Assembly: GCA_028283855.1 (NCBI GenBank)
Contig: JAPWJX010000003.1
Coordinates: 310,001 to 374,000, forward strand
Length of the DNA: 64,000 bases
Direction: 5' to 3'
Origin: Verrucomicrobium sp.
GTDB taxonomy: Bacteria > Verrucomicrobiota > Verrucomicrobiia > Methylacidiphilales > GAS474
Shown here piece by piece: positions 1 through 64,000 of this stretch. The notes below the pieces were generated by a model that was given only the letters and a program-made list of their open reading frames with translations, had not been told where the DNA came from and searched no databases. Position 1 is the stretch's first letter. Each line of letters begins with the position of its first letter. The position numbers were made by a program, and so were the translations under genes.

Positions 1-2264
1 TGCAGGCCGATGGCGCTGATCGTCCCGGCGTTGGAAACCTGCAGCGGCCCCGCCACCAAGGTGTCCGCGGTCACGGCGGAAATGCCGTAGGCGGTGCCAC
101 TGCTGCCGGCGCGGTTCTGCGCGTAGATGGAGCCGGCGGCGCGGTTGACGATGGTCATCGCGGAAGGCCCGGTGGCCAGGATGCCGTAACTATTCGTGCC
201 CGTGATCGCGTTGGTGGCGGTGCCAAGCGCGCCCGCGTTGGTGACGAGGATGTTCCCCGCGCTGCTGATGGCGTTGAGGCCGATGGCCGCGCCGTTGGTG
301 GAATAGGCGGCGATGGTGCCGACGTTGGAGAGCGTCACCGTGCCCGCGCTGACCGTCACGCCGGTGGAGGTCCCCTTGACGCCGATCGCCATGTTCCCCG
401 CTCCGGCGGCTTGCGCGGTGATCGAGTTGGAGTTGATAAGAAGGAGCGGATTGTTTCCGGAAACCTGACCGGCGATGCCTGCCGCCTGGCCGCCGGAAGC
501 CGTCACGACAAGGCTGCCGCCGTTGACCGCCAGAACCTGGGTGCCGGAAGAGGTGTTGGTGTCCTGCGCCAAGATGCCGGTGGCCGCGGTGCCGACCACC
601 GTCACGCTGCCGGTGTTGGAGGCCGTCAGCGTCCCAGTCCCCCCCTGCACCGCACGCAGGCCGTAGACCACGGCCGTCCCAAAGCCGCTGGTGTCCGTGA
701 CGGAAAGGGTGCCGGCATTGGAAAGCAGAAGCGCGCCGCCTCCCGTCGCCACGCCGTAGAGGCCGGTGGCGCCCGCCAGGCTGGCGGTCAGGGTGAGGGA
801 GCCGGTGTTCAAGAGGCGGACGCCGCCGTTCCCGTCATTTTCGCCGTAGATGCCGATCCCGGCGTTGCCGTTGCTGTTCGTGTCGAGGGCGGTGATGGTG
901 CCCGCGTTGGTCACGGAGAGGAGCCCGGTGGTGCCGCTGTGGCTGTTCACCGCGCGGATGGCCTGGTAGCCGGCGCCCGTGCCGGTGACGGAAAGCGCCC
1001 CCGCGTTGGTAATCTGCACGGCGCTGCCGCCCAAGGTGTCGGTCGTCACCGCCTGGATGCCGTACGCGACGGTGCTGCTGCTGCCGTTACTGACTACAAT
1101 GCTGCCGGCGGCCTGGTTTTCCACCGTGAGCGCGCCGTGGCCGCTGAGGTTGATGGCCGTCTCCCCCACTCCCTGGATCGGATTGGCCAGCGTCCCGATG
1201 GAGCCCCCGTTGCGCACGGTGAGGGCGCCGGTGCCGCTGCTCTGTACGTCGACGCCATAGGCGTAGCGCGTCGTGCTCAGGGAAAGGAGCGCACCGTTAT
1301 TGACGATGGTGACCGCGCCGGTGCCTGCCGTGTTCGTGTTCTGGACGGAGATGGCGGTGGCGGTTCCGCCCGGGGTGCTGTCGACCACGGAGACGATGCC
1401 GTTGTTGGTGATCTGGACGGCGCTGCCCGCCGCGCTTTCCGCCGTGACGGCGTGGATGCCGTAGGCGGCGTTCGTCGCCCCGGTGCGGTTCCGGACATAG
1501 ACGGAGGAACCCGCCAGGGTGCTGATGTTGATCGCCCCGGCGCCGATCGCCTCGATGCCGGTCGAGCCGTTGCCGGAGATCGTTTGCCCGAGGCTGCCGA
1601 TCGCCCCGCCGTTGACCAGATTGAGCGTCCCCGCGCCGCCCCGGGCGCTCATGCCGACGGCCGTTCCCGCAGCGGTCGCCACGTAGATCGATCCTGTGTT
1701 GGAAAGGGTGACCACGCCCGCGCCGTAAGCGCCGTTGGTGTTGAGGGTCGTCCCCTCGACGCCGAAGACGGAGGCCGTCCCGTTCGTAATAAAAATGGTG
1801 CCCGCATTGGAAATGGCGATGTTCCCCGTGCCGTAAGTCAGGCCGGTGGCGATGATGCCGCTCTCCGCGCCACTCATGTCGATCGTCGTCCCCGCCGCCG
1901 TGGTGATGGTGGTATTCAGATCGCTGGCGTTGAAGATGCCCGCGTTGTAGGGGGACGCGGGCGTGGCGGTGATCGTGGCGGTCCCCACCAGGGAGATCGT
2001 CACCGTGCTGCCGTTGGTGGCGCCCCGGACAGCATCGATAACCCCGGAAGCCGTCGTATTGGTCGTGATGCCGTTGTTATTCGTGACGGTTTCAGGATTC
2101 GTTCCGCCCGCATTGAGCCAATCCGCTGCAAACGAAGGAGTTAGACCTAAAAAGGCAAAAAATACCCCCACGCAGGAAAATAGTGCTATTTTCCGCGTAC
2201 AAACTTTCCCGATTCCGCCACGGATCCAAGGCGGAGAGAGCCAGCTCCATCTAGCGCAAGTCAA
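1..2264 (-). CDS. Large secreted autotransporter-like repeat protein, N-terminal part (runs off the window)
   Basis: An uninterrupted minus-strand frame gives about 750 residues with no stop before the window edge. It begins with a signal-peptide-like stretch (IALFSCVGVFFAFLGL then TPSFAAD, likely cleaved after SFA). The rest is Gly/Ala/Thr/Asn/Ser-rich, with endless variants of 'xxNAGTIxV', the pattern of a right-handed beta-helix passenger of autotransporters and adhesins. No transport domain is visible because the C-terminus lies outside. The start is uncertain. The frame is closed by an upstream TAA near 2268-2270 and holds no ATG, so I used TTG at 2264. An ATG at 2250-2248 would join the frame if one base were removed from the GGG run at 2208-2210. 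Function is unknown; surface exposure is inferred. Confidence 0.75.
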   Translation of the reverse strand, partial: MTCARWSWLSPPWIRGGIGKVCTRKIALFSCVGVFFAFLGLTPSFAADWLNAGGTNPETVTNNNGITTNTTASGVIDAVRGATNGSTVTISLVGTATITATPASPYNAGIFNASDLNTTITTAAGTTIDMSGAESGIIATGLTYGTGNIAISNAGTIFITNGTASVFGVEGTTLNTNGAYGAGVVTLSNTGSIYVATAAGTAVGMSARGGAGTLNLVNGGAIGSLGQTISGNGSTGIEAIGAGAINISTLAGSSVYVRNRTGATNAAYGIHAVTAESAAGSAVQITNNGIVSVVDSTPGGTATAISVQNTNTAGTGAVTIVNNGALLSLSTTRYAYGVDVQSSGTGALTVRNGGSIGTLANPIQGVGETAINLSGHGALTVENQAAGSIVVSNGSSSTVAYGIQAVTTDTLGGSAVQITNAGALSVTGTGAGYQAIRAVNSHSGTTGLLSVTNAGTITALDTNSNGNAGIGIYGENDGNGGVRLLNTGSLTLTASLAGATGLYGVATGGGALLLSNAGTLSVTDTSGFGTAVVYGLRAVQGGTGTLTASNTGSVTVVGTAATGILAQDTNTSSGTQVLAVNGGSLVVTASGGQAAGIAGQVSGNNPLLLINSNSITAQAAGAGNMAIGVKGTSTGVTVSAGTVTLSNVGTIAAYSTNGAAIGLNAISSAGNILVTNAGALGTATNAITGTNSYGILATGPSAMTIVNRAAGSIYAQNRAGSSGTAYGISAVTADTLVAGPLQVSNAGTISAIGL
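24..1607 (-). repeat. Three 69-70-residue modules repeated within the secreted protein
   Basis: Three diverged copies lie at 1398-1607, 999-1205 and 24-233 (210, 207 and 210 nt). Each opens with G[AS][IL]G, passes through a Gly/Ala-rich middle, and closes with AYGI-[HQS]-AVT followed by QI/QV-[TS]N. Between copies are shorter 20-30-residue beta-helix rungs. Starts are spaced 399 and 975 nt apart, so the modules are not simple tandem repeats. They appear to mark larger units of the passenger domain. Confidence 0.7.
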
Positions 2265-2400
2265 TGATTACAATGAGTATACTGATTTTATTTCCGTTTT
2301 TTCCATTTAAGGCCTCCATAAAGAGCAGGAGTGGGGCCAATCAGATCACCCCATCTAATAGAGCCTCTTTGAACGAAAGGAGAAGGCGGGGGTCTAACCT

Positions 2401-2430
2401 ATGTAACGATCCTGGTGTGGACCGTTACAT
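2401..2430. promoter_or_regulatory. 8-bp perfect inverted repeat, possible operator or RNA hairpin
   Basis: ATGTAACG at 2401-2408 is mirrored by CGTTACAT at 2423-2430. Inside the 14-nt spacer a further TCC/GGA pairing is possible. It lies between the divergent secreted-protein and ilvN genes. A dyad this regular could bind a regulator or form a stem; nothing in the sequence decides between the two. Confidence 0.4.
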
Positions 2431-2466
2431 GTTTGTTCGTTGTTTGTGGTTGGTTAAGAAGAAGAA

Positions 2467-2500
2467 GGTGCCGCCCCGGGTGGGGCGGCACCGATTCTTT
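2467..2500 (+). terminator. Strong GC hairpin upstream of ilvN
   Basis: GGTGCCGCCCC (2467-2477) and GGGGCGGCACC (2482-2492) form a perfect 11-bp stem with a 4-nt loop, followed by GATTCTTTT. The stem is strong but the U-run is short. No gene ends just upstream on this strand, so it is more likely part of an ilv leader than a gene-end terminator. Confidence 0.5.
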
Positions 2501-2566
2501 TGAACGTTTCCTCCCGCCGGGGGGTCCAATTCCCCGGTAGCCTGATTCTCCTTGGTTCGTTGGTTG

Positions 2567-2618
2567 AAAAGGCGCCCTGGCCGCCCCGGATGGGTGGACC
2601 GGGGCGCCTTTTTTTTGC
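2567..2618 (+). terminator. Intrinsic terminator or attenuator in front of ilvN
   Basis: AAAAGGCGCCC (2567-2577) pairs with GGGCGCCTTTT (2602-2612), and the T-tract runs to 2616. This is a classical rho-independent terminator. It sits only 40 nt before the ilvN start with no gene ending upstream, which is the position expected for an attenuator of branched-chain amino acid synthesis. Attenuation is inference. Confidence 0.6.
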
Positions 2619-2657
2619 TTTTTTTAGGGAAAGGGCGGGAATAGGCTCCCCCTCCCC

Positions 2658-3134
2658 ATGCGTCACACCATCAGCGTGTTGGTCGAGAACAAGTTCGGCG
2701 TCCTCACCCGCATCACCAGCATGTTCAGCGGCCGGGGGTACAACATCGACACCCTCAACGTCGGCCCGACCCACGACGAAGCCACCTCCCGCATGACCCT
2801 GGTGGTCAAGGGCGACGACAAGACCCTGGACCAGGTCACCAAGCAGCTCAACAAGCTGGTGGAGGTCATCGAGGTCCAGGACTTCCGCGACGGCGAATAC
2901 ATCGACCGCGAGCTGATCATGGTCAAGGTGAAGGTCGACTCCCAATCCCGCGCCGAGATCATGCAGATCTGCGACATCTTCCGGGCCAAGATCGTCGACG
3001 TGCAGCCGCGCAACCTCACCATCGAGCTGACCGGCAACGAGAGCAAGATCACCAAATTCATCGGCCTCATGAACAACTTCGGCGTGCTGAGCCTTTCCCG
3101 CACGGGGAAGATCGCCCTGCCGCGCAAACAATAA
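2658..3134 (+). CDS. ilvN: Acetolactate synthase small (regulatory) subunit
   Basis: This 158-residue protein has the usual length of IlvN/IlvH. It begins with an ACT domain (about residues 3-78: HTISVLVENKFGVLTRI and FSGRGYNIDTLNVG are near-consensus) and continues with the C-terminal ALS_ss domain. It binds and activates the catalytic IlvB subunit and confers valine feedback inhibition in valine/leucine/isoleucine synthesis. No ilvB lies in the window. The ATG follows a purine-rich stretch (GGGAAAGGGCGGGAA). The gene is 9 nt from ilvC, so the two are surely co-transcribed. The terminator-like hairpin just upstream may control both. Confidence 0.95.
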   Translation: MRHTISVLVENKFGVLTRITSMFSGRGYNIDTLNVGPTHDEATSRMTLVVKGDDKTLDQVTKQLNKLVEVIEVQDFRDGEYIDRELIMVKVKVDSQSRAEIMQICDIFRAKIVDVQPRNLTIELTGNESKITKFIGLMNNFGVLSLSRTGKIALPRKQ

Positions 3135-4205
<1,071 letters not shown>

Positions 4206-4239
4206 GGCGGGAAACGCGGACGCTGCGGAGAAACAGATC

Positions 4240-5016
4240 ATGGGCTACGGCAACTCAGGATCGGTCTTCCGCAGCGTCCTCTTCCAGGCCATCGGGTTCC
4301 TCCTGGTCTTGCTGGCCATGCTGGCCCTCATCACCTGGATCACCGACGGCTTCTCCCAAACGGCCGACGCCGCGGCCCCTCCCGTGGGCGGCGCCCTCCA
4401 CCAGCGGTATGAAGAAGCCGTGAAACTGGCCGAGGCGGGCCAGCGCGAAGAGGCCCTGGCCATCTTCCGCTCCATCCTGGCCGATGAGCCGAAGGCCAAA
4501 GGCTCCCTCTACTGGTCCGGCTTCCTCAACCTGGAGCTGGGCCGGCCGGAGAAAGCGCTGCCCTACCTGGCGCGGATGCGCAAACTCGACCCGGCGGCCT
4601 ACCAGCCCGTCGTCCTCACCATCCAGGCCAACCAGGCCCTGGGCCGCGCCGAGTCCGTCGAGGCCGCGCGCAAGGACCTCCTCTCCCTCCGCAACGGCGG
4701 CAAAACCATCCACGGCCTGACCGACGCGAAGGCCTACCCGCGCGAGCGCTTCTTCCAAAGCCGCGTGGAAATCGACGAGTTCTTCGAGCCCGCGCAGGAC
4801 CCCTACATCGTCTGGGAAGCCGTGCAGCGGGACGCGGAGGGCCACCCCATGCGGGACGTCCTGCTGGCCTACAATCCCGACACCCGGACCTACCTCTTCG
4901 GCGAGAACGTGATCGAAGGCGGCGCGATCAAACAGTTCAGCCTCTACCGCCGTCTCACCGCCCCGCCCGCCTACGTCGACTTCCGCACCTGGGCGATGGA
5001 CAAGATCCTGCAGTAA
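4240..5016 (+). CDS. Membrane-anchored TPR protein
   Basis: This 258-residue protein has one N-terminal membrane helix (about residues 13-37, rich in Leu/Ile) followed by TPR-like helices. Examples are HQRYEEAVKLAEAGQREEAL and LGRPEKALPYLARM, roughly residues 55-150. A C-terminal part with no motif I recognise follows (ending DFRTWAMDKIL). The topology suggests a helix anchored in the inner membrane with the TPR domain in the periplasm. It lies 34 nt after ilvC on the same strand, so it may share that transcript. No link to branched-chain amino acid synthesis is evident. Function is unknown; a scaffold role is typical of such proteins. Confidence 0.75.
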   Translation: MGYGNSGSVFRSVLFQAIGFLLVLLAMLALITWITDGFSQTADAAAPPVGGALHQRYEEAVKLAEAGQREEALAIFRSILADEPKAKGSLYWSGFLNLELGRPEKALPYLARMRKLDPAAYQPVVLTIQANQALGRAESVEAARKDLLSLRNGGKTIHGLTDAKAYPRERFFQSRVEIDEFFEPAQDPYIVWEAVQRDAEGHPMRDVLLAYNPDTRTYLFGENVIEGGAIKQFSLYRRLTAPPAYVDFRTWAMDKILQ

Positions 5017-5026
5017 GGCCGTCCCA

Positions 5027-5054
5027 TTGACTCTTTGAAGCGGGTCGGTTACCT
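5027..5054 (+). promoter_or_regulatory. Candidate sigma-70-type promoter for the eno transcript
   Basis: TTGACT (5027-5032) and TTACCT (5049-5054) are separated by 16 nt. Predicted initiation near 5061 coincides with the first base of the fluoride aptamer. This agreement with an independently recognised RNA element supports the call. Confidence 0.55.
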
Positions 5055-5062
5055 TGCTTCCC

Positions 5063-5148
5063 AGGCAATGGAATCTGCCTGACCCGCTACGCGGGTCGAA
5101 CTGCCGGCTTTGCGCCGGCTGATGACTCCTACCGGAAACGGAGGAGTC

Positions 5149-5151
<3 letters not shown>
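5063..5151 (+). promoter_or_regulatory. Fluoride riboswitch (crcB motif) with Shine-Dalgarno-sequestering platform, upstream of eno
   Basis: The aptamer core matches the fluoride motif. Stem P1 is AGGCA/TGCCT (5063-5067 with 5076-5080) around loop ATGGAATC. An inserted hairpin GACCCGC-TAC-GCGGGTC follows. The stem GCCGGC/GCCGGC leads straight into the hallmark CTGATGACTCCTACC (5119-5133). Loop GGAATC can pair with GACTCC as the pseudoknot, with one A-C mismatch. The platform hairpin pairs ATGACTCC (5122-5129) with GGAGGAGTCAT (5140-5150). This hides the GGAGG ribosome-binding site and the AT of the ATG at 5149. Fluoride binding would hold ACTCC in the pseudoknot and expose the start. Translational activation by fluoride is inferred from this geometry. 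Confidence 0.9.
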
Positions 5152-6829
<1,678 letters not shown>

Positions 6830-6863
6830 GTTATTGTTATAACTATTCGTAGTTTAAGCTCAT

Positions 6864-6891
6864 TTGACACCTGGCTTCGCTCTCTTATCCT
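6864..6891 (+). promoter_or_regulatory. Candidate promoter of glpF
   Basis: TTGACA (6864-6869), 16 nt, TATCCT (6886-6891), in a short AT-rich gap. Expected initiation is about 6897-6900, directly at the ATG at 6901, which would make the mRNA leaderless or nearly so. Confidence 0.55.
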
Positions 6892-6900
6892 TTTATTTCT

Positions 6901-7734
6901 ATGAAATTCACCCCCGGTCAGGAATTCCTTGCAGAGTTATTGGGAACCTTGGTGCTGATTCTTTTCGGCGTCGGTTCCGTTGCCATGGTCGTCCTTTTTG
7001 GCAGCAACCCGCCGATTCCCGGCGAGGTCGTCAAAGGCGGCTACACCAACATCGTCCTGGGCTGGGGTCTGGCGGTGACCTTTGGCGTCTACATCGCGGG
7101 CACGATCAGCGGCGCCCACCTCAATCCGGCGGTGACCATCGCCATGGCCGCCACCAAGCGGTTCCCGTGGTCGAAGGCCTTCCACTACATTCTGGGCCAA
7201 TTCATCGGCGCCTTCCTGGCGGCGGGCCTCGTCTTCGCCGTCTACCATGCCAAGTGGCTCCAGGTCGACCCGAGCCTCGACCACACCACCGGCGTTTTCT
7301 GCACCTTCCCCGCGGTCCCCGGCTTCTGGCCCGGCTTCTTTGACCAGGTCGTGGGCACCGCCCTGCTGGTCGGCCTGATCCTGGCCGTCGTCGACAAGTG
7401 GAACGCCCTCCCCGGCTCCAACATGGCGCCGCTGGTCATCGGCCTGATCGTCGTGGCCATCGGCATCGCCTTCGGCGGCATGCACGGGTACGCGATCAAC
7501 CCCGCCCGCGACCTGGGGCCCCGCCTCTTCGCCGTGGTGGCCGGCTTCACGAACAACGGCCTGACCGACGGCAGCGGCGTTTGGCTCGTTCCCGTCCTCG
7601 GCCCGATCGTCGGCGGCCTCCTGGGCGCCTTTGTCTATGACCTGACCATCGGCTGCGCCCTGGCCAAGGCGAACAAGATCAGCGCCGCCCCCGGGCTGCG
7701 CGCCGACGGCGAAGACCCCTCTCACCGGGGCTAA
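6901..7734 (+). CDS. glpF: Aquaglyceroporin (glycerol facilitator family)
   Basis: A 277-residue MIP-family channel with six predicted helices and both pore motifs: HLNPAV (NPA at 75-77) and AINPARDLGPRL (NPA at 200-202). Asp204 after NPAR is the residue that marks glycerol-transporting members rather than strict water channels. It mediates passive glycerol or small-polyol uptake across the inner membrane. The gene stands alone between the eno and crcB units and ends at a shared terminator. No Shine-Dalgarno sequence is seen, consistent with the predicted near-leaderless start. Substrate is inferred from the Asp signature; no glycerol kinase gene is present. Confidence 0.93.
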   Translation: MKFTPGQEFLAELLGTLVLILFGVGSVAMVVLFGSNPPIPGEVVKGGYTNIVLGWGLAVTFGVYIAGTISGAHLNPAVTIAMAATKRFPWSKAFHYILGQFIGAFLAAGLVFAVYHAKWLQVDPSLDHTTGVFCTFPAVPGFWPGFFDQVVGTALLVGLILAVVDKWNALPGSNMAPLVIGLIVVAIGIAFGGMHGYAINPARDLGPRLFAVVAGFTNNGLTDGSGVWLVPVLGPIVGGLLGAFVYDLTIGCALAKANKISAAPGLRADGEDPSHRG

Positions 7735-7751
7735 TTCCGCCTGACGCTTCC

Positions 7752-7787
7752 AAAGGCCCCGGGGTAACCCCCCGGGGCCTTTTTTTT
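7752..7787. terminator. Bidirectional intrinsic terminator between glpF and the HAD gene
   Basis: AAAGGCCCCGGGG (7752-7764) pairs with CCCCGGGGCCTTT (7770-7782) around a 5-nt loop. A 7-T run follows on the plus strand and AAA precedes it, giving a weaker T-run on the minus strand. It separates two convergent genes. The last T's overlap the stop of the minus-strand gene. Confidence 0.85.
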
Positions 7788-8254
7788 AGGCGCGCAAGGT
7801 GGCGGTGAGCCTCCGGGGATCGCCGACCAGCGCCAGCGCGGCGAAGATGTCCGGGCAGACGACCTTGGCCGCCGCCAGGCTTTCCGCGGCGGCGCCCTCC
7901 CCCTCCACGACGGCGACGCCCAGCGCCGCCCGGCCCAGCATCAGGCGGTCGTTCCGGCCGTTGCCGACGCAGGCGCAGCGCGCCGCGCCGAGGCGGTCGA
8001 CGTAGGCGGCCTTGGCCTCCGCCTGGGTTGGCGGAGGGCAGGATGTGCAGAAGAACGCCCAAGCCCCGCAGCTGCGCTGCGGCCGTCCCGTGGGTGTCCC
8101 CCGTCACCACGTGGATGGTGAAAAGACGGCGGAGGGACTTGAGCCGCCGCCGGACGCCGAAGCGCAGTTTTCCGCCCACGGCCAGGGTGCCGTTGAAATC
8201 GAGGACCAGATAATCCAGCCGCAGGGGCCCGAAGCCGGGAATGTCCGCAGTCAT
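7786..8254 (-). CDS. HAD-family soluble P-type-ATPase-like phosphatase, frameshifted
   Basis: The N-terminal frame from ATG 8254 has the HAD aspartate motif (LVLDFNGTLAVGG) and VVTGDTHGTA. It runs to ILPSAN, after which homology continues in another frame (QAEAKAAYVDRLG, then VGNGRNDRLMLGRAALGVAV and a GDPRRLTATLRA end). Removing one base from the GGG run at 8025-8027 restores a single protein of about 155 residues with the layout of COG4087 proteins (phosphatase domains resembling the P-domain of metal ATPases). Its start overlaps the DUF190 stop by 4 nt, so it is third in the riboswitch-controlled crcB operon. It could be a sequencing error or a real pseudogene. Confidence 0.75.
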
Positions 8255-8607
8255 GACGTCCGGCCCTCCGCCCCGCCCTTCGGCCGGTAGTGGAGGACGC
8301 GGACCTTCTCCAGGGTGAGGAGGCCGCCGTCCATCATCGGCTTGAGGAGAGGCAGGAACGCCTCGATCTTCTCCTCCGCGTCGACAATCTCCACCACCAG
8401 CGGGAGGTCCATGGAAAGGCGCAGGATCTTGGCGGTGTGGATGTGGCTGCTGGCGCCGAAGCCCATGGGGCCCCGGAGGATGGTCGCCCCGGCCAGGCCC
8501 GCCTCGCGGGCCTTGAGTACGATCGCTTCGTAAAGGGGGGTGTGCTGCCATTTGTCCTCCTCGCCGATGAAGGCGCGGAGGAGGAGGGCGTTTTCGGGGA
8601 TTTCCAT
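8251..8607 (-). CDS. DUF190 family protein
   Basis: A 118-residue protein with the DUF190 pattern: LLRAFIGEEDKW, LYEAIVLKAREAGLAGATI, a GPMGFGASSHIHT segment and VVEIVDAEEKI. DUF190 proteins are small ferredoxin-fold proteins. They very often sit beside crcB and are thought to act in fluoride resistance, but their biochemical role is not established. The start has a good Shine-Dalgarno sequence (AAGGAA). It follows crcB by 9 nt and overlaps the HAD gene by 4 nt. Confidence 0.9.
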   Translation of the reverse strand: MEIPENALLLRAFIGEEDKWQHTPLYEAIVLKAREAGLAGATILRGPMGFGASSHIHTAKILRLSMDLPLVVEIVDAEEKIEAFLPLLKPMMDGGLLTLEKVRVLHYRPKGGAEGRTS

Positions 8608-8616
8608 GGGTTCCTT

Positions 8617-9009
8617 TTATTTGGGGTTAAGGAGGGAGGCGGATACATGGCCCAGCCAGACCGCGGCGAGGCAAAGGACGAGGGAAAGGACGCAGTTCAA
8701 CCCGGCGTAGAACCACTCGCCGTCCTGGGCCAGGTTCAGCGTCTGCAGGCTGAAGGAGGAGAACGTCGTGTAGCCCCCGCAAATGCCGATCATGAAGAAC
8801 GTGCGGAAGGCCGGGCTGACCAGGTAGGGGCCGTCGGCGGCGGTGAGCGCCGCGAAGAGGCCGATGACGTACGAGCCCGTGACGTTGATGACGAGCGTCC
8901 CCAGCGGGAAGGAGGGCCCGAACCGCTCCGCGACAAAACCGGAAAGCCAAAAGCGGCCAAGGGTCCCCAAGGCCCCTCCCAGCGCGACCCACAGATAATT
9001 CAGTGCCAT
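8617..9009 (-). CDS. crcB: Fluoride ion channel CrcB/Fluc
   Basis: A 130-residue protein with four predicted helices. It carries the Fluc hallmarks GGALGTLGRFW near the N-terminus, TLVINVTGSYVIG, and GICGGYTTFSSFSLQT with its conserved TTFS phenylalanine/serine track. Fluc proteins work as antiparallel dimers that let fluoride leave the cell. ATG at 9009 was chosen because it lies 5 nt after GGAG and begins at the conserved N-terminus; an upstream in-frame ATG at 9063 lies inside the riboswitch. It is the first gene of an operon with DUF190 and the HAD phosphatase. Confidence 0.96.
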   Translation of the reverse strand: MALNYLWVALGGALGTLGRFWLSGFVAERFGPSFPLGTLVINVTGSYVIGLFAALTAADGPYLVSPAFRTFFMIGICGGYTTFSSFSLQTLNLAQDGEWFYAGLNCVLSLVLCLAAVWLGHVSASLLNPK

Positions 9010-9127
9010 AGCAACTCCTATCGGCGCGCCCCCTTTTTGGGAGGCGCGGCCGGTAGGAGTCATCAGCGCTGAAGCCGGTTCAGGCGGTTTTCCCGTCGGG
9101 CGGGAGGGCAGACACCATTGCCTCCCT
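9010..9127 (-). promoter_or_regulatory. Fluoride riboswitch upstream of crcB, with Shine-Dalgarno-sequestering platform
   Basis: Read on the minus strand, P1 is GGCA/TGCC (9122-9119 with 9110-9107) around ATGGTGTC. After a GC-rich insert the hallmark GCTGATGACTCCTACC ends near 9053. The platform is a long hairpin. ACTCCTA (9060-9054) pairs with TAGGAGT (9020-9014), which contains the crcB ribosome-binding site, and CGGC/GCCG plus CGCGCC/GGCGCG extend the stem. As at eno, the CTCC bases serve either the pseudoknot (fluoride bound, start open) or the occluding stem. Confidence 0.92.
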
Positions 9128-9128
9128 T

Positions 9129-9157
9129 ACTTTAAGGGCAATCGCCCCCGGAAGCAA
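9129..9157 (-). promoter_or_regulatory. Candidate promoter of the crcB operon
   Basis: On the minus strand, TTGCTT (9157-9152), a 17-nt spacer and TAAAGT (9134-9129). Initiation near 9122 falls at the aptamer P1 stem. Confidence 0.45.
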
Positions 9158-9165
9158 GGCGCGCG

Positions 9166-10140
<975 letters not shown>

Positions 10141-10168
10141 GAAGCCGGTTTAGGACCAATTACGCCGC

Positions 10169-10196
10169 TTGCCAATCCTTCGCGCGCGATTAGCGT
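10169..10196 (+). promoter_or_regulatory. Candidate promoter of the small lipoprotein gene
   Basis: TTGCCA (10169-10174), 16 nt, TAGCGT (10191-10196). The start codon at 10205 is 8 nt beyond the -10 box, so the transcript would have almost no leader, as at glpF. Confidence 0.4.
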
Positions 10197-10204
10197 ACGG
10201 GCTA

Positions 10205-10324
10205 ATGAAAAACTCCATCCGTCTGCTGTGCCTCGCTGCCACCCTCGTCCTGGGCCTCGGCCTGATCGGCTGCGCTTCTGACAAGTGTTGCCACAAGTCG
10301 TCCTCCTCCCTGGGCGACAAGTAA
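10205..10324 (+). CDS. Small lipoprotein (39 residues)
   Basis: MKNSIRLLCLAATLVLGLGL is followed by the lipobox LIGC, so signal peptidase II would leave a mature lipoprotein of only about 17 residues. That mature part contains a Cys pair and Lys/Ser (CASDKCCHKSSSSLGDK). It has its own candidate promoter and a terminator immediately downstream, which favours a real gene despite the size. Small cysteine-bearing lipoproteins of this kind are common but uncharacterised. Confidence 0.65.
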   Translation: MKNSIRLLCLAATLVLGLGLIGCASDKCCHKSSSSLGDK

Positions 10325-10341
10325 GCGGGAACGCGTTCCCG

Positions 10342-10380
10342 AAAAGGCGTCGATCCCTCAGGGGGTCGGCGCCTTTTCTT
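10342..10380 (+). terminator. Intrinsic terminator after the small lipoprotein gene
   Basis: AAAAGGCG (10342-10349) pairs with CGCCTTTT (10370-10377) over an inner stem of CGATCCC/GGGGGTCG. A T-rich tail follows. It overlaps the 3' end of the convergent O-antigen-ligase-like gene and probably serves both. Confidence 0.75.
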
Positions 10381-12247
10381 TTTGCTCCAGCCTTTCGATC
10401 ATCGCCGCGGCCTCCGGCGGCGCGCCGAAAGGGCAGGCCGCCGCGCGGCGGTAAGCCTCGATCGCCTGCCGCGCCATCCCGCGCCGCGCGTAGTAGCGGG
10501 CCAGCGCGCCCTGGAAATAGCCGTTGTGCGGCTGGAGCCCCGCGATCCGCGCATAGCAGAGGTAGGCCTCCCCGCTCCGGCCCAGCAGCTCGTACGCCAT
10601 GCCCAGGCGCAGGTAGAGGCCGTCGTCGAGCGGGTCGGCATCCAGGGCCCGCTGGTACCACTCGATCGCCTCACGGCCCAGCACGTCGCGCTCCGCCGGA
10701 TCGGCGTGGAGGGAGGCCTCCGCGCGGTAAAAATCGCCCAGGCGCGCGGGGGCCTCGGAAAAGAGCGGGTCGCCCTGGGCCGCCTGCTTGAGCAGCGCCA
10801 CGGCGGGACGGAAGGGGATCGAGGAGAGCCGCTCCTCCACCTGCTGCCACGGGTAGTAGCCCCGCGCCGTCCGCCACGCCCCGAAAAGAAGCCCGGCGGC
10901 CAAGAGGACCGGCACGACGACCGCCGCCGCCGCCATCAGCCGCTTGAGGAAACGGCCCCGCCGCGTCAGGGGCGGCGCGGCGTCCAGCGCCAGGGGGCGG
11001 CGGCGCAGCCCCAGCCCGGCCAGGGTAAAGAGCGTCGCGGCACAGGCGGGCAAATGCATGGCGAAGTCGAGGAAGGAATGGACGGCCATCCCCGCCCAGG
11101 CGCCCAGGCCCGCGCAGACCAGGACGCGCCGCGTCCACGGCACGCCGCCGGAAGCGCGCCGCCGCGCCAGGCCCACGGTGGCCGTCACGACGAAGCCGAG
11201 CCCCAGCGCGAAGCCGGCCGCGCCGTAGTCGCACCAGAGATTGAGGTAATCGTCGTGCGCGTAGGTGGCCAGCGTGTCGTACGTCGCGTCATGGTAGCGC
11301 GGGTGGATGTGGACGAAGGTGGCGGGCCCGCTGCCGAACCAGAAATAGTCGCCGATGATCCGCACCGCGTCCGCCGCGATCTGGATGCGGACGTAGTGGC
11401 GCGCCCCGTCGTGGTGGAGCTGGTAGTTCACCTCCGCCAGCCGGTCCTGGGCCGCGTGGGAGGCGGTCAGGGCGGCCATGCCGACGGCCAGCGCGGCGGC
11501 GAAGAAGCCGATCGGGTAGTAGGCCGGAATGCGCGCGTGGCGCAGGGCGAAGAAGGTGACGGTCAGAAGGACGAAGAGAAGCCCGACCCAGCTTCCCCGG
11601 GAAAGGGAAAGCGCGATGCCGGCCATGAAGAGCGTGGCCGCGCCCGCGCAGGCCAGCCGCAGGAGGGGCCGCTCCGGAACGAAAAGGGCCAGGGAAAGGG
11701 CGGCCGCCACGGCCATGTAGAGGAACGCGCCGTAATGGTTCGGGCAGCCGAATGTGCCGGTCAGCCGCGGGAAATAGTGGAGGGCGACCGATTCTCCCCA
11801 CGGCAGGAACCCCGGATGCCAGCGCAGCCAGAAGGAGAAAAGGACGACGCCCAGCGCCGTGGCGACAAGGCCGCCCACCACCCACACCCCGTCGAACGCG
11901 CGCAGGATCCGGTAGCGGGCCACCCAGAAAATCGCCGCGTAGGAGGCCACCTGCATCACCTCCAGCCGCGCCAGGTATTCGACGGGCGCGGTGAAATAGC
12001 GGGCGATGGCGTAGAGGAGGAAGGCGGCGGCGAATCCGTCGATCCAATCGGGCGGGCGCAGCGGCGCGCGGCGCTCCTTCCACACCACGGGGACCTGAAG
12101 GAGGAGCAGGAAAGCCGCCACGACGAAGAAGGGAGCCTGGACCCAGACGCGGGCCCCGCCCATGGCCACGGCGGGCCAGGCGATGAGGAGAAAGAGAAGG
12201 AAGGCGTTGACGGCCGAGACGACGCGCGCGAGGAGCCCCCGTTCCAT
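10358..12247 (-). CDS. O-antigen ligase/polymerase-like membrane protein with C-terminal TPR domain
   Basis: This 629-residue protein has about ten to twelve hydrophobic helices in residues 1-460. It has a large loop typical of the Wzy_C/O-antigen ligase family, containing LTGTFGCPNHYGAFLYM, LSLSRGSWVGLL and YAHDDYLNLWCDYGAAG. After a final helix (about 438-458) comes a TPR region (about 510-610: EAIEWYQRALDADPLDDGLY, LQPHNGYFQGALARYYARRG). Such proteins join or polymerise surface glycans, or transfer glycans to proteins, at the periplasmic face. TPR-bearing versions are common in environmental bacteria. The acceptor is unknown. It is divergent from rnpB. Confidence 0.8.
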   Translation of the reverse strand: MERGLLARVVSAVNAFLLFLLIAWPAVAMGGARVWVQAPFFVVAAFLLLLQVPVVWKERRAPLRPPDWIDGFAAAFLLYAIARYFTAPVEYLARLEVMQVASYAAIFWVARYRILRAFDGVWVVGGLVATALGVVLFSFWLRWHPGFLPWGESVALHYFPRLTGTFGCPNHYGAFLYMAVAAALSLALFVPERPLLRLACAGAATLFMAGIALSLSRGSWVGLLFVLLTVTFFALRHARIPAYYPIGFFAAALAVGMAALTASHAAQDRLAEVNYQLHHDGARHYVRIQIAADAVRIIGDYFWFGSGPATFVHIHPRYHDATYDTLATYAHDDYLNLWCDYGAAGFALGLGFVVTATVGLARRRASGGVPWTRRVLVCAGLGAWAGMAVHSFLDFAMHLPACAATLFTLAGLGLRRRPLALDAAPPLTRRGRFLKRLMAAAAVVVPVLLAAGLLFGAWRTARGYYPWQQVEERLSSIPFRPAVALLKQAAQGDPLFSEAPARLGDFYRAEASLHADPAERDVLGREAIEWYQRALDADPLDDGLYLRLGMAYELLGRSGEAYLCYARIAGLQPHNGYFQGALARYYARRGMARQAIEAYRRAAACPFGAPPEAAAMIERLEQKEKAPTP

Positions 12248-12293
12248 GAGGGGCCGATTATCCCGGGCTCCCCGCCCGGGCGCAAGAGCGGCC

Positions 12294-12321
12294 TTGCGGG
12301 CGACCGCGATCCGGCTACGCT
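12294..12321 (+). promoter_or_regulatory. Candidate promoter of rnpB
   Basis: TTGCGG (12294-12299), 16 nt, TACGCT (12316-12321). Initiation 7-9 nt downstream coincides with the P1 5' strand of RNase P RNA. Confidence 0.5.
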
Positions 12322-12329
12322 TTGCCCCA

Positions 12330-12739
12330 TGGGCGGTCGCCGCCCGGGCGGCTTGCCGTCCGGGAGGAAAGTCCGAACACCATCAGGCAGCATGCCGCTG
12401 GAAGACGGCGGAGCCGCGTCCGCGTAAGCGGCGCGGTATGGAAAGTGTCACAGAAAACGAAACCGCCGGATGCGGGTGACCGCGTCCGGCAAGGGTGAAA
12501 AGGCGGGGTAAGAGCCCACCGCCCGGCCGGCGACGGCCGGGGACAGGACAAACCCCATGCGGTGCAAGGCCAAACAGAGGAGATGGGTTGCCTGACCCGG
12601 CCCTTCGGAAGAAGGGCCGTCCTCGGGTAAGGCCGCACCACGGCCGCAGGGCCGGGACCATCCCCCGCGAGGGGGAAGGTAGAGTAATGGCGACCCCCGC
12701 CGTTGTAAGGCGGCGGGAACAGAATTCGGCTTAGGCCCA
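12330..12739 (+). ncRNA. rnpB: RNase P RNA, bacterial class A
   Basis: This is the catalytic RNA that matures tRNA 5' ends. All invariant blocks are present in order: GAGGAAAGTCCGAAC (P4 5' strand), a GGGTAAGAGCCCACC segment, AGGACAAACCC, AGAGTAATGGCG, and the closing ACAGAATTCGGCTTA. TGGGC at 12330-12334 can pair with GCCCA at 12735-12739 to form P1, giving a length of 410 nt. Stable stems (CGGCCCTTC/GAAGGGCCG, CCCCCGCGAGGGGG) fit the P12 and specificity arms. The ends are set by the P1 pairing and may be off by a few bases. Confidence 0.95.
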
Positions 12740-12745
12740 TAAAAC

Positions 12746-12779
12746 GCCGGGCCGCTCCGGGAAACCGGGACGGCCCGGC
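12746..12779 (+). terminator. GC hairpin after rnpB
   Basis: GCCGGGCCG (12746-12754) pairs perfectly with CGGCCCGGC (12771-12779), with an inner CCGG-GAAA-CCGG stem. No U-run follows, so it could be a terminator or a 3'-processing boundary. Confidence 0.5.
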
Positions 12780-12800
12780 TCCAATTTGAGAAAGGAAACG

Positions 12801-13583
12801 ATGAAGAAAAAGGAAGTCGACGCTCTCTTGGAAACGGTGCACCGCCAGGTGGAGGCGGAACGGAACGTCCCGCTGCCGCTGCGGCAGGTGCTGGAGGAAG
12901 CCTACGGCCAGGCCGGCGTCCTCCTGGCCAAGGAAAAGGCCCGCTGGCACCGCCACGAGAACGGCGGCGGCTGGGTCCGGGACGACGCCCGCGTCGATGC
13001 CGGCGCGTTCCTAGGCCCCCAGTCCGCCGTCCACGGGCCGCGCACCTCCCTGGGCCCGAACACGAAGGTGGAAGGCCGCGCGGTCGTCGGCGCCGGGGTG
13101 AGGGCGACGGGCAAGACCCGCATCGACAGCTCCCTGGTCACCGCCGAGGAAACGAAGACGCCCGGCCTGGGCGGCGCCCGGCTCAAGGGGATCGACCTGA
13201 TCGGCAGCGAGGTGTCCTACGCATTCGTCCAAAACAGCTCCCTCGTCGAAAGCCGCGTCCGCCAGGGGCGGGTGCAAAACAGCACGCTGACCGGCACGCA
13301 CGCGCACGGCGTGGACGCCCTGAACATCAGCGACTCGTCCGTGACCGGCGCGGAGATCGACAACTCCGTCGTCGCCAACTCCGTGGTGGGGAAGAAGTCC
13401 CTCGTCCGCGAGGCGCTCCTGGTCGACACCGACCTGAAGCCGGGCCGCAGCGTCGTCGGCGTGGAAATGGCCAAGGGCCACGTCGAGCGCCCGCAGCTGC
13501 CCGACTACGACGCCTACGAGGCGATGGAGCGCAGCGGCGCGGCCAAGCCCCGCCGCAGCCTGCCCCGCCAGCGCGTCCGCTAG
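12801..13583 (+). CDS. Beta-helix (bactofilin- or hexapeptide-like) protein of unknown function
   Basis: This 260-residue protein has a charged helical N-terminus (MKKKEVDALLETVHRQVEAE) that reaches about residue 60. Short repeats with regularly spaced small hydrophobics follow (GAFLGPQSAVHGPRTSLGPN, SYAFVQNSSLVESRVRQG, VQNSTLTGTHAHG, ISDSSVTGAEIDNSVVANS), the look of a stacked beta-helix. The tail is Arg/Pro-rich. It may be a bactofilin-like or polymeric scaffold, or a hexapeptide-repeat protein without enzymatic residues. ATG at 12801 follows GAAAGGA; an ATG-like start 15 nt upstream is worse placed. Its stop overlaps the stop of the convergent HAD gene by 3 nt. Confidence 0.7.
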   Translation: MKKKEVDALLETVHRQVEAERNVPLPLRQVLEEAYGQAGVLLAKEKARWHRHENGGGWVRDDARVDAGAFLGPQSAVHGPRTSLGPNTKVEGRAVVGAGVRATGKTRIDSSLVTAEETKTPGLGGARLKGIDLIGSEVSYAFVQNSSLVESRVRQGRVQNSTLTGTHAHGVDALNISDSSVTGAEIDNSVVANSVVGKKSLVREALLVDTDLKPGRSVVGVEMAKGHVERPQLPDYDAYEAMERSGAAKPRRSLPRQRVR

Positions 13584-14260
13584 ACTCTGTCGACCACGGC
13601 GAAGAACGCCGCCGGATCGGAGAGGTCATCCAGGACGGCGGTGGCCCCGCAGGCGGCCAGCTCCGCCGCCGGAAAGTGGCCCGTGCCGACGCCGATCGAC
13701 CGGGCCCCGATCGCCTGCGCGCAGGCCACGTCGTGCGGCGTGTCACCGACGATGAAAACCTCCTCCGGCTTGAAATCCCGGCCGTGCCGGTCCCGCGCCC
13801 GGGAAAGGGCGAAGGGGCCCAGCTCGTTCCGCACCGCGCTGTCGTCGGCAAAGGCGCCGAACTCGAAGTAGTGCCACACCTTGTAATGCTCCAGCTTCAG
13901 CCGCGCGCCGCGCTGGAGGTTTCCGGTGAGGAGGCCCTGGGCCAGGTCGGACCGGAGGCGGACCGCCTCCAGGATTTCCAGGATGCCCGGGTGGAGCGTG
14001 CCGGTCGCGCGGGGCAGCTCGGCGGCCAGGTTTTCCAGATAGCGCTCATGGAGGACGCGGACGCTTTCCTCGCTCCAGGGGACATTGAAATGGGCGTGGA
14101 GCTGCCGGGCGATGAAGGTGTCGGTCCGCCCCCGGAAATCGACGACGCCCGGCGGGCTGTCGATGCCGGTGATCTCCTTCCAGGCGCGGTAAAAGGCGCT
14201 CTGCCCGGCCCGGCCGGTGTCCAGCAGCGTGCCGTCGATGTCCCAGAGGATCAGCTTCAT
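13580..14260 (-). CDS. HAD-superfamily hydrolase (phosphoglycolate phosphatase-like)
   Basis: This 226-residue protein has all HAD motifs: MKLILWDIDGTLLDTGRAG (nucleophile and acid aspartates), GLLTGN (motif II), a lysine-bearing cap-proximal segment, and VFIVGDTPHDVACAQAIGA (motif III/IV). An alpha-helical C1 cap lies between motifs I and II, as in Gph/PGP enzymes. It likely dephosphorylates a small metabolite. The start is chosen at the conserved motif I (ATG at 14260) rather than an upstream ATG at 14296 that adds a hydrophobic tail. It is divergent from the glycosyltransferase gene. Confidence 0.88.
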   Translation of the reverse strand: MKLILWDIDGTLLDTGRAGQSAFYRAWKEITGIDSPPGVVDFRGRTDTFIARQLHAHFNVPWSEESVRVLHERYLENLAAELPRATGTLHPGILEILEAVRLRSDLAQGLLTGNLQRGARLKLEHYKVWHYFEFGAFADDSAVRNELGPFALSRARDRHGRDFKPEEVFIVGDTPHDVACAQAIGARSIGVGTGHFPAAELAACGATAVLDDLSDPAAFFAVVDRV

Positions 14261-14325
14261 GGGAAACAAGTAACCCAGAAAAACGGCTTGTACCACCGCA
14301 AACGCTTGGCCACCCTCCGCCCAGC

Positions 14326-15432
14326 GTGAGCAAGCGCATCCTCATCCTCACCGCCAGCTTCGGCGAGGGGCACAACACCGCCGCGCGGAACCTGGAAGCC
14401 GCCCTCCGCCTGGAAGGAGCCGCGGAAGTGGAAACCGTCGACCTCTTCCAGGTCTATGGCCGGGTCAACGAATGGTCCCGCCGCGCCTACCTGACGGCGA
14501 TCAACCGCCTGCCGCTGGCCTGGCAGGGGATCTACTTCCTCTTGGACAAGACGCCGCTCATGGAATGGCACCTTCCCTTCCTGGCCAAGGCCCGCCGGGC
14601 CCTGGCGGAAAAGATCGCCGCCTTCCGGCCCGACGCCGTCGTCTCCGTCTACCCCGTCTACGCCTTCCTCCTGCGCGGGCTGCCCGGCGCGTTCCGCCGC
14701 GTCACGGTGGTGACCGACTCGATCAGCATCAATTCCCTCTGGTACCGCGTGCCGAGCGATTGGTACCTGGTCCCCAACGAGGAGACCGCCGCCGTCCTGC
14801 GGGAGGCGGGCGTTCCGGCGGAAAAGCTCCGCGTCTTCGGCTTCCCGGTGCAGCCCGCCTTCGCCCGTCCGGAGGAAGCCCCGCCCCTGCCCGACCTCTC
14901 CGCCGGAGGACGCCCCCGCATCCTCTACGTCATCAATTCCGGCAAGCAAAAGGCCCCTCTCCTCATCGCCCGCCTCCTGGAGCGCGCGGGGTGGGACCTG
15001 ACCGTCACCGTGGGCCGGGACGAGGCGCTCCACCGGCGGATCTCCGCCCAAGTCGCCGCGGCGGGTGCGGAAGGCCGCGTCCGCGTCCTGGGCTGGACGA
15101 AGGAGATGCCCCAGCTTCTCCTCAGCCACCACGTCCTCCTCTCCAAGGCGGGCGGGGCCACCGTCCAGGAGGCGGTCGCCGCCCGCTGCCCGATGATCGT
15201 CAACCAGGTCGTCCCCGGCCAGGAGGAGGGCAACTACGAGCTGCTCCGCCGCAACCAGGCCGGAGTCCTGGCCTCCCGGCCCGCCGACATCGCCGCTTGG
15301 CTCGACCGGCTCTTCGCCCAGGAGGGGCGGCTCTGGTCCCTCTGGCGGCGGAACATCGCCGCCATCAGCCGCCCCCGCAGCGCCCTGGACAGCGCCCGCT
15401 TCATCCTGGAACTGCCGGACCGGGCGGGGTAG
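14326..15432 (+). CDS. GT28-type glycosyltransferase (MGDG synthase / UgtP-like)
   Basis: This 368-residue protein is organised like diacylglycerol glucosyl/galactosyltransferases. The N-terminal domain begins KRILILTASFGEGHNTAARN (the loop that binds lipid substrate) and VVSVYPVYAFLL. The C-terminal domain has RILYVINSGKQKAPLLIARL, VLGWTKEMPQLL and the nucleotide-sugar signature LSKAGGATVQEAVAARCPM followed by PGQEEGN. It probably makes a glycolipid at the inner membrane. The start is GTG at 14326, immediately before the conserved beta-strand. Lipid acceptor and sugar are inferred from the family. birA follows after 9 nt. Confidence 0.87.
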   Translation: MSKRILILTASFGEGHNTAARNLEAALRLEGAAEVETVDLFQVYGRVNEWSRRAYLTAINRLPLAWQGIYFLLDKTPLMEWHLPFLAKARRALAEKIAAFRPDAVVSVYPVYAFLLRGLPGAFRRVTVVTDSISINSLWYRVPSDWYLVPNEETAAVLREAGVPAEKLRVFGFPVQPAFARPEEAPPLPDLSAGGRPRILYVINSGKQKAPLLIARLLERAGWDLTVTVGRDEALHRRISAQVAAAGAEGRVRVLGWTKEMPQLLLSHHVLLSKAGGATVQEAVAARCPMIVNQVVPGQEEGNYELLRRNQAGVLASRPADIAAWLDRLFAQEGRLWSLWRRNIAAISRPRSALDSARFILELPDRAG

Positions 15433-15441
15433 AAAGGCGGG

Positions 15442-16416
15442 GTGCACGCCCCCGCGCTTCCCCCGGACGCCGCCATCCTCCGCGCCCTCTTCGCCGCGCG
15501 GGACAGCTACGTCTCCGGCAGCGCGCTGGCCGAGCAGCTCGGCGTCACCCGCGCCGCCGTCTGGAAGCGGATGGAATCGCTCCAGGAAATCGGCTACCCG
15601 ATCCTCTCCCAGCCCCACTCCGGCTACCGGCTGGACGAGGCCCTGCCCGACATCCTCTGCGCGGACGAGATCATCGCCCGCCTGCCCGCCACCCGCATCC
15701 CGTGGCGGCCCGTCGTCTTCGCCGAAACCCAGTCGACCAACGACCTGGCGAACCGCGAGGCCCACATCGGCCACCCGCAAGGCCTCTGCATCGCCGCCGA
15801 CCGCCAGACCAAGGGACGGGGCCGCCGGGGCCGCTCCTGGCACGCCCGCGCGGGAGACAGCCTGCTGGCCTCCGTCCTCCTGCGGCCCGGCTGGCCGCTG
15901 ACCCAGGTGGCGCGGCTCACCATCGTCGCCAGCCTGGCCATCGCGGAGGCGGCCGAGTCGCTCGTCCCCGCGCGGATCGACATCAAGTGGCCGAACGACC
16001 TCTTCCACGACGGGCGCAAGCTGGGCGGCATCCTCACGGAGATCTCCGCCGACGCGGAGACCATCGGCGCCGCCGTCGTCGGCTTCGGCGTCAACTGCCG
16101 CCAGCTCCCTTCCGACTTCCCGGAGGAACTGCGCGCCAAGGCCACCTCCCTGTGCCAGCTCGCGGGCGGCTCCGTCCGCCGCGCCGACCTCCTCCTGGCC
16201 ATCCTCACCCGGCTCGACGCCTGGATCGCCGCCCCCTTCGAGGAGGCGCGCGAGGCCTGGGCCCGCCGCTGCCTCTCCCTGGGCCGCCTCGTCTCCGTCG
16301 AGACCGCCTCCGGCCCGCGCCAGGGCCAGGCCCTGGGCCTCGACGAAAACGGCGCCCTCCTCCTGCGCGGGGAGAACGGCCGCGTGGAGGCGATCACCGC
16401 GGGCGACATCGCATGA
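15442..16416 (+). CDS. birA: Bifunctional biotin ligase / biotin operon repressor
   Basis: This 324-residue protein has an N-terminal winged helix (about residues 10-65, LAEQLGVTRAAVWKRMESLQ), so it is the DNA-binding type. The ligase domain has ETQSTNDLAN, the biotinyl-AMP loop GRGRRGRSWH and KWPNDLFHDGRKLGGILTE. The C-terminal SH3-like domain ends with AITAGDIA. It activates biotin and attaches it to carboxylases, and may repress biotin genes, none of which are in the window. It starts at GTG 15442 and overlaps the following TPR gene by 4 nt. Confidence 0.94.
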   Translation: MHAPALPPDAAILRALFAARDSYVSGSALAEQLGVTRAAVWKRMESLQEIGYPILSQPHSGYRLDEALPDILCADEIIARLPATRIPWRPVVFAETQSTNDLANREAHIGHPQGLCIAADRQTKGRGRRGRSWHARAGDSLLASVLLRPGWPLTQVARLTIVASLAIAEAAESLVPARIDIKWPNDLFHDGRKLGGILTEISADAETIGAAVVGFGVNCRQLPSDFPEELRAKATSLCQLAGGSVRRADLLLAILTRLDAWIAAPFEEAREAWARRCLSLGRLVSVETASGPRQGQALGLDENGALLLRGENGRVEAITAGDIA

Positions 16417-19037
16417 GGCGGGCGGGCGCGCTCCTGCTCTCCCTGGCCTGCCTGGCCTCCGCCCACGCGGCGCCCCCCTCCCGTTCCGCCAAGGCCGCGC
16501 CCGCCGCGGCCCCCTCCCCCTTCGACCTCCATCACGGCGACGATTACCTGCAAAGCGCCGCCCCGACCGCTCCCGATCCGGAGGCCCTGGCCGCGCAGGC
16601 GGAAGCCCTGGCCGCCCGCGGCGACGACGCCGGGGCCCGGGAAATCATCGCCCGCTATCTGGCCGCGGCGCCGGACGGCCCCTCCGCCGAGGAGCTGGCA
16701 TTCTGGCGCGCCTTCTGCGCCTACCGGATGAAGGACCCCAAGGCGGAGGACGAGCTGCGCGCCTTTCTTAAGCTCCATCCGCAGGGCCCGCGCGCCTTCG
16801 AGGCCCGCCGCACCCTGGGCCTCCTGGAACGGCGGGAAGGAAAAGCCGCCGAGGCGGCCAAACTCTTCGACCGCCTGGCCGCCGACTCCGCCGACCGGCC
16901 CCACCGCGCGGCCGAGGCCCGGCTCCTCGCCTTCCTGGCCCGCGCGGAAGCGGCCGATCCCGTCCTGCGGGCGGAAGCCGCCGCCGCCTTCCCCGCGCTG
17001 GCCGCCGACGGCGCGTGCGACCAGCCCGCCGCGCTGGAGATGGGCGCGCTGCGGCTCGGCTCCGGCTTCCTGGACGCCGGGGACGCGGAAAGCGCGCTTT
17101 CCCTCCTCCGCTTTCTGCGGCCCCGCGCGGCGCTGGACTCCGCGCAGCAGGAACGCCGGAGCGCGCTGAAGGAGGAATCCCTTTCCCATCCCGAAGAGGC
17201 CGCCGAATTGGGCGCGCTCCAGGACGCCCTGGCGAAGGACCTCGCCTCCCTGGACGCCGTGCCCGACTACGACGCCGCCTGGCGGCTGCGCGCCGCCTCC
17301 GCCTACGCCCGGACGGGCCGCCAGCGGGAGGCCGCGCTCCTCCTGGCCGACGCGCTGCCGTCCTGGCCCGCCTCCTCCAAGGCCGCCGCAGCGACGCAGC
17401 TGGCCGCCGCCTACGCCGCGCTGGAACGCTGGCCGGAAACGCTCCGCGCCGTCGACGCGGCGGGAGAGCCCACGCCCGCCCTGCGCCTCCTCCGCGCCCA
17501 GGCGCAACAGAATCTGGGCGAGCCGGCGGCGGCGATCGCCACCCTCCAGGCGCTCCGCGCCGGGCCTCCCTCCCCGGAAAACGAGCGGGCCGGATTCCTC
17601 CTGGGCCGCGCGCTGCTCCAAGCCGGACGCCCGGCCGAGGCGGAGGCCGCCTTCGCCGCCCTCCTGCGCGATTATCCAAAGACCTCCTTCCGCGAAGCCG
17701 CCGTCTATTGGACCGGCCGCTCCCTTTACGACGAGGGGAAATACAAGGAGGCCCGCGCCGCATGGGAGCAAGGCCGCGCCGCCTTTCCCGCGGGCTCCCT
17801 CCGTGCCGAGTGCCTCTATTGGGAAGCCCGCGCGCGGTGCGCGGCAAAGGACTACGCGGGCGCGGCAGAGGCCGTGGAGGCCTTCCGCAAAGAGTTTCCC
17901 GACGGCCCGGAAAAGGACGAGGCCGCCGTCCTGCTGGCCGATTGCCGCCTGGCCGTGGGCCGCTACGCGGAAGGGATCGCCCTCCTGGAACAGGCCACGC
18001 CCTCCGGCACCTCCCTCTCCGGCTACGCGGCGCTCCGCCTGGGCGCGGCGCGGGAAGCCCTGGGCCGGGAGGCGGACGCGGCGGCGGGCTACGCCGCCTT
18101 CCTCAAGGCGGTCCCGGAGAGTCCCTCCGCCCCGGAGCTCTTGGCCCGCGCCGCGCGGATCGACCTCCGCTCCGGGCGGGAAGCCGACGCCCTCTCCCTT
18201 CTCCTCGGCGCGGCGGAACAATCCGGCGACGGGCCGAACGCCGACCCTCTTTTTCTCCAGCTCGCCGCGCTAGGCCGGATTCCCGCGCTGCGGCCCGGCC
18301 TGGACAAGGCCCTCGACGGCTGGAGCGGGGACGCCGCCCGCCCGTCCCTGGCCGCGCGCGCCTGCTGGACCCAAAGCCGCCTGGCGAACGATCCGAAGCC
18401 GGCCCTTCTGCGCGGCGCCGCGCTCGACGCGCCGCACGTCGGCCCGGCCCTCCGCGCCGACTTCGCCGACGCCCTGCGCGAGGCCGGAAGGAAAGAGGAA
18501 GCCCGCGCCGCCTACGAGGCGCTCCTGCCCACGGCGCAGGCCGCCCGGGGCCACGCGGGCCTGGGCCTTCTGCGCCTCCCCGCCGACCCGGAAGGGGCCC
18601 GGACCGAATTCCAAGCGGCGGCCCAGGGCGCGCCCGACGCCGCGCTGGCCCCGGCCTGGAAAGCCTGGGCGGAGCTGGACGAAAAGGCGGGCCGGGCCGA
18701 GGCGGCGCGGAGCGATTGGGAACGGCTGCTGGCCCTCCCCGGACTGCCCGCCGCGACGGCGGTGGCCGCCCTCAACCACCTGGGCGATCTTTATCTAGCC
18801 TCCGGCCATCCGGAAAAGGCGATCCCCTGCTACCAGCGCATCTACGTCATGTATGGCCGCTGGCCCGATTACGTGGCCCGCGCCTACTGGGAAAGCGGCC
18901 AAGCCTTCGAGAAGCTCGACCGGAAACCGGAGGCGGTGGCCACGTACAAGGAACTCGCCGGCCGGAGCGACCTGGCCTCCTTCACGGAAACCGCCCTGGC
19001 CCGGCAGCGGCTCAAGGAGCTGGCGCCTTTAAGCTGA
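16413..19037 (+). CDS. Large secreted TPR-repeat protein
   Basis: An 874-residue protein. A signal peptide (MRRAGALLLSLACLASAHAA) is followed by an almost entirely helical, Ala-rich chain of TPR or TPR-like repeats. The clearest are around residues 400-520 (LLQAGRPAEAEAAFAALLRD, WTGRSLYDEGKYKEARAAWE, YAGAAEAVEAFRKEFPDGP) and at the C-terminus (LYLASGHPEKAIPCYQRIY). The 'YPKTSFREAAVYWTGRSLY' style resembles YbgF/BamD-type periplasmic TPRs. It is most likely a periplasmic scaffold. Its ATG overlaps the birA stop, but the functional connection is unclear. The 3' end overlaps the convergent argE-like gene by 9 nt. Confidence 0.82.
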   Translation: MRRAGALLLSLACLASAHAAPPSRSAKAAPAAAPSPFDLHHGDDYLQSAAPTAPDPEALAAQAEALAARGDDAGAREIIARYLAAAPDGPSAEELAFWRAFCAYRMKDPKAEDELRAFLKLHPQGPRAFEARRTLGLLERREGKAAEAAKLFDRLAADSADRPHRAAEARLLAFLARAEAADPVLRAEAAAAFPALAADGACDQPAALEMGALRLGSGFLDAGDAESALSLLRFLRPRAALDSAQQERRSALKEESLSHPEEAAELGALQDALAKDLASLDAVPDYDAAWRLRAASAYARTGRQREAALLLADALPSWPASSKAAAATQLAAAYAALERWPETLRAVDAAGEPTPALRLLRAQAQQNLGEPAAAIATLQALRAGPPSPENERAGFLLGRALLQAGRPAEAEAAFAALLRDYPKTSFREAAVYWTGRSLYDEGKYKEARAAWEQGRAAFPAGSLRAECLYWEARARCAAKDYAGAAEAVEAFRKEFPDGPEKDEAAVLLADCRLAVGRYAEGIALLEQATPSGTSLSGYAALRLGAAREALGREADAAAGYAAFLKAVPESPSAPELLARAARIDLRSGREADALSLLLGAAEQSGDGPNADPLFLQLAALGRIPALRPGLDKALDGWSGDAARPSLAARACWTQSRLANDPKPALLRGAALDAPHVGPALRADFADALREAGRKEEARAAYEALLPTAQAARGHAGLGLLRLPADPEGARTEFQAAAQGAPDAALAPAWKAWAELDEKAGRAEAARSDWERLLALPGLPAATAVAALNHLGDLYLASGHPEKAIPCYQRIYVMYGRWPDYVARAYWESGQAFEKLDRKPEAVATYKELAGRSDLASFTETALARQRLKELAPLS

Positions 19038-20081
19038 AAAATAGCGGCGCAGGACCGCGCCGTAGGCGGCGACGGCGCGCGCGATCTCGCCCCGCTCGAC
19101 GAACTCGTCGGCGGCGTGGGAGCGTTCCGAGCGGCCCGGCCCCCAGACGACGGAGGGCGCGGTGGCGAAGGCCATGTCGCACGTTCCGTTGAAGACGGCT
19201 TCCGGCGCGCCTTCCGCGCGGATCGCCGCCGGGAGCGGCGCGCCGGGCGGATTGTGCATCGGGCGGCGCCAGTCGGCGGTGATCTCCGCCTCCAGCCCCA
19301 GCCGCGCGAACTCGGCGCGGATCCACGCGTTGTCTTTTTGCGGCGTGGTGCGGATGTCGAGCTTGGTCTCGATGAGGGCCGGGATCTGGTTGGCGCTTTC
19401 CCCGCCACGGACGACGGTCGGCTCCACCGTCGCGCCGCGCCAGGGGGAATCGTCGGCCAGGTCGAGGGAGCGGAGGGCGGCCAAGTCGGTGGCCAGCTTG
19501 TCGAACGCGTTGCGCCCCTCCCACGGGCGGGAGGCGTGGCAGGCGACGCCGCGCGAGCGCAGGACCGCCTGCATCGCCCCGCGCATGGAGGCGGCGACGC
19601 CCAGGTCGGTCGGCTCGCCGAAGACCGCCGCGTCGTAGCGGGGCAGCTCCGGCTCCACCTTGCGGAAGCCGCCGCTGCCCGCCTCCTCTTCCGCGGCCAG
19701 GCAGACGAGGAGACGTCCGGCGGCGGGCGCGCCGTACTCCCGCGCGGCCAGGATCATGCTGACGACCGAGGCGCCCGCGTCGTTCGCTCCCAGGCCGTAG
19801 ATCCGCTCTCCCTCCACGGTGGCGGCGTAAGGCGGGCGCGTCCACCCGGCGGCGGGGGAGACGGTGTCGATGTGGCTGCACAGCAGCAGCGCGGGGCCGG
19901 GCTGGGGCCCGGACAGATCGACGAGAAGGTTGTGCCCCATCCGGCGGACCTGGCCTGGGAACCACGCCTCCAGCCGGGATTGGAGGAAATCGGCGGCGGG
20001 GCCTTCCTCCCCGGAGAGGGAGGGAATGGCGACGAGCCGCTCCAGAAGCGCGGCGGCCTCCAGGGCCGGGGAGGCGCTCAT
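19029..20081 (-). CDS. argE: M20-family metallopeptidase, probable acetylornithine deacetylase
   Basis: This 350-residue protein has the di-zinc ligands of M20 enzymes in order: LLCSHIDTV, YGLGANDAGASV, CLAAEEEAGSGG (catalytic Glu pair), FGEPTDL, and the late His in SERSHAADEFVE. The dimerisation domain (about residues 165-270) includes HASRPWEGRNAFDKL. Its ATG overlaps the argG stop, so both are surely translated together. That makes deacetylation of N-acetylornithine the best guess. Acetyl-lysine deacetylase, succinyl-diaminopimelate desuccinylase or a dipeptidase cannot be excluded by sequence alone. Confidence 0.85.
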   Translation of the reverse strand: MSASPALEAAALLERLVAIPSLSGEEGPAADFLQSRLEAWFPGQVRRMGHNLLVDLSGPQPGPALLLCSHIDTVSPAAGWTRPPYAATVEGERIYGLGANDAGASVVSMILAAREYGAPAAGRLLVCLAAEEEAGSGGFRKVEPELPRYDAAVFGEPTDLGVAASMRGAMQAVLRSRGVACHASRPWEGRNAFDKLATDLAALRSLDLADDSPWRGATVEPTVVRGGESANQIPALIETKLDIRTTPQKDNAWIRAEFARLGLEAEITADWRRPMHNPPGAPLPAAIRAEGAPEAVFNGTCDMAFATAPSVVWGPGRSERSHAADEFVERGEIARAVAAYGAVLRRYFSA

Positions 20082-21280
20082 GCGGCGGAGTCGAGGGAGT
20101 GGTAGAGCCGCTGCTCGTAGCCATGGAGGAGGGCGCTGCCCGCCGCGTCGGCGCCGGTGTAGGCGGTGGAGGCTTCCCCGTAGGTGCTGCCCCGGATGCC
20201 CAGAAGGTCGTAGGGGCTCTGCACGGTGACCGCCTTGATCCGGCCGGGAATGAGGTGGACGCGGCAGGTGCCGGTGACGCGGCGCTGGGTGCTTTCCAGG
20301 AAGGCCTTGAGGTCGTCGAGGTAAGGGTCGAAGTTCTTCGCCTCGTGGACGAGCTGGGCGAAGGCCTCCGCGACCGGCTTCTTGCCGGTGATCTGCGCCT
20401 GGGTCAGGACGCTCTTTTCCAGCGTGCGGTGGGCCTCGTAAAGGATGTCGGCGGCGGGCGACTCGTAGGCCAGGCGCCCCTTCTTGCCCGGGATCGAGGT
20501 GCCGACGTGGTAGTGGCGGCCGATGCCGAAGCGGCTGCCGATCTCCGCCAGGCGGCGGAGGATCGCCACGGGGCCGGTCGTCTTTTCCCCGCCCTCTTCC
20601 AGGGAGACGGCCTCCCCCTTTTCGAAGACGAGGGTGAGGGCCGTTTCCCGCGCGGCGGGATCGGGCCGGCTGTACCAGGCGTCGTCCGGCAGGAGGCCGT
20701 CGGCGACGAGGGTTTCCTTGCCGCCGATGGAGACGCCCCAAAGGCCGGGGTTGTAGGAGTAGGAGGCGGTCTTTTCCGGCACCTCGAAGCCGTGGCGGCG
20801 CAGCGTCTCCGCGGCGACGGGGCGGGTGATGCCGAATTCCCGGATCGGCGCGCGGCAGACGACCTTCCCCTGGCCGATGACCTGCGCGGCGACGTCAAAG
20901 CGGTATTGGTCGTTGCCCGCGCCGGTGGAGCCGTGGACGAAGGAGTCGGCCCCCACCTCGGCGCAGGCCTTGAGGGCTTCCCGGGCGATGATCTGGCGCT
21001 CCGAGCCGACGCAGAGGGGGTAGCCGTCCCGGCTGACGTTGCCGTAGACCATGTAGCGGAGCACGTCGCGGTAGTAGAGTTCCGCCGCGTCCCGGTAGAG
21101 GTGCTGGTCGGCCCCCAACTCCCGGCTGCGGGCGGCGATCTTCTCCGCCTCCTCCGCGCTGAAGCCGCCGGTATTCACCGTGCAGGTCACCACGCGGGTG
21201 ACGCCGTAGGCTTCGCGGCAGTAGGGGACGAGGAAGGAGGTGTCGAGGCCTCCGGAGAAGGCGATCAGGGCGGTGCTCAT
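20078..21280 (-). CDS. argG: Argininosuccinate synthase
   Basis: ArgG joins citrulline and aspartate with ATP in arginine synthesis. The 400-residue protein has the N-type ATP pyrophosphatase P-loop IAFSGGLDTSFLVPY, and ADSFVHGSTGAGNDQYRF and GKKPVAEAFAQL segments typical of the family. It also has YEASTAYTG-type C-terminal residues (here STYGEASTAYTGADAAG). It is the fourth gene of the minus-strand operon and has 4-nt overlaps on both sides. No carbamoyltransferase or lyase is in the window. Confidence 0.95.
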   Translation of the reverse strand: MSTALIAFSGGLDTSFLVPYCREAYGVTRVVTCTVNTGGFSAEEAEKIAARSRELGADQHLYRDAAELYYRDVLRYMVYGNVSRDGYPLCVGSERQIIAREALKACAEVGADSFVHGSTGAGNDQYRFDVAAQVIGQGKVVCRAPIREFGITRPVAAETLRRHGFEVPEKTASYSYNPGLWGVSIGGKETLVADGLLPDDAWYSRPDPAARETALTLVFEKGEAVSLEEGGEKTTGPVAILRRLAEIGSRFGIGRHYHVGTSIPGKKGRLAYESPAADILYEAHRTLEKSVLTQAQITGKKPVAEAFAQLVHEAKNFDPYLDDLKAFLESTQRRVTGTCRVHLIPGRIKAVTVQSPYDLLGIRGSTYGEASTAYTGADAAGSALLHGYEQRLYHSLDSAA

Positions 21281-22107
21281 GGGATTTCCAGGATGGGGAG
21301 TTCGGTCCGTCCCCCGCGCGCGACGGCGAAGGGAGGGAGGATGACGTAGCGCTTTCCGGCGGCGATGCCGTCCTGCATGGCGCGCTTGGCGGCGGCGTCG
21401 TCCGCCGCCAGCCAGAAGGAGGGCTCGCGGGCGGGAGGATTTTCCGCCAGGGGCGCGGGGCGCATCCGGTAGACGAAGGCCATTTCCCGGCGGGGGTGGA
21501 GCGGCAGGATCGGCTTGGCGATCTCCATTTCCGCACCGAAGCGGCCGTGGATTTTCAGGGCGGGATTGTCGTATTGGGTGATGCCGTAGAACCACTCGAA
21601 CCGTGCGGCGCGGTAGACTTCCAGGGCCAGGGCCTTCGTGTAGAGGCCCAGGTTGGCGGCGGCCGCGCCGACCTGCCGGGCCAGGCTGAAGAGGGAGAAG
21701 CCGACGAGGCTCTTCCCGTCGATCCCCGGCGAGGCGATCTGGCCGGAGATGGGGAGGTAGTCGAGCCGGTCGAGGTCGACGCGCGGATCGGCGCGGTAGG
21801 CGGCCAGGAATTCTTCGGGCAATTCCACCCTGGCCTTCATGAAGCCGACGACGGCGGTCTGCATGAGGGCGCAGTCGATCAAGACCCAGTTGGGCATCTT
21901 GATGTCGGGGGAGTGGAAGCTGAGCGAGTTGGAGAGGAGGTAGGCCTCGTGGAACGGCTGGTCGGCCTCCTCCTCCAGGAGGAAGACGCGGGCGGGGACG
22001 CCGCCGGGCTCCAGCTCCAGGGAGGGAAGCAGGTGGCGGGAGGTGGCGACGTAGGGAAGGAAGCCGGCCTGGCGCAGCGAAGCGAGCCAGGCCGGAGTTT
22101 CCTTCAT
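21277..22107 (-). CDS. Conserved-looking protein of unknown function in the argG operon
   Basis: A 276-residue soluble protein without signal peptide or membrane helix. Distinct segments include FLLEEEADQPFHEAYLLSNS, MPNWVLIDCALMQTAVVGFM, DYLPISGQIASPGIDGKSLV, FEWFYGITQYDNPALKIHGR and a C-terminal RYVILPPFAVARGG. I do not recognise the family. It overlaps argG by 4 nt and follows dxs by 16 nt, so it belongs to the same transcript. Acidic and aromatic residues suggest a ligand-binding or enzymatic fold, but no catalytic signature is evident. Confidence 0.75.
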   Translation of the reverse strand: MKETPAWLASLRQAGFLPYVATSRHLLPSLELEPGGVPARVFLLEEEADQPFHEAYLLSNSLSFHSPDIKMPNWVLIDCALMQTAVVGFMKARVELPEEFLAAYRADPRVDLDRLDYLPISGQIASPGIDGKSLVGFSLFSLARQVGAAAANLGLYTKALALEVYRAARFEWFYGITQYDNPALKIHGRFGAEMEIAKPILPLHPRREMAFVYRMRPAPLAENPPAREPSFWLAADDAAAKRAMQDGIAAGKRYVILPPFAVARGGRTELPILEIP

Positions 22108-22123
22108 CGCGGACCGCGCAAGG

Positions 22124-24016
22124 CTAGACCAGCGCGGGCGCGCCGGAGCCGGCCTTGGCCTTGAGAAGGGGCTGCACCTTGGCCAGGGTCCCCTCGACGG
22201 TCAGGCCGTACTTGGCCTTGAGGGCGTCGACCTTGCCGTGCTCGATGAACTGGTCGGGCCAGCCGACGCGGACGACGGGGGTGTCGATGCCCCGCTCGGC
22301 GAAGGCTTCCAGGACGGCGGAGCCGAAGCCGCCCGCCAGGACGTGGTCTTCCAGGGTGACGACGGCTTCCGCGCCGCGCGCGAAGGACTCGATGGTCTCG
22401 ATGTCGAGCGGCTTGACGCAGCGGGCGTTGATGACGGCGACGGAGTGGCCTTGGCGTTCCAGTTCCTTGGCCGCGGCCTGGGCGGTGGGCAGCATGGCGC
22501 CAAGGGAGAGGAGGACGACGTCGCGGCCCTTCTGGACCACCTCGGCCTTGCCGATCGGGAGGGCGACGGGCTTGTCCTTCACCTTCGTGCCGGGGCCGAG
22601 GCCGCGCGGGTAGCGGATGGCGATGGGGCCGTTGTGTTCCTGGGCGGTCTTCATCATGTCGGCCAGCTCGTCCTCGTTGGAGGGGTGGAGCAGGACGATG
22701 TTGGGGATGCCGCGCAGGTAGGAGATGTCGAAGAGGCCGTGGTGGGTCGGGCCGTCGTCGCCGGAGAGGCTGCCGCGGTCCATGCAGAACGTGACGCTGA
22801 GGTTCTGCAGGCAGACGTCATGGACGATCTGGTCGAACGCGCGCTGCAGGAAGGTGGAGTAGATGGCGCAGAAGGGCTTGAAGCCCTTGGTGGCCAGTCC
22901 GGCGGCGAAGAGGACGGCGTGCTCCTCCGCGATGCCGACGTCGAAGTAGCGGTCCGGGTGCTTCGGCTGGAAGCGGTCCAGGCAGGTCCCGTTGGGCATC
23001 GCCGCGGTGATGCCGACGACGTTCTTGTCGATGTCGGCCAGGTGGGAGAGGGTGTCGGCAAAGACCTCGGAGTAGGTGCGCTGGGCGTTGGCGGCGGTCT
23101 CGCCGGTTTCCGGATGGTAGGCGCCGAGGCCGTGGAACTTCTTCTGCTTTTCCATGGCGGGGGCGAAGCCCTTGCCCTTCTTCGTCAGCACGTGCAGGAG
23201 GACGGGGCCTTCCTGCTGCTTGAGGAACTCGAAGGTCTTGATGAGGGTCGGCAGGTCGTGGCCGTCGATGGGGCCGTAGTAATGGAGGCCGAGCTCCTCG
23301 AAGATGACGCTGGGCAGGAGCAGGCTCTTCACGGCCTCTTCCGCCTTGCGGGCCAGGTGGAGGGCCTTCTCGCCGCCGAGGCGCTGGATGAACTTCTCCG
23401 CCTTCTCGTGCAGGTGGGCGTAGCGCTCGCTGGTGACGATCTTGTTGAAGTAGTTGGCGATGGCGCCGACGTTCTTGTCGATCGACCACTCGTTGTCGTT
23501 AAGGACGGCGATGAGGCGCTTGGTGTGGGCCTGGGCGTTGTTCAGGGCCTCGTAGGTGACGCCGCAGGTGAAGGCCGCGTCGCCACAGAGGGCGACGACG
23601 TGCTCCTTGCCCCCGCGCAGGTCGCGCGCGGTGGCCATGCCCAGGGCGGCGGAGAGGGCGGTGCCGGCGTGGCCCGCGCCGAAGGAATCGTGCTCGCTCT
23701 CCTCGCGCAGCATGAAGCCGTTGAGGCCGCCCGGCTGGCGGATGGTGTGGAAGCGGTCCCGGCGGCCGGTGAGCAGCTTGTGGACGTAGGCCTGGTGGCT
23801 GACGTCGAAGACGAAGTGGTCGTTCGGGGTGTCGAAGACGTAGTGCATGGCCAGGGTCAACTCGACCACGCCGAGGTTCGGCCCGAGGTGGCCGCCGGTC
23901 TTGGCCAGGCTGGTGATCAGTTCCTGCCGGATTTCCTCCGCAAGGGTAACGAGCTGCTCCTGGGTGAGCTTTTTGACGTCGGCGGGGCTGTTAATCGTGT
24001 TCAGGATAAGGGCCAT
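22124..24016 (-). CDS. dxs: 1-deoxy-D-xylulose-5-phosphate synthase
   Basis: DXS is the first enzyme of the MEP isoprenoid pathway, condensing pyruvate and glyceraldehyde-3-phosphate with thiamine diphosphate. The 630-residue protein has SLAKTGGHLGPNLGVVELT, FDVSHQAYVHKLLTGR, and a ThDP motif written CGDAAFTCG...LNDNEWSI (GDA where most enzymes have GDG). It also has GIAEEHAVLFAAGLA (catalytic Glu) and GDDGPTHHGLFD. ATG at 24016 follows GAGAGG. It is second in the operon after xseB, a pairing seen in many bacteria. Confidence 0.95.
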   Translation of the reverse strand: MALILNTINSPADVKKLTQEQLVTLAEEIRQELITSLAKTGGHLGPNLGVVELTLAMHYVFDTPNDHFVFDVSHQAYVHKLLTGRRDRFHTIRQPGGLNGFMLREESEHDSFGAGHAGTALSAALGMATARDLRGGKEHVVALCGDAAFTCGVTYEALNNAQAHTKRLIAVLNDNEWSIDKNVGAIANYFNKIVTSERYAHLHEKAEKFIQRLGGEKALHLARKAEEAVKSLLLPSVIFEELGLHYYGPIDGHDLPTLIKTFEFLKQQEGPVLLHVLTKKGKGFAPAMEKQKKFHGLGAYHPETGETAANAQRTYSEVFADTLSHLADIDKNVVGITAAMPNGTCLDRFQPKHPDRYFDVGIAEEHAVLFAAGLATKGFKPFCAIYSTFLQRAFDQIVHDVCLQNLSVTFCMDRGSLSGDDGPTHHGLFDISYLRGIPNIVLLHPSNEDELADMMKTAQEHNGPIAIRYPRGLGPGTKVKDKPVALPIGKAEVVQKGRDVVLLSLGAMLPTAQAAAKELERQGHSVAVINARCVKPLDIETIESFARGAEAVVTLEDHVLAGGFGSAVLEAFAERGIDTPVVRVGWPDQFIEHGKVDALKAKYGLTVEGTLAKVQPLLKAKAGSGAPALV

Positions 24017-24119
24017 GGATATACCTCTCTGGAAGTTTTGAGTCGTTCAGGTTAGGACCGGAGGCCGGGCAAAGGAAAGCGGTTTCTTCCGGTGCCGCTT
24101 AAGCTAAAAAGTTAAGGGG

Positions 24120-24332
24120 CTAAAGAGACGGTTTCGCCGCTTCCTGCGTCACCACGTCGATCTTCTGCTCGGCCTCGGCCAGCTTTTCCTGGCAGACCTT
24201 CACCAGGCGGATTCCCTCCTCGTAGCGGGCGATCAGCTCGTCCAGGGGCAGGTCCCCGTTCTCCATGTCGGCGACGATCGTCTCCAGGGACTCGAGGGCG
24301 GCCTCGAACTTGGGGGTCTTGGGGGCGGGCAT
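24120..24332 (-). CDS. xseB: Exodeoxyribonuclease VII small subunit
   Basis: This 70-residue all-helical protein has the XseB pattern FEAALESLETIVADMENGDL and PLDELIARYEEGIRLVKVC. It partners the large subunit XseA to degrade single-stranded DNA to oligonucleotides; xseA is not in the window. It heads the xseB-dxs-argG-argE operon with a 103-nt gap to dxs. It is divergent from the cytidine deaminase genes. Confidence 0.93.
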   Translation of the reverse strand: MPAPKTPKFEAALESLETIVADMENGDLPLDELIARYEEGIRLVKVCQEKLAEAEQKIDVVTQEAAKPSL

Positions 24333-24415
24333 CGGCTTATCCTAGAGCGGCCCAAGAGGTTGGAAAAAGCCAATTTTTACGGGCCGCGGGCATCGTTCAT
24401 GCTGATTCAAAGGCC

Positions 24416-25378
24416 ATGGAGCCCCTCGCCCCCGCCCTGCTCGAAGAGCTGAAGGCCCAAGCCCGCGACGCGCACCGCCACGCCCACACCTCCGTGGTGC
24501 CGTTCGGCGTCGGGGCGGCGGTCCTCACGGAGGACGGGAAGATCCACCAGGGCGCCAACATCCAGAACCTGGCCGACCCCCACCTCAACATCTGCTCGGA
24601 ACGGGTGGCCGCCTACAACGCCCTCTCCGAGGCGGCGGCCCCGGAGGGGCGCCGGATCCGGGCGGTCGCCATCTACTCCGAAACCCCCGAGCCGATCACC
24701 TGCTGCGGCGCCTGCCGGCAGACGCTGGCCGGCCTCTGCGAAGCCGACACGCCGGTGGTCAGTACCTGCGCGGACGAGGCGAAAACCCGGTCGTGGACGA
24801 TGGGGGAGCTGCTGCCCGAGGCCTTCACCCGCAAGGGCTCGATCCCCGTGGCGCCCCAGGCCGGCCTCCGCGTGGAGTCCGCCGACGCCGGGCGCCTGCT
24901 CCAGGCCGCCCAGGAAGCCGCCGGGCACGCCTACCTCCGCGCGGGCAGCCCGCCGCGCGGCGCGGCGGTCCTGACGGCCAGCGGCAAGGTCTTCGCCAGC
25001 GGCGAGGTGGAGGGAAACGCCTTCACCGCGCGGCACGCGGAGGACGTGGCGGTTTTCAAGGCGATCTCCCACGCCGAGGACGAGGGGGACAAGCGGATCG
25101 TCGCCGTCGCCCTCTACACGGACGGCCCCCGCCCCGGCGTGACGTCCGGCAGCTCCCTGGAAATCCTCCGGGAATTCGCCGGGCCGGAGATGCGGCTGGA
25201 AAGCCACTGCCGGGACGCGGCGCTGGCGGAAGCCTGGACCATGGCCCAGCTCCTGCCCGCGCACTACGCCGCCCGGCGCCCGAAGGGCGACCAGCTCCAG
25301 GCCCCGTTCAAGAAGGCCGGCCCGGCCGCCGAAACGCCGTCCCCCCTGGTGCCGACCCTCGAGATCCCACTCCCATAA
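24416..25378 (+). CDS. cdd: Tandem-domain cytidine deaminase, second domain degenerate
   Basis: This 320-residue protein has two cytidine-deaminase folds. Domain 1 (about 1-135) has the zinc/catalytic motifs NICSERVAAYNAL (Cys and proton-shuttling Glu) and ITCCGACRQTL (CxxC). Domain 2 (about 155-285) keeps the fold (AAQEAAGHAYLRAGSPPRG) and an ARHAEDVA segment but lacks the CxxC pair (SGSSLEILREF there), so it is unlikely to be active alone. E. coli-type Cdd also has a catalytic and a broken domain, so this may be that architecture. It deaminates cytidine/deoxycytidine in pyrimidine salvage. A third single-domain copy follows. Confidence 0.85.
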   Translation: MEPLAPALLEELKAQARDAHRHAHTSVVPFGVGAAVLTEDGKIHQGANIQNLADPHLNICSERVAAYNALSEAAAPEGRRIRAVAIYSETPEPITCCGACRQTLAGLCEADTPVVSTCADEAKTRSWTMGELLPEAFTRKGSIPVAPQAGLRVESADAGRLLQAAQEAAGHAYLRAGSPPRGAAVLTASGKVFASGEVEGNAFTARHAEDVAVFKAISHAEDEGDKRIVAVALYTDGPRPGVTSGSSLEILREFAGPEMRLESHCRDAALAEAWTMAQLLPAHYAARRPKGDQLQAPFKKAGPAAETPSPLVPTLEIPLP

Positions 25379-25395
25379 ATTCCAACCTCGACCCC

Positions 25396-25779
25396 GTGAC
25401 GGAGCGGCTGCTCCTGGAAAACGCCCGCCGGGCGCTGGCCCGCGCCCACCTCGTCCGCTCCGCTCGGGGCGTCGGGGCGGCGGCGTTGACCGCCAGCCAA
25501 AAGGTCGTCCACGGCGCGACGATCGAAAACGCGAACCCCGCCCTCGACGCGTGCGCGGAACAGGTCACCCTCGCCCAGCTGCTCGCGGAAGGGGCGACGC
25601 CGGAGGACCGGACGCTGGCGGCGCTGGCCCTCTTCACCGACGGTCCAGAACCGGCCGTCCCCTGCGGGGCCTGCCGCCAGGCGATCGCGGCGGCGGGCCC
25701 GGAAGCGGTCGTCGTCAGCATGGCCGAGGGGGGAGAGCCGATCCGCTGGCTGATCAAGTCCCTCCGGGGCGCAGTTTAG
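25396..25779 (+). CDS. Single-domain cytidine deaminase
   Basis: This 127-residue protein has intact zinc motifs: LDACAEQVTLAQLL (C-A-E) and AVPCGACRQAIAA (PCxxC). It is shaped like domain 1 of the upstream gene and the short tetrameric Cdd of Bacillus. GTG at 25396 was taken as the start; it is 17 nt beyond the previous stop, and no ATG is available before the conserved core. It is probably co-transcribed with the tandem-domain gene. Its C-terminus overlaps tatC tail to tail by 4 nt. Confidence 0.8.
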   Translation: MTERLLLENARRALARAHLVRSARGVGAAALTASQKVVHGATIENANPALDACAEQVTLAQLLAEGATPEDRTLAALALFTDGPEPAVPCGACRQAIAAAGPEAVVVSMAEGGEPIRWLIKSLRGAV

Positions 25780-26537
25780 TAACTGTCGAGGGAATCCCGC
25801 TCCCGGCCCTTTTCCAGCATGCGGGTGATCCAGATCGTCGCCTCGTAGAGGCAGTACATCGGCAGGATAAGCGTGCCCAGGGAGAAGGGGTCGGTGGCGG
25901 GGACGACGCAGGAGGCGAAGACGACCAGGCCCACCAGGGTGTGCCGCCGGTATTGGCGCAGGCCGGCGCTGGAGACGATCCCCAGGACGTTGAGGAGGAC
26001 CAGGACGAGCGGCAGCTCGAAGGAGAGGCCGAAGGCCAGGAGCATCTGCAGGACGAAGTCGACGTAGTTCTGCACCGTCCATTCCGTGCGGAAGCCCTGC
26101 CAGGCGGCCAGGTCGAAGAAGAAGCGCAGGGTCTGCGGCAGGAGGAGCTTGAAGCAGAAGACGACCCCGCCGACGAAGAGGAGCGCCCCGGCGAAGAAGG
26201 CGGGCAAGAGGGCCCGCGCCTCCCGCCGGGTGAGGCCGGGCAGGACGAACTGGCCGACGAAGTAGAGGACGAAGGGCAGGGCGACGAGGACGCCGCCCAT
26301 CAGCGCCAGGTCGAGCTGGATGGAGAGGGGGTCGATAACGCCCAGGACGCGGAGCATCTGGGCGGGGTCCTGGCCCGCGCGGCGCAGCGGCTCGTAGAGG
26401 AGCTGGAGGAGCGGCTTGGTGAAGGCCAGGCTGGCGCCCGCCGCCACGGCGAAGACGACGGCCGACTTGATGATGACCCACCGGAGGTCCTCCAGGTGGT
26501 CCAGGAAGGACTTCGGCGTGGGATCGTCGACCTTCAA
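25776..26537 (-). CDS. tatC: Twin-arginine translocase subunit TatC
   Basis: This 253-residue protein has six predicted helices and the TatC signatures FLDHLEDLRWVI at the N-terminus (signal-peptide docking site with the invariant Glu), VLQMLLAFGLSFELP, and VVPATDPFSLGTLILPMY. It forms the receptor for folded twin-arginine substrates in the inner membrane. tatA/B are not in the window. It lies 33 nt after pal as the last gene of the Tol-Pal transcript. Confidence 0.95.
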   Translation of the reverse strand: MKVDDPTPKSFLDHLEDLRWVIIKSAVVFAVAAGASLAFTKPLLQLLYEPLRRAGQDPAQMLRVLGVIDPLSIQLDLALMGGVLVALPFVLYFVGQFVLPGLTRREARALLPAFFAGALLFVGGVVFCFKLLLPQTLRFFFDLAAWQGFRTEWTVQNYVDFVLQMLLAFGLSFELPLVLVLLNVLGIVSSAGLRQYRRHTLVGLVVFASCVVPATDPFSLGTLILPMYCLYEATIWITRMLEKGRERDSLDSY

Positions 26538-26570
26538 GCGATTACGGGACCCGGGCCGGCCGGGACCGGT

Positions 26571-27128
26571 TTACTTGGTGATGACGCCGGGGGCGACGCG
26601 GCGGTTCTTGGCGTAGGCGGCCTCGTCGCTGCCCTGGACGGCGGGACGCTCCGAGCCGTAGGAGATGGTGAAGAGGCGGGAGGCCTCGATGCCCAGGCCG
26701 ACGAGGTACTCGCGCACGGCCAGGCCGCGGCGCTCGCCCAGGCCGCGGTTGTACTCGGGGGTGCCGCGGATGTCGGTGTGGCCGGCGAGCATCAGGCGCT
26801 TGCCGGGGTTTTCCTTCAGCCAGTCGGCGATCTTCTGCAGCTTGCCGCGCTCGCTGGAGCGGATGGTGTTGCTGTCGAAGTCGAAGTAGATCGTTTCGGC
26901 GGAGAGGACGCTGTAGTCGACGTCGGTGTCGGGGTTGACGCCGTCGGGGCGGGCGTTGGCGGCCAGGCCGTTGGGGTTGAGGGTGTCGTCGCCGCCCTGG
27001 CCGGGGAGGCCCGCCATGTCGGTGCTGCCGCCGGAGGGGCCGGAGAACTTCTTGGAGTGGTTGGCGCAGCCGCCCAGGACGAGGACGGCGGAGAGCAGGA
27101 GGACGGCGGGGCGGGAAAGGAGCTTCAT
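26571..27128 (-). CDS. pal: Peptidoglycan-associated lipoprotein Pal
   Basis: This 185-residue protein has a lipoprotein signal (LLLSAVLVLGGC, acylated Cys21). A disordered Gly/Asn/Pro linker (about 22-72) leads to an OmpA-like domain (about 75-185) with IYFDFDSNTIR and AGHTDIRGTPEYNRGLGERR. The C-terminus KNRRV(A)PGVITK departs slightly from the usual NRR pattern. It anchors the outer membrane to peptidoglycan and binds TolB. It is the fifth gene of the Tol operon. Confidence 0.95.
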   Translation of the reverse strand: MKLLSRPAVLLLSAVLVLGGCANHSKKFSGPSGGSTDMAGLPGQGGDDTLNPNGLAANARPDGVNPDTDVDYSVLSAETIYFDFDSNTIRSSERGKLQKIADWLKENPGKRLMLAGHTDIRGTPEYNRGLGERRGLAVREYLVGLGIEASRLFTISYGSERPAVQGSDEAAYAKNRRVAPGVITK

Positions 27129-27153
27129 AATAAAGGGGTAAGAGAAGTGATTT

Positions 27154-28305
27154 TTAACGGGACACTGCCGGTTCGGAACAGCGCGTCAAGTTGTTATCGA
27201 GCCGCGCGGTCTGCCGGGAGACGCTGTCCAGGAGGTAGAGGGAGCCTCCCTTGGCGTAGACCAGGTGGCGGGAATTGCGGGTCCAGGAGGGGTCCAGGCC
27301 GCCGGTGGTGGTGACCAGCTGGGCGCGGCCGGTGGCGAGGTCATAGACCGCCACCTGGAACTGCCCGCCGCTGCGCGCGGTGTAGGCGATCTTGCTGCCG
27401 TCCGGCGACCAATCCGGCTCCGCCGCGTAGGAGCTGCCGGAGCCCGCCGTGGAGAGGCGCGTCCCCGCGCCGCCGCCGGAGGGGGCGATGTAAAGCTGGA
27501 CGGAGCCGCGCTCGTCGGAGTCGTAGACGATCTTGCTTCCGTCCGGCGACCAGGAGGGGGAGGTCTCCGTGCCGGGGCCCTGGGTCAGCCGCCGCGCGGA
27601 GCCGCCCCCGGAGGGGATGACGTAGATGAGGGGGTTGCCGTCCTTGCTCAGGGTCAGGGCCAGATGGGAGCCGTCCGGGGAGAAGGCGGGGCCGGTGTTG
27701 ATGCCGGGGAAGGAGGAGACCTTGGAGCGGACGCTGGTGGAAAGGTGGATGACGTAGACGTCCGGATAGCCGCTCTTATAGGAGGTGTAGGCGATTTCCT
27801 TGCCGTCCGGGTTCCACTTCGGGTGGGCGCTGATGGTGCGGTCGCCGGTCAGCTGGACGGCGCCCGCGCCGTCGATGTCGCTGACGTAGACTTCCTTCGC
27901 CCCGCCCTGGGCGGAGATGCAGGCGACGCGGGAGGAGGAGAAGCCCTTCACCTTGGTGAGGGCAAAGAGGACATCGTCGGCGAATTCGTGCGCGGCGCGG
28001 CGGGACTGGCCGGTGTAGACGCGGGAGAAGAGGGAGGCGGAGCCCTGGGTGAGCTGGCCGGTCAGGGTGCCGTTGCTCCAGACGGCGCTGGCGGTGGCGC
28101 GGGCGTTCGGGTTGGCGGCGGTGCCCGCCTCGATGAGGAGGGTGCGGTTCAAGTCGGCGACGACGACGCGGGTGGCCGAATCGGCCTCCCCGCCGCCGGA
28201 GAAGGGCAGGACGCGGACGGGGATGCGGCCGTTGCCGCTGACGTCGACTTCCTGCGCGGAGAGGGGCAGGGCCAGGAGGAGGAGGAGGAAGAGGGAGCGG
28301 AGCAT
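27154..28305 (-). CDS. tolB: Tol-Pal system beta-propeller protein TolB
   Basis: This 383-residue periplasmic protein has a signal peptide (MLRSLFLLLLLALPLSAQ), a TolB N-terminal domain (about 25-140) and a six-bladed propeller. The propeller has repeated WD40-like Asp-Gly motifs: WNPDGKEIAYTS, FSPDGSHLALTLS, WSPDGSKIVYDS, WSPDGSKIAYTA. It interacts with Pal and TolA to maintain the outer membrane. It lies 11 nt after tolA and 25 nt before pal. Confidence 0.95.
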   Translation of the reverse strand: MLRSLFLLLLLALPLSAQEVDVSGNGRIPVRVLPFSGGGEADSATRVVVADLNRTLLIEAGTAANPNARATASAVWSNGTLTGQLTQGSASLFSRVYTGQSRRAAHEFADDVLFALTKVKGFSSSRVACISAQGGAKEVYVSDIDGAGAVQLTGDRTISAHPKWNPDGKEIAYTSYKSGYPDVYVIHLSTSVRSKVSSFPGINTGPAFSPDGSHLALTLSKDGNPLIYVIPSGGGSARRLTQGPGTETSPSWSPDGSKIVYDSDERGSVQLYIAPSGGGAGTRLSTAGSGSSYAAEPDWSPDGSKIAYTARSGGQFQVAVYDLATGRAQLVTTTGGLDPSWTRNSRHLVYAKGGSLYLLDSVSRQTARLDNNLTRCSEPAVSR

Positions 28306-28316
28306 AGGGGTGAAAG

Positions 28317-29334
28317 TTATTCGGCCAGTTTGAAGTTGATGACCACGCGCTCCGGCACCGAGTCGGGCCGAGGGCGGGGAAGCTTCCCCACCCGCCGCGC
28401 CGCGGCCAGCGCGCTTTGGTCGAACGTCGGGTTGCCGGAGGTGGCCAGGAGCGCAGCTTGGGTAACGGTACCGTCCTTTTCAACTTTAATCTGGATCTTG
28501 GCCCGCAGGGAGCGGCCGGCGAGCTGCGACGGGCTGGTCCCACTCCGCGTACATGCGCTGGCGGATCAGGTCGTAGTAGGTCGGGTCGCCCGGGGGGCCG
28601 CCGGAACCGGAGCCCACCTCGATCGGCGCCGCCGCGCCGGAGGCGGACAAGGCCGCGCCAAGGCGGGAGGCGACGCCCCCGGAGGTGACGCCGGGCGCGG
28701 CGGCCCCGGCGGAAGCGGAGGAGGAAGCCTTCCCCGCCCCGCGCCGGACGGCGGGCGTGCCGGGAACGCCGCTGGAGGAGGCGGCCGCGGCGGGCGTCTT
28801 GGACGGCGTGCGGGTCACCTCCTTCAGGCTGATCTTCGGCGCGTGGGACGCGGGCTTGGCCGGGGCGGCCTTCGGCTGGGGCGGGGTGGGAGGCGCTTCC
28901 GCCTTCGGCTTTTCCGGCGCGGGCTTCGGCTTGGCCGGGGGCTTCGGCGGCAGGACGATCTGGCTGGGGGCGGGCGGAGGCTCCGGCGCGGGCTCGGGGG
29001 CCGGCTCTGGGGCGGGGGCGGGCGTCGGCTCCGGGACCGGTTCCGGCGCAGGCGGAGCGGGCGGAGCCGGAGGCGCGGGGGCGGGTGCGGACGCCGCGGC
29101 GGGCGCGGCCGGGCCGGGCAGCTCGATCAATTCCATCGGCGCGCCGGCGCTGGTCCGGGCGGGCTCCAGCGCCGGGTGGAGGAGCGACCAGAGCGAAAGG
29201 AGGAGGAGCAGGAGCGCGTGGGCCAGCGCCACCGCCCAAAAGACGGGGCCGAAGCGGAGCGGCCGCCCGCCCTCCGGACGCGCGGCGGCGGGCCGCCGCG
29301 GCTCGGGATCAAGGAGACTTGGCTGCGGGGGCAT
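28317..29334 (-). CDS. tolA: TolA/TonB-like energy transducer, frameshifted near the C-terminus
   Basis: The protein has an N-terminal membrane helix (about 30-52), then a long Pro/Ala/Glu/Lys-rich periplasm-spanning stretch with EPXPEP and PKP repeats. A TonB/TolA C-terminal domain should follow. Translation reads YYDLIRQRMYAEWDQP, then leaves the domain for a short tail ending at 28486. In another frame the expected domain continues (SQLAGRSLRAKIQIKVEKDG, then VPERVVINFKLAE) to a stop at 28317. Removing one base from the GGG run at 28531-28533 (CCC on the coding strand) restores about 338 residues. An intact neighbourhood argues for sequencing error. Its start overlaps tolR by 26 nt. Confidence 0.82.
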
Positions 29335-29755
29335 CGGCGTCCAGATGCATGAGGCCCAGCCGGGTCACCTGCGCGCGCTGAAGCGCGTCGAAGACGTCGA
29401 CCAGCTGCTGGTAGCGCAGGTCGCGGTCGGCGCGGACGACGACGGCCAGCTTGGGGTCGGCGGCGTGGAGCCGGGCCAGCTCCGCCTCCAGTTCCGGCAG
29501 CGTGCAGCGCCGCCCGGCCAGGGAAACCGCCCCGGAACGGTCGACCTCCACGGTCTTCACCGCGCCCGCCTCCGGCGGCGGGGTCTTAGCGGCGGCGGAG
29601 GGCAGGTTGATCTCCAGGCTCCCCTCCATAAGCGGGGTGGTGATGATGAAGATGATGAGGAGGACGAACGCCAGGTCGAGCATCGGCGTCACGTTCAGCT
29701 CCGCCATCGTGGAATGGCCGCCCCGGTCGCTGAACCGTTTGAGGCCGCGCTTCAT
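29309..29755 (-). CDS. tolR: TolR/ExbD biopolymer transport protein
   Basis: This 148-residue protein has a short cytoplasmic N-terminus, MAELNVTPMLDLAFVLLIIF with the conserved membrane Asp of the proton channel, and a periplasmic domain ending in the usual DLRYQQLVDVFDALQ helix. With TolQ it forms the proton-driven motor that energises TolA. The start is ATG at 29755, overlapping tolQ by 4 nt. Operon context makes TolR the better name than ExbD. Confidence 0.93.
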   Translation of the reverse strand: MKRGLKRFSDRGGHSTMAELNVTPMLDLAFVLLIIFIITTPLMEGSLEINLPSAAAKTPPPEAGAVKTVEVDRSGAVSLAGRRCTLPELEAELARLHAADPKLAVVVRADRDLRYQQLVDVFDALQRAQVTRLGLMHLDADAPAAKSP

Positions 29756-30519
29756 TCGGCGATGGCGCGGCTCCGCTCCGCGAAGCGGTGGCGGAAGGCG
29801 GAGGCCAGCTCCGTGGCGAAGTTGTCCAAGCCTACCGTGAGGCCGCGCTGGGTGACGACCAGATAGTTGTAGGCGAACATGGCGGGAATCGCCACCAGGA
29901 GGCCCGTGACGGTGGTGATGAGGGAGCCGGAGACGCCCGGAGCCATGGCGGCCAGGCTGGCCTTGCCCGCCATGGCGATGTCCGTGAAGGCGTCCATGAC
30001 GCCCCAAACGGTGCCCAAAAGGCCCAGGAAGGGGCCGCCGCTGACGGCGGTGGCCAGGATGATCATGCGCGACTCCAATTGCAGGGACTGGACGCCGACG
30101 GCCTGCCCCAGCGCCGCGTCGACCGCCTCCAGCGCGGTGGGGCTGAGGCGCTCGAACTGCTCCGCCTCCGCCAGGCGGGCGGCGGCCGCCCCGTCCAGCT
30201 CCGTGGAGCCGACCAGGTGGTAGCACAGCTCCCGGCACCCGGCGGCGTAGACCGCGTAGGCGGGGGAGCCGGGGAACGATTCCCGGGAGAGGTAGATGGC
30301 CAGGGGACGGCGGCTGGAATGGAACTTCTGGAAAAAGCGGGCGTCCTGGCGGCGGGCCAGGCGGAACTCCGAAAGCTTGGTGATGATGACCGACCAGGAG
30401 AGAAGGGAGGCCAGCAGCAGGGCGGCGATGACGAATTTGCCGGCGGGCGTCGAGTGGCCGAAGGCAAAGAGAAGTCCGCCGCTCTCGGCAAAAAAGTTGA
30501 CCCAGGGTACAATCACCAT
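29752..30519 (-). CDS. tolQ: TolQ/ExbB proton channel subunit
   Basis: This 255-residue protein has three predicted helices. MotA/ExbB/TolQ signatures are SGGPFLGLLGTVWGVMDAF and GVSGSLITTVTGLLVAIPAM followed by AYNYLV. It forms the pentameric stator around TolR in the inner membrane. It is the first gene of tolQ-tolR-tolA-tolB-pal-tatC. A small palindrome (ACCATC-TCAT-GATGGT, 30520-30535) lies directly before the start and could take part in control. Confidence 0.93.
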   Translation of the reverse strand: MVIVPWVNFFAESGGLLFAFGHSTPAGKFVIAALLLASLLSWSVIITKLSEFRLARRQDARFFQKFHSSRRPLAIYLSRESFPGSPAYAVYAAGCRELCYHLVGSTELDGAAAARLAEAEQFERLSPTALEAVDAALGQAVGVQSLQLESRMIILATAVSGGPFLGLLGTVWGVMDAFTDIAMAGKASLAAMAPGVSGSLITTVTGLLVAIPAMFAYNYLVVTQRGLTVGLDNFATELASAFRHRFAERSRAIAE

Positions 30520-30583
30520 ACCATCTCATGATGGTACTGAACGCGGGGGGCGTCAACCCAGACCCAGTTTTCCGGCACTAATC

Positions 30584-31663
30584 ATGTCCCTGCCGCGCAA
30601 ATCCCGTTACCTCAAGCTGGCCCCGAAGGGCGCGCCCCGCCCCGCCCCGGCGCCGAAGCGCGGCCCCCTGGTCATGGTCGACGCGGGCCCGATCCGCGCC
30701 GCCGCGACGAAGAAATACCGCCAGGCCCAGACCCGCTTTGCCGACACGCAGAAGGCCCTGTCCCGCTTCCAGGAAAAGGATAAGCCCACGTTCGAGCGCT
30801 GGCTCCAGCAGACCTTCCGCGGCCTGGTGGGAGAATTGCGCGCCGCCCAATCGAAGCTGGCCGACCTGCGGGAGCTGGTCTTCGAGGTGGAGACGCGCAC
30901 CTGGTTCCGCAACCAAAGCTGCGCCGCCGCCTACCGCGACATCCTGGACCGCAAGGCCCGCCGCCAAAACGGCCAGGACGATCCCGAGCCGCCCGACGAC
31001 CTGGAGGAGGCCCTCCGCTCCCGCATGAAAGCCGACGAGGAGGAAGCCGAGGCCGAGCGCGCGGAGGCGGAGGCCGCCGCCTCCTCCCTCCCCTCCCGCG
31101 CGGGCAAAAAACAGCTCCCGCCCGACCGGGAGGCGCGGCTGAAGGCCGCCTACCGCTCCATGGCCCGCCGCCTCCACCCGGACCGCCACGGGGAAAAGGC
31201 GATCACCCCGCAGATGCGGGAGCGGTGGCACGCCGCGCAGGCCGCCTACCTGGCGGGCGACGTGGAGCTGCTCGAATCGCTTGAAACCCTCTGCCTGGAC
31301 GAGGAGGACGTCGACGGCGAGACGCCCGTCTCCTACATCCTGGCCCGCACGGGGCGGCTCCTGGCCTCCATCACCCAGCTCAGCGTCAAGGCGCAGAACT
31401 GCAAGAAGGACCCGGCCTGGGCTTTCTCCACCCTGGAGGAGGGGCCGGAGCTTTCCCGCATCGAGCGGCTGATGGCCAAGACGCTGCCCGTGCAGCTGAA
31501 AACCGCGCGCGGCGAGATCGCCGAGCTGGAGGCGAAGATCGCCGGCTGGCGCGACGATGCGGAACGCTTTTACCCCGGCTTCAAGGAAGCCCATTCCGGC
31601 AAAAAAGGCGCGCCGATCAAACCCGCCGGCCCTCCCCAGGGCAAGGCCCGCGCGAAAGCTTAA
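30584..31663 (+). CDS. J-domain protein with coiled-coil flanks
   Basis: This 359-residue protein is predicted cytoplasmic. A basic N-terminus (PRKSRYLKLAPKGAPRPAPA) and a helical, charged region (about 45-180, including EEEAEAERAEAEAAASS) precede a J-domain-like segment. There, LKAAYRSMARRLHPDRHGEK contains the HPD motif that stimulates DnaK-type chaperones (about residue 200). A second helical half ends with a Lys/Pro-rich tail. Placement of the J domain in the middle is unusual; canonical DnaJ has it at the N-terminus and zinc fingers that are absent here. It is divergent from the tol operon. The client is unknown. Confidence 0.75.
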   Translation: MSLPRKSRYLKLAPKGAPRPAPAPKRGPLVMVDAGPIRAAATKKYRQAQTRFADTQKALSRFQEKDKPTFERWLQQTFRGLVGELRAAQSKLADLRELVFEVETRTWFRNQSCAAAYRDILDRKARRQNGQDDPEPPDDLEEALRSRMKADEEEAEAERAEAEAAASSLPSRAGKKQLPPDREARLKAAYRSMARRLHPDRHGEKAITPQMRERWHAAQAAYLAGDVELLESLETLCLDEEDVDGETPVSYILARTGRLLASITQLSVKAQNCKKDPAWAFSTLEEGPELSRIERLMAKTLPVQLKTARGEIAELEAKIAGWRDDAERFYPGFKEAHSGKKGAPIKPAGPPQGKARAKA

Positions 31664-32904
31664 CGGACCAGGGAGAGGGCGTCGCCCGCCTCGGCAGCCT
31701 GGCCGGGCCGATCAAAAACCACTCCCGCCAACGCCTGCGGTTCCAAGCGCGGCAGCTCGATCCGTTCCCGGCGCGGCGGCGCCGTCGCCTCCATCGCCTC
31801 CCGGGCCGCGTCGAGGCCCCGGCATTCCGCCGCCAGGCGCGTCAGGAGCGGGCGCGTCTCCGGCTCCGCCTTGGCGGCCAGGGCCTGCCACCGCTCCTTC
31901 GGCCATCGGTCGCTCACCGGCTGGAGCCACTCCTGCGCGATCCGCTGAAGAAGGGCGCGGCCGTGGACCGGGCTGGGCTCCAGGCCCATCTTCGTCCGCC
32001 CTTCCGGGTCACCGTAGAATTCGAGGAGGTCGCCGTAGACGGCGGGGAGCGCCTCGGCAAAGAACCGCTCCCGCTGGGCGGGGGAGAGCTTGGCCGCGGC
32101 GCTCTCTTTCAGCTCGTAGAGCGCCTCGGCGGCGGCGCAGTTTTCCTCCGTAGCCAGGGGATAGTCGGGATGGGCGGGGCGGCCGGAGAGCGGCCCTTCG
32201 AAGGCGGCGCGGGCTTCCTCCGGCGTGGCGGGGAGCGCCTTCCAGCCGGAGGCGCTGGCGTGGACGAGCTGGTGGAGACAGGCCTGGATCTCGGCGTATT
32301 GGAGGCCGTAGACCTCCGGCTCCTCGCCATTCTTTCCGCTGGCGATATGGCGGAGCTTGTCATGCCGCGCCGCCGTTTCCTCCGGCGTTTCCTCGGCGGC
32401 CAGGATGGCCTCCAGCTCCGGCCCGTGGCCGTAGCGGACGGAGGAGCCCCAGGTCTCCTCCTTGCCCGGGCCGGAGAGGAGGAGGCGGTCGAGGGTGTGG
32501 ACGCGACACTGGAGGGCGTGGAGCGCCTCGTGCGTCAGGCCGGTGGCGGCGCCGCGGGAATCGGCGGGCAGGACGCCGACGACGACCGCCGGGGCGAGCG
32601 CGATCCGCAGGTCGCCCAGGCAGGAAAAGGAGCCGTTGAGGTTGATCGGCGCCATGTCGGCCACCATGTTGTAGGCTTCGCCCGGCGCGCCGATTTCCAA
32701 CCGGCGGAAGGCGGTGAACTTCTTCTCGTTCGCCGCCGCCTGCCCTTCCAGGGTGAAGAAGCGGACGGGGACGGAGAGGATGATGTCCGGATCCCGCCGC
32801 AGGCCGCGCACCGCGCCGGGGTCGATCAGCTCCGCCGACGTCGCCGCGCCCGCTTTAAGTAAAGCGGGCAAAGCAAAAGCGGGGCTGTCGGGCAGGTTGG
32901 GCAT
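31660..32904 (-). CDS. HExxH-family paralogue A (putative zinc-dependent hydrolase)
   Basis: This 414-residue protein carries THEALHAL with a zincin-type HExxH at residues 125-129. It shares several blocks with the three tandem genes at 38261-42871. These are GHGPELEAILAAEETPEETA (a conserved acidic residue, Glu165, could be a third metal ligand), YAEIQACLHQLVHA, and EALPAVYGDLLEFYGDPEGR followed by KMGLEPSPVH. I cannot assign it to a named peptidase family; zinc binding and proteolysis are inferences. Unlike its paralogues it has no clear signal peptide. It overlaps the J-domain gene tail to tail by 4 nt. Confidence 0.7.
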   Translation of the reverse strand: MPNLPDSPAFALPALLKAGAATSAELIDPGAVRGLRRDPDIILSVPVRFFTLEGQAAANEKKFTAFRRLEIGAPGEAYNMVADMAPINLNGSFSCLGDLRIALAPAVVVGVLPADSRGAATGLTHEALHALQCRVHTLDRLLLSGPGKEETWGSSVRYGHGPELEAILAAEETPEETAARHDKLRHIASGKNGEEPEVYGLQYAEIQACLHQLVHASASGWKALPATPEEARAAFEGPLSGRPAHPDYPLATEENCAAAEALYELKESAAAKLSPAQRERFFAEALPAVYGDLLEFYGDPEGRTKMGLEPSPVHGRALLQRIAQEWLQPVSDRWPKERWQALAAKAEPETRPLLTRLAAECRGLDAAREAMEATAPPRRERIELPRLEPQALAGVVFDRPGQAAEAGDALSLVR

Positions 32905-32973
32905 GGGCGGAAACGACCCCCGCGGAAAGCAGGAATTCTGCCAAAGGAGGCCGCCCCGGCCATTTCAGCTAAA

Positions 32974-34737
32974 TTAGCCGCCGAAGTTGCCCGCCCGCCA
33001 GAGCCGGGCGTAGAGGCCGTCCCGGGCCAGAAGCTCCGGCCCCGTGCCGCTCTCGACGATCTTTCCTCCCTCCATGACGTGGATCACGTCGGCGTGGTGG
33101 ATCGTGTTCAGGCGGTGGGTGACGATGAGGGTCGCCGGGCCTTTCATGAGGGCGCGGAGCGTCTCCAAAATCTCGGACTCGGTCTCCGGGTCGAGGGCGC
33201 TCGTCGGCTCGTCCAGGAGGAGGATGGGGGAGCCCTTCAGGAAGGCGCGGGCGATGCCGATGCGCTGGCGCTGCCCGCCGGAGAGGCGGACGCCGCGTTC
33301 GCCCACGGGCGTGTCGTAGCCCTGGGGAAGCTTATTGATGAACGCGTCGGCCTGGGCCCGGCGGGCGGCCTCCCGGATCTCGCTCTTCCTGGCCCCCAGC
33401 TTCCCGTAGGCGATGTTCTCCTCCACCGTGCCGGAGAGAAGGATCGTCTCCTGCAGCACCATGGCGATCTGCTCCCGGACCGATTTCTTGCTCACCTCCC
33501 GCAGGTCGGCGCCGTCGATGCGGACGGTGCCGGAGGTGGGGTCGTAAAAGCGCGCGATGAGGGAGAGGACGGTCGTCTTCCCCGCGCCGGTCCCGCCGAC
33601 GAGGGCGACGGTCTGGCCGGGGCGGACCTCCAGGTCGATCCCCTGGAGGATCGGGTGGCCCTCCTCGTAGGAAAAGGCGACCTGCTCCAGCTCGACGCGG
33701 CCCGCCACGCCGCGCAGGGCGGGAGCGTTCGGCTTCTCCGGCACGGTGTCCTCCGCGTCGAGGACCTCGAAGACCCGCTCCATGCCCGCCGCCGCCCCCT
33801 CCATCGCCCAGGCGGTGTAGGAAAGCTGTTCCAGAGGCTGGTAGAGCGTGGCCAGATAGGAAAGGAAGACGTAGAGGTCGCCCACGCCGATCTGCCCGGC
33901 CAGGACGTGCCGGACGCCCAGGTAGAGGATCGCCGCCGTGCCCGCCGACGTGATGAGGCCGACGACGAGGCCGGAAAGGGAATTGGTGAGGGTCAGCTTC
34001 AGGTTGGCGCCGTAGCTCTCCCGCGCCTCGCGGACGAACTGGCCGACCTCGTATTCTTCCCGGTTGAAGGCCTGGACCACGCGGATGGCCCCCAGCCCCT
34101 CGCTGGCGGCGGCCAGCACGTCGCTCTCCTCCTTCTGCAGGTCGCTGCTCTCCCGCCGGATGCGGCCCGCGTAGAAGGCGATGGCCGCCCAAAGAAACGG
34201 CGCGACGGCCAGGGAAACCCAGGCCAGCTGCCGGTCCATGGAGTACATGACGGCGAAGGCGCCGCCCAATGTCACCAGCGCGCCGACAACGGAGGCGAAG
34301 CCCCGGTTGAAGAAGGTCTGCACGGCCTGCGCGTCGTAGGCGACGCGGTAGGTGGAGTCGGCGCTGCGCCGCCGGTCGTGGAAGTGGAGGGGGAGGCGCT
34401 GGAGGCAGGCGTAGAGCCGGGTGCGCAGTTCCAAGAGCGCCCGCAGGCCGATGCGGGTCATCAGGTAGTTCTGCCCCACCCCGGCCAGGCCGCCCAGCAG
34501 GTAGATGACGACGACGCCCAGGGTGGCGACGAGGACCTCCTCTCCCGTGGTGAGGGCGGTGTCCCGCCAGGGCACGGCGTGGTCGTGGGCGGTGGGCAGG
34601 AGGGTGTCCAGGATCCACTTCACCGGCCACGGCTTAAGAAGGCTTAAGGCGACGTTGAGGACCAAAAGCCCCAGCGCCACGCCGATCTGCGGCAGCTGCT
34701 CGCGGTAGCACCCGATGACGCGGCGGTAGAGGCCCAT
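32974..34737 (-). CDS. ABC exporter (fused membrane and ATPase domains)
   Basis: This 587-residue half-transporter of the MsbA/bacterial multidrug exporter type has six helices in residues 15-310. A nucleotide-binding domain follows with Walker A LVGGTGAGKTTVLS, Q-loop MVLQETILLSGTVEENIAYG, signature RLSGGQRQRIGIARAFLKG, Walker B ILLLDEPTSALDPE and H-loop VTHRL. It would act as a homodimer in the inner membrane. It lies 7 nt downstream of the glycosidase-glycosyltransferase fusion, so the pair probably makes and exports a glycan or glycolipid. The substrate cannot be read from sequence. Confidence 0.92.
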   Translation of the reverse strand: MGLYRRVIGCYREQLPQIGVALGLLVLNVALSLLKPWPVKWILDTLLPTAHDHAVPWRDTALTTGEEVLVATLGVVVIYLLGGLAGVGQNYLMTRIGLRALLELRTRLYACLQRLPLHFHDRRRSADSTYRVAYDAQAVQTFFNRGFASVVGALVTLGGAFAVMYSMDRQLAWVSLAVAPFLWAAIAFYAGRIRRESSDLQKEESDVLAAASEGLGAIRVVQAFNREEYEVGQFVREARESYGANLKLTLTNSLSGLVVGLITSAGTAAILYLGVRHVLAGQIGVGDLYVFLSYLATLYQPLEQLSYTAWAMEGAAAGMERVFEVLDAEDTVPEKPNAPALRGVAGRVELEQVAFSYEEGHPILQGIDLEVRPGQTVALVGGTGAGKTTVLSLIARFYDPTSGTVRIDGADLREVSKKSVREQIAMVLQETILLSGTVEENIAYGKLGARKSEIREAARRAQADAFINKLPQGYDTPVGERGVRLSGGQRQRIGIARAFLKGSPILLLDEPTSALDPETESEILETLRALMKGPATLIVTHRLNTIHHADVIHVMEGGKIVESGTGPELLARDGLYARLWRAGNFGG

Positions 34738-34744
34738 GGGAAAG

Positions 34745-37264
34745 CTACTCCTTGCGCACGGCCTGGAGGCCGGCGCGGATGGCGGCGACGTGGACTCCCT
34801 CCGCCACCCGGTGGCGCAGGCGCAGGCCGTGCAGGAGCCAGAAGAAGAGGAAGAGCCCCAGGGTCCCGGCGAAGAACGGCGCCACTCTCCAGGAGGTGAC
34901 GGTCAGCGCGGTGCCGAAAAGGATCAGGCCGCCGACGATCAGCTTGGAAAAGGTGCTGGCGACGAGGAAATTCCCCACCCGGGTGAGCCGCCGCCCGTGC
35001 GGGTAGATCTCCGTCATGGTGCGCAGGCGCAGGTTCCACCAGCGGCTGGCGAAGAGGTGGAGGTCCCAATCGGTCCAGCCGGTGTCCGGGGAGTAGTTCC
35101 AGCCCTCCGCGTCGAGCAGGCGCTCCACCTCGTGCAGCAGCTCGGTCCGCTCGCGGCCGCCCTCGCTCCAAAAGGTGAGGTGCCCGGCGCTCCAGAAGCC
35201 GCTGGAGGCGTGGGGCTCCTTCTCCGGCGCGGCGATGACGGCGGGGGGCGTGCGTTTGCCCCGCAGCCAGGTGAAGTAGCGCGCCCAGCCGCGCCGCAGC
35301 GGCTGCGCCACCGCCAGGTAGAAGAGGAGGAGGCGGGAGCGGACGCCGTCGAAGCGCGGCTCGATGCGCGCGCGCGTCATGTAGGAGAGCCCGGCAAGGA
35401 CGGTGAGGCCGAAGAGGATGAGCGGCACCAGCCGCAGCGGCGGCAGCGGAATGGAGAGGACCAGGACCATGGCCGCCAGGACCACCCATTCCAGGCTGCC
35501 GAAGAGCTGGAGGAAGGGATTCTCGTTGCGCGGGTAGACGGACTGGAAGAAGCCGGTGCCGAAGATGCCGTGGTAGACGACGGGGCGCAGGAAGAGGGGG
35601 TCCATCCGCACCTGGGTGTAGACGCGCCCGTGCCAGATGGCCGAGCCGGTGGTGCCGAAGTAGTTGAGGTGCTTGTAGCGCAGGAGGGCCTCCGCCTCCC
35701 CGTAGCCGGTCTGCTGGCCGAAGTAGGCCTTCACGGTGAAGCGCCGGTAGTGCCAGACGACGGCCGCCGGGGAGAAGCCGATCTGGTAGCCGCGCTGCAT
35801 GAGGCGCCAGCAGAGGTCGACGTCGTCGCCCGCCTTGCGGTATTCGGGATCGAAGCCGCCGATCTCCTCCAGCGCGCTCTTGTAATAGGCCATGTTGCAG
35901 CCGGGGACGTGCTCCGCCACGGTGTCGGTCAAAAGGACGTGGCTGGGGGAGCCGGGCGCGGCGGCCACGGTGGCCTGCACCCAGTCGGTCGCGGGAGGGG
36001 AGATGTTCGGCCCGCCGACGGCCTTGAAGCCGCCGCGGAGCATCGCCTGGACGAGGAAATAGAGCCAGTCCTTGTCCGCCATGCAGTCGGAATCGGTGAA
36101 GGCGACGATCTCGCCGGTGGCCGCCGCGATGCCGACGTTGCGCGCCACGGAGAGGCCCTTGTTCTCCTGCCGGATGTTCCGCACGCGGGGGAATTGCGCG
36201 GCGATGGCCTGAGTGTCGTCGGTCGAGCCGTCGTCGACCAGGATCACCTCGTAATCGGGGTAGTCGAGGGCCTCCAGGGAGACGAGGCAGTCCCGCAGCG
36301 TCTTGGCCCCGTTGTAGGAGCAGACGACGACGGAGACGCGCGGCGCCTGCGCCAGGGGGAAGCGGTCGTGGAGGGGACGGTCGCCGCCGCCCAGGATCGG
36401 CTGGAGGGCGCGGTAGGCCTCCTTCGGCGCGCGGTCCTTCGTCACGACGCCGAAGGCCCAGTCCTCGATGTCGACGCCGTCGGTGAACCACTCGTCGGTC
36501 CAGGAGAAGATGATCGTCCCGGCCAGGCCCGCCTTGAAGACGGTGTTCACGTGCCGCTTCAGCAGCTCCGCCTGCTCCGCCTGCGGGTGGCGGATGGTGT
36601 CCATGCCGAATTCGCTTAAGATGAGCGGCTTTTCCCCCGCCAGGTTCTGCAGGCGGGCCAGGTAGTTGGCCAGGTCCTTTTCCTCGTGCAGGTAGACGTT
36701 GTAGGAAAGGAAGTCGACGCCGGCGGGGAGGAGATACTCGGTCGGCGGGAAATTGGCGTAGGTGGCCAGCGCGCCGGGATCGTGCTTCTTCACCAGGGCG
36801 ACGAGGCTGTCGAGGAACGCCTCCATCTTCCGCGGCCCGTACCAGCGGACCAGGTCGGGCGGAATCTCGTTGTCGATGAAGTAGCCGAGGAGGGCCGGGT
36901 GCCCGGCGTTCTGCCGGACGGCGGAAATCAGGTTCTCCCGGATCTGGGAGAGGACGGCGCGGTCGTCCAGGAAGAGGACGCGCTTGACCCACGGCAGGGT
37001 GACGAGGACGCGCAGCCGGTGGCGCGCCGCCTGGTCCAGGAACCACGCCGGGGGCGGGTGGTAGATGCGCAGGGTGTTGACCCCCATCGCCGTCATCAGC
37101 TGGAAATCGCGTTCCACCTCCTCCGGCGCGGGCAGGTGGGGGCCGCCCTCCGTGCGGGGGCGGAAGGGGCCGTACGTCGCCCCCTGGATGAGGAATTTCT
37201 TCTCCCCCTCGTAGAGGAACTTCGCCCGCGCGACGATGCGCGGAAGGGAGGGGGCGTCAGACAT
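34745..37264 (-). CDS. Fusion of clan GH-A glycosidase domain and GT2 glycosyltransferase
   Basis: This 839-residue protein has two enzymatic parts. Residues about 15-300 form a TIM-barrel related to GH2 catalytic domains. It retains the acid/base pair in GYFIDNEIPPDL and a nucleophile candidate in LILSEFGMDT. Residues about 325-560 are a family 2 glycosyltransferase (VSVVVCSYNGAKTLRDCLVS, ILVDDGSTDDT, AFTDSDCMADKDW, GDDVDLCWRLMQRG). Hydrophobic helices at about 590-630, 650-680 and 765-805 anchor it in the membrane. ATG at 37264 was preferred to an upstream start that adds a Leu/Arg tail. Its stop is 7 nt before the ABC exporter. Function in exopolysaccharide or glycan export is inferred. 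Confidence 0.88.
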   Translation of the reverse strand: MSDAPSLPRIVARAKFLYEGEKKFLIQGATYGPFRPRTEGGPHLPAPEEVERDFQLMTAMGVNTLRIYHPPPAWFLDQAARHRLRVLVTLPWVKRVLFLDDRAVLSQIRENLISAVRQNAGHPALLGYFIDNEIPPDLVRWYGPRKMEAFLDSLVALVKKHDPGALATYANFPPTEYLLPAGVDFLSYNVYLHEEKDLANYLARLQNLAGEKPLILSEFGMDTIRHPQAEQAELLKRHVNTVFKAGLAGTIIFSWTDEWFTDGVDIEDWAFGVVTKDRAPKEAYRALQPILGGGDRPLHDRFPLAQAPRVSVVVCSYNGAKTLRDCLVSLEALDYPDYEVILVDDGSTDDTQAIAAQFPRVRNIRQENKGLSVARNVGIAAATGEIVAFTDSDCMADKDWLYFLVQAMLRGGFKAVGGPNISPPATDWVQATVAAAPGSPSHVLLTDTVAEHVPGCNMAYYKSALEEIGGFDPEYRKAGDDVDLCWRLMQRGYQIGFSPAAVVWHYRRFTVKAYFGQQTGYGEAEALLRYKHLNYFGTTGSAIWHGRVYTQVRMDPLFLRPVVYHGIFGTGFFQSVYPRNENPFLQLFGSLEWVVLAAMVLVLSIPLPPLRLVPLILFGLTVLAGLSYMTRARIEPRFDGVRSRLLLFYLAVAQPLRRGWARYFTWLRGKRTPPAVIAAPEKEPHASSGFWSAGHLTFWSEGGRERTELLHEVERLLDAEGWNYSPDTGWTDWDLHLFASRWWNLRLRTMTEIYPHGRRLTRVGNFLVASTFSKLIVGGLILFGTALTVTSWRVAPFFAGTLGLFLFFWLLHGLRLRHRVAEGVHVAAIRAGLQAVRKE

Positions 37265-37357
37265 GGGCGGGTAAAGTAATAGAGGCACCGCCCGGCGCAA
37301 GACAAGGGGCAAGGTCGCCCTTGTTCTCCCCGCGCGAAAACCCTAGTTAGGAAAGCG

Positions 37358-38197
37358 ATGCCCGAGCCGGTCGCCCTCCGCAGCGGAAAAGTGCGGGACC
37401 TCTACGCCTACGGGGAGGAGCTGTGGATCGTCGCCAGCGACCGGGTTTCCGCCTTCGACGTGGTCCTGCCCACCCCGATCCCGGACAAGGGCCGCCTCCT
37501 AACCCGGCTTTCCCGCCACTGGTTCGACCTCCTCCGCCCCCTTTGCCCGAACCACGTCCTGGGCTACGACCTGCCCGCCGGCGCCGGCCGGCCGGAATGG
37601 GAGGGCCGCCTGACCCGCGCCCGCCGGTGCGAGGTGATCCCCCTGGAATGCGTCGTCCGCGGCTACGTGGCCGGGAGCGGCTGGAAGGAATACCGGGAGC
37701 GCGGCACCGTCGGCGGCCACGCCGTGCCCCCCGGCCTGCGGGAAGCCGGGGCCCTGCCGGAGCCCCTCTTCACCCCCTCCACCAAGGCGGAGGCGGGCCA
37801 CGACGAGAACCTGACGGAGGCCGGGGCCCGCGCCCACGTGGGCGACGCGCTCTACGAGCGGCTGCGGGAGAAGACCCTGGCGCTCTACCGCTGGGCCGCC
37901 GCCTACGCCGCCCCGCGCGGCCTGATCCTGGCCGACACGAAGTTCGAGTTCGGCCTGACTCCCCAGGGAGAGCTGCTCCTCATCGACGAGGCCCTGACGC
38001 CGGACAGCTCCCGCTTCTGGCCCGCCGACGGCTACCGCCCCGGCGGTTCCCCCCCCAGCTTCGACAAGCAATTCCTGCGCGATTACCTGGAAACCCTCTC
38101 TTGGGACAAGCGCCCGCCCGGCCCTATTCTGCCTCCGGAAATCGTGGCCCAAACGGCCGCCCGCTACCGGGAAGCCGTCGAGCGGCTGGGCGCTTAA
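37358..38197 (+). CDS. purC: Phosphoribosylaminoimidazole-succinocarboxamide synthase
   Basis: This 279-residue SAICAR synthetase of purine synthesis joins CAIR and aspartate with ATP. Signatures are ALRSGKVRDLYAYGEELWIV, ASDRVSAFDVVLPTPIPDKG, PLECVVRGYVAGSGWKEY, FTPSTKAEAGHDENLT, ILADTKFEFGL and the ATP/Mg segment LIDEALTPDSSRFW. It is the longer type found in Gram-negatives and yeast. ATG follows TTAGGAAAG. It stands alone among non-purine genes; no purine riboswitch was seen in the 93-nt gap upstream. Confidence 0.96.
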   Translation: MPEPVALRSGKVRDLYAYGEELWIVASDRVSAFDVVLPTPIPDKGRLLTRLSRHWFDLLRPLCPNHVLGYDLPAGAGRPEWEGRLTRARRCEVIPLECVVRGYVAGSGWKEYRERGTVGGHAVPPGLREAGALPEPLFTPSTKAEAGHDENLTEAGARAHVGDALYERLREKTLALYRWAAAYAAPRGLILADTKFEFGLTPQGELLLIDEALTPDSSRFWPADGYRPGGSPPSFDKQFLRDYLETLSWDKRPPGPILPPEIVAQTAARYREAVERLGA

Positions 38198-38212
38198 AAG
38201 GCCCATTTTTAG

Positions 38213-38238
38213 GGTACTTTCGGTACCTGGCCCGGTAC
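38213..38238. promoter_or_regulatory. Triple GGTAC repeat upstream of the HExxH-family gene cluster
   Basis: GGTAC at 38213-38217, GGTACC at 38222-38227 and GGTACC at 38233-38238 lie 9 and 11 nt apart, about 25 nt before the first paralogue. One-turn spacing of palindromic hexamers is compatible with a protein-binding site, but it could be chance in GC-rich DNA. Confidence 0.3.
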
Positions 38239-38260
38239 CTGCTTTGGCGGACGCCTCCTT

Positions 38261-39880
38261 ATGATCGCGTCCAAAGCTTTTCTCAAAGGTATCGCCGCTG
38301 AACTGATCCTGGCCTCCGGCCTCGGCGCCGGGCTTCCTGCCCGCGCCCAGCAGGCCGCCCCCGTCGCGGCCCCCCGCACCTTCTCCCTCATCGATCCCCT
38401 CTCCGTCCGCGGCCCCGTCGCCCCGGGCGACGCCCTGAAGAAATTCGAGCGGGCCGCCGGATTCGGCCACCCCTCCTTCACGGCCAACGCGGCGGAGCTG
38501 GTGGCCCTGGGCTTCCGCGGCTGGCCCGTGGCGGGCGTCCACAGCGATCCGGACCTCCTTCTCCAGACGCCGGTCGACTTTTCCGCCACCGTCCTGCCGG
38601 GGCGCCCCGGCGCCTCGATCGCCGGATCCCCCCTCTTCCCGCCCCAGGCCCGCAATCCCTTCAGCACGGCCTACGGCGTCGCCAAGGAAAAGCTCTTCAA
38701 GCCTTCCGAGATCCAGGCCACCCTCCCGCCGCCGAACCAGGAACTTGCCGCCGACACCCTCTTTTCCTCCCGGCTGGCCGTCCGCGCCATGATCCTGGAG
38801 CGGGACCGAATCGAAAGCCTCCTCTTCCCCGTCACGGCGAAGACGGTCGGCGCGTCGAAGGAGTTCGGCCACGGCCCCGCGCTGGACGCCGTCCTCTCCG
38901 TCGGGGAGACGAAGGAGCAGACCGCCGCGCGGCAGGAAATCCTGGAAAACCGGGCCCTGGGCCATTTCAGCCAGGAAGCCGCCGAAATGACCCCCCTCCT
39001 CCAGGCGGAAATCGAAGTCTCCCTTCACGACCTCCTCTCCCGCGCCATCTCCACGGGCACGTGGAAGCGGGTCCCGGAAACGCGGGAAGAACTCGCCGCC
39101 GCCGTCTACAACGCCGTCGACGCCGGGCGCCCCGCCGGGACGCCGCCGGAAGCGATCGACACCTTCCTGGCCACGCCGCGCGGCCAGGCCCTGCGGGCCG
39201 AGTTCCCCGCGCCGCCGCTGGAAAACTTCCTCCTGAAGGCGACGTTCTCCATGCTGCCGAAGAACCGCGCCTCCCTTTACGACAAGGTCCTGCCCGACGC
39301 CTACGGCGACCTGCTGGAGCTTTACGGCGACGCCGACGGCCGCACCCGCCTGGGCCTGGAAACGGGCAAGCCCCACGCCGTCTCCTTCGCCTTCCACCTG
39401 CTCCACGCCGGAGAGGGCGAGCCCCAGACCCTGACGCCGGACGCCTGGCGCCACCTGGCCTCCAAGGCGGAGCCGGAAGCCTTTGAAACCCTCTGCCGCC
39501 TGGCCGTCCGCCACCGCCAGCCGGAGGCCCTCGGCGCGCTCCTGGCCACCGCCGGGCAGCCCGGCCACGCCCTGACCCCGGAGCAGAAGGCCGTCCTCCT
39601 GGACGGCGCGATCGCCATCTCCCTCCAATCCTCCGACGCCAACGAGCTGGCGGGCCGCCGCATCGTCCTGCAGCTTCTCGACGCCGGGGCCGACCTCGAG
39701 AAGCTCCCCCCGCCCGCCGTCCAGCAGCCGCCGCTGGAAAACCTCCCGCGCGGCGAACAGGAGGAAGAGCGGCCCGACCCCCGCTTCCGCCTTTACCAAA
39801 TCCGCCTGACGCCGGACGCCTTCCGCCGCGCCCCCGCTCAAGCCCCCGCCCACGACGCCGCCGTGGCGCTGGCCAAGTAA
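38261..39880 (+). CDS. HExxH-family paralogue B, catalytic motif lost
   Basis: This 539-residue protein has a signal-like N-terminus (MIASKAFLKGIAAELILASG to LPARAQ). It shares family blocks ANAAELVALGFRGWPVAGV, GHGPALDAVLSVGETKEQTA, AEIEVSLHDLL followed by TWKRVPETREELAA, VLPDAYGDLLELYGDADGR followed by LGLETGKPH, and a longer C-terminus than its paralogues. Where the others have HEALH/HEGLH this one reads RLAVR (in SSRLAVRAMILERDRIESLLF: His, Glu and His all replaced). It may be a pseudoenzyme, perhaps a partner or regulator of the active copies. It is the first gene of a three-gene run, 13 nt before the next. Confidence 0.7.
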   Translation: MIASKAFLKGIAAELILASGLGAGLPARAQQAAPVAAPRTFSLIDPLSVRGPVAPGDALKKFERAAGFGHPSFTANAAELVALGFRGWPVAGVHSDPDLLLQTPVDFSATVLPGRPGASIAGSPLFPPQARNPFSTAYGVAKEKLFKPSEIQATLPPPNQELAADTLFSSRLAVRAMILERDRIESLLFPVTAKTVGASKEFGHGPALDAVLSVGETKEQTAARQEILENRALGHFSQEAAEMTPLLQAEIEVSLHDLLSRAISTGTWKRVPETREELAAAVYNAVDAGRPAGTPPEAIDTFLATPRGQALRAEFPAPPLENFLLKATFSMLPKNRASLYDKVLPDAYGDLLELYGDADGRTRLGLETGKPHAVSFAFHLLHAGEGEPQTLTPDAWRHLASKAEPEAFETLCRLAVRHRQPEALGALLATAGQPGHALTPEQKAVLLDGAIAISLQSSDANELAGRRIVLQLLDAGADLEKLPPPAVQQPPLENLPRGEQEEERPDPRFRLYQIRLTPDAFRRAPAQAPAHDAAVALAK

Positions 39881-39893
39881 AAAGGCCCGCCCC

Positions 39894-41372
39894 ATGGACC
39901 GCCACACCCTGCTTAAGAAGCTGGCCGTACAGGCCACGCTCTTCGCCGGGCTGGTGAACCTCCAGGGCACCCGGCGGCCCGCTCCCGCGCCGACGGCCTC
40001 CCTGCACCTTGCCGCCCACCGCTGGAGCCAGCCGATGCCGCCCCTGCCCGCGGCCAAGCTGGCGCGGCTGCGCGGGGAGGACGCGGTCAACCGGGCCTTC
40101 CTCCGCACCCTCGGCGCGGAAGGCGGGACGGAGGCGGAGACGACGGCCAACACCGCCGACCTCGTCGCCCTCGGCTTCGGCTCCTGGCCGCCGCCCGGCC
40201 TCGACACGGACCCCTCCCTCCTCCGCCCCCGCGCGGCCTGGAACTACGCCTCCTACCGGCCCGGCGTCGATCCGGCGCAGGAAGGCGGCCTGACCATGGC
40301 TCCCGTTTCCGTCCCCCCTTTCCTGCGCGACCCCTTCGCCAACGTCTTTCCCATCGTCACGCCGACCTACTTTTCCCCCGCGAAAATCCAGCTCCAGCTG
40401 CCGCCGCTCGACACCCCCTACCACCTGCGGGAGGCCCGCTCGGTCGAGGCGCACGAGGGGCTGCACGCCGTCTTCGCCGAGCGGCAGATCCTCCTCGACC
40501 TCCTTTTCCCCGACCGCGACAAGGGCGCCCCCCTTTCCGCCACCAAGAGCCACGGCCTGGGCCCCCGGCTGGAGGCGCTCCTGGCCTCCCAGGAAACGGC
40601 GGGAAAAACCGCCGCCCGCCATCAACGGTTCGAGCGCGAGCTCTCCGGCGCCTCCAACGACACGGCCCTGGCCGAATATCCCCTCCTCTACAACGAGCTG
40701 CGCTCCTACCTGGGCCAGGTGGTGATGGACGGCGTCTCCAGCGGCCGCTGGGACGGCCTGCCCCGCGACAAGAAGGAGCTGTGGGCGGCCGTCTACGCCA
40801 CGACCGGCGGCACCTGGTTCGACCCGGAGGAGCGGGACGAGGTCAGCCGCTTCCTGGGCAGTCCGGAGGGCGCCTCGACGCTGCGCCGCTTCCCCGCCCT
40901 CCCCCTGGACATCCAGGAGCGGATCCTCACCGCCGACCTCGGCAAGCTTTCCCTGCCCAACCGCGTCCGCTTCTACGCGGAAGTCCTCCCGGAAATCTAC
41001 GGCGAGATCCTGGAAGACCTCGGTGACGCGCGCGGCCTGGCAAAGATGGACCTTCCGCCGAGCCCCGTCCACGCGATGGCCTTCCTCCACCACCTCATCC
41101 TGGACCGGCCGGAAAGCCCGGACGCGTGGAAGAAGAAGGACTGGGACGCCATGGCCGCCAAGGTGGAGCCGGAAACCGTCCAGCGGCTGGCCGACCTCTC
41201 CCAGGCCTTCGGCCGCCCGGAAGCGCTGGAAAGCCTGATGACCCTGCGCCAGGCCCGGCTCCCCGCCGCGCCCGCCAACCGCGGCCTCTTCACCGCCCTC
41301 TCCGCCTCCTTCAACGAAACCCCGCGCCAAGAGCCCTCCCTGCCCCGGCGCGAAGAAGGCCGCGCGCGATGA
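39894..41372 (+). CDS. HExxH-family paralogue C (putative zinc-dependent hydrolase)
   Basis: This 492-residue protein begins MDRHTLLKKLAVQATLFAGL, a probable signal peptide or membrane anchor. The HExxH motif is AHEGLHAV (His187, Glu188, His191), followed by ERQILLDLLF. Shared blocks are ANTADLVALGFGSWPPPGL, GLGPRLEALLASQETAGKTA, YNELRSYLGQVVMDGVSSG followed by WDGLPRDKKELWAA, and VLPEIYGEILEDLGDARG followed by KMDLPPSPVH. The N-terminal LLKKLA...LFAGL resembles that of paralogue D. The family is unassigned. It is translationally coupled to D (ATGA overlap). Confidence 0.72.
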   Translation: MDRHTLLKKLAVQATLFAGLVNLQGTRRPAPAPTASLHLAAHRWSQPMPPLPAAKLARLRGEDAVNRAFLRTLGAEGGTEAETTANTADLVALGFGSWPPPGLDTDPSLLRPRAAWNYASYRPGVDPAQEGGLTMAPVSVPPFLRDPFANVFPIVTPTYFSPAKIQLQLPPLDTPYHLREARSVEAHEGLHAVFAERQILLDLLFPDRDKGAPLSATKSHGLGPRLEALLASQETAGKTAARHQRFERELSGASNDTALAEYPLLYNELRSYLGQVVMDGVSSGRWDGLPRDKKELWAAVYATTGGTWFDPEERDEVSRFLGSPEGASTLRRFPALPLDIQERILTADLGKLSLPNRVRFYAEVLPEIYGEILEDLGDARGLAKMDLPPSPVHAMAFLHHLILDRPESPDAWKKKDWDAMAAKVEPETVQRLADLSQAFGRPEALESLMTLRQARLPAAPANRGLFTALSASFNETPRQEPSLPRREEGRAR

Positions 41373-42871
41373 TCCGCCGCCCCGCCCTCCTCAAACGGCT
41401 CGCGCTGGAAGGCGCGCTCCTGGCCGGCCTCGGCGGCCTGGCGGGGGATTTCTCCCCGCCCCGGCCCCTCCCCGCGGCCGCCCCCGCCTTCTCCCTCACG
41501 CCGCGCGTCCCCGCCGGCGGCCCCCCGCCCTTCGCGGAACGGGAAAAGGCCTTCCGCGCCGCGCTGGGCATCGGAAAGGAAAAGACGGCGCAGGGCCTCA
41601 CCGACACCGCCGAGCTGCTCCGCCTCAGCTTCGGCGTCTGGCCCGCCCCGGGCGTCGACTTCCAGCCGGAAATCGTCCGCCACGTGCCGGTGCGGACCCT
41701 CTCCGCCTTCGACGGCACCTGGAAGACGGTGGAAGCCGCCACCAGCGGCGCGGGCTCCTTCAACGAGATCTACCGCAACGTCGCCTCCGTCTTCTACCCC
41801 CAGGCCGCCGCCCAGCTCTTCCAGCCGCCGGAGATCGACGCCCGGCTCCTGCCGCTCGACACGCGGGACAACGCCCTGCTCGACATGAGCGTGGAAGGGC
41901 ACGAGGCGCTCCACGCCCTCTTCCGGCAGCAGCAGATCCTCCTGGACTACCTTTACGACCGGCCCAGCCTCGACCGCCTCGGCCCCGACGCCATGGGCCG
42001 CTCCGAGCTGATCGGCTACGGCCCGGAAATGGACGCCCTGCTGGCCTCCGGCGAGACGCCCGCGCAGACCTCCGCCCGCCACCGCGCGCTCTTCCAGGCG
42101 CTGGGGGACGGCAACCCCTTCACCCAAACCGCCGCACAGGGGGACGACGTCCTCAAGACCTACCCCGCCCTCTACACGGAGATGCAGTCCTACGCCCACC
42201 AGATCGTCGCGGGGGGCGTCTCCTCCGGCGCGTGGCGGCGGGTGCCCCGCACGAAGGAGGAAGTCTGGGCCGCCTTCGCCAACGCCATCGGCGGCCTGCC
42301 GCCCGGCGGAAAGGACGAGGTGAGCGCCTTCCTGGAAAGCGAGGCCGGGGAAAAGGCCCGCGCGGCCTTCCCCGCCCCGCCCGACGTCATCGGCCAGCGC
42401 TGGCTGCGGGACGACGTCGGCTTCCTGCCCGCGGACAAGAAATCCCTCTTCTACTCCCAGGTGCTGCCGCGCCTTTACGGCGACCTGTTGGAAGCGTACG
42501 GCGACCCGCAGGGCCGCGCCAAAATGGGGCTGCCGTCCGGCCAGGCCGCCACCCTTTCCTTCGCCACCCACGTCGTGCGGGCGGGCGAGGGCGGCGACCA
42601 GGATTGGACGCCGGAAACGTGGCGGAAGATGGCCGCGCAGGTCGATCCCCAGACCCTTCCCCGCATGGCCGCGCTGGCGGTGGCCCACCACAACCCGGCG
42701 GCGGTGGAGGCGCTCCTCGACACGCCCGCCGGAAAGGCGGCGCTGGGCTCCGCGGAAAAGGACGCCCTCTTAAAAACCGCCTTCCAGGTCATGCTCCGCA
42801 GCGCCGACGCAAACCGCCGGGAAGACCTGCGGACCATGGACCTGCTGGCCGCGCGCGGCGCGGCGCGCTAG
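41369..42871 (+). CDS. HExxH-family paralogue D (putative zinc-dependent hydrolase)
   Basis: This 500-residue protein has an N-terminal hydrophobic stretch (LLKRLALEGALLAGLGGLAG), so export is likely. The HExxH motif is GHEALHAL (His178, Glu179, His182) followed by RQQQILLDYLY. Shared blocks are TDTAELLRLSFGVWPAPGV, GYGPEMDALLASGETPAQTS, YTEMQSYAHQIVAGGVSSG followed by WRRVPRTKEEVWAA, and VLPRLYGDLLEAYGDPQGR followed by KMGLPSGQ. It is the last gene of the tandem run. Substrate and role are unknown; tandem duplication with one dead copy suggests a diversifying secreted system. Confidence 0.72.
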   Translation: MIRRPALLKRLALEGALLAGLGGLAGDFSPPRPLPAAAPAFSLTPRVPAGGPPPFAEREKAFRAALGIGKEKTAQGLTDTAELLRLSFGVWPAPGVDFQPEIVRHVPVRTLSAFDGTWKTVEAATSGAGSFNEIYRNVASVFYPQAAAQLFQPPEIDARLLPLDTRDNALLDMSVEGHEALHALFRQQQILLDYLYDRPSLDRLGPDAMGRSELIGYGPEMDALLASGETPAQTSARHRALFQALGDGNPFTQTAAQGDDVLKTYPALYTEMQSYAHQIVAGGVSSGAWRRVPRTKEEVWAAFANAIGGLPPGGKDEVSAFLESEAGEKARAAFPAPPDVIGQRWLRDDVGFLPADKKSLFYSQVLPRLYGDLLEAYGDPQGRAKMGLPSGQAATLSFATHVVRAGEGGDQDWTPETWRKMAAQVDPQTLPRMAALAVAHHNPAAVEALLDTPAGKAALGSAEKDALLKTAFQVMLRSADANRREDLRTMDLLAARGAAR

Positions 42872-42888
42872 CGCGCCCGCTCCGCGTC

Positions 42889-43266
42889 TTAATGGTGCCG
42901 GAGGAAGGGCGCCAGCAGCGCCCGCTTCTGGTAGGCCACAATCAGCCAAAGCACCGTGCAGGCGATGCCCGGACCCGCGCCGGAGGGGGCCATGGTCGCG
43001 TGGAAGGCCAGAATGTTGACCAGGACCGGCCCCAGGAAGACGAGGCCCAGCGGGACGAACCGGCCCAGCAGGAGCAGCACGCCGCCGATCAGCTGGCAGG
43101 CGAAGATCACCGCGAAATAGCCGCTGTGGAAAATCGCGCCCATGAAGGCGCCCGCGTCGCCGGACATCTCCGGCGCAGGGATGAAGTGGAAGAAGCCGTT
43201 GAGGCCGAAGACCGTAAAGAGAACGCCGAGGAGGATGCGGGGCAGGGCGGAAAGGATATGCTTCAT
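42889..43266 (-). CDS. DoxX-like membrane protein
   Basis: This 125-residue protein has four predicted helices and the DoxX/DoxD-like pattern [20 protein letters not shown], followed by a loop and [20 protein letters not shown]. Family members are poorly characterised small quinone- or redox-linked membrane proteins. It is convergent with paralogue D and divergent from fumC (76-nt gap). No operon partner is apparent. Confidence 0.82.
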
Positions 43267-43342
43267 GGGCCTGCGATCTTCCCCCCCGCCGCCTTTCTTT
43301 CAACTTCAAAAACGGGCCCGGAGGGGGCACCCTAGGCGGCCT

Positions 43343-44758
43343 ATGAGCCACACCGCGCCCGCCGTCCAGCCTCCGAACACCCGCATGGAATCGGACAGCA
43401 TGGGGAAGATCCCCGTGCCGAACGACCGCTACTACGGGGCGCAGACGGCCCGCTCCCTCATCCACTTCGACATCGGCCCCGACCTGATGCCGCGGGAAGT
43501 GGTCCACGCCTTCGGCACCCTTAAAAAGGCCTGCGCCCTGGTGAACCGGGACCTGGGCAAGCTCTCCCCCGAGCTGTGCGACCTCATCGTGAAGGCCGCC
43601 GACGAGGTGGCCGCGGGCAAGCTCGACGACCACTTCCCCCTGCGCGTCTGGCAGACGGGCAGCGGCACCCAGAGCAACATGAACGTCAACGAGGTCATCT
43701 CCAACCGGGCCATCGAGATGGCCGGGGGCGTGCTGGGCTCCAAGAAGCCGGTCCACCCGAACGACCACGTGAACATGTCCCAGTCCTCCAACGACACCTT
43801 CCCCGGCGCCATGTCGATCGCCGCGGCGCTGGAGACGGAAAAGACCCTCCTGCCCGCCGTGGAAAAGCTCCGCGCCGCCCTGGACAAGAAAGCCAAGGAA
43901 TTCGCCCCCATCGTGAAGATCGGGCGCACCCACCTGATGGACGCCACGCCGCTGACCCTGGGACAGGAATTCTCCGGCTACGTCGCCCTCCTGGAAGCCG
44001 ACCTGGCGCGGATCAAAAGCGTCCTCCCCGACCTCGACAAGCTGGCCCTGGGCGGCAGCGCCGTGGGCACCGGCCTGAACACCCACCCGGAATTCGCCGC
44101 GCGCGTGGCGGCGAAGATCGCCGAGCTGACCGGCCACCCCTTCGTCACCGCGCCGAACAAATTCGCCGCCCTTTCCGCCCATGACGAGCTGGTCATGGCC
44201 TCCGGCGCGCTGCGCACCCTGGCCGTGTCGCTGATGAAGATCGCCAACGACGTCCGCTGGCTGGGCAGCGGCCCCCGCTGCGGCCTGGGAGAGCTGACCC
44301 TGCCGGAGAACGAGCCCGGCTCCTCCATCATGCCGGGGAAGGTGAACCCCACCCAGTGCGAGGCGATGACCATGGTCTGCGTGCAGGTGATGGGCAACGA
44401 CGCGGCGATCGGCTTCGGCGGCTCCCAGGGCAACTTCGAGCTGAACGTCTTCAAGCCCGTCATGATCCACAACTACCTCCACTCCGTCCGCCTCCTGGCC
44501 GACGCGTGCCGCTCCTTCGTGGAGCATTGCGTGGAGGGGATCGTGCCGAACAAGGAGAAGATCGCCCACTACCTCTCCGACTCCCTCATGCTGGTGACCG
44601 CCTTAAGCCCCAAGATCGGCTACGACAAGGCCGCCCAGATCGCCCACGAGGCCCACGTGAAGCACTCGACCCTCCGGGCCGTGGCCATCGAGCTGGGCTA
44701 CCTCACCGGCGCCGAATTCGACGGCCTGGTGAAGCCGGAAGAAATGACCCACCCCTAA
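43343..44758 (+). CDS. fumC: Fumarate hydratase class II
   Basis: This 471-residue iron-independent fumarase of the TCA cycle hydrates fumarate to malate. Signatures are [81 protein letters not shown], and the catalytic loop [21 protein letters not shown] at 43343 was chosen. Upstream in-frame ATGs run through non-conserved sequence antisense to DoxX. A YciI-like gene starts 1 nt after its stop. Confidence 0.96.
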
Positions 44759-44759
44759 C

Positions 44760-45056
44760 ATGAAGCACTTCTACATCGAAATCACCTACACCGCGCCGCT
44801 CGAGGTGGTGGCCGAGACGCTGGGCGTCCACCGCGACTTTCTCCAGACCGGCTACGACCAGGGGATCCTTCTCCTCTCCGGGCCCATGAACCCGCGTACC
44901 GGCGGCTTCATCGTGGGCCGGGGCGATTCCCTGGAAGAGTTCCAGGCCTTCATGGCGGACGACCCCTTCCTGAAGAAAAACGTCGCCTCCTACCGCTTCG
45001 TCGAATTCGTGCCGGTCAAGCACCAGCCCTTTTTGCAGGAGTGGTTCGGCCAATAG
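44760..45056 (+). CDS. YciI-like protein
   Basis: This 98-residue protein has the YCII ferredoxin-like fold pattern. YIEITYTAPLEVVAETLGVH carries the conserved His, with GILLLSGPMNPRTGGFIVG, FMADDPFLKKNVASYRFVEF and a final Phe/Trp-rich end. YciI-like proteins are small dimeric putative enzymes or binding proteins. Some family members act as hydrolases on chlorinated muconolactones, but most are uncharacterised. It is almost fused to fumC (1-nt gap), so co-expression is expected. Confidence 0.85.
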   Translation: MKHFYIEITYTAPLEVVAETLGVHRDFLQTGYDQGILLLSGPMNPRTGGFIVGRGDSLEEFQAFMADDPFLKKNVASYRFVEFVPVKHQPFLQEWFGQ

Positions 45057-45070
45057 CCGAATTGTACTCC

Positions 45071-45559
45071 ATGAAGCAGCGATCCGGCGCCCTCCTGCCC
45101 CTGGCCCTCCTGGGGGGCCTCACCCTTTCCGGCGGCCAGGCCCGCGCCGCCACCCTGCCCGGCCCGGACACGCAGGCCGCCGATTTCCAGTGCGAGGCCA
45201 GCGGCCCCAAGACGCAGGTGTGCCGGATGACCGACGCGGCGAAGGAAACCTACCTCCGCGCCCATCCCCCGCGCCATCTGCCGCCAATGGAGCCGACGCT
45301 TCTCCCCACCTTCGCGGCCACCCTGCCCGGCCCGGACGGCGCGCCCGCCCCTTATAATTGCAGCCTTCTGGGAGCCGACCGCTCGGTGAATCTGGCCTAC
45401 ACCTGCGTCTCCCGCGAGGCGCGCGGGATGAAGCGCACGGCGCCGCAAGCCGCCGCGCCCGCCCGTCAGGAGCTTCCCCTACTTCCCCTGGCCGCGGCCG
45501 CCGGCGGGGTCATCGCCCTGGGCGCCGCAGGCCTCCGCTTAACCCAGCGGACGCGCTAG
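45071..45559 (+). CDS. Small exported protein with C-terminal membrane helix
   Basis: A 162-residue protein. A signal peptide (LLPLALLGGLTLSGGQARA) precedes a short domain with four cysteines in two pairs (FQCEASG...VCRMTD and YNCSLLG...YTCVSRE), plausibly two disulfides. The phrase TLPGPD occurs twice. A hydrophobic C-terminal helix (LPLAAAAGGVIALGAAGL) ends in Arg residues, like a sortase/exosortase-style or tail anchor without the sorting motif. No family is recognised. The signal peptide closely resembles that of the lipase gene at 47320. ATG at 45071 was chosen. Confidence 0.65.
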   Translation: MKQRSGALLPLALLGGLTLSGGQARAATLPGPDTQAADFQCEASGPKTQVCRMTDAAKETYLRAHPPRHLPPMEPTLLPTFAATLPGPDGAPAPYNCSLLGADRSVNLAYTCVSREARGMKRTAPQAAAPARQELPLLPLAAAAGGVIALGAAGLRLTQRTR

Positions 45560-45562
45560 CCC

Positions 45563-46093
45563 CTACTCCCGCCCGCCGGTCATCCGGCGGAGCAATCCGT
45601 CCCGGATGACGAAGGTGTGGAAAAGCACCGCGCCCAGGTGCGCCAAAAAGGTTCCAAAGAAAAGATAGGCCAGGACGGTGTGCGCCTTCCGCAACGCGGC
45701 GTAGAGCGCCAGGTCGTGCGGGAGGATCGGCGGCAGCCGCAGCCCGCCGATCAGGACCACCGGATAGCTGGCGGCCGAGAGCATTCCCCACCCCACCAGC
45801 GGCAGGATGAACATCAGGGCGTACATGAGGAACTCCGACCCCTTGGCGGCCACGCGCTCCAGCGCCCCCATCGTCGGCGGGAAGGGCGGCGCGGGGTTCA
45901 GGATCCGGTTGATGAGGCGGACCGCCGCCAGGACCAGGATGGCGATGCCCAGCGGCCGGTGGATGGCGACGAGCTTATGATAATCGGCCAGGGAGGCGAC
46001 CATGGAGACGCCAATGAAGAGCATGGCCAGGACGCAGGCGGCCATCGTCCAATGGAGGAGCCGGGAAAGCGGCGTGAAGCGGGTGGGATTCAT
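45563..46093 (-). CDS. Cytochrome b561
   Basis: This 176-residue protein has four predicted helices and the heme-ligating histidines of bacterial b561: LSRLLHWTMA, HKLVAIHRPLGIAIL, and the pair in KAHTVLAYLFFGTFLAHLGA. It transfers electrons from quinol across the membrane. It sits 1 nt after a catalase-like peroxidase gene, a pairing known from SrpA-type catalases where the cytochrome is a likely electron donor. Confidence 0.92.
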   Translation of the reverse strand: MNPTRFTPLSRLLHWTMAACVLAMLFIGVSMVASLADYHKLVAIHRPLGIAILVLAAVRLINRILNPAPPFPPTMGALERVAAKGSEFLMYALMFILPLVGWGMLSAASYPVVLIGGLRLPPILPHDLALYAALRKAHTVLAYLFFGTFLAHLGAVLFHTFVIRDGLLRRMTGGRE

Positions 46094-46094
46094 G

Positions 46095-47183
46095 TCAGGG
46101 GCGGGGTTGGAAGGTTTCGGAAGAGCCGGGCGCCAGCTTCTCCCCGGCGCGCCGGGTGAAGGAGCGGGAGTAGACGGCGGAGCGGGCGCTCAGGAGCGGA
46201 TCGGCGGAAGGGGCGATGCCGGGGGGCAGGACGAGGGGATCGAAGTTGAGGTCCTGCGCCCGGCTTTCCTTGTCCCCCACCGCGCGCTCGATGACGACGG
46301 TGCCCGCGTCGACCTGCTCGCGGTCGTCGGGCCAGGCCGTGGAGGCGTCGTCGGTCGGGTCGCCCGGGCGGCCGACCGTCAGGACCAGCCGCCAGCGCAG
46401 CGGGCCGTTTTCCAGGCGGCCCAGGAGCTGGTCGAAAAGGATGTTCTTGTCCGGCTCGCCCGCTTCAGCCGCGGCAGCGGCAGCGGCGGGATTTTCCGGG
46501 ACGAGGGTCCAGCGCACCGGCACCGTCGCGCCGGAGGTGTTGGTGAAATAGAAGGCGTTGAGGCCGTGGTAGGCGGCGTCGGCAAAGGGCGGCGGCGGCG
46601 TGGTCTGGATGACGCCCAGCGCGCGGGCGACGCCCGGGTGGCTGCCCAGGAAGGCCTTCACCTTGGCCCCGTCCGGCTTGCCCGTGGCGGGATCGGGCGC
46701 GGTGGCGACCAGGAGGCCGTAGAACTCCTCCGGCGTGCGCACGGGGAAGACGGGAAAGTGGATCATCGCCGTCCGCCACTCCTGGCCGTCGGCCGGGTGG
46801 AACTGGAGGCCCAGGCCCCGGACGGCCTGCGGCCCGTCGGCGCCGCGGGGATCGCCCCCGCCGATGGAGAAGCGGCCCACCACCGGCACGCGCCCGGCCT
46901 GGAAGACGGAGGCCTTGGAAAGACGGGCGCCCTGGCCGTTGCTTTCAAAATACCCGGCGACGCAGAGGCCCTTCGCATGATTGCGGCGGTAGCCCGCGTG
47001 GATCCCCGCCTTTTCCAGAAGGGCCAGGAAGCGGTGCGGGCCGAGCTTCCCCGGCGTCAGCCAGCCGCCCGCGTAGAGGAAGGCCCCGGCCAAGGCGGCC
47101 AGGAGCGCGCCGATGGCGGCAAGCCGGAGAAGGATCGCTCCGCCGGACAGCGGCGGGCGAGGGGAGGAAGGGTCGTTGGCCAT
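46095..47183 (-). CDS. Catalase-family (SrpA-like) peroxidase, membrane-anchored
   Basis: This 362-residue protein has an N-terminal hydrophobic anchor (about 17-38) and a minimal catalase fold. The distal His is in YRRNHAKGLCVAGYF, with FSIGGGDPRGADG and LGLQFHPADGQEW. The proximal heme Tyr is in LLSARSAVYSRSF. It is shorter than true catalases (about 480 residues), as in catalase-related peroxidases that use peroxide to oxidise organic donors. Together with the adjacent b561 gene it probably forms a periplasmic peroxide-reducing pair fed from quinol. The donor is inferred. Confidence 0.88.
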   Translation of the reverse strand: MANDPSSPRPPLSGGAILLRLAAIGALLAALAGAFLYAGGWLTPGKLGPHRFLALLEKAGIHAGYRRNHAKGLCVAGYFESNGQGARLSKASVFQAGRVPVVGRFSIGGGDPRGADGPQAVRGLGLQFHPADGQEWRTAMIHFPVFPVRTPEEFYGLLVATAPDPATGKPDGAKVKAFLGSHPGVARALGVIQTTPPPPFADAAYHGLNAFYFTNTSGATVPVRWTLVPENPAAAAAAAEAGEPDKNILFDQLLGRLENGPLRWRLVLTVGRPGDPTDDASTAWPDDREQVDAGTVVIERAVGDKESRAQDLNFDPLVLPPGIAPSADPLLSARSAVYSRSFTRRAGEKLAPGSSETFQPRP

Positions 47184-47261
47184 AAGGATACCGGACGCTA
47201 TCGGGCGGCCCGAGACGGGTCAATTTTCTAGAAGCGCCACCGTTCTGTCACAAAAAATATG

Positions 47262-47280
47262 CCGGGATGGCACATCCCGG
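47262..47280 (+). promoter_or_regulatory. Perfect 8-bp hairpin in the leader of the lipase gene
   Basis: CCGGGATG (47262-47269), GCA loop, CATCCCGG (47273-47280). It lies 40 nt before the start, just after an A-rich stretch (CACAAAAAATATG). It could be an operator, an mRNA stability element or part of a structured leader. There is no T-run on either side. Confidence 0.35.
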
Positions 47281-47319
47281 TCGCGGAGGCGCTACATCGG
47301 CCCTTCAGCGTCGGCGCTC

Positions 47320-48345
47320 ATGACGTTGAAAGGCATTCCGGTTCCCCGCGGCACGGCGCTCCTTCCCCTCGCCCTCCTCGGCGGCCTGCTCCTGGCGCCG
47401 CGCGGCCACGCCCAAGTCGCCTCGATCCATCCCCCCATGGCCGCTCCCGCGGACATTCCCCGCCCCTCTCTTCCCGCCGTTTCCCCCCTGCCCGCGCCCG
47501 CCGCCTCGCCGGTCGCGGAGGCGGACCTCTCCCTCCAGGACATCACCGCCGCGAAGCTGGCCCTGGCGGCCCACCGGCCATGGGCGGACTTCCAGGACCG
47601 CGCCGTGACCCTGCCGGATGGATGGCGGGCCGATCTGGAGCACTCGGGCCGCGCGGCGGACGGGACCAACCACTTCATTGCGTTTCACAACGCCGGGGCC
47701 AAGCAGGTCGTGATCGCCTTCCGGGGCACGAACTCCTTTTCCCAGCTGCGCTCCGACTTGTTCAACGACGGCGGCGCGGCCTGGGAAAGCCTGCGCGGGG
47801 AGCTGGCGAGGCAAATGCCCCGCATCCGCGAGGCCTACCCCGACTCCAAAATCGTGACCGACGGCCACAGCCTGGGCGGCGGCCTGGCGCAGACGGCGGC
47901 CCTGGAGTTCGGCCTGGACGGCTACGGCCAAAACTCGACGCCCGTTTCCGGCCGGGCCCTGAAGCGCGATTTTTCCTCCCGCGCGGCGGGCCGCCAAGCC
48001 ATCTCCGCCTGGCGCGCGGCGGGCCACGTCTTCCGCGAAATCAACCAGCGCGGGGATTGGGTCGGCTTCTACTACCGGCACATGCGGCACCGCACCTACA
48101 TCCAGGATCCGCGCGACGCCACGGTCCTGGCCCGGCCTTCCCGCCACGCGCTGCGGCTTCCCCTGGACCTGCTGCACCCCCGCCGCGCGCACACGATCCA
48201 CACCATCATCCAGGAGCTGGCGGGCCGGGGCGAGGCCCTGAAGCCGTCCCGCCGCGACTCCGCCTCCTCAGCCCGCCTCCCAATGGAGGGTGCGGTCGGC
48301 CACGTCGTTGAGGGAGACGCGGACCTCGCGGAATGCCTCCGCTAG
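47320..48345 (+). CDS. Secreted class 3-type lipase
   Basis: This 341-residue protein has a signal peptide (GTALLPLALLGGLLLAPRGHA) and a Pro/Ala linker (about 32-70). The alpha/beta-hydrolase domain has QVVIAFRGTNSF (oxyanion strand of lipase_3 proteins) and VTDGHSLGGGLAQTAALEFG with nucleophile Ser184. Asp in REINQRGDWVGFYY and a His in a later HRTYI or HTIHTI segment could complete the triad. It probably hydrolyses lipids or esters in the periplasm or outside. The C-terminus beyond about residue 315 overlaps the opposite gene by 78 nt. Confidence 0.83.
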   Translation: MTLKGIPVPRGTALLPLALLGGLLLAPRGHAQVASIHPPMAAPADIPRPSLPAVSPLPAPAASPVAEADLSLQDITAAKLALAAHRPWADFQDRAVTLPDGWRADLEHSGRAADGTNHFIAFHNAGAKQVVIAFRGTNSFSQLRSDLFNDGGAAWESLRGELARQMPRIREAYPDSKIVTDGHSLGGGLAQTAALEFGLDGYGQNSTPVSGRALKRDFSSRAAGRQAISAWRAAGHVFREINQRGDWVGFYYRHMRHRTYIQDPRDATVLARPSRHALRLPLDLLHPRRAHTIHTIIQELAGRGEALKPSRRDSASSARLPMEGAVGHVVEGDADLAECLR

Positions 48346-48936
48346 CCGCTCGAACAAATCGCGCACGTTGTGCCGCTGCGCCTCCGGGCAGGCGGCGGCG
48401 GAGCGGTAGCTGCTCTGGCCCACGGCCTCGTAGAAGCCGACGCCCGGCGCGCCGTGCCGACGCGCCTCCACCCGCTCCTTGAAGATCCCGCAGAGGAAAA
48501 GCGCGTAATCGGCCAGGTAATGCCGCAGGCCGAAGGTCTGCGCGGCGGGAGCCTGGTCAGCCGCCGCCAGCATGTCCCCCAGGTAGCCGAAGGAGCGTCC
48601 CGCCTCTTTCCCGGCGGCGGGCTGGAGATGCCGCTGGTGGGTGAAGGCGGCCAGCATCCGGGCCAGGTAATCGCACAGGCGCCGGTCGTCCAGGCCGTGC
48701 CGCAAAAGGGCCCGGCGGACCAGGACGTAGAAATAAAAGTCGGGGGAGACGGCGATGCAGGCGGGCCGCTCCACCAGGACTTCATGGAGCCGGGGCTCGT
48801 CCAAAAAGCGGTCCAGCATGCCCGCCTCCGGCAGGAGCTGGAGGAGCGCGTCACCCTCCTTGGCGGAGTGGGCCAGGGTATCGACGACGAAGCGGAGATC
48901 GGCCGCCGTGAAATGGGCGCGCGAGCTCACTTGCAT
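48268..48936 (-). CDS. Protein of unknown function
   Basis: This 222-residue, largely helical soluble protein has clear segments LRFVVDTLAHSAKEGDALLQ, PACIAVSPDFYFYVLVRRAL, LRHGLDDRRLCDYLARML, GLRHYLADYALFLCGIFKER and GVGFYEAVGQSSYRSAA. I do not recognise a family. Codon use and the dense pattern of conserved-looking aromatic and charged residues favour a real gene. It overlaps the lipase 3' end by 78 nt tail to tail and is divergent from the Nudix gene with a 29-nt gap. Confidence 0.65.
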   Translation of the reverse strand: MQVSSRAHFTAADLRFVVDTLAHSAKEGDALLQLLPEAGMLDRFLDEPRLHEVLVERPACIAVSPDFYFYVLVRRALLRHGLDDRRLCDYLARMLAAFTHQRHLQPAAGKEAGRSFGYLGDMLAAADQAPAAQTFGLRHYLADYALFLCGIFKERVEARRHGAPGVGFYEAVGQSSYRSAAACPEAQRHNVRDLFERLAEAFREVRVSLNDVADRTLHWEAG

Positions 48937-48965
48937 GGAAAAAGTTCAGCATATTTAATGCCATC

Positions 48966-49490
48966 ATGGACTTCCACCCGCCCGCCCCCGCCGAAGAACG
49001 GTTCGATATCGTCGACGAACAAGACCGCGTCGTCGGAACGGAGCGCCGCTCCGTGGTCCACGCGCGGAGCCTGCGCCACCGGGCGGTCCACATCCTGTTG
49101 CAAAACGCCCGGGGGGAAATCCTCCTCCAACGCCGCTCCCCGGACAAGGACATGAACCCGGACTGCTGGGACTCCTCCTGCAGCGGCCACCTGAACGCCG
49201 GGGAGGACTACGACGACGCCGCGCGGCGGGAGCTGCCGGAGGAGCTGGGCGTCGCCGCGCCGCCGCTGGAGCGGCTGCTGAAGCTGGAGGCCGGCCCCCG
49301 CACGGGCCAGGAGTTCGTCTGGATTTATCAGGGGCGGCACGAGGGGCCCTTCACCCCCGACCCGAAGGAAATCACCGCCCTGCGCTTCGTCGCCCCGGAG
49401 GCGCTGGCGCGCGAGCTGGCGGAGCGGCCGGGCGACTTTTCCCCCGCCTTCGCCTACGTCTGGGAGGCGGCGGGCCGCCTCATGAAGTAG
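48966..49490 (+). CDS. Nudix hydrolase, IDI-like subgroup
   Basis: This 174-residue protein begins with the ERFDIVDEQDRVVGTERRSV opening seen in isopentenyl-diphosphate-isomerase-like Nudix proteins. The Nudix box is GHLNAGEDYDDAARRELPEELG (Glu ligands for Mg), after CWDSSCSG. These proteins cleave a nucleoside or other diphosphate; the YfcD type is unassigned in E. coli. It is not a typical isomerase, as the catalytic Cys/Tyr context differs. Its 3' end overlaps the convergent glycosyltransferase by 37 nt. Confidence 0.87.
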   Translation: MDFHPPAPAEERFDIVDEQDRVVGTERRSVVHARSLRHRAVHILLQNARGEILLQRRSPDKDMNPDCWDSSCSGHLNAGEDYDDAARRELPEELGVAAPPLERLLKLEAGPRTGQEFVWIYQGRHEGPFTPDPKEITALRFVAPEALARELAERPGDFSPAFAYVWEAAGRLMK

Positions 49491-50551
49491 AGGGCCAGCG
49501 ACTCCCCGTCGTAGCCCTGCCAGTCCCAGCCCTCCTCCACATCCGGCTGGTGGAGGCGCGCCGGGTCCCGCGCGTAGACGATCCGGGGCACCCCCGGCAG
49601 GGTCCGGGCGTGGAGGCCGGTGCCGTCCAAATTCCGGAAGCGGTCCCAGCAGGTCGGCGCGTCGCTGACGTAGACGCCCGGCAGAAAATTCTCCTTCCGG
49701 AAGGAAAAATCCTCCCGCACGACGCTGGGAAGGTGGGCAAAAAAGGCCTCCACCTCCGCCTGGAAGACGGGGGCGTCCGCCTCGATCCAGGCGCGCAGGG
49801 CTCCGTTTTCCTCCCCCTCCGAGCCGTGGTGCGGGGCGGCGGCGGCGCGGCGGGCTTCCAGCACCCGGCGGACCGGGTCGGGCAGGTCGGCGCCCTTCTT
49901 GGAACTGCCGGAGCCGCCCGCGAAGTGCCAAAGCTTGAGCAGCGCGTCGCCCTTCCAAAGCTCGCCCGCCTCCTCCCGCCAAGCGCCGGGATGGATCTTC
50001 GCGGAGAGGTTGTAGAAGGTCTTTTCCTCCCTCTCCGGCACCTGGAAGAAGGGAAACGCGCGCCGCCCGCACAGCTCCCGCAGCGCGAGCTGGTCGAGGA
50101 AGTCGGGCATGACCGGGATGAGCTGGGAATAGATCTCCCGCATCCAGGCGCTCCAGAACGCGGGCTCCGCCGCGGCGACGACGCCGGAGTTGAGCAGCGG
50201 CTCGCCGAAACCGTAGGGATAGTCGAGGTCGGCGGTCACCGTCACCGCCGCGCCGGTCAAAAGCGCGTCGAGCGGCCCCAGGACGACGATGTCGGCGTCG
50301 AGGTAAAGGAGCTTCCCGTGCCGCCGGGACAGGAAATGGCCGACCAGGGAGCGGAGGGCGAGGATCTCCGAGGTGCTGCCGATGAAGTTCTGCGGGGCGA
50401 AGCAGCGGTAGAGCCGCTCGTCGACGATGTAGAAGGGGATGTCCGGGTGGAACCGCTTGAAGGTGGCGCGGCAGTCCCGCGCCAGGCGGAGCGCCTCGTC
50501 CCCCAAGGCAACCGTGAAGGCCGCCGCATTGGGATGGGCCGCCGGGCTCAT
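49454..50551 (-). CDS. Nucleotide-sugar glycosyltransferase (GT8-like)
   Basis: A 365-residue protein. AFTVALGDEALRLARDCRAT, DIPFYIVDERLYRCF and the metal-binding LLYLDADIVVLGPLDALL (DxD), then LLNSGVVAAAEPAFW, describe a GT-A fold with the retaining-type LNSG motif of GT8-like enzymes. The C-terminal 130 residues match nothing known to me. It overlaps cheA by 4 nt and is translated with it, which is unexpected. The target glycan is unknown. Confidence 0.75.
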   Translation of the reverse strand: MSPAAHPNAAAFTVALGDEALRLARDCRATFKRFHPDIPFYIVDERLYRCFAPQNFIGSTSEILALRSLVGHFLSRRHGKLLYLDADIVVLGPLDALLTGAAVTVTADLDYPYGFGEPLLNSGVVAAAEPAFWSAWMREIYSQLIPVMPDFLDQLALRELCGRRAFPFFQVPEREEKTFYNLSAKIHPGAWREEAGELWKGDALLKLWHFAGGSGSSKKGADLPDPVRRVLEARRAAAAPHHGSEGEENGALRAWIEADAPVFQAEVEAFFAHLPSVVREDFSFRKENFLPGVYVSDAPTCWDRFRNLDGTGLHARTLPGVPRIVYARDPARLHQPDVEEGWDWQGYDGESLALYFMRRPAASQT

Positions 50552-52575
50552 GCGGCGGCCACGGGCTCCCGCTCCGGCTGGAGGAGCGCCGCCGGATCCA
50601 GGATGAGGCCCACGCTGCCGTCCCCCAGGATGGCCGCGCCGGAAAGGGCCCGCACGTGGCGCAGGGAAGGGCCCAGGCTCTTGATGACGATCTCCTGCTT
50701 GCCGACCAGCTCGTCGACCAGGAGGCAGCCGCTCTGCGCGCCCGCCTCCACGATGACGCCGAGGCCCGCCGCGGGATCGGTGACCGCGCCGGGCACCTCG
50801 AAGAGCGCGTGCAGGCGGATGAGCGGGTGAAGCACGCCGCGCAGGCCGACCATCTCATGCCGTTCGTGGACGGTGGCCATCATCTCCGGCGCGATGCGGA
50901 TCGACTCCCGCACGGAAAGCGCCGGGAGAACGTACCGCTGCTCGCCGACGCGCAGGATGAGGCCGTCGATGATCGCCAGGGTCAGCGGCAAAAGGAGGGT
51001 GAAGGTGGAGCCGCGCCCGGGGGCGGAGGCGATCTCGATCCGGCCGCGCAGCTTCTCCACGTTGCGCCGCACCACGTCCATGCCCACGCCCCGGCCGGAG
51101 ACCTCGCTGACCGTGGCGGCGGTGGAAAAGCCGGGGGCGAAGATGAGCTGGAAGACCTCCGCGTCGGAAAGGACGGCGTCCGGGGCCGCCAGCCCGCGCT
51201 CCCGCGCCTTGGCCAGGATGCGCTCCCGGTTGAGGCCCGCGCCGTCGTCGGCGATCTCGATGCCGATGGAGCCGCCCCGCTGGAAGGCGCGCAGGGCCAG
51301 CGTGCCGGCGGGCGCCTTGCCCGCACGCTCCCGCTCCTCCGGCATCTCGATGCCGTGGTCGACGGAGTTGCGCACCATGTGGAGGAGCGGGTCGGCGATC
51401 TCCTGCACCAGGGTGCGGTCCAGCTCCGTCTCCTCCCCCTCCAGCACCAGGTCGACCCGCTTGCCAAGCTTGCCCGCCAGGTCGCGCACGGCGCGCTGCA
51501 TGCGCTGGAAGGTGGAGCGGATGGGGACCATGCGCAGGGACATGGCGGTCTTCTGCAGGTCGCCCGTGATGCGGCCCAGATGGGAAAGGTTCCGGCCCAG
51601 CCGCTCGGCGGAAAAGGAGCGCACGCCCGGGTCCTGCGCGACGAGGGCCTGGGTGACGACCATCTCCCCTACGAGGTCGAAGAGGGCGTCGAGCTTGGCC
51701 ACGTCGACCTTCACCGCCGCGTGGATGTTGTGCCCGCCTTCCTCTTTCCGGGCCGGGCGCGTCTCCGCGCCGGCGGCGTCGGCCTCCGCGGGGGCCTCCC
51801 CGGAGGCGACGCGGCGGACGCGCTCGATCAAATTGGCGGTGGGGATGGCGATCGCCTCCCCCGACTTGCGCCCCTGCAGGCGCGTCTGGATCTCGACGAC
51901 GAACTGCCGCAGCAGGTCGGAGCCGGAGAGGATGACGTCGATGACGGCGGTGGTGACGGCCAGCTTCCCCTGCCGCGCCAGGTCCAGGAGGTTCTCCAGC
52001 TCGTGCGCGGCGCGCTTGACCGGCTCCAGGCCCAGGAAGCCCGCGCTCCCCTTGAACGTGTGGAAGGCGCGGAAGATGGCGTGGAGGGTGTCGGGATCGT
52101 TCGGCCGCTCCTCCAAGCGGAGGATGCCCACCTCGATCTGGTTCAGGTGCTCGGACGACTCGATGACGAATTCCTGAAGCATCTCCCCGTCCCCCAGGTT
52201 GAGGAGGATGGGCTTCTCCGCCTCCGGCTCCGGCGCGGAGGAGGCGGCCTCCTGCGGCGCGGGGGCTTCCGCGGCGGCGGGCGGGTGGAAGGGGCGGGCG
52301 GGATCGGCGCGGAGGAGGGGCAGCTCCGCCCGCAGCGCGCCCAGCAGGGAGAGGTCGGCCTCGCTCCAGGGGCGGAGGGCGTCGAGGACCCCCTCGATGT
52401 GGGCGACGGCGTGGCCCGCGCAGGCGTGGAAGGCGGCCAGCTCCGGCTGGTCCTGGGAGGCGTCCCGCAGGTTGGCGAAGATCTCGCGCAGGGGCAGCTG
52501 CCCGTCGTCGCTCCCGGGCCTGGCGTAGCCCGATTCCTTTTCCAGCTCCTTGAGCAGGCGGTCGATTTTTTCCAT
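50548..52575 (-). CDS. cheA: Chemotaxis-type histidine kinase CheA
   Basis: This 675-residue protein has a helical N-terminal region (1-95), an Ala/Pro linker, and an HPt domain with phosphorylatable His172 in FRAFHTFKGSAGFLGL. It then has a dimerisation domain (KVDVAKLDALFDLVGEMVVT) and an ATPase domain with MVRNSVDHGIE, IEIADDGAGLNRE and SGRGVGMDVV (N, G1, G2 boxes). A CheW-like domain (about 545-670) ends the protein. No CheY-binding P2 domain is obvious and no cheY, cheW, cheB or receptor gene is adjacent. It may serve a non-flagellar pathway. It shares a transcript with the downstream glycosyltransferase. Confidence 0.93.
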   Translation of the reverse strand: MEKIDRLLKELEKESGYARPGSDDGQLPLREIFANLRDASQDQPELAAFHACAGHAVAHIEGVLDALRPWSEADLSLLGALRAELPLLRADPARPFHPPAAAEAPAPQEAASSAPEPEAEKPILLNLGDGEMLQEFVIESSEHLNQIEVGILRLEERPNDPDTLHAIFRAFHTFKGSAGFLGLEPVKRAAHELENLLDLARQGKLAVTTAVIDVILSGSDLLRQFVVEIQTRLQGRKSGEAIAIPTANLIERVRRVASGEAPAEADAAGAETRPARKEEGGHNIHAAVKVDVAKLDALFDLVGEMVVTQALVAQDPGVRSFSAERLGRNLSHLGRITGDLQKTAMSLRMVPIRSTFQRMQRAVRDLAGKLGKRVDLVLEGEETELDRTLVQEIADPLLHMVRNSVDHGIEMPEERERAGKAPAGTLALRAFQRGGSIGIEIADDGAGLNRERILAKARERGLAAPDAVLSDAEVFQLIFAPGFSTAATVSEVSGRGVGMDVVRRNVEKLRGRIEIASAPGRGSTFTLLLPLTLAIIDGLILRVGEQRYVLPALSVRESIRIAPEMMATVHERHEMVGLRGVLHPLIRLHALFEVPGAVTDPAAGLGVIVEAGAQSGCLLVDELVGKQEIVIKSLGPSLRHVRALSGAAILGDGSVGLILDPAALLQPEREPVAAA

Positions 52576-52641
52576 AGGGGCCGGTCTTTATAAATTAATC
52601 CGACTCCCCTTTTTTGACGAACGATTTATGATCCGGCTCCC

Positions 52642-53043
52642 GTGCTCGGCTTTCGCTATCTGGCTCTGCTTCTTTTCCTAGGCTCCTTCGCCCTCTGGGG
52701 CGGGATGACCGCCGCCACCTACCTGCGCGGGCGGCCGGAGCCGCAACCGCGCGAGCGCGCCGCCTCCCCGGCGCGGGGCCGCCAGGACTACGCCACCTAC
52801 TGCCAGACCTGCCACGGGGACCAGGGCCGGGGAGACGGCATGGCCGCCAAGCTGGGCATCCCCGGCGTGGCCGACCTGACCGGCGCGCACGCCCGCGCCC
52901 TGACCGACGCGCAGATTTTCGACATCATCACCCACGGCAAGGGCAAGATGGAGGGCTACGCCGAAAGCCTTTCGGCGCCGCAGCGCCGGGACATCGCCGC
53001 CCACGTCCGCTTCCTGCAGCAGCAGGCCCCCTCCAAGCCATGA
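52642..53043 (+). CDS. Membrane-anchored cytochrome c
   Basis: This 133-residue protein has one N-terminal helix (LALLLFLGSFALWGGMTAAT), a linker, and a cytochrome c domain with heme motif CQTCHGDQGRGDG (Cys54-His58). A distal Met candidate lies in HGKGKMEGY. It is the first gene of five with 4-nt overlaps that resemble a cbb3-oxidase operon. It would sit at the periplasmic face and pass electrons. The start is GTG at 52642. Confidence 0.88.
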   Translation: MLGFRYLALLLFLGSFALWGGMTAATYLRGRPEPQPRERAASPARGRQDYATYCQTCHGDQGRGDGMAAKLGIPGVADLTGAHARALTDAQIFDIITHGKGKMEGYAESLSAPQRRDIAAHVRFLQQQAPSKP

Positions 53044-53186
53044 GCCTCTGGACCAATCCCTGGCTGATCGTCCTCTTTTACCTCCTCTGCACGGCCGGCG
53101 GCCTGTGGGGCGGCTACGCCCTGATGCGGCGGAAGGCCCGCCGCCTGCGGCGGGAGCGGGAGGAAGACCGGGGCCCGGGCCTGTGA
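53040..53186 (+). CDS. Small single-helix membrane protein (CcoQ/CcoS-like)
   Basis: A 48-residue protein: one hydrophobic helix (NPWLIVLFYLLCTAGGLWGGYAL) followed by a very basic/acidic tail (RRKARRLRREREEDRG). It matches CcoQ/FixQ or CcoS by size and position rather than by sequence. Both ends overlap neighbours by 4 nt, so it is very likely translated. Confidence 0.65.
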   Translation: MSLWTNPWLIVLFYLLCTAGGLWGGYALMRRKARRLRREREEDRGPGL

Positions 53187-54338
53187 ATCCCGCGCCCCTC
53201 TTCCGCCGCGCGGGGCTTTTCTGGCTGGCCCTGGGCCTGGGCCTTTCCTGGCTGGCCGCGCTGGCCCTTTGCCGCGCGGAGGCGTGGGGCGCGGCCTGGC
53301 AGTCCCTCTCCCGCGCGGGCACGGAATGCCTGGCCTTCGGATGGGCCTCCCTGGCCGGGGCGGAGCGCGGCCTGGCCATCGCCTGCCCGCAGCCGTGGGG
53401 CCCCTGGCGGCGGCGCGCCTTTCTGGCCGCTTGGCTTTTATGGAACCTGGGCCTCCTTCTTCAGCTGGCCGGGGGGCGGGCGGAATTCCTTTTCCTGGGC
53501 TCCGCCGCGCTTCTTTTCCTGGGCGCCTGGACGGCGCGCCGCGCCGCGCCGGAGCTTTCCGCCGCGGAAGCCTGGGCCCTGGCCGCCTTCGCCGCGCTGC
53601 CCTTGCTTCTCCTCGCGCGGGCCCTCCCCGCATCCCCCTTCGGCCTGGGGGCCGCCGTGGCGGCGGGCTGGGCGGAAGGGGCGTTCTTCGGCCTTTGGCT
53701 GGTCCCGCTTGCCCTGGCCGTCGTCTACGACGGCTGGCCGGCCGCGCCCGTTCCCTGCCGCGGCCCCGCCGCGCTGGCCCTGGCCGCGTGGCTCCTGGGG
53801 GCGGGCGCGCTCGGCGGGGGGCGCTTCGTCGGCGGGCCGGTGCCGCTGTGGATCGGCACCGTCGGCGCCGCCGCCTCGCTTTTTCTCCTCATCCCCGCGC
53901 TGGCCCTGGGGCTCTCCCTGGCGGAGGCCGCTCCGCGAGCCGGGCGGCGCGCCTTGGGCTGGGCGCTGGCGGCGGGCGCGCTGTGGGTCCTGGGCGGCGT
54001 CTTCCTTTCCCTCCGCAGCGGGCGCGGCGCTCTTTCAATTCACTTTTTGCGAGACGGCGTGGGCCGACCTGGGCCTCCTCGGCTTCGTCGGCGTCGCCCT
54101 GGCCTCCGGCCTCTCCCTTCCGCCCGCCGCCGGGTGGACGGCGGGCGCGGGCCTTTTCCTGCTCCTGGGCGCGGAGGCTTGCGGCGGGCTGCTGCAGGCC
54201 TTCGGCCAACGGGACCCGCACGTTCCCTGGCGGGCGCTGGGCAGCCTCCTTAGCCCCTTTTTGGCCGCGCGCGCGGGGGGATGGCTCCTGCTCCTCCTGG
54301 CCCTTTTCCAGCTGGCGGCGCGCCGCGTGAAGCGATGA
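53183..54338 (+). CDS. cbb3-oxidase subunit-I (CcoN)-like protein lacking metal-ligand histidines, frameshifted
   Basis: GTG at 53183 begins a very hydrophobic protein. The frame is lost at the GGG run 54020-54022; removing one G gives 384 residues ending at 54338. Segments align to heme-copper oxidase subunit I of cbb3 type: TECLAFGWASLAGA (HTNxxxFGW region), WAEGAFFGLWLVPLAL (YGHNxFGLW region), GGGRFVGGPVPLWIGTVGAA (AHHxxGGPVPWWLQT region), LRSGAALFQFTFCETAWADL (VNAxxHFTxxxxxHAHL region). In this alignment all six heme/CuB histidines are replaced (Gly46, Gly166, Gly213, Arg214, Trp293, Asp295). The only His is 346. It cannot be a normal oxidase. Confidence 0.75.
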
Positions 54339-54772
54339 AGCGGACCGGCCTTTTCCTTTTGGCCGCCTGCGGCGCGCTCGGCTCCTGGCTGGTCCTGGGC
54401 CTGGCCCCGGCGCTCCAGCTCCCGGGCAAGCCGGCGGAAGCCCGCCTGGAAAAGGGCGCGCGCCTCTACCGCGCGCTGGGCTGCGCGGGCTGCCACACCC
54501 AGCAGCTGGCCCCGTGGGACGTGGCGGCCGACGCCGACCGGGGCTGGGGCCCGCGCCGCACGACCGCGCCGGACTACGCGGCGACGCCCGTCCTGGGCCG
54601 CCTCCGCCTGGGGCCCGACCTGGCCGACGCGGGCCGCCGCCACCCCGACGCCGCCTGGTTCCGCGCCTATCTGCGGGAGAGCCACCCGGGCATGCCGGGG
54701 TACGCCTTCCTGATCGGTTCCCCGGCGGGGGACGATCTGGTTTCCTACCTCCTGACCCTCCGCCGCCCATGA
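54335..54772 (+). CDS. CcoO-like monoheme cytochrome c
   Basis: This 145-residue protein has an N-terminal helix (LFLLAACGALGSWLVLGLAP) and a cytochrome c domain with RALGCAGCHTQQL (heme Cys50-His54), followed by TPVLGRLRLGPDLADAGRRH and a Met in HPGMPGYAFL. The order heme motif, ...G.RR.GPDLA..G.R...AW....R, MP.Y is the CcoO/FixO pattern, in a shortened form. ATG overlaps the previous stop. It likely forms a complex with the subunit-I homologue and the flanking cytochromes. Confidence 0.85.
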   Translation: MKRTGLFLLAACGALGSWLVLGLAPALQLPGKPAEARLEKGARLYRALGCAGCHTQQLAPWDVAADADRGWGPRRTTAPDYAATPVLGRLRLGPDLADAGRRHPDAAWFRAYLRESHPGMPGYAFLIGSPAGDDLVSYLLTLRRP

Positions 54773-55317
54773 ACGCGCCGCGTCCCGTCCCACTCTGGTT
54801 CGCGCTGGCGTACGGGTTCCTGGCGCTCTGGGCGCTGGGCTACCTCCTATTCTACAACGGCGACTTCCGCGCCGACGTTTACGAGGAGGAAGGTCCCGCC
54901 CCCGACGCGGCGGAGACCGCCGCCGACCCGGTGGCGCTGGGCAAGACGCTCTACGCGCGGAACTGCGCCGTCTGCCACCAGCCGGACGGCCAGGGGCTGC
55001 CCGGCTACTATCCGCCGCTGGCGGGCTCCCCCTTCGTCCTCCGGCAGGAAGGGCGCACGGAACGGCAGCTGGCCCGCATCGTCCTGGGCGGGCTGGTGGA
55101 GCCGGTCATCGTGCGCGGCCACGCGTACAACGGCACGATGACGCCGTGGGGCGAGCTGCTCACGGACACGCAAATCGCCGCCGTCCTAACCTACGCGGGC
55201 CAGGCGTGGGGGAACGCCGCGCCGCCGGTCGCGTCGGAGACGGTGGCCGCCGCGCGCCGGGAAAGCGCGGGGCGGGACCGGCCCTGGACGGTCGGGGAGC
55301 TGGAAAAAATCCGTTAG
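54769..55317 (+). CDS. CcoP-like membrane-anchored cytochrome c
   Basis: This 182-residue protein has one helix near the N-terminus (LWFALAYGFLALWALGYLLF) followed by a cytochrome c domain. The heme motif is ARNCAVCHQPDGQGLPG (Cys66-His70), and GTMTPWGELLTD provides the Met ligand region. CcoP proteins usually carry two hemes; this one has a single heme. It is the last gene of the cluster, overlaps the previous gene by 4 nt, and ends against the convergent nitroreductase gene. Confidence 0.87.
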   Translation: MNAPRPVPLWFALAYGFLALWALGYLLFYNGDFRADVYEEEGPAPDAAETAADPVALGKTLYARNCAVCHQPDGQGLPGYYPPLAGSPFVLRQEGRTERQLARIVLGGLVEPVIVRGHAYNGTMTPWGELLTDTQIAAVLTYAGQAWGNAAPPVASETVAAARRESAGRDRPWTVGELEKIR

Positions 55318-55916
55318 TCTTTTTTGGGCAGGAGGGCGGCGGTGAACTTCCCCTCCGCCGCCGTGGCGGCCAGCGGGCGGCGGCCGTTCGGCTCCTCCCG
55401 CTTTTGCAGCTCCTCCGGCAGCGCCTCCTTCGGCCCCTGGCGGCCGACGGCCACCATCACCTCCACGGCAAAGCCCTCCGGCACTTCAAGGACCGCCCGC
55501 GCCTTCTCCGCGTCGAACCCCTGCATGCCGTGGGCGACGTAGCCCTTGGCCGCCGCCTGGAGGGCCAGGTTCTCCCACGCCGCGCCGGTGTCGAAGGAGT
55601 GGGTCGGGCAGGGCTTGCCGTTATGCTCGAAGAAGCGGTGGGAGACGAAGAGAAGGAGGGCGGCGGCGTCCTTGGCCCACCCCTTGTTGGCCTCGACCAG
55701 GAGGTCGAAGAAGGCCGGCCAAGCCGCCGTCTCCCGGCGGGCGTAGAGGATCCGCCACGGCTGGTTGTTGTAGGACGAGGGCGCCCAACGGGCCGCCTCC
55801 AACAGGACCAGGAGGTCGGCTTCCGGGATCGGCTCCGGCAGGAGAGAGCGGGGCGACCAGCGGTCGACGAAGAGGCGGTCGGCGGAATGTTCGGGTTGGC
55901 GGGGGGTCGGCTTCAT
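55314..55916 (-). CDS. Nitroreductase-family flavoprotein
   Basis: A 200-residue protein. FVDRWSPRSLLPEPIPEADL and LLEAARWAPSSYNNQPWRIL form the FMN-binding opening of nitroreductases, with FDTGAAWENLALQAAAKGYV in the middle. It would reduce nitro compounds, quinones or other acceptors with NAD(P)H through FMN. Its natural substrate is unknown. It is convergent with the cytochrome cluster, sharing 4 nt. Confidence 0.87.
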   Translation of the reverse strand: MKPTPRQPEHSADRLFVDRWSPRSLLPEPIPEADLLVLLEAARWAPSSYNNQPWRILYARRETAAWPAFFDLLVEANKGWAKDAAALLLFVSHRFFEHNGKPCPTHSFDTGAAWENLALQAAAKGYVAHGMQGFDAEKARAVLEVPEGFAVEVMVAVGRQGPKEALPEELQKREEPNGRRPLAATAAEGKFTAALLPKKD

Positions 55917-55980
55917 GGAAAAAACATAAGGCCCCCCGCCGCCTTGTCAAAAAGGGGTCCGCGCCGCACCTTGGGAGCCT

Positions 55981-56826
55981 ATGAAGATTTCCGTGTTGGG
56001 CCTGGGGCTGATCGGCGCCGCCTGGGCCAAGAACCTGATCGACGACGGCCACGAGGTCCGCTGCTGGAACCGGACGCCGAAGGACTTCCCCCATTTCGAG
56101 CCCGACGCGGCCCGCGCCACCGCCGGGGCCGACGCCGTTTTCCTCGTCGTCGCCGATCCGCCCGCCGTCCAGGCGGTGCTGGACCTGGTCCTGCCCGCGC
56201 TGCGCCCCGGCCAGCTGGTCATCCAGGCCAGCACGATCTCCGCCGAGTGGACCCGCGCCTTCGCCGCGCAGGTGGAGAAGACCGGCGCGCGCTTTTTGGA
56301 GGCCCCCTTCACCGGCAGCAAGCCGGCGGCGGAAGCCCGCCAGACCGTCTTCTACCTGGGCGGCGCGGAGGAAACCGTCGCCCAGGCGCGGCCCTTCCTG
56401 GAGCCCCTTTCCAAGACGATCCTCCACATCGGCCCGCTGGGGAGCGCCTCCAGCCTGAAGCTGGCGATGAACCTGAACATCGCCGGCGTGGCCGAGGCCC
56501 TCTGCGAAAGCCTGGCCCTCTCCCGGGCCGCGGGCATTTCCGACGACGTCTACTTCGGCGCCCTCGCGCAAAACGTCTCCCAATCCGGCGTGGCGCAGCT
56601 CAAGCAGCCGAAGCTGCGCGCCGCCGACTATGCCCCGCAGTTCTCCCTCAAGCACATGGGGAAGGACCTGCGCCTGGCCCTGGAAACCGCCGCCTCCCTC
56701 TCCCTGCCGCTGGAGCACACCGCCCACCTGCGGAGCCTCTATGAAAGGGGCCTGGCGGCGGGCTGGGGGGAGGACGACTTCATCGGCCTCATGCGGTTAT
56801 TGGACAAAGGGGCGAAACGGGATTAG
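55981..56826 (+). CDS. Beta-hydroxyacid dehydrogenase (3-hydroxyisobutyrate dehydrogenase family)
   Basis: This 281-residue protein has Rossmann motif ISVLGLGLIGAAWAKNLI, QASTIS substrate loop, APFTGSKPAAEARQTVFYLGG, and the catalytic lysine segment SASSLKLAMNLNIAGVAEAL. It reduces or oxidises a small beta-hydroxy acid or aldehyde; glyoxylate/succinic semialdehyde reductase is one possibility. The SSLKLAMN variant instead of the usual GxxxKxxNN resembles that branch. A small membrane protein gene follows at 8 nt. Confidence 0.86.
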   Translation: MKISVLGLGLIGAAWAKNLIDDGHEVRCWNRTPKDFPHFEPDAARATAGADAVFLVVADPPAVQAVLDLVLPALRPGQLVIQASTISAEWTRAFAAQVEKTGARFLEAPFTGSKPAAEARQTVFYLGGAEETVAQARPFLEPLSKTILHIGPLGSASSLKLAMNLNIAGVAEALCESLALSRAAGISDDVYFGALAQNVSQSGVAQLKQPKLRAADYAPQFSLKHMGKDLRLALETAASLSLPLEHTAHLRSLYERGLAAGWGEDDFIGLMRLLDKGAKRD

Positions 56827-56834
56827 GTTCGCCC

Positions 56835-57044
56835 ATGAAACTCCTCGGCATCCTTCTTATCGCGGGCGGCGCCCTCGGCCTCGTCTACGAAGGCTTCACC
56901 TATGTGAAGCCCCACCACATCGCCCAAGTCGGCTCGCTCGACATCACCACCCACACCCACGAGTTCGTCTGGGTTTCCCCCGCGATCAGCGTCGCCGCGC
57001 TGGCGGTGGGCGTCCTGCTGCTGGTCGTGCCCGGGCGGCGCTAA
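56835..57044 (+). CDS. Small two-helix membrane protein (DUF3185-like)
   Basis: A 69-residue protein. MKLLGILLIAGGALGLVYEG is the first helix, a polar loop FTYVKPHHIAQVGSLDITTH follows, then a second helix (SPAISVAALAVGVLLLVVPG). The layout resembles DUF3185-type proteins of unknown role. It is co-oriented and close (8 nt) to the dehydrogenase gene. Confidence 0.65.
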   Translation: MKLLGILLIAGGALGLVYEGFTYVKPHHIAQVGSLDITTHTHEFVWVSPAISVAALAVGVLLLVVPGRR

Positions 57045-57082
57045 AGCTTGCCTCGCCACCTGGGCGCCCCATCCTGGGGCTC

Positions 57083-59356
57083 ATGAAACTAGCGCGCGCC
57101 GCGGCGGCGGTTTGGCTCCTATCCATCGCGGCGGGCTGGGCGGCGGAACCCGCCATTCCGGCCGACCAGGCATCCTTTTACCGGGAGCTCCTGCGGAAAG
57201 AGGAGGCGGATCCGCTCCGCTACGCCGGCCTGTGGCGGCCGCAATACCACTTCACCCCGCCCTTCGGGTACATGAACGACCCGAACGGGCTGGTCTATTT
57301 CAATGGGGAGTGGCACCTGTGCTACCAGTATTCGCGGCTGCCGGACGCCCTCAACACCGGCACCTACTGGGGCCACGCGACAAGCGAGGACCTGGTCCAC
57401 TGGAAGCTCCTGGGCCCCGTCATCGCGCCCGACGCGCTGGGCTCCGTCTTCTCCGGCAGCACCGTCCTGGACGCGCGCAACCAAAGCGGCCTTTTCCCCG
57501 GCGGGCAGCCGGGCTTGGTCTCCTTCTTCACCTACCATCTGAAGGGCGCCGGCCAGAGCCAAGCCATGGCCTACAGCCCGGACGGCCAGTCCTGGTTCAA
57601 ATATCCCGGCAACCCGGTCATCCCCGCCCTGCCGAACGAGCCCTCCTTCCGCGACCCAAAGGTCTTTTGGTACGCGCCGGGAAACAAGTGGGTCCTCGTC
57701 GTCGGCGCGGCGCGCCTCCACATCTACTCCTCCACGAATTTGCGGGAGTGGCGGGAGGAGAGCGCCGCCCCCATCCCCACGGAGTGCCCGGACCTCTTCG
57801 AGCTGCCGGTCGACGGCGGCCCGCAAAAAAAATGGGTCCTTTCCCGCGCGGGGGCGGCGTATCAAATCGGGTCCTTCGACGGCAAGGCCTTCACCGCCGA
57901 AACCGACGCCCTCCCCCTTTCCCACCGCAGCGCCCTCTACGCCTCCCAAAGCTGGAGCGGCGCGCCCGACGGGCGGCGCGTTTTCATAAGCTGGCTGAGC
58001 CGCTTCGATCAGCCCCGCGTCGGCACCCCCTGGGCGGGCGCGCAGAGCCTCCCCGTCGACCTCTCCCTGAGGAAACTCCCGGAAGGGATCTGCCTCTTTG
58101 AAACGCCCGCGCCGGAACTGGAAGACTTGCGCGGGGAAAAGAGGGAGTGGGAAAACCTGGCCATCGACCCTGCCGCGCCAAAGATCCTGCCCTCCGGCAT
58201 CGAGCGGGAATTGGAGCTGGTCCTGGAACCCGGCGCGGCCAAACGCTGCGGCCTCATCCTGCGCAAGGGCCCGAGCGAGGAGACCCGCGTTACCTACGAC
58301 GCGGAGAAGCACCTTCTCCTGCTGGACCGCTCCCGCGCCGGACGGCTGGGCATGGCCGACGAAAAGCCCGTCGTCGAGGCCCCTCTCGACCCCGTCGACG
58401 GAAAAATCCGCCTCCGCGTCTACCTGGACGACTCGATCGTCGAGGTCTTCGCCAACGACGGCTACCGCCACGTGGCGGGCTGGGTCTTTCCCTCCCCATC
58501 CAGCGACGGCTGCGCGCTCTTCGCCGAAGGGGGCAAGGCCCGCTGCGTTTCCCTGGTCGACTACACGATGGGCTCCATTTGGCGCGACGAGGACGCCCTC
58601 CTGCCGCCCCACCTCCTGACCGGCCGCTCCTACTACAAAGTCGCCATCGGGCAGCGCCAAGCCGTCGGCGCGCAGGTCTTCCCGCGCTCCATCGACACCG
58701 CGCCGATCGAATGGAAGTCGAGCAACCCCGCCATCGTCGCCGTCCAGGCGGCCGACGCCCGGAACGCCACCGCCATCGCCCTCGCGCCGGGCCAGGCCGT
58801 CCTCACCGCCTCCCTCCCGGGCAAAAAACTCTCCGGCACGGTGACCATCGCCGCCTACGAGAAAAGCTTCCGCACCAACGCCGGGCCGTGGGAGCCGGAA
58901 AAGGATGAAGACTGGATCGAGGTGCCCGGCGGCATGCAGGGCGCCGCCAACGGCCGCCGCGCCTATCTCAACGCCAAGGGATTGCGCCGCGGCGTGCTGG
59001 AAGCCTCCCTTACCCTCGCCCCGGACAGCCGCGCGGGGCTGACCGTGCGGGACAACGGCCGCCACAAATTCTGCTACACCCTCTCCTTCGACCAGGCGTC
59101 CGGCCAAGCCCGCCTCTTCAGAACGGCCGACTTCAGGCAGGAAGACCTCGGCACGGCCCCCTTCCCCGCCGCCTCCCCCCTGGCGGTGGCCGTCCGCCTG
59201 CAGAACGGGCGCGCCCTCTTCGAGGCCGGCGGGCAGCGGCTCTTCGACGTGGAGGACAACACCGCCGACATCCCGGACGGCGCGCGCAACGTCTCCCTGG
59301 TGGTGGAAAAAGGCAATGCCGTCTTCCAGGACGTCAAGGCCGCGCCGGAGAAGTAG
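57083..59356 (+). CDS. Secreted GH32 beta-fructosidase with C-terminal accessory domains
   Basis: This 757-residue protein has a signal peptide (LARAAAAVWLLSIAAGWAA), then the five-bladed GH32 propeller. GYMNDPNGLVYFNGEWHLCY holds the nucleophile Asp, SFRDPKVFWY the RDP transition-state motif, and TECPDLFEL the EC acid/base. A GH32 beta-sandwich follows (DSIVEVFANDGYRH), then an Ig-like region (SSNPAIVAVQAADARNATAI, BIG_2 style) and a last lectin-like domain. It hydrolyses terminal fructose from levan, inulin or sucrose outside the cytoplasm. No sus-type or PTS sucrose genes are adjacent. Confidence 0.92.
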   Translation: MKLARAAAAVWLLSIAAGWAAEPAIPADQASFYRELLRKEEADPLRYAGLWRPQYHFTPPFGYMNDPNGLVYFNGEWHLCYQYSRLPDALNTGTYWGHATSEDLVHWKLLGPVIAPDALGSVFSGSTVLDARNQSGLFPGGQPGLVSFFTYHLKGAGQSQAMAYSPDGQSWFKYPGNPVIPALPNEPSFRDPKVFWYAPGNKWVLVVGAARLHIYSSTNLREWREESAAPIPTECPDLFELPVDGGPQKKWVLSRAGAAYQIGSFDGKAFTAETDALPLSHRSALYASQSWSGAPDGRRVFISWLSRFDQPRVGTPWAGAQSLPVDLSLRKLPEGICLFETPAPELEDLRGEKREWENLAIDPAAPKILPSGIERELELVLEPGAAKRCGLILRKGPSEETRVTYDAEKHLLLLDRSRAGRLGMADEKPVVEAPLDPVDGKIRLRVYLDDSIVEVFANDGYRHVAGWVFPSPSSDGCALFAEGGKARCVSLVDYTMGSIWRDEDALLPPHLLTGRSYYKVAIGQRQAVGAQVFPRSIDTAPIEWKSSNPAIVAVQAADARNATAIALAPGQAVLTASLPGKKLSGTVTIAAYEKSFRTNAGPWEPEKDEDWIEVPGGMQGAANGRRAYLNAKGLRRGVLEASLTLAPDSRAGLTVRDNGRHKFCYTLSFDQASGQARLFRTADFRQEDLGTAPFPAASPLAVAVRLQNGRALFEAGGQRLFDVEDNTADIPDGARNVSLVVEKGNAVFQDVKAAPEK

Positions 59357-59398
59357 CTTGCCCCGGGTTCATTAGTTCAATAAATATGAATTAATCGT

Positions 59399-60439
59399 AT
59401 GGAAACGCGTCAACTCGGCGGCTCGGGCCTCAAGGTCCCCGTCCTTAGCTTCGGCACCGGCACCTTCGGCGGCAGCAACGAATTCTTCAAGACCTGGGGC
59501 GAAACCCAGGCCCAGGAAGCCACGCGCCTCGTCGACATCTGCCTGGAAGCGGGCCTGAACCTCTTCGACTCCGCCGACATTTACTCCGACGGCGCCTCGG
59601 AAGAAGTCCTGGGCAGGGCCATCGCCGGGCGGCGCGGCCAGGTGCTCATCTCCACCAAGGCGACCTTCCGCGCCGGAAAAGGGCCGAACGACGTCGGCTC
59701 CTCCCGCCAGCACCTCACCCGCGCCCTGGAAGGCAGCCTCCGCCGCCTGGGGACCGACTACGTCGACCTCTACCAGATGCACGGCTTCGACGCCCTCACC
59801 CCGGTGGAGGAAACCCTCGAGACCCTCGACGGCTTCATCCGCTCCGGGAAGGTCCGCTACATCGGCTGCTCCAACTTCTCCGGCTGGCACCTCATGAAAT
59901 CCCTGGCCGCTTCCGAACGGCTCGGGCTGGCCCGCTACGTCGCCCACCAGGCCTACTACTCCCTCGTCGGGCGCGAGTACGAATGGGAACTGATGCCCCT
60001 GGGCGTCGACCAGAAAGTCGGCGCGGTGGTCTGGAGCCCGCTGGGCTGGGGCCGCCTGACCGGCAAGATCCGCCGCGGCGCGCCGCTGCCGGAGACGACC
60101 CGCCTCCGCTCCCAGCTCTCCAACGACAAGGGCCCGCAGGTGGAGGACGAATATCTCTTCCGCGTCGTCGACGCGCTCGACGAAGTGGCCAAGGAGACCG
60201 GCAAAACCGTCCCGCAAGTCGCCCTCAACTGGCTCCTGCAGCGGCCCACCGTCTCCACCGTCATCGTCGGCGCGCGGAATGAGGAGCAGCTGCGGCAGAA
60301 CCTGGGCGCCGTGGGCTGGAATTTGACCGCCGCGCAGACGGCCAAGCTCGACGCCGCCAGCAAGGTGGCCCCGGCCTATCCTTACTGGCACCAGGCCCAG
60401 TTCGAAGAGCGCAACCCGTTCCCCGTCTCCATCTCCTAA
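59399..60439 (+). CDS. Aldo/keto reductase
   Basis: This 346-residue NAD(P)H-dependent oxidoreductase has the tetrad Asp/Tyr in LFDSADIYSDGASEE, Lys in VLISTKATFRAG and His in VDLYQMHGFDALTPVEETLE. VIVGARNEEQLRQNLGAVGW is the cofactor-binding end. It resembles the YdhF/AKR11-12 group. The start ATG lies in an AT-rich gap (TTCAATAAATATGAATTAATCGT) that probably holds the promoter. An MFS transporter gene follows 1 nt after its stop, so the two are co-transcribed. Confidence 0.92.
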   Translation: METRQLGGSGLKVPVLSFGTGTFGGSNEFFKTWGETQAQEATRLVDICLEAGLNLFDSADIYSDGASEEVLGRAIAGRRGQVLISTKATFRAGKGPNDVGSSRQHLTRALEGSLRRLGTDYVDLYQMHGFDALTPVEETLETLDGFIRSGKVRYIGCSNFSGWHLMKSLAASERLGLARYVAHQAYYSLVGREYEWELMPLGVDQKVGAVVWSPLGWGRLTGKIRRGAPLPETTRLRSQLSNDKGPQVEDEYLFRVVDALDEVAKETGKTVPQVALNWLLQRPTVSTVIVGARNEEQLRQNLGAVGWNLTAAQTAKLDAASKVAPAYPYWHQAQFEERNPFPVSIS

Positions 60440-60440
60440 A

Positions 60441-61589
60441 GTGAACTGGCCTCTCATGGCGTTGGCCGTTGCCGCGTTCGGCATCGGCACGACGGAATTT
60501 GTCATCATGGGCCTGCTGCCGGAAGTGGCGCAGGATCTCTCCGTCTCCATCCCGCGGGCCGGGCTCCTCATCTCCGCCTACGCGCTAGGCGTGGCCCTGG
60601 GCGGCCCGCTCCTGGCCCTCTTCACCGTCCGCCTGCCGCGGAAGGCGACCCTGGGCTGGATGATGGCGATCTTCACCGCGGGCAACCTGGCCTGCGCCCT
60701 TTCCCCGAACTACACGTGCCTCCTGGCGGCGCGCGTCCTCACCTCCTTCTGCCATGCCGCCTTCTTCGGCATCGGATCGGTGGAGGCCGCCAGCCTGGTG
60801 CCGAAGGAAAAGCGCGCCCAGGCCATGGCCTTCATGTTCAGCGGCCTGACGATCGCCAACATCATCGGCGTGCCGCTGGGCACCATGCTGGGGCAGGCCG
60901 CCGGATGGCGGTCCACATTCTGGGCCGTCACCGCCATCGGCATCGCGGCGATGGCCGCCGTCGCCTACTGGCTGCCGCCCTCCCGGCAGGAAAAGCCGGC
61001 CGGATTCCGCCGGGAGCTGCGCGTCCTGCGCTCTCCCCAGGTCTGGCTGGCCCTGGCGATCAGCGTCGGCGCCTCCATCAGCCTCTTCGCCTTCTTCACC
61101 TACATCGCCCCCTACCTGCGGACGGTCACGGGCATCGCCCCGCACCGCGTCGGCGCCGTGCTCCTCCTCTTCGGCGTCGGCTTCACGCTGGGCAACTATA
61201 TCGGCGGCAAGCTGGCCGATTGGAAGCTGATGCCCGCCCTCATCGGCATCTTCGTCGCCCTGACCGCGATCCTCGTCCTCTTCCAGGTCACGGGCACCCA
61301 TCCGCTCTGGGCGGTGCTCAACATGATCGCGTGGGGAGCGGCCTCCTTTGCCTGCTGCGCGACGCTCCAGACCCGCGTCGTCGACAAGGGGCATGAGGGG
61401 CCCAACCTGGCCTCCACCCTCAACATCGGCGCCTTCAACCTGGGCAACGCCGCCGGGGCCTGGGTCGGCGGCCGCGCGATCGACGCCGGGTGGGCGCTCA
61501 CCCGCCTGCCCTTCCTGGGCGCGGCGTTCGCCGTGGTCGCGCTGGGGTTGACGCTCTTTTCCTACCGGCTCGACCGCCGGGAAAGCTGA
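60441..61589 (+). CDS. MFS transporter, DHA1 (AraJ/YdhP-like) family
   Basis: This 382-residue protein has twelve predicted helices. The start GTG gives MNWPLMALAVAAFGIGTTEF then VIMGLLPEVAQDL, the opening of the DHA1 group that exports sugars, purine ribonucleosides or drugs. The conserved loop reads RLPRKATLGWMMAIF, a weakened version of motif A. It is coupled to the aldo/keto reductase and may export its product or substrate. The specific cargo is unknown. Confidence 0.9.
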   Translation: MNWPLMALAVAAFGIGTTEFVIMGLLPEVAQDLSVSIPRAGLLISAYALGVALGGPLLALFTVRLPRKATLGWMMAIFTAGNLACALSPNYTCLLAARVLTSFCHAAFFGIGSVEAASLVPKEKRAQAMAFMFSGLTIANIIGVPLGTMLGQAAGWRSTFWAVTAIGIAAMAAVAYWLPPSRQEKPAGFRRELRVLRSPQVWLALAISVGASISLFAFFTYIAPYLRTVTGIAPHRVGAVLLLFGVGFTLGNYIGGKLADWKLMPALIGIFVALTAILVLFQVTGTHPLWAVLNMIAWGAASFACCATLQTRVVDKGHEGPNLASTLNIGAFNLGNAAGAWVGGRAIDAGWALTRLPFLGAAFAVVALGLTLFSYRLDRRES

Positions 61590-61593
61590 CGCC

Positions 61594-64000
61594 TTACTTC
61601 TTGGCGAAGAGGGCCCGGACGGCCGCGGCGTTTTCCAGCGCGAGGGCCTTGGCGGCCAAGGCCTGAAGGTCGCCGTAGGCGCACTCCCGCAGCCGCGCCT
61701 TGAGGGCGGGGATGCGCGCGGGGGACATGCTCAGCTCGTCGACGCCGAGGCCGACGAGGACCTGCGCCGCCGCGGGATCGCCGGCGGCCTCGCCGCAGAT
61801 GGCCACCTTCTTTTTGTGCGCGTGGGCGGCCCTCACCACGGAGGCGATCAGCTGGAGCACGGCCGGGTGAAGCGCGTCCTGAAGCGCCGCCAGGGCGGAG
61901 TTGCCGCGGTCGGCGGCCAGGGCGTATTGGGTCAGGTCGTTGGTCCCGATGGAGAAGAAATCAGCCTCCCGCGCCAGGGAATCGGCCAGGAGCGCGGCGG
62001 CGGGGATCTCGATCATGACGCCGAGCGGCGCGGGCCAGAGGTGCGGGCGGCCTTCCTTTTCCAGGGCGGCGTGCGCCGTCTCCAGCGCGGCGCGGGCCAG
62101 CCGCAGCTCGGAAAGGTCGCTGACCATCGGGAGCAAAAGATGGATGTCACGCCCCGCCCCGGCGCGCAGGAGGGCGCGGAGCTGGGTCTGGAAAAGCTCC
62201 GGCTCCCGCAGGCAGAGCCGCAACGCGCGGACGCCCAGGAAAGGATTGGCCTCCGGAGCCATGTGGAGATAGGGCAGATTCTTGTCGCCGCCCGCGTCGA
62301 GCGTGCGGACGACCACCGGCATCTTCCCGGCGGCGTCGAAGATTTTCTCGAGAAGGGCGACCTGCTCCTCCTCGTTCGGCGGGGTGGGACGGTCCAGGAA
62401 AAGGAACTCCGTGCGCAGGAGGCCCACGCCTTCCGCGCCCTTGGCGCGCGCCGAGGCTGCGTCCTTTTCCCCGCCGATGTTCGCCAGGACCTCGACATGA
62501 TGCCCGTCCTTCGTGACGGCGGGCTCAAGGGCGGCCTTCTCCTCCGCGGCGCGCGCGGCGGCTTCCGCCTGGCGGCGAGCTTCCAACTTTTGGCGCAGCG
62601 CCGGATCGGGATCGATCCACACCTCCGCCGACGTGCCGTCAAAGGCGACGGTCGTCCCCGCCCGCAGGGCCTCAAGAAGGCCCCGCGCCTGGACGAGGGC
62701 CGGGATGCCGCGGCCGCGCAGGAGCACGGCGCTATGGGAGGTGGTGCCGCCGTCGCGGCAAAGGACGCCCAGGACGCGGCGAGGGGAAAGGGAGGCGGCG
62801 TCGCTCGGCGCCAGGTCGTCAACGACGAGGATTCCCGGCTCCGGGAGGTCAAAGACGGGCGGCACGGAAACGCCCAGGGCGGCCAGGACGCGGCGGCCCA
62901 CGTCGACCATGTCGGCGGCGCGCTGGCGGAGGTATTCGTCCTCCAGCGCGCGGTAATGGGCGACGAGGCGGGCGGCGCTCTCCCGCCAGGCGGCGGGCGC
63001 GGCCTGGCCTTCCTTGATGAGGGATTGGGCCGTCTCCACCAGCGCAGGATCGTCCAGGAGGAGGAGTTGGGCCTCGAAGATCGCCGCGCGCTCCGCGCCG
63101 AGGGAGGCGTGGGCCTTTCCGTATTCGGCGGTAAGGTCTTTCCGCGCCGTGGCCAGGGCGGCCTCCAGGCGCTTGGCCTCCGCGTCGGCGCCCGCGCCGG
63201 GCGCGGCGGCGACTTCCGGCAAGGCGGCATCGGCAAAAAAGGCGGGGCCGAGGGCAAGCCCTCCGCCGAGCGGCTGGGCGACGGCCTCTCCGCGCGGCGT
63301 GGACGCCGCTTTTTCCTGCTTTTTTTGCGGGACGGCGGCGGGCAGCGGGGAGACTTCCTCTCCCAGGCCGGCGGCGATGAGCTGCCTTAACTCCTCCAGC
63401 GCCTCCCCGGCGTGGGGGCCGTGCGCGCCGAGGCGGACGGTGTGCCCCTGGAGAATTTCGAGCCCGCCGACGCTGCTCAGGCTGCGGGCGGAGACGGGGC
63501 CCCGGCCCGTGGTGGCGTTGGAAATGGTGATGTCGGCGTCCTTGAAGCGGCCCGCGGCCTGGATGAGCTTGGCGGCGGGACGGGCATGAAGGCCGTGCGG
63601 ATTGAGGATGACGGCCTCGACGCTCTTCTCCGCGCCGTTGGCGAAGGCCGCCTCCGCCGCCGGGACAGGCGCCGGAGCCTGGGGCACGCCCAGCTGGTTT
63701 TCCTTCTGCTTGAGCGCCTTTTCCGCCTCCCGGGCCACTTCGTCCAGGGAGAGGCCGAGGTTGGCCGAGACGCCCGCCGCCACCGCGCCTTCAACGAAGG
63801 GGGCCGCGCAGAGGCGGACCCGCGCGCGGTCGGCGTCTTCCAGGAAGCCGAGGGCGGTTTCCGCGGAAAGAAGGGCGCTGCCCATGTCCATGAGGAGAAG
63901 CGCGCCGTCCTCCTTGAGCACCGTTTGCAGCGCCTCGAGAATCTCGGTGGCGTCGGTGCCCAGCTCGGCCCGGTTTTCGCCGGTGCCGGCGGCCAGGGCC
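61594..64000 (-). CDS. dhaM: DhaM-HPr-enzyme I fusion (PTS-type phosphotransferase), N-terminus outside the window
   Basis: At least 802 residues are visible and the frame stays open to the window edge. The visible part begins in a DhaM/EIIA-man domain (ELGTDATEILEAL, then LLLMDMGSALLSAETAL). It continues into an HPr domain with phosphoacceptor His in LNPHGLHARPAAK, then full-length enzyme I. EI shows GILVVDDLAPSD, GGTTSHSAVLLRGRGIPAL with the active His, LLRTEFLFL, DIHLLLPMVSDLSELRLARA and KVAICGEAAGDP. In this architecture PEP phosphorylates EI, then HPr, then the IIA domain, which rephosphorylates the ADP of dihydroxyacetone kinase DhaL. It could alternatively drive other PTS targets. dhaKL would lie upstream, outside the window. 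Confidence 0.9.
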   Translation of the reverse strand, partial: ALAAGTGENRAELGTDATEILEALQTVLKEDGALLLMDMGSALLSAETALGFLEDADRARVRLCAAPFVEGAVAAGVSANLGLSLDEVAREAEKALKQKENQLGVPQAPAPVPAAEAAFANGAEKSVEAVILNPHGLHARPAAKLIQAAGRFKDADITISNATTGRGPVSARSLSSVGGLEILQGHTVRLGAHGPHAGEALEELRQLIAAGLGEEVSPLPAAVPQKKQEKAASTPRGEAVAQPLGGGLALGPAFFADAALPEVAAAPGAGADAEAKRLEAALATARKDLTAEYGKAHASLGAERAAIFEAQLLLLDDPALVETAQSLIKEGQAAPAAWRESAARLVAHYRALEDEYLRQRAADMVDVGRRVLAALGVSVPPVFDLPEPGILVVDDLAPSDAASLSPRRVLGVLCRDGGTTSHSAVLLRGRGIPALVQARGLLEALRAGTTVAFDGTSAEVWIDPDPALRQKLEARRQAEAAARAAEEKAALEPAVTKDGHHVEVLANIGGEKDAASARAKGAEGVGLLRTEFLFLDRPTPPNEEEQVALLEKIFDAAGKMPVVVRTLDAGGDKNLPYLHMAPEANPFLGVRALRLCLREPELFQTQLRALLRAGAGRDIHLLLPMVSDLSELRLARAALETAHAALEKEGRPHLWPAPLGVMIEIPAAALLADSLAREADFFSIGTNDLTQYALAADRGNSALAALQDALHPAVLQLIASVVRAAHAHKKKVAICGEAAGDPAAAQVLVGLGVDELSMSPARIPALKARLRECAYGDLQALAAKALALENAAAVRALFAKK

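Follow-up and report, generated by a model that had tools for sequence, protein, structure and literature searches.

What does a membrane protein that joins a glycosidase-like barrel to a glycosyltransferase in one chain do, and is it functionally tied to the ABC exporter encoded directly after it? We addressed these questions for a locus in the window, by which we mean the whole stretch of 64,000 nucleotides analysed here, taken from a 2.56-Mb draft assembly. The open reading frame at 34745-37264 on the minus strand begins with ATG and encodes 839 residues, in which a clan GH-A barrel (residues ~8-295) is followed by a GT2 domain (306-535), two helices, a long helix, an alpha/beta domain and two further helices. 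Pfam and the best 25 NCBIfam matches returned only GT2-type and GH-A barrel families for this protein, and a whole-chain AlphaFold2 model built from 29 aligned sequences had a mean pLDDT of 87.9 and a pTM of 0.82. The fusion stops 7 nt (34738-34744) before the start of a half-size ABC exporter with a membrane domain and an ATPase (32974-34737, minus strand, 587 aa; assigned by Pfam, profiles and trees), and the coordinates agree with the spacing given in a sequence-only reading of this DNA.

Chance joining, a frameshift or an assembly artefact could be ruled out as the origin of the fusion, because full-length relatives exist. Among 60 genomes (source genome counted), 46 carry it as a single frame of nearly full length, and in eight it is broken into pieces, often at contig ends; it was not seen in six, five of which had a GT2-type match only. 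A GH-A barrel fused to a GT2 domain with membrane helices, as first read from the sequence, is real by the Pfam matches, the AlphaFold2 model and these relatives, and the fusion is conserved and not ordinary. Among open-licence PMC papers, we found no title or abstract on the fusion protein. At G059:C17, G029:C50 and L046, the fusion is split into at least two frames or carries one internal TAG.

The barrel (36380-37243, minus strand) matched Pfam Glyco_hydro_2_C at 25.3 bits (cut-off 21), and a model predicted for the barrel alone had a pLDDT of 94.4. Enzymes of clan GH-A have a (beta/alpha)8 fold, with an acid/base Glu that follows an Asn at the end of beta-4 and a nucleophile Glu on beta-7. 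The predicted model contains the eight strands in order, with N132-E133 (36866-36871, minus strand) at the end of beta-4 and E218 (36611-36613, minus strand) on beta-7; the fold (Z ~30) and the placement of these residues are those of the clan. Conservation and predicted secondary structure mark N132-E133 as the presumed acid/base site, while conservation and the alignment to LaGH157 mark E218 as the presumed nucleophile. Conservation was assessed in 127 distinct relatives (at least 250 bits), mostly from Verrucomicrobiota, that were collected by likeness to the window protein or, for 80 loci, using two GT2 peptide patterns and then tblastn with the whole protein. N132 and E133 are kept in all 125 relatives that span the site, E218 is kept in 127 of 127, and several aromatic residues are also invariant (125/125 or 127/127) across Verrucomicrobiota and a few Planctomycetota. 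The Asn-Glu pair and the nucleophile-type Glu noticed earlier are therefore retained in every relative spanning the sites. Family assignment did not bring out a non-catalytic carbohydrate-binding module, the result that would have spoken against the sequence-only reading; judged from its fold and conserved Glu residues, the barrel is unlike a binding module, and we infer that it is active as an enzyme.

Assignment to a family within the clan is less sharp. The best profile match among solved structures was LaGH157 (E 5e-24), an entry titled GH157 and solved with laminari-oligosaccharides; GH2 (E 7e-14), GH158 and glucanosyltransferase entries ranked after it. In the profile alignment, E218 pairs with the residue that differs between wild-type LaGH157 and its E224A mutant. 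Structure comparison, for which Foldseek was also run, gave Z scores of 31.6 for GH157 and 31.0 for GH2 beta-glucuronidases; the profile thus favours GH157 and the structure ties both. The barrel shares its fold with both groups over the whole length, with the catalytic Glu aligned, but unlike these enzymes it is fused to GT2. GH2 enzymes carry sandwich domains N-terminal to the barrel; here the barrel begins at about residue 8, leaving no such domains, and the further domains of GH2 enzymes are also missing. Identity is ~16-22% across the GH157 and GH2 structural matches and ~18% to GH157, and therefore the substrate cannot be read from the sequence.

The GT2 domain (35660-36349, minus strand, residues ~306-535) matched Pfam Glycos_transf_2 (E 4e-34) and contains the DDGS, DSD and AGDD motifs, with D391 and D393 present in 127 of 127 relatives; by profile, motifs and conserved residues it belongs to the GT2 family. 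It had been described as processive-looking, a description that did not hold, as QxxRW was not found in the GT2 domain of the window protein. PMC10237404 defines processive membrane GT2 synthases of the BcsA type by Q(Q/R)xRW, a motif that the window protein does not contain. The letters QxxRW occur in four of the 127 relatives, but within the barrel and not in GT2. The closest curated likeness of the GT2 half was MftF, the mycofactocin glycosyltransferase, at 170 bits, yet this lies under the model's cut-off of 280 bits. The C-terminal part (34775-35518, minus strand) is predicted to contain helices at residues 591-603, 612-631, 771-790 and 792-830 and a small alpha/beta domain (~695-770), for which no Pfam match was found.

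The position of these helices bears on the side of the membrane at which the barrel lies. In a hydropathy scan, the part ahead of residue 300 was free of membrane-like stretches in 126 of 127 sequences, and in the single exception (L115) the early hydrophobic stretch sits inside the barrel. Moreover, six short forms of 684-715 aa (L156, L160, L161, L061, L063 and L064) contain both domains and no membrane-like stretch anywhere. GT2 enzymes draw on cytosolic sugar nucleotides and no helix precedes GT2, and therefore the barrel and GT2 probably both lie in the cytosol. The idea that a glycan is edited during export does not fit these data if editing outside the membrane is meant; with no helix before the barrel-GT2 unit and with six helix-free short forms, editing would be cytosolic and would precede export.

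We then considered how widely the fusion occurs. Of the 387 genomes surveyed in the phylum, 37 carried it at E 1e-60, all from one class, and three of 294 genomes from the phylum of a Phycisphaerae record also had it. Matches gathered here include Methylacidimicrobium (L129) and Methylacidiphilales (L134). With a profile of the barrel alone and up to the best six candidates scored per genome, 38 places reached at least 281 bits, and every one of them was the fusion; they lie in 37 of the 387 genomes. These are the same places as those found with the fusion, with open frames of at least 688 aa; the next five places (82-146 bits, frames of 499-633 aa) are other proteins that do not fit the fusion. 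Among the candidates scored in the 387 genomes, the barrel subfamily is found only as the fusion; the searches scored the best 2, 3 or 6 candidates per genome, at which depth weak extra copies may be missed. A search of 72,556 plasmid records with the whole protein at E 1e-20 did not find a plasmid-borne fusion, and the nine records that matched did so over the GT2 part only. Directly adjoining the fusion in one locus is another GH-GT fusion (L112:8555-11914, plus strand, 1120 aa), with weak GH18, polysaccharide deacetylase and GT2 matches. Genome G502 belongs to the same phylum as the Phycisphaerae record; after its fusion come a different ABC ATPase and a protein of 1023 aa that has glycosidase-core and CBM9-like matches (L153:7750-8973 and 4682-7750, both minus strand).

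What does the adjoining exporter resemble? Its top models were of the MsbA type, at 441 and 449 bits, both under their cut-offs; the former, TIGR02203, requires more than 602 bits. The other MsbA candidate in the source genome scored 440.2 bits, against 440.6 for the exporter next to the fusion, and therefore the MsbA cut-off decides little in this phylum. Close downstream of this other MsbA-like exporter are two genes, one of the heptosyltransferase family and one for a small GT2 protein. That the exporter beside the fusion is simply MsbA is weakened by the presence of this second candidate near a heptosyltransferase-family gene. Scores with models of ChvA and NdvA, the transporters that partner the glucan synthase Cgs, were also under the cut-offs (TIGR01192, 301.5 bits with more than 585 needed; NF010178, 378.3 bits with more than 733 needed).

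Pairing of the two genes was examined in 158 loci, from which 31 duplicates and then 16 loci with less than 1.2 kb downstream were removed, leaving 127 and 111, respectively. The exporter adjoins the fusion on the same strand in 35 of the 111 distinct loci retained, and adjacency varies with identity (23 of 27 loci at 56% or more, 9 of 70 at 47-56%, and 3 of 14 below). Across the phylum, scoring up to the best three candidates per genome and using a cut of 440 bits chosen after the scores were seen, we found the exporter in 18 of 387 genomes, all fusion-positive, with the genes adjacent in eight and on different contigs in ten. At this cut, set afterwards, the exporter subfamily is found only in fusion genomes among the 387 surveyed. 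Fisher's test for co-occurrence gave p = 4e-21, a value that ignores relatedness; part of the co-occurrence reflects shared descent. Of the 37 fusion genomes, 18 lack an exporter at this level, 12 of family f11 and six of family f15. The f11 genomes concerned have short forms only, in frames of 688-745 aa. The f15 fusion proteins, one from each of the six genomes, have membrane helices yet no exporter, and therefore helices alone do not predict an exporter and the pairing is not universal. The six short forms named above are of family f11; they have no predicted membrane helices, and no exporter accompanies them in the surveyed genomes. One genome (G371) carries both a short and a long fusion, with the exporter beside the long form only.

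Two trees were built, each from 43 chosen exporters; the exporter of L142, whose gene is split in the record, was omitted from both. In the first tree, all 15 exporters next to or near a fusion fell into one clade of 16 (99/99), the sixteenth being that of Chthoniobacter flavus, in which the fusion is on another contig. The second tree took eight of the ten exporters lying apart from the fusion; of the 13 exporters over E 1e-105 in fusion-less genomes it took 11, as the other two had no locus. One clade (100/97) held ten linked or near exporters, eight from genomes with the genes apart and the C. flavus exporter, whereas all 11 from fusion-less genomes fell outside it. The exporter beside the G347 fusion scores 394 bits, under the 405 bits of a fusion-less genome, but despite this score both trees place it in the fusion clade. 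Gaps of 5 nt in G371 and 79 nt in G347 separate fusion and exporter in these distant lines. On the sequences compared here, the exporter belongs to a branch of its own among MsbA-like transporters. Of the coupling between fusion and exporter proposed earlier, the part that stands is a distinct exporter subfamily in half of the surveyed fusion genomes; it does not extend to the other 18 of 37.

We also looked at neighbouring genes. The divergent gene purC (SAICAR synthetase, 37358-38197, plus strand) also adjoins the fusion in some relatives, and we regard this as synteny and claim no functional link. Four paralogues flank the block of fusion, exporter and purC (31660-32904, minus strand; 38261-39880, 39894-41372 and 41369-42871, plus strand); they share 29-37% identity with one another, three contain HEALH or HEGLH and one contains neither, and Pfam scans of the first three gave no match. 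In ten regions around exporters lying apart from the fusion (L230 and L232-L240), a GT-B-like family occurs within ~3.5 kb of the exporter in six (L230, L233, L234, L237, L239 and L240). Members of this family also follow the fusion-adjacent exporter in L116, L142 and L157 and lie near it in L154/L231, and the source genome has two homologues, at two places away from the fusion. The label GT-B-like rests on Pfam Glyco_trans_1_2 matches of 19.5 and 22.6 bits (cut-off 25), other members being unmatched. In four of the ten regions (L230, L232, L233 and L234), a protein of 195-198 aa directly follows the exporter; by profile, the L232 protein is a hexapeptide acetyltransferase (top model WbbJ, 84 bits, cut-off 243), to which the other three are 59-63% identical by BLAST. 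The source genome gave no convincing match to this acetyltransferase, the best being 23.6 bits. A class III aminotransferase, presumably resembling HemL, is found upstream of the fusion in many Chthoniobacterales-type loci (26 upstream members in the cluster, two of them Pfam-checked). In 16 loci, a membrane-type protein that appears GT-C-like by eye lies downstream of the fusion (for example, L092:8589-9902, plus strand); the one that was scanned had no Pfam or NCBIfam match.

Taken together, we give an even chance to the reading that the fusion is a glycan enzyme of the cytosolic face that synthesises and edits, with a dedicated exporter. GT2 would extend a glycan, either free or attached to a lipid, by adding sugar, and the barrel would cleave or, perhaps more likely, transglycosylate the same beta-linked chain, thereby setting its length, branching it or closing it. 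The adjoining exporter would then carry the finished product across the inner membrane. That the barrel acts on the GT2 product, that this product is a beta-glycan and that the steps follow in this order are what we infer.

An alternative that we consider unlikely, but the least so of those weighed here, is that GT2 attaches a single sugar or a small number of sugars to a membrane lipid, that the barrel strips incorrect or unused sugars from it in proof-reading or turnover, and that the MsbA-like exporter flips the resulting glycolipid; the product would then be a lipid rather than a chain. The highest scores of the exporter with MsbA-type models, though below cut-offs, the missing QxxRW and the few helices in the protein are consistent with such a role; on the other hand, the best profile match of the barrel is a GH157 enzyme solved with laminari-oligosaccharides and thus of a chain-acting type, and the six helix-free short forms retain both domains. 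We hold it distinctly less probable that the fusion and the exporter work in separate pathways and adjoin through chance or shared ancestry, the exporter being an ordinary MsbA or drug exporter. In favour of this view, 76 of the 111 distinct loci have no exporter of the subfamily next to the fusion, 18 of 37 fusion genomes show none, and most genomes with both genes are of related orders. However, an equally MsbA-like exporter lies elsewhere in the genome near heptosyltransferase-family and small GT2 genes, exporters from fusion genomes group in a clade of their own, and adjacency recurs in the distant lines G371 and G347.

Least probable, in our view, is that the barrel has degenerated into a module that binds the acceptor or serves GT2 as a scaffold, its catalytic residues being idle. 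Binding-only barrels tend to lose the catalytic pair, but here both Glu, the preceding Asn and several aromatics are invariant, although no member of the barrel subfamily turned up apart from GT2, as would be the case for a structural subunit. If the synthesise-and-edit reading is correct, the locus would be a compact two-gene system in which point mutations could probe how a chain is edited ahead of export, and it would suggest that this phylum, which has acid-loving methanotrophs among its members, makes an envelope glycan not yet described.

The principle of coupled glycan synthesis and cutting already has precedents. GH17 belongs to clan GH-A. The pseudomonad GH17-GT2 'BcsA-like orphan' (NdvB) likewise has a TIM-barrel glycosidase N-terminal to GT2 in a membrane protein. 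There, the GH17 domain is predicted to be periplasmic, with a signal peptide and three helices before GT2, five after it and a QRFRW motif (PMC10237404). In contrast, the fusion described here has no helix before GT2 and no QxxRW, and the hydropathy scan did not place the barrel behind helices.

The closest working model is Agrobacterium Cgs, where a single membrane protein, whose soluble domains are all cytoplasmic, carries out synthesis, cyclisation and length control (PMC10901819); its authors' view is that length control makes the glucans fit the transporter. PMC10901819 and PMC10834661 describe a separate transporter beside Cgs that prefers smaller glucans. Like the fusion, Cgs combines a glycosyltransferase with domains that cut or rearrange glycans in one membrane protein and is served by a separate transporter, but the fusion is built from other GT and GH families, is much smaller and has its GH domain first. 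Trimming or length control, suggested earlier for the locus, is plausible for the barrel because Cgs does so. The locus has the same logic, realised by other families. We tentatively suggest, as a possibility somewhat short of even, that the fusion represents a second, independently evolved Cgs-like machine of Verrucomicrobiota and a few Planctomycetota, in which a barrel subfamily, present solely as a cytosolic editing module welded to GT2, finishes a beta-glycan, perhaps cyclic or of set length, that an ABC subfamily of its own would export. If so, synthesis and cutting in one protein at the cytosolic face, with a matched exporter, would have arisen more than once from unrelated enzyme families.
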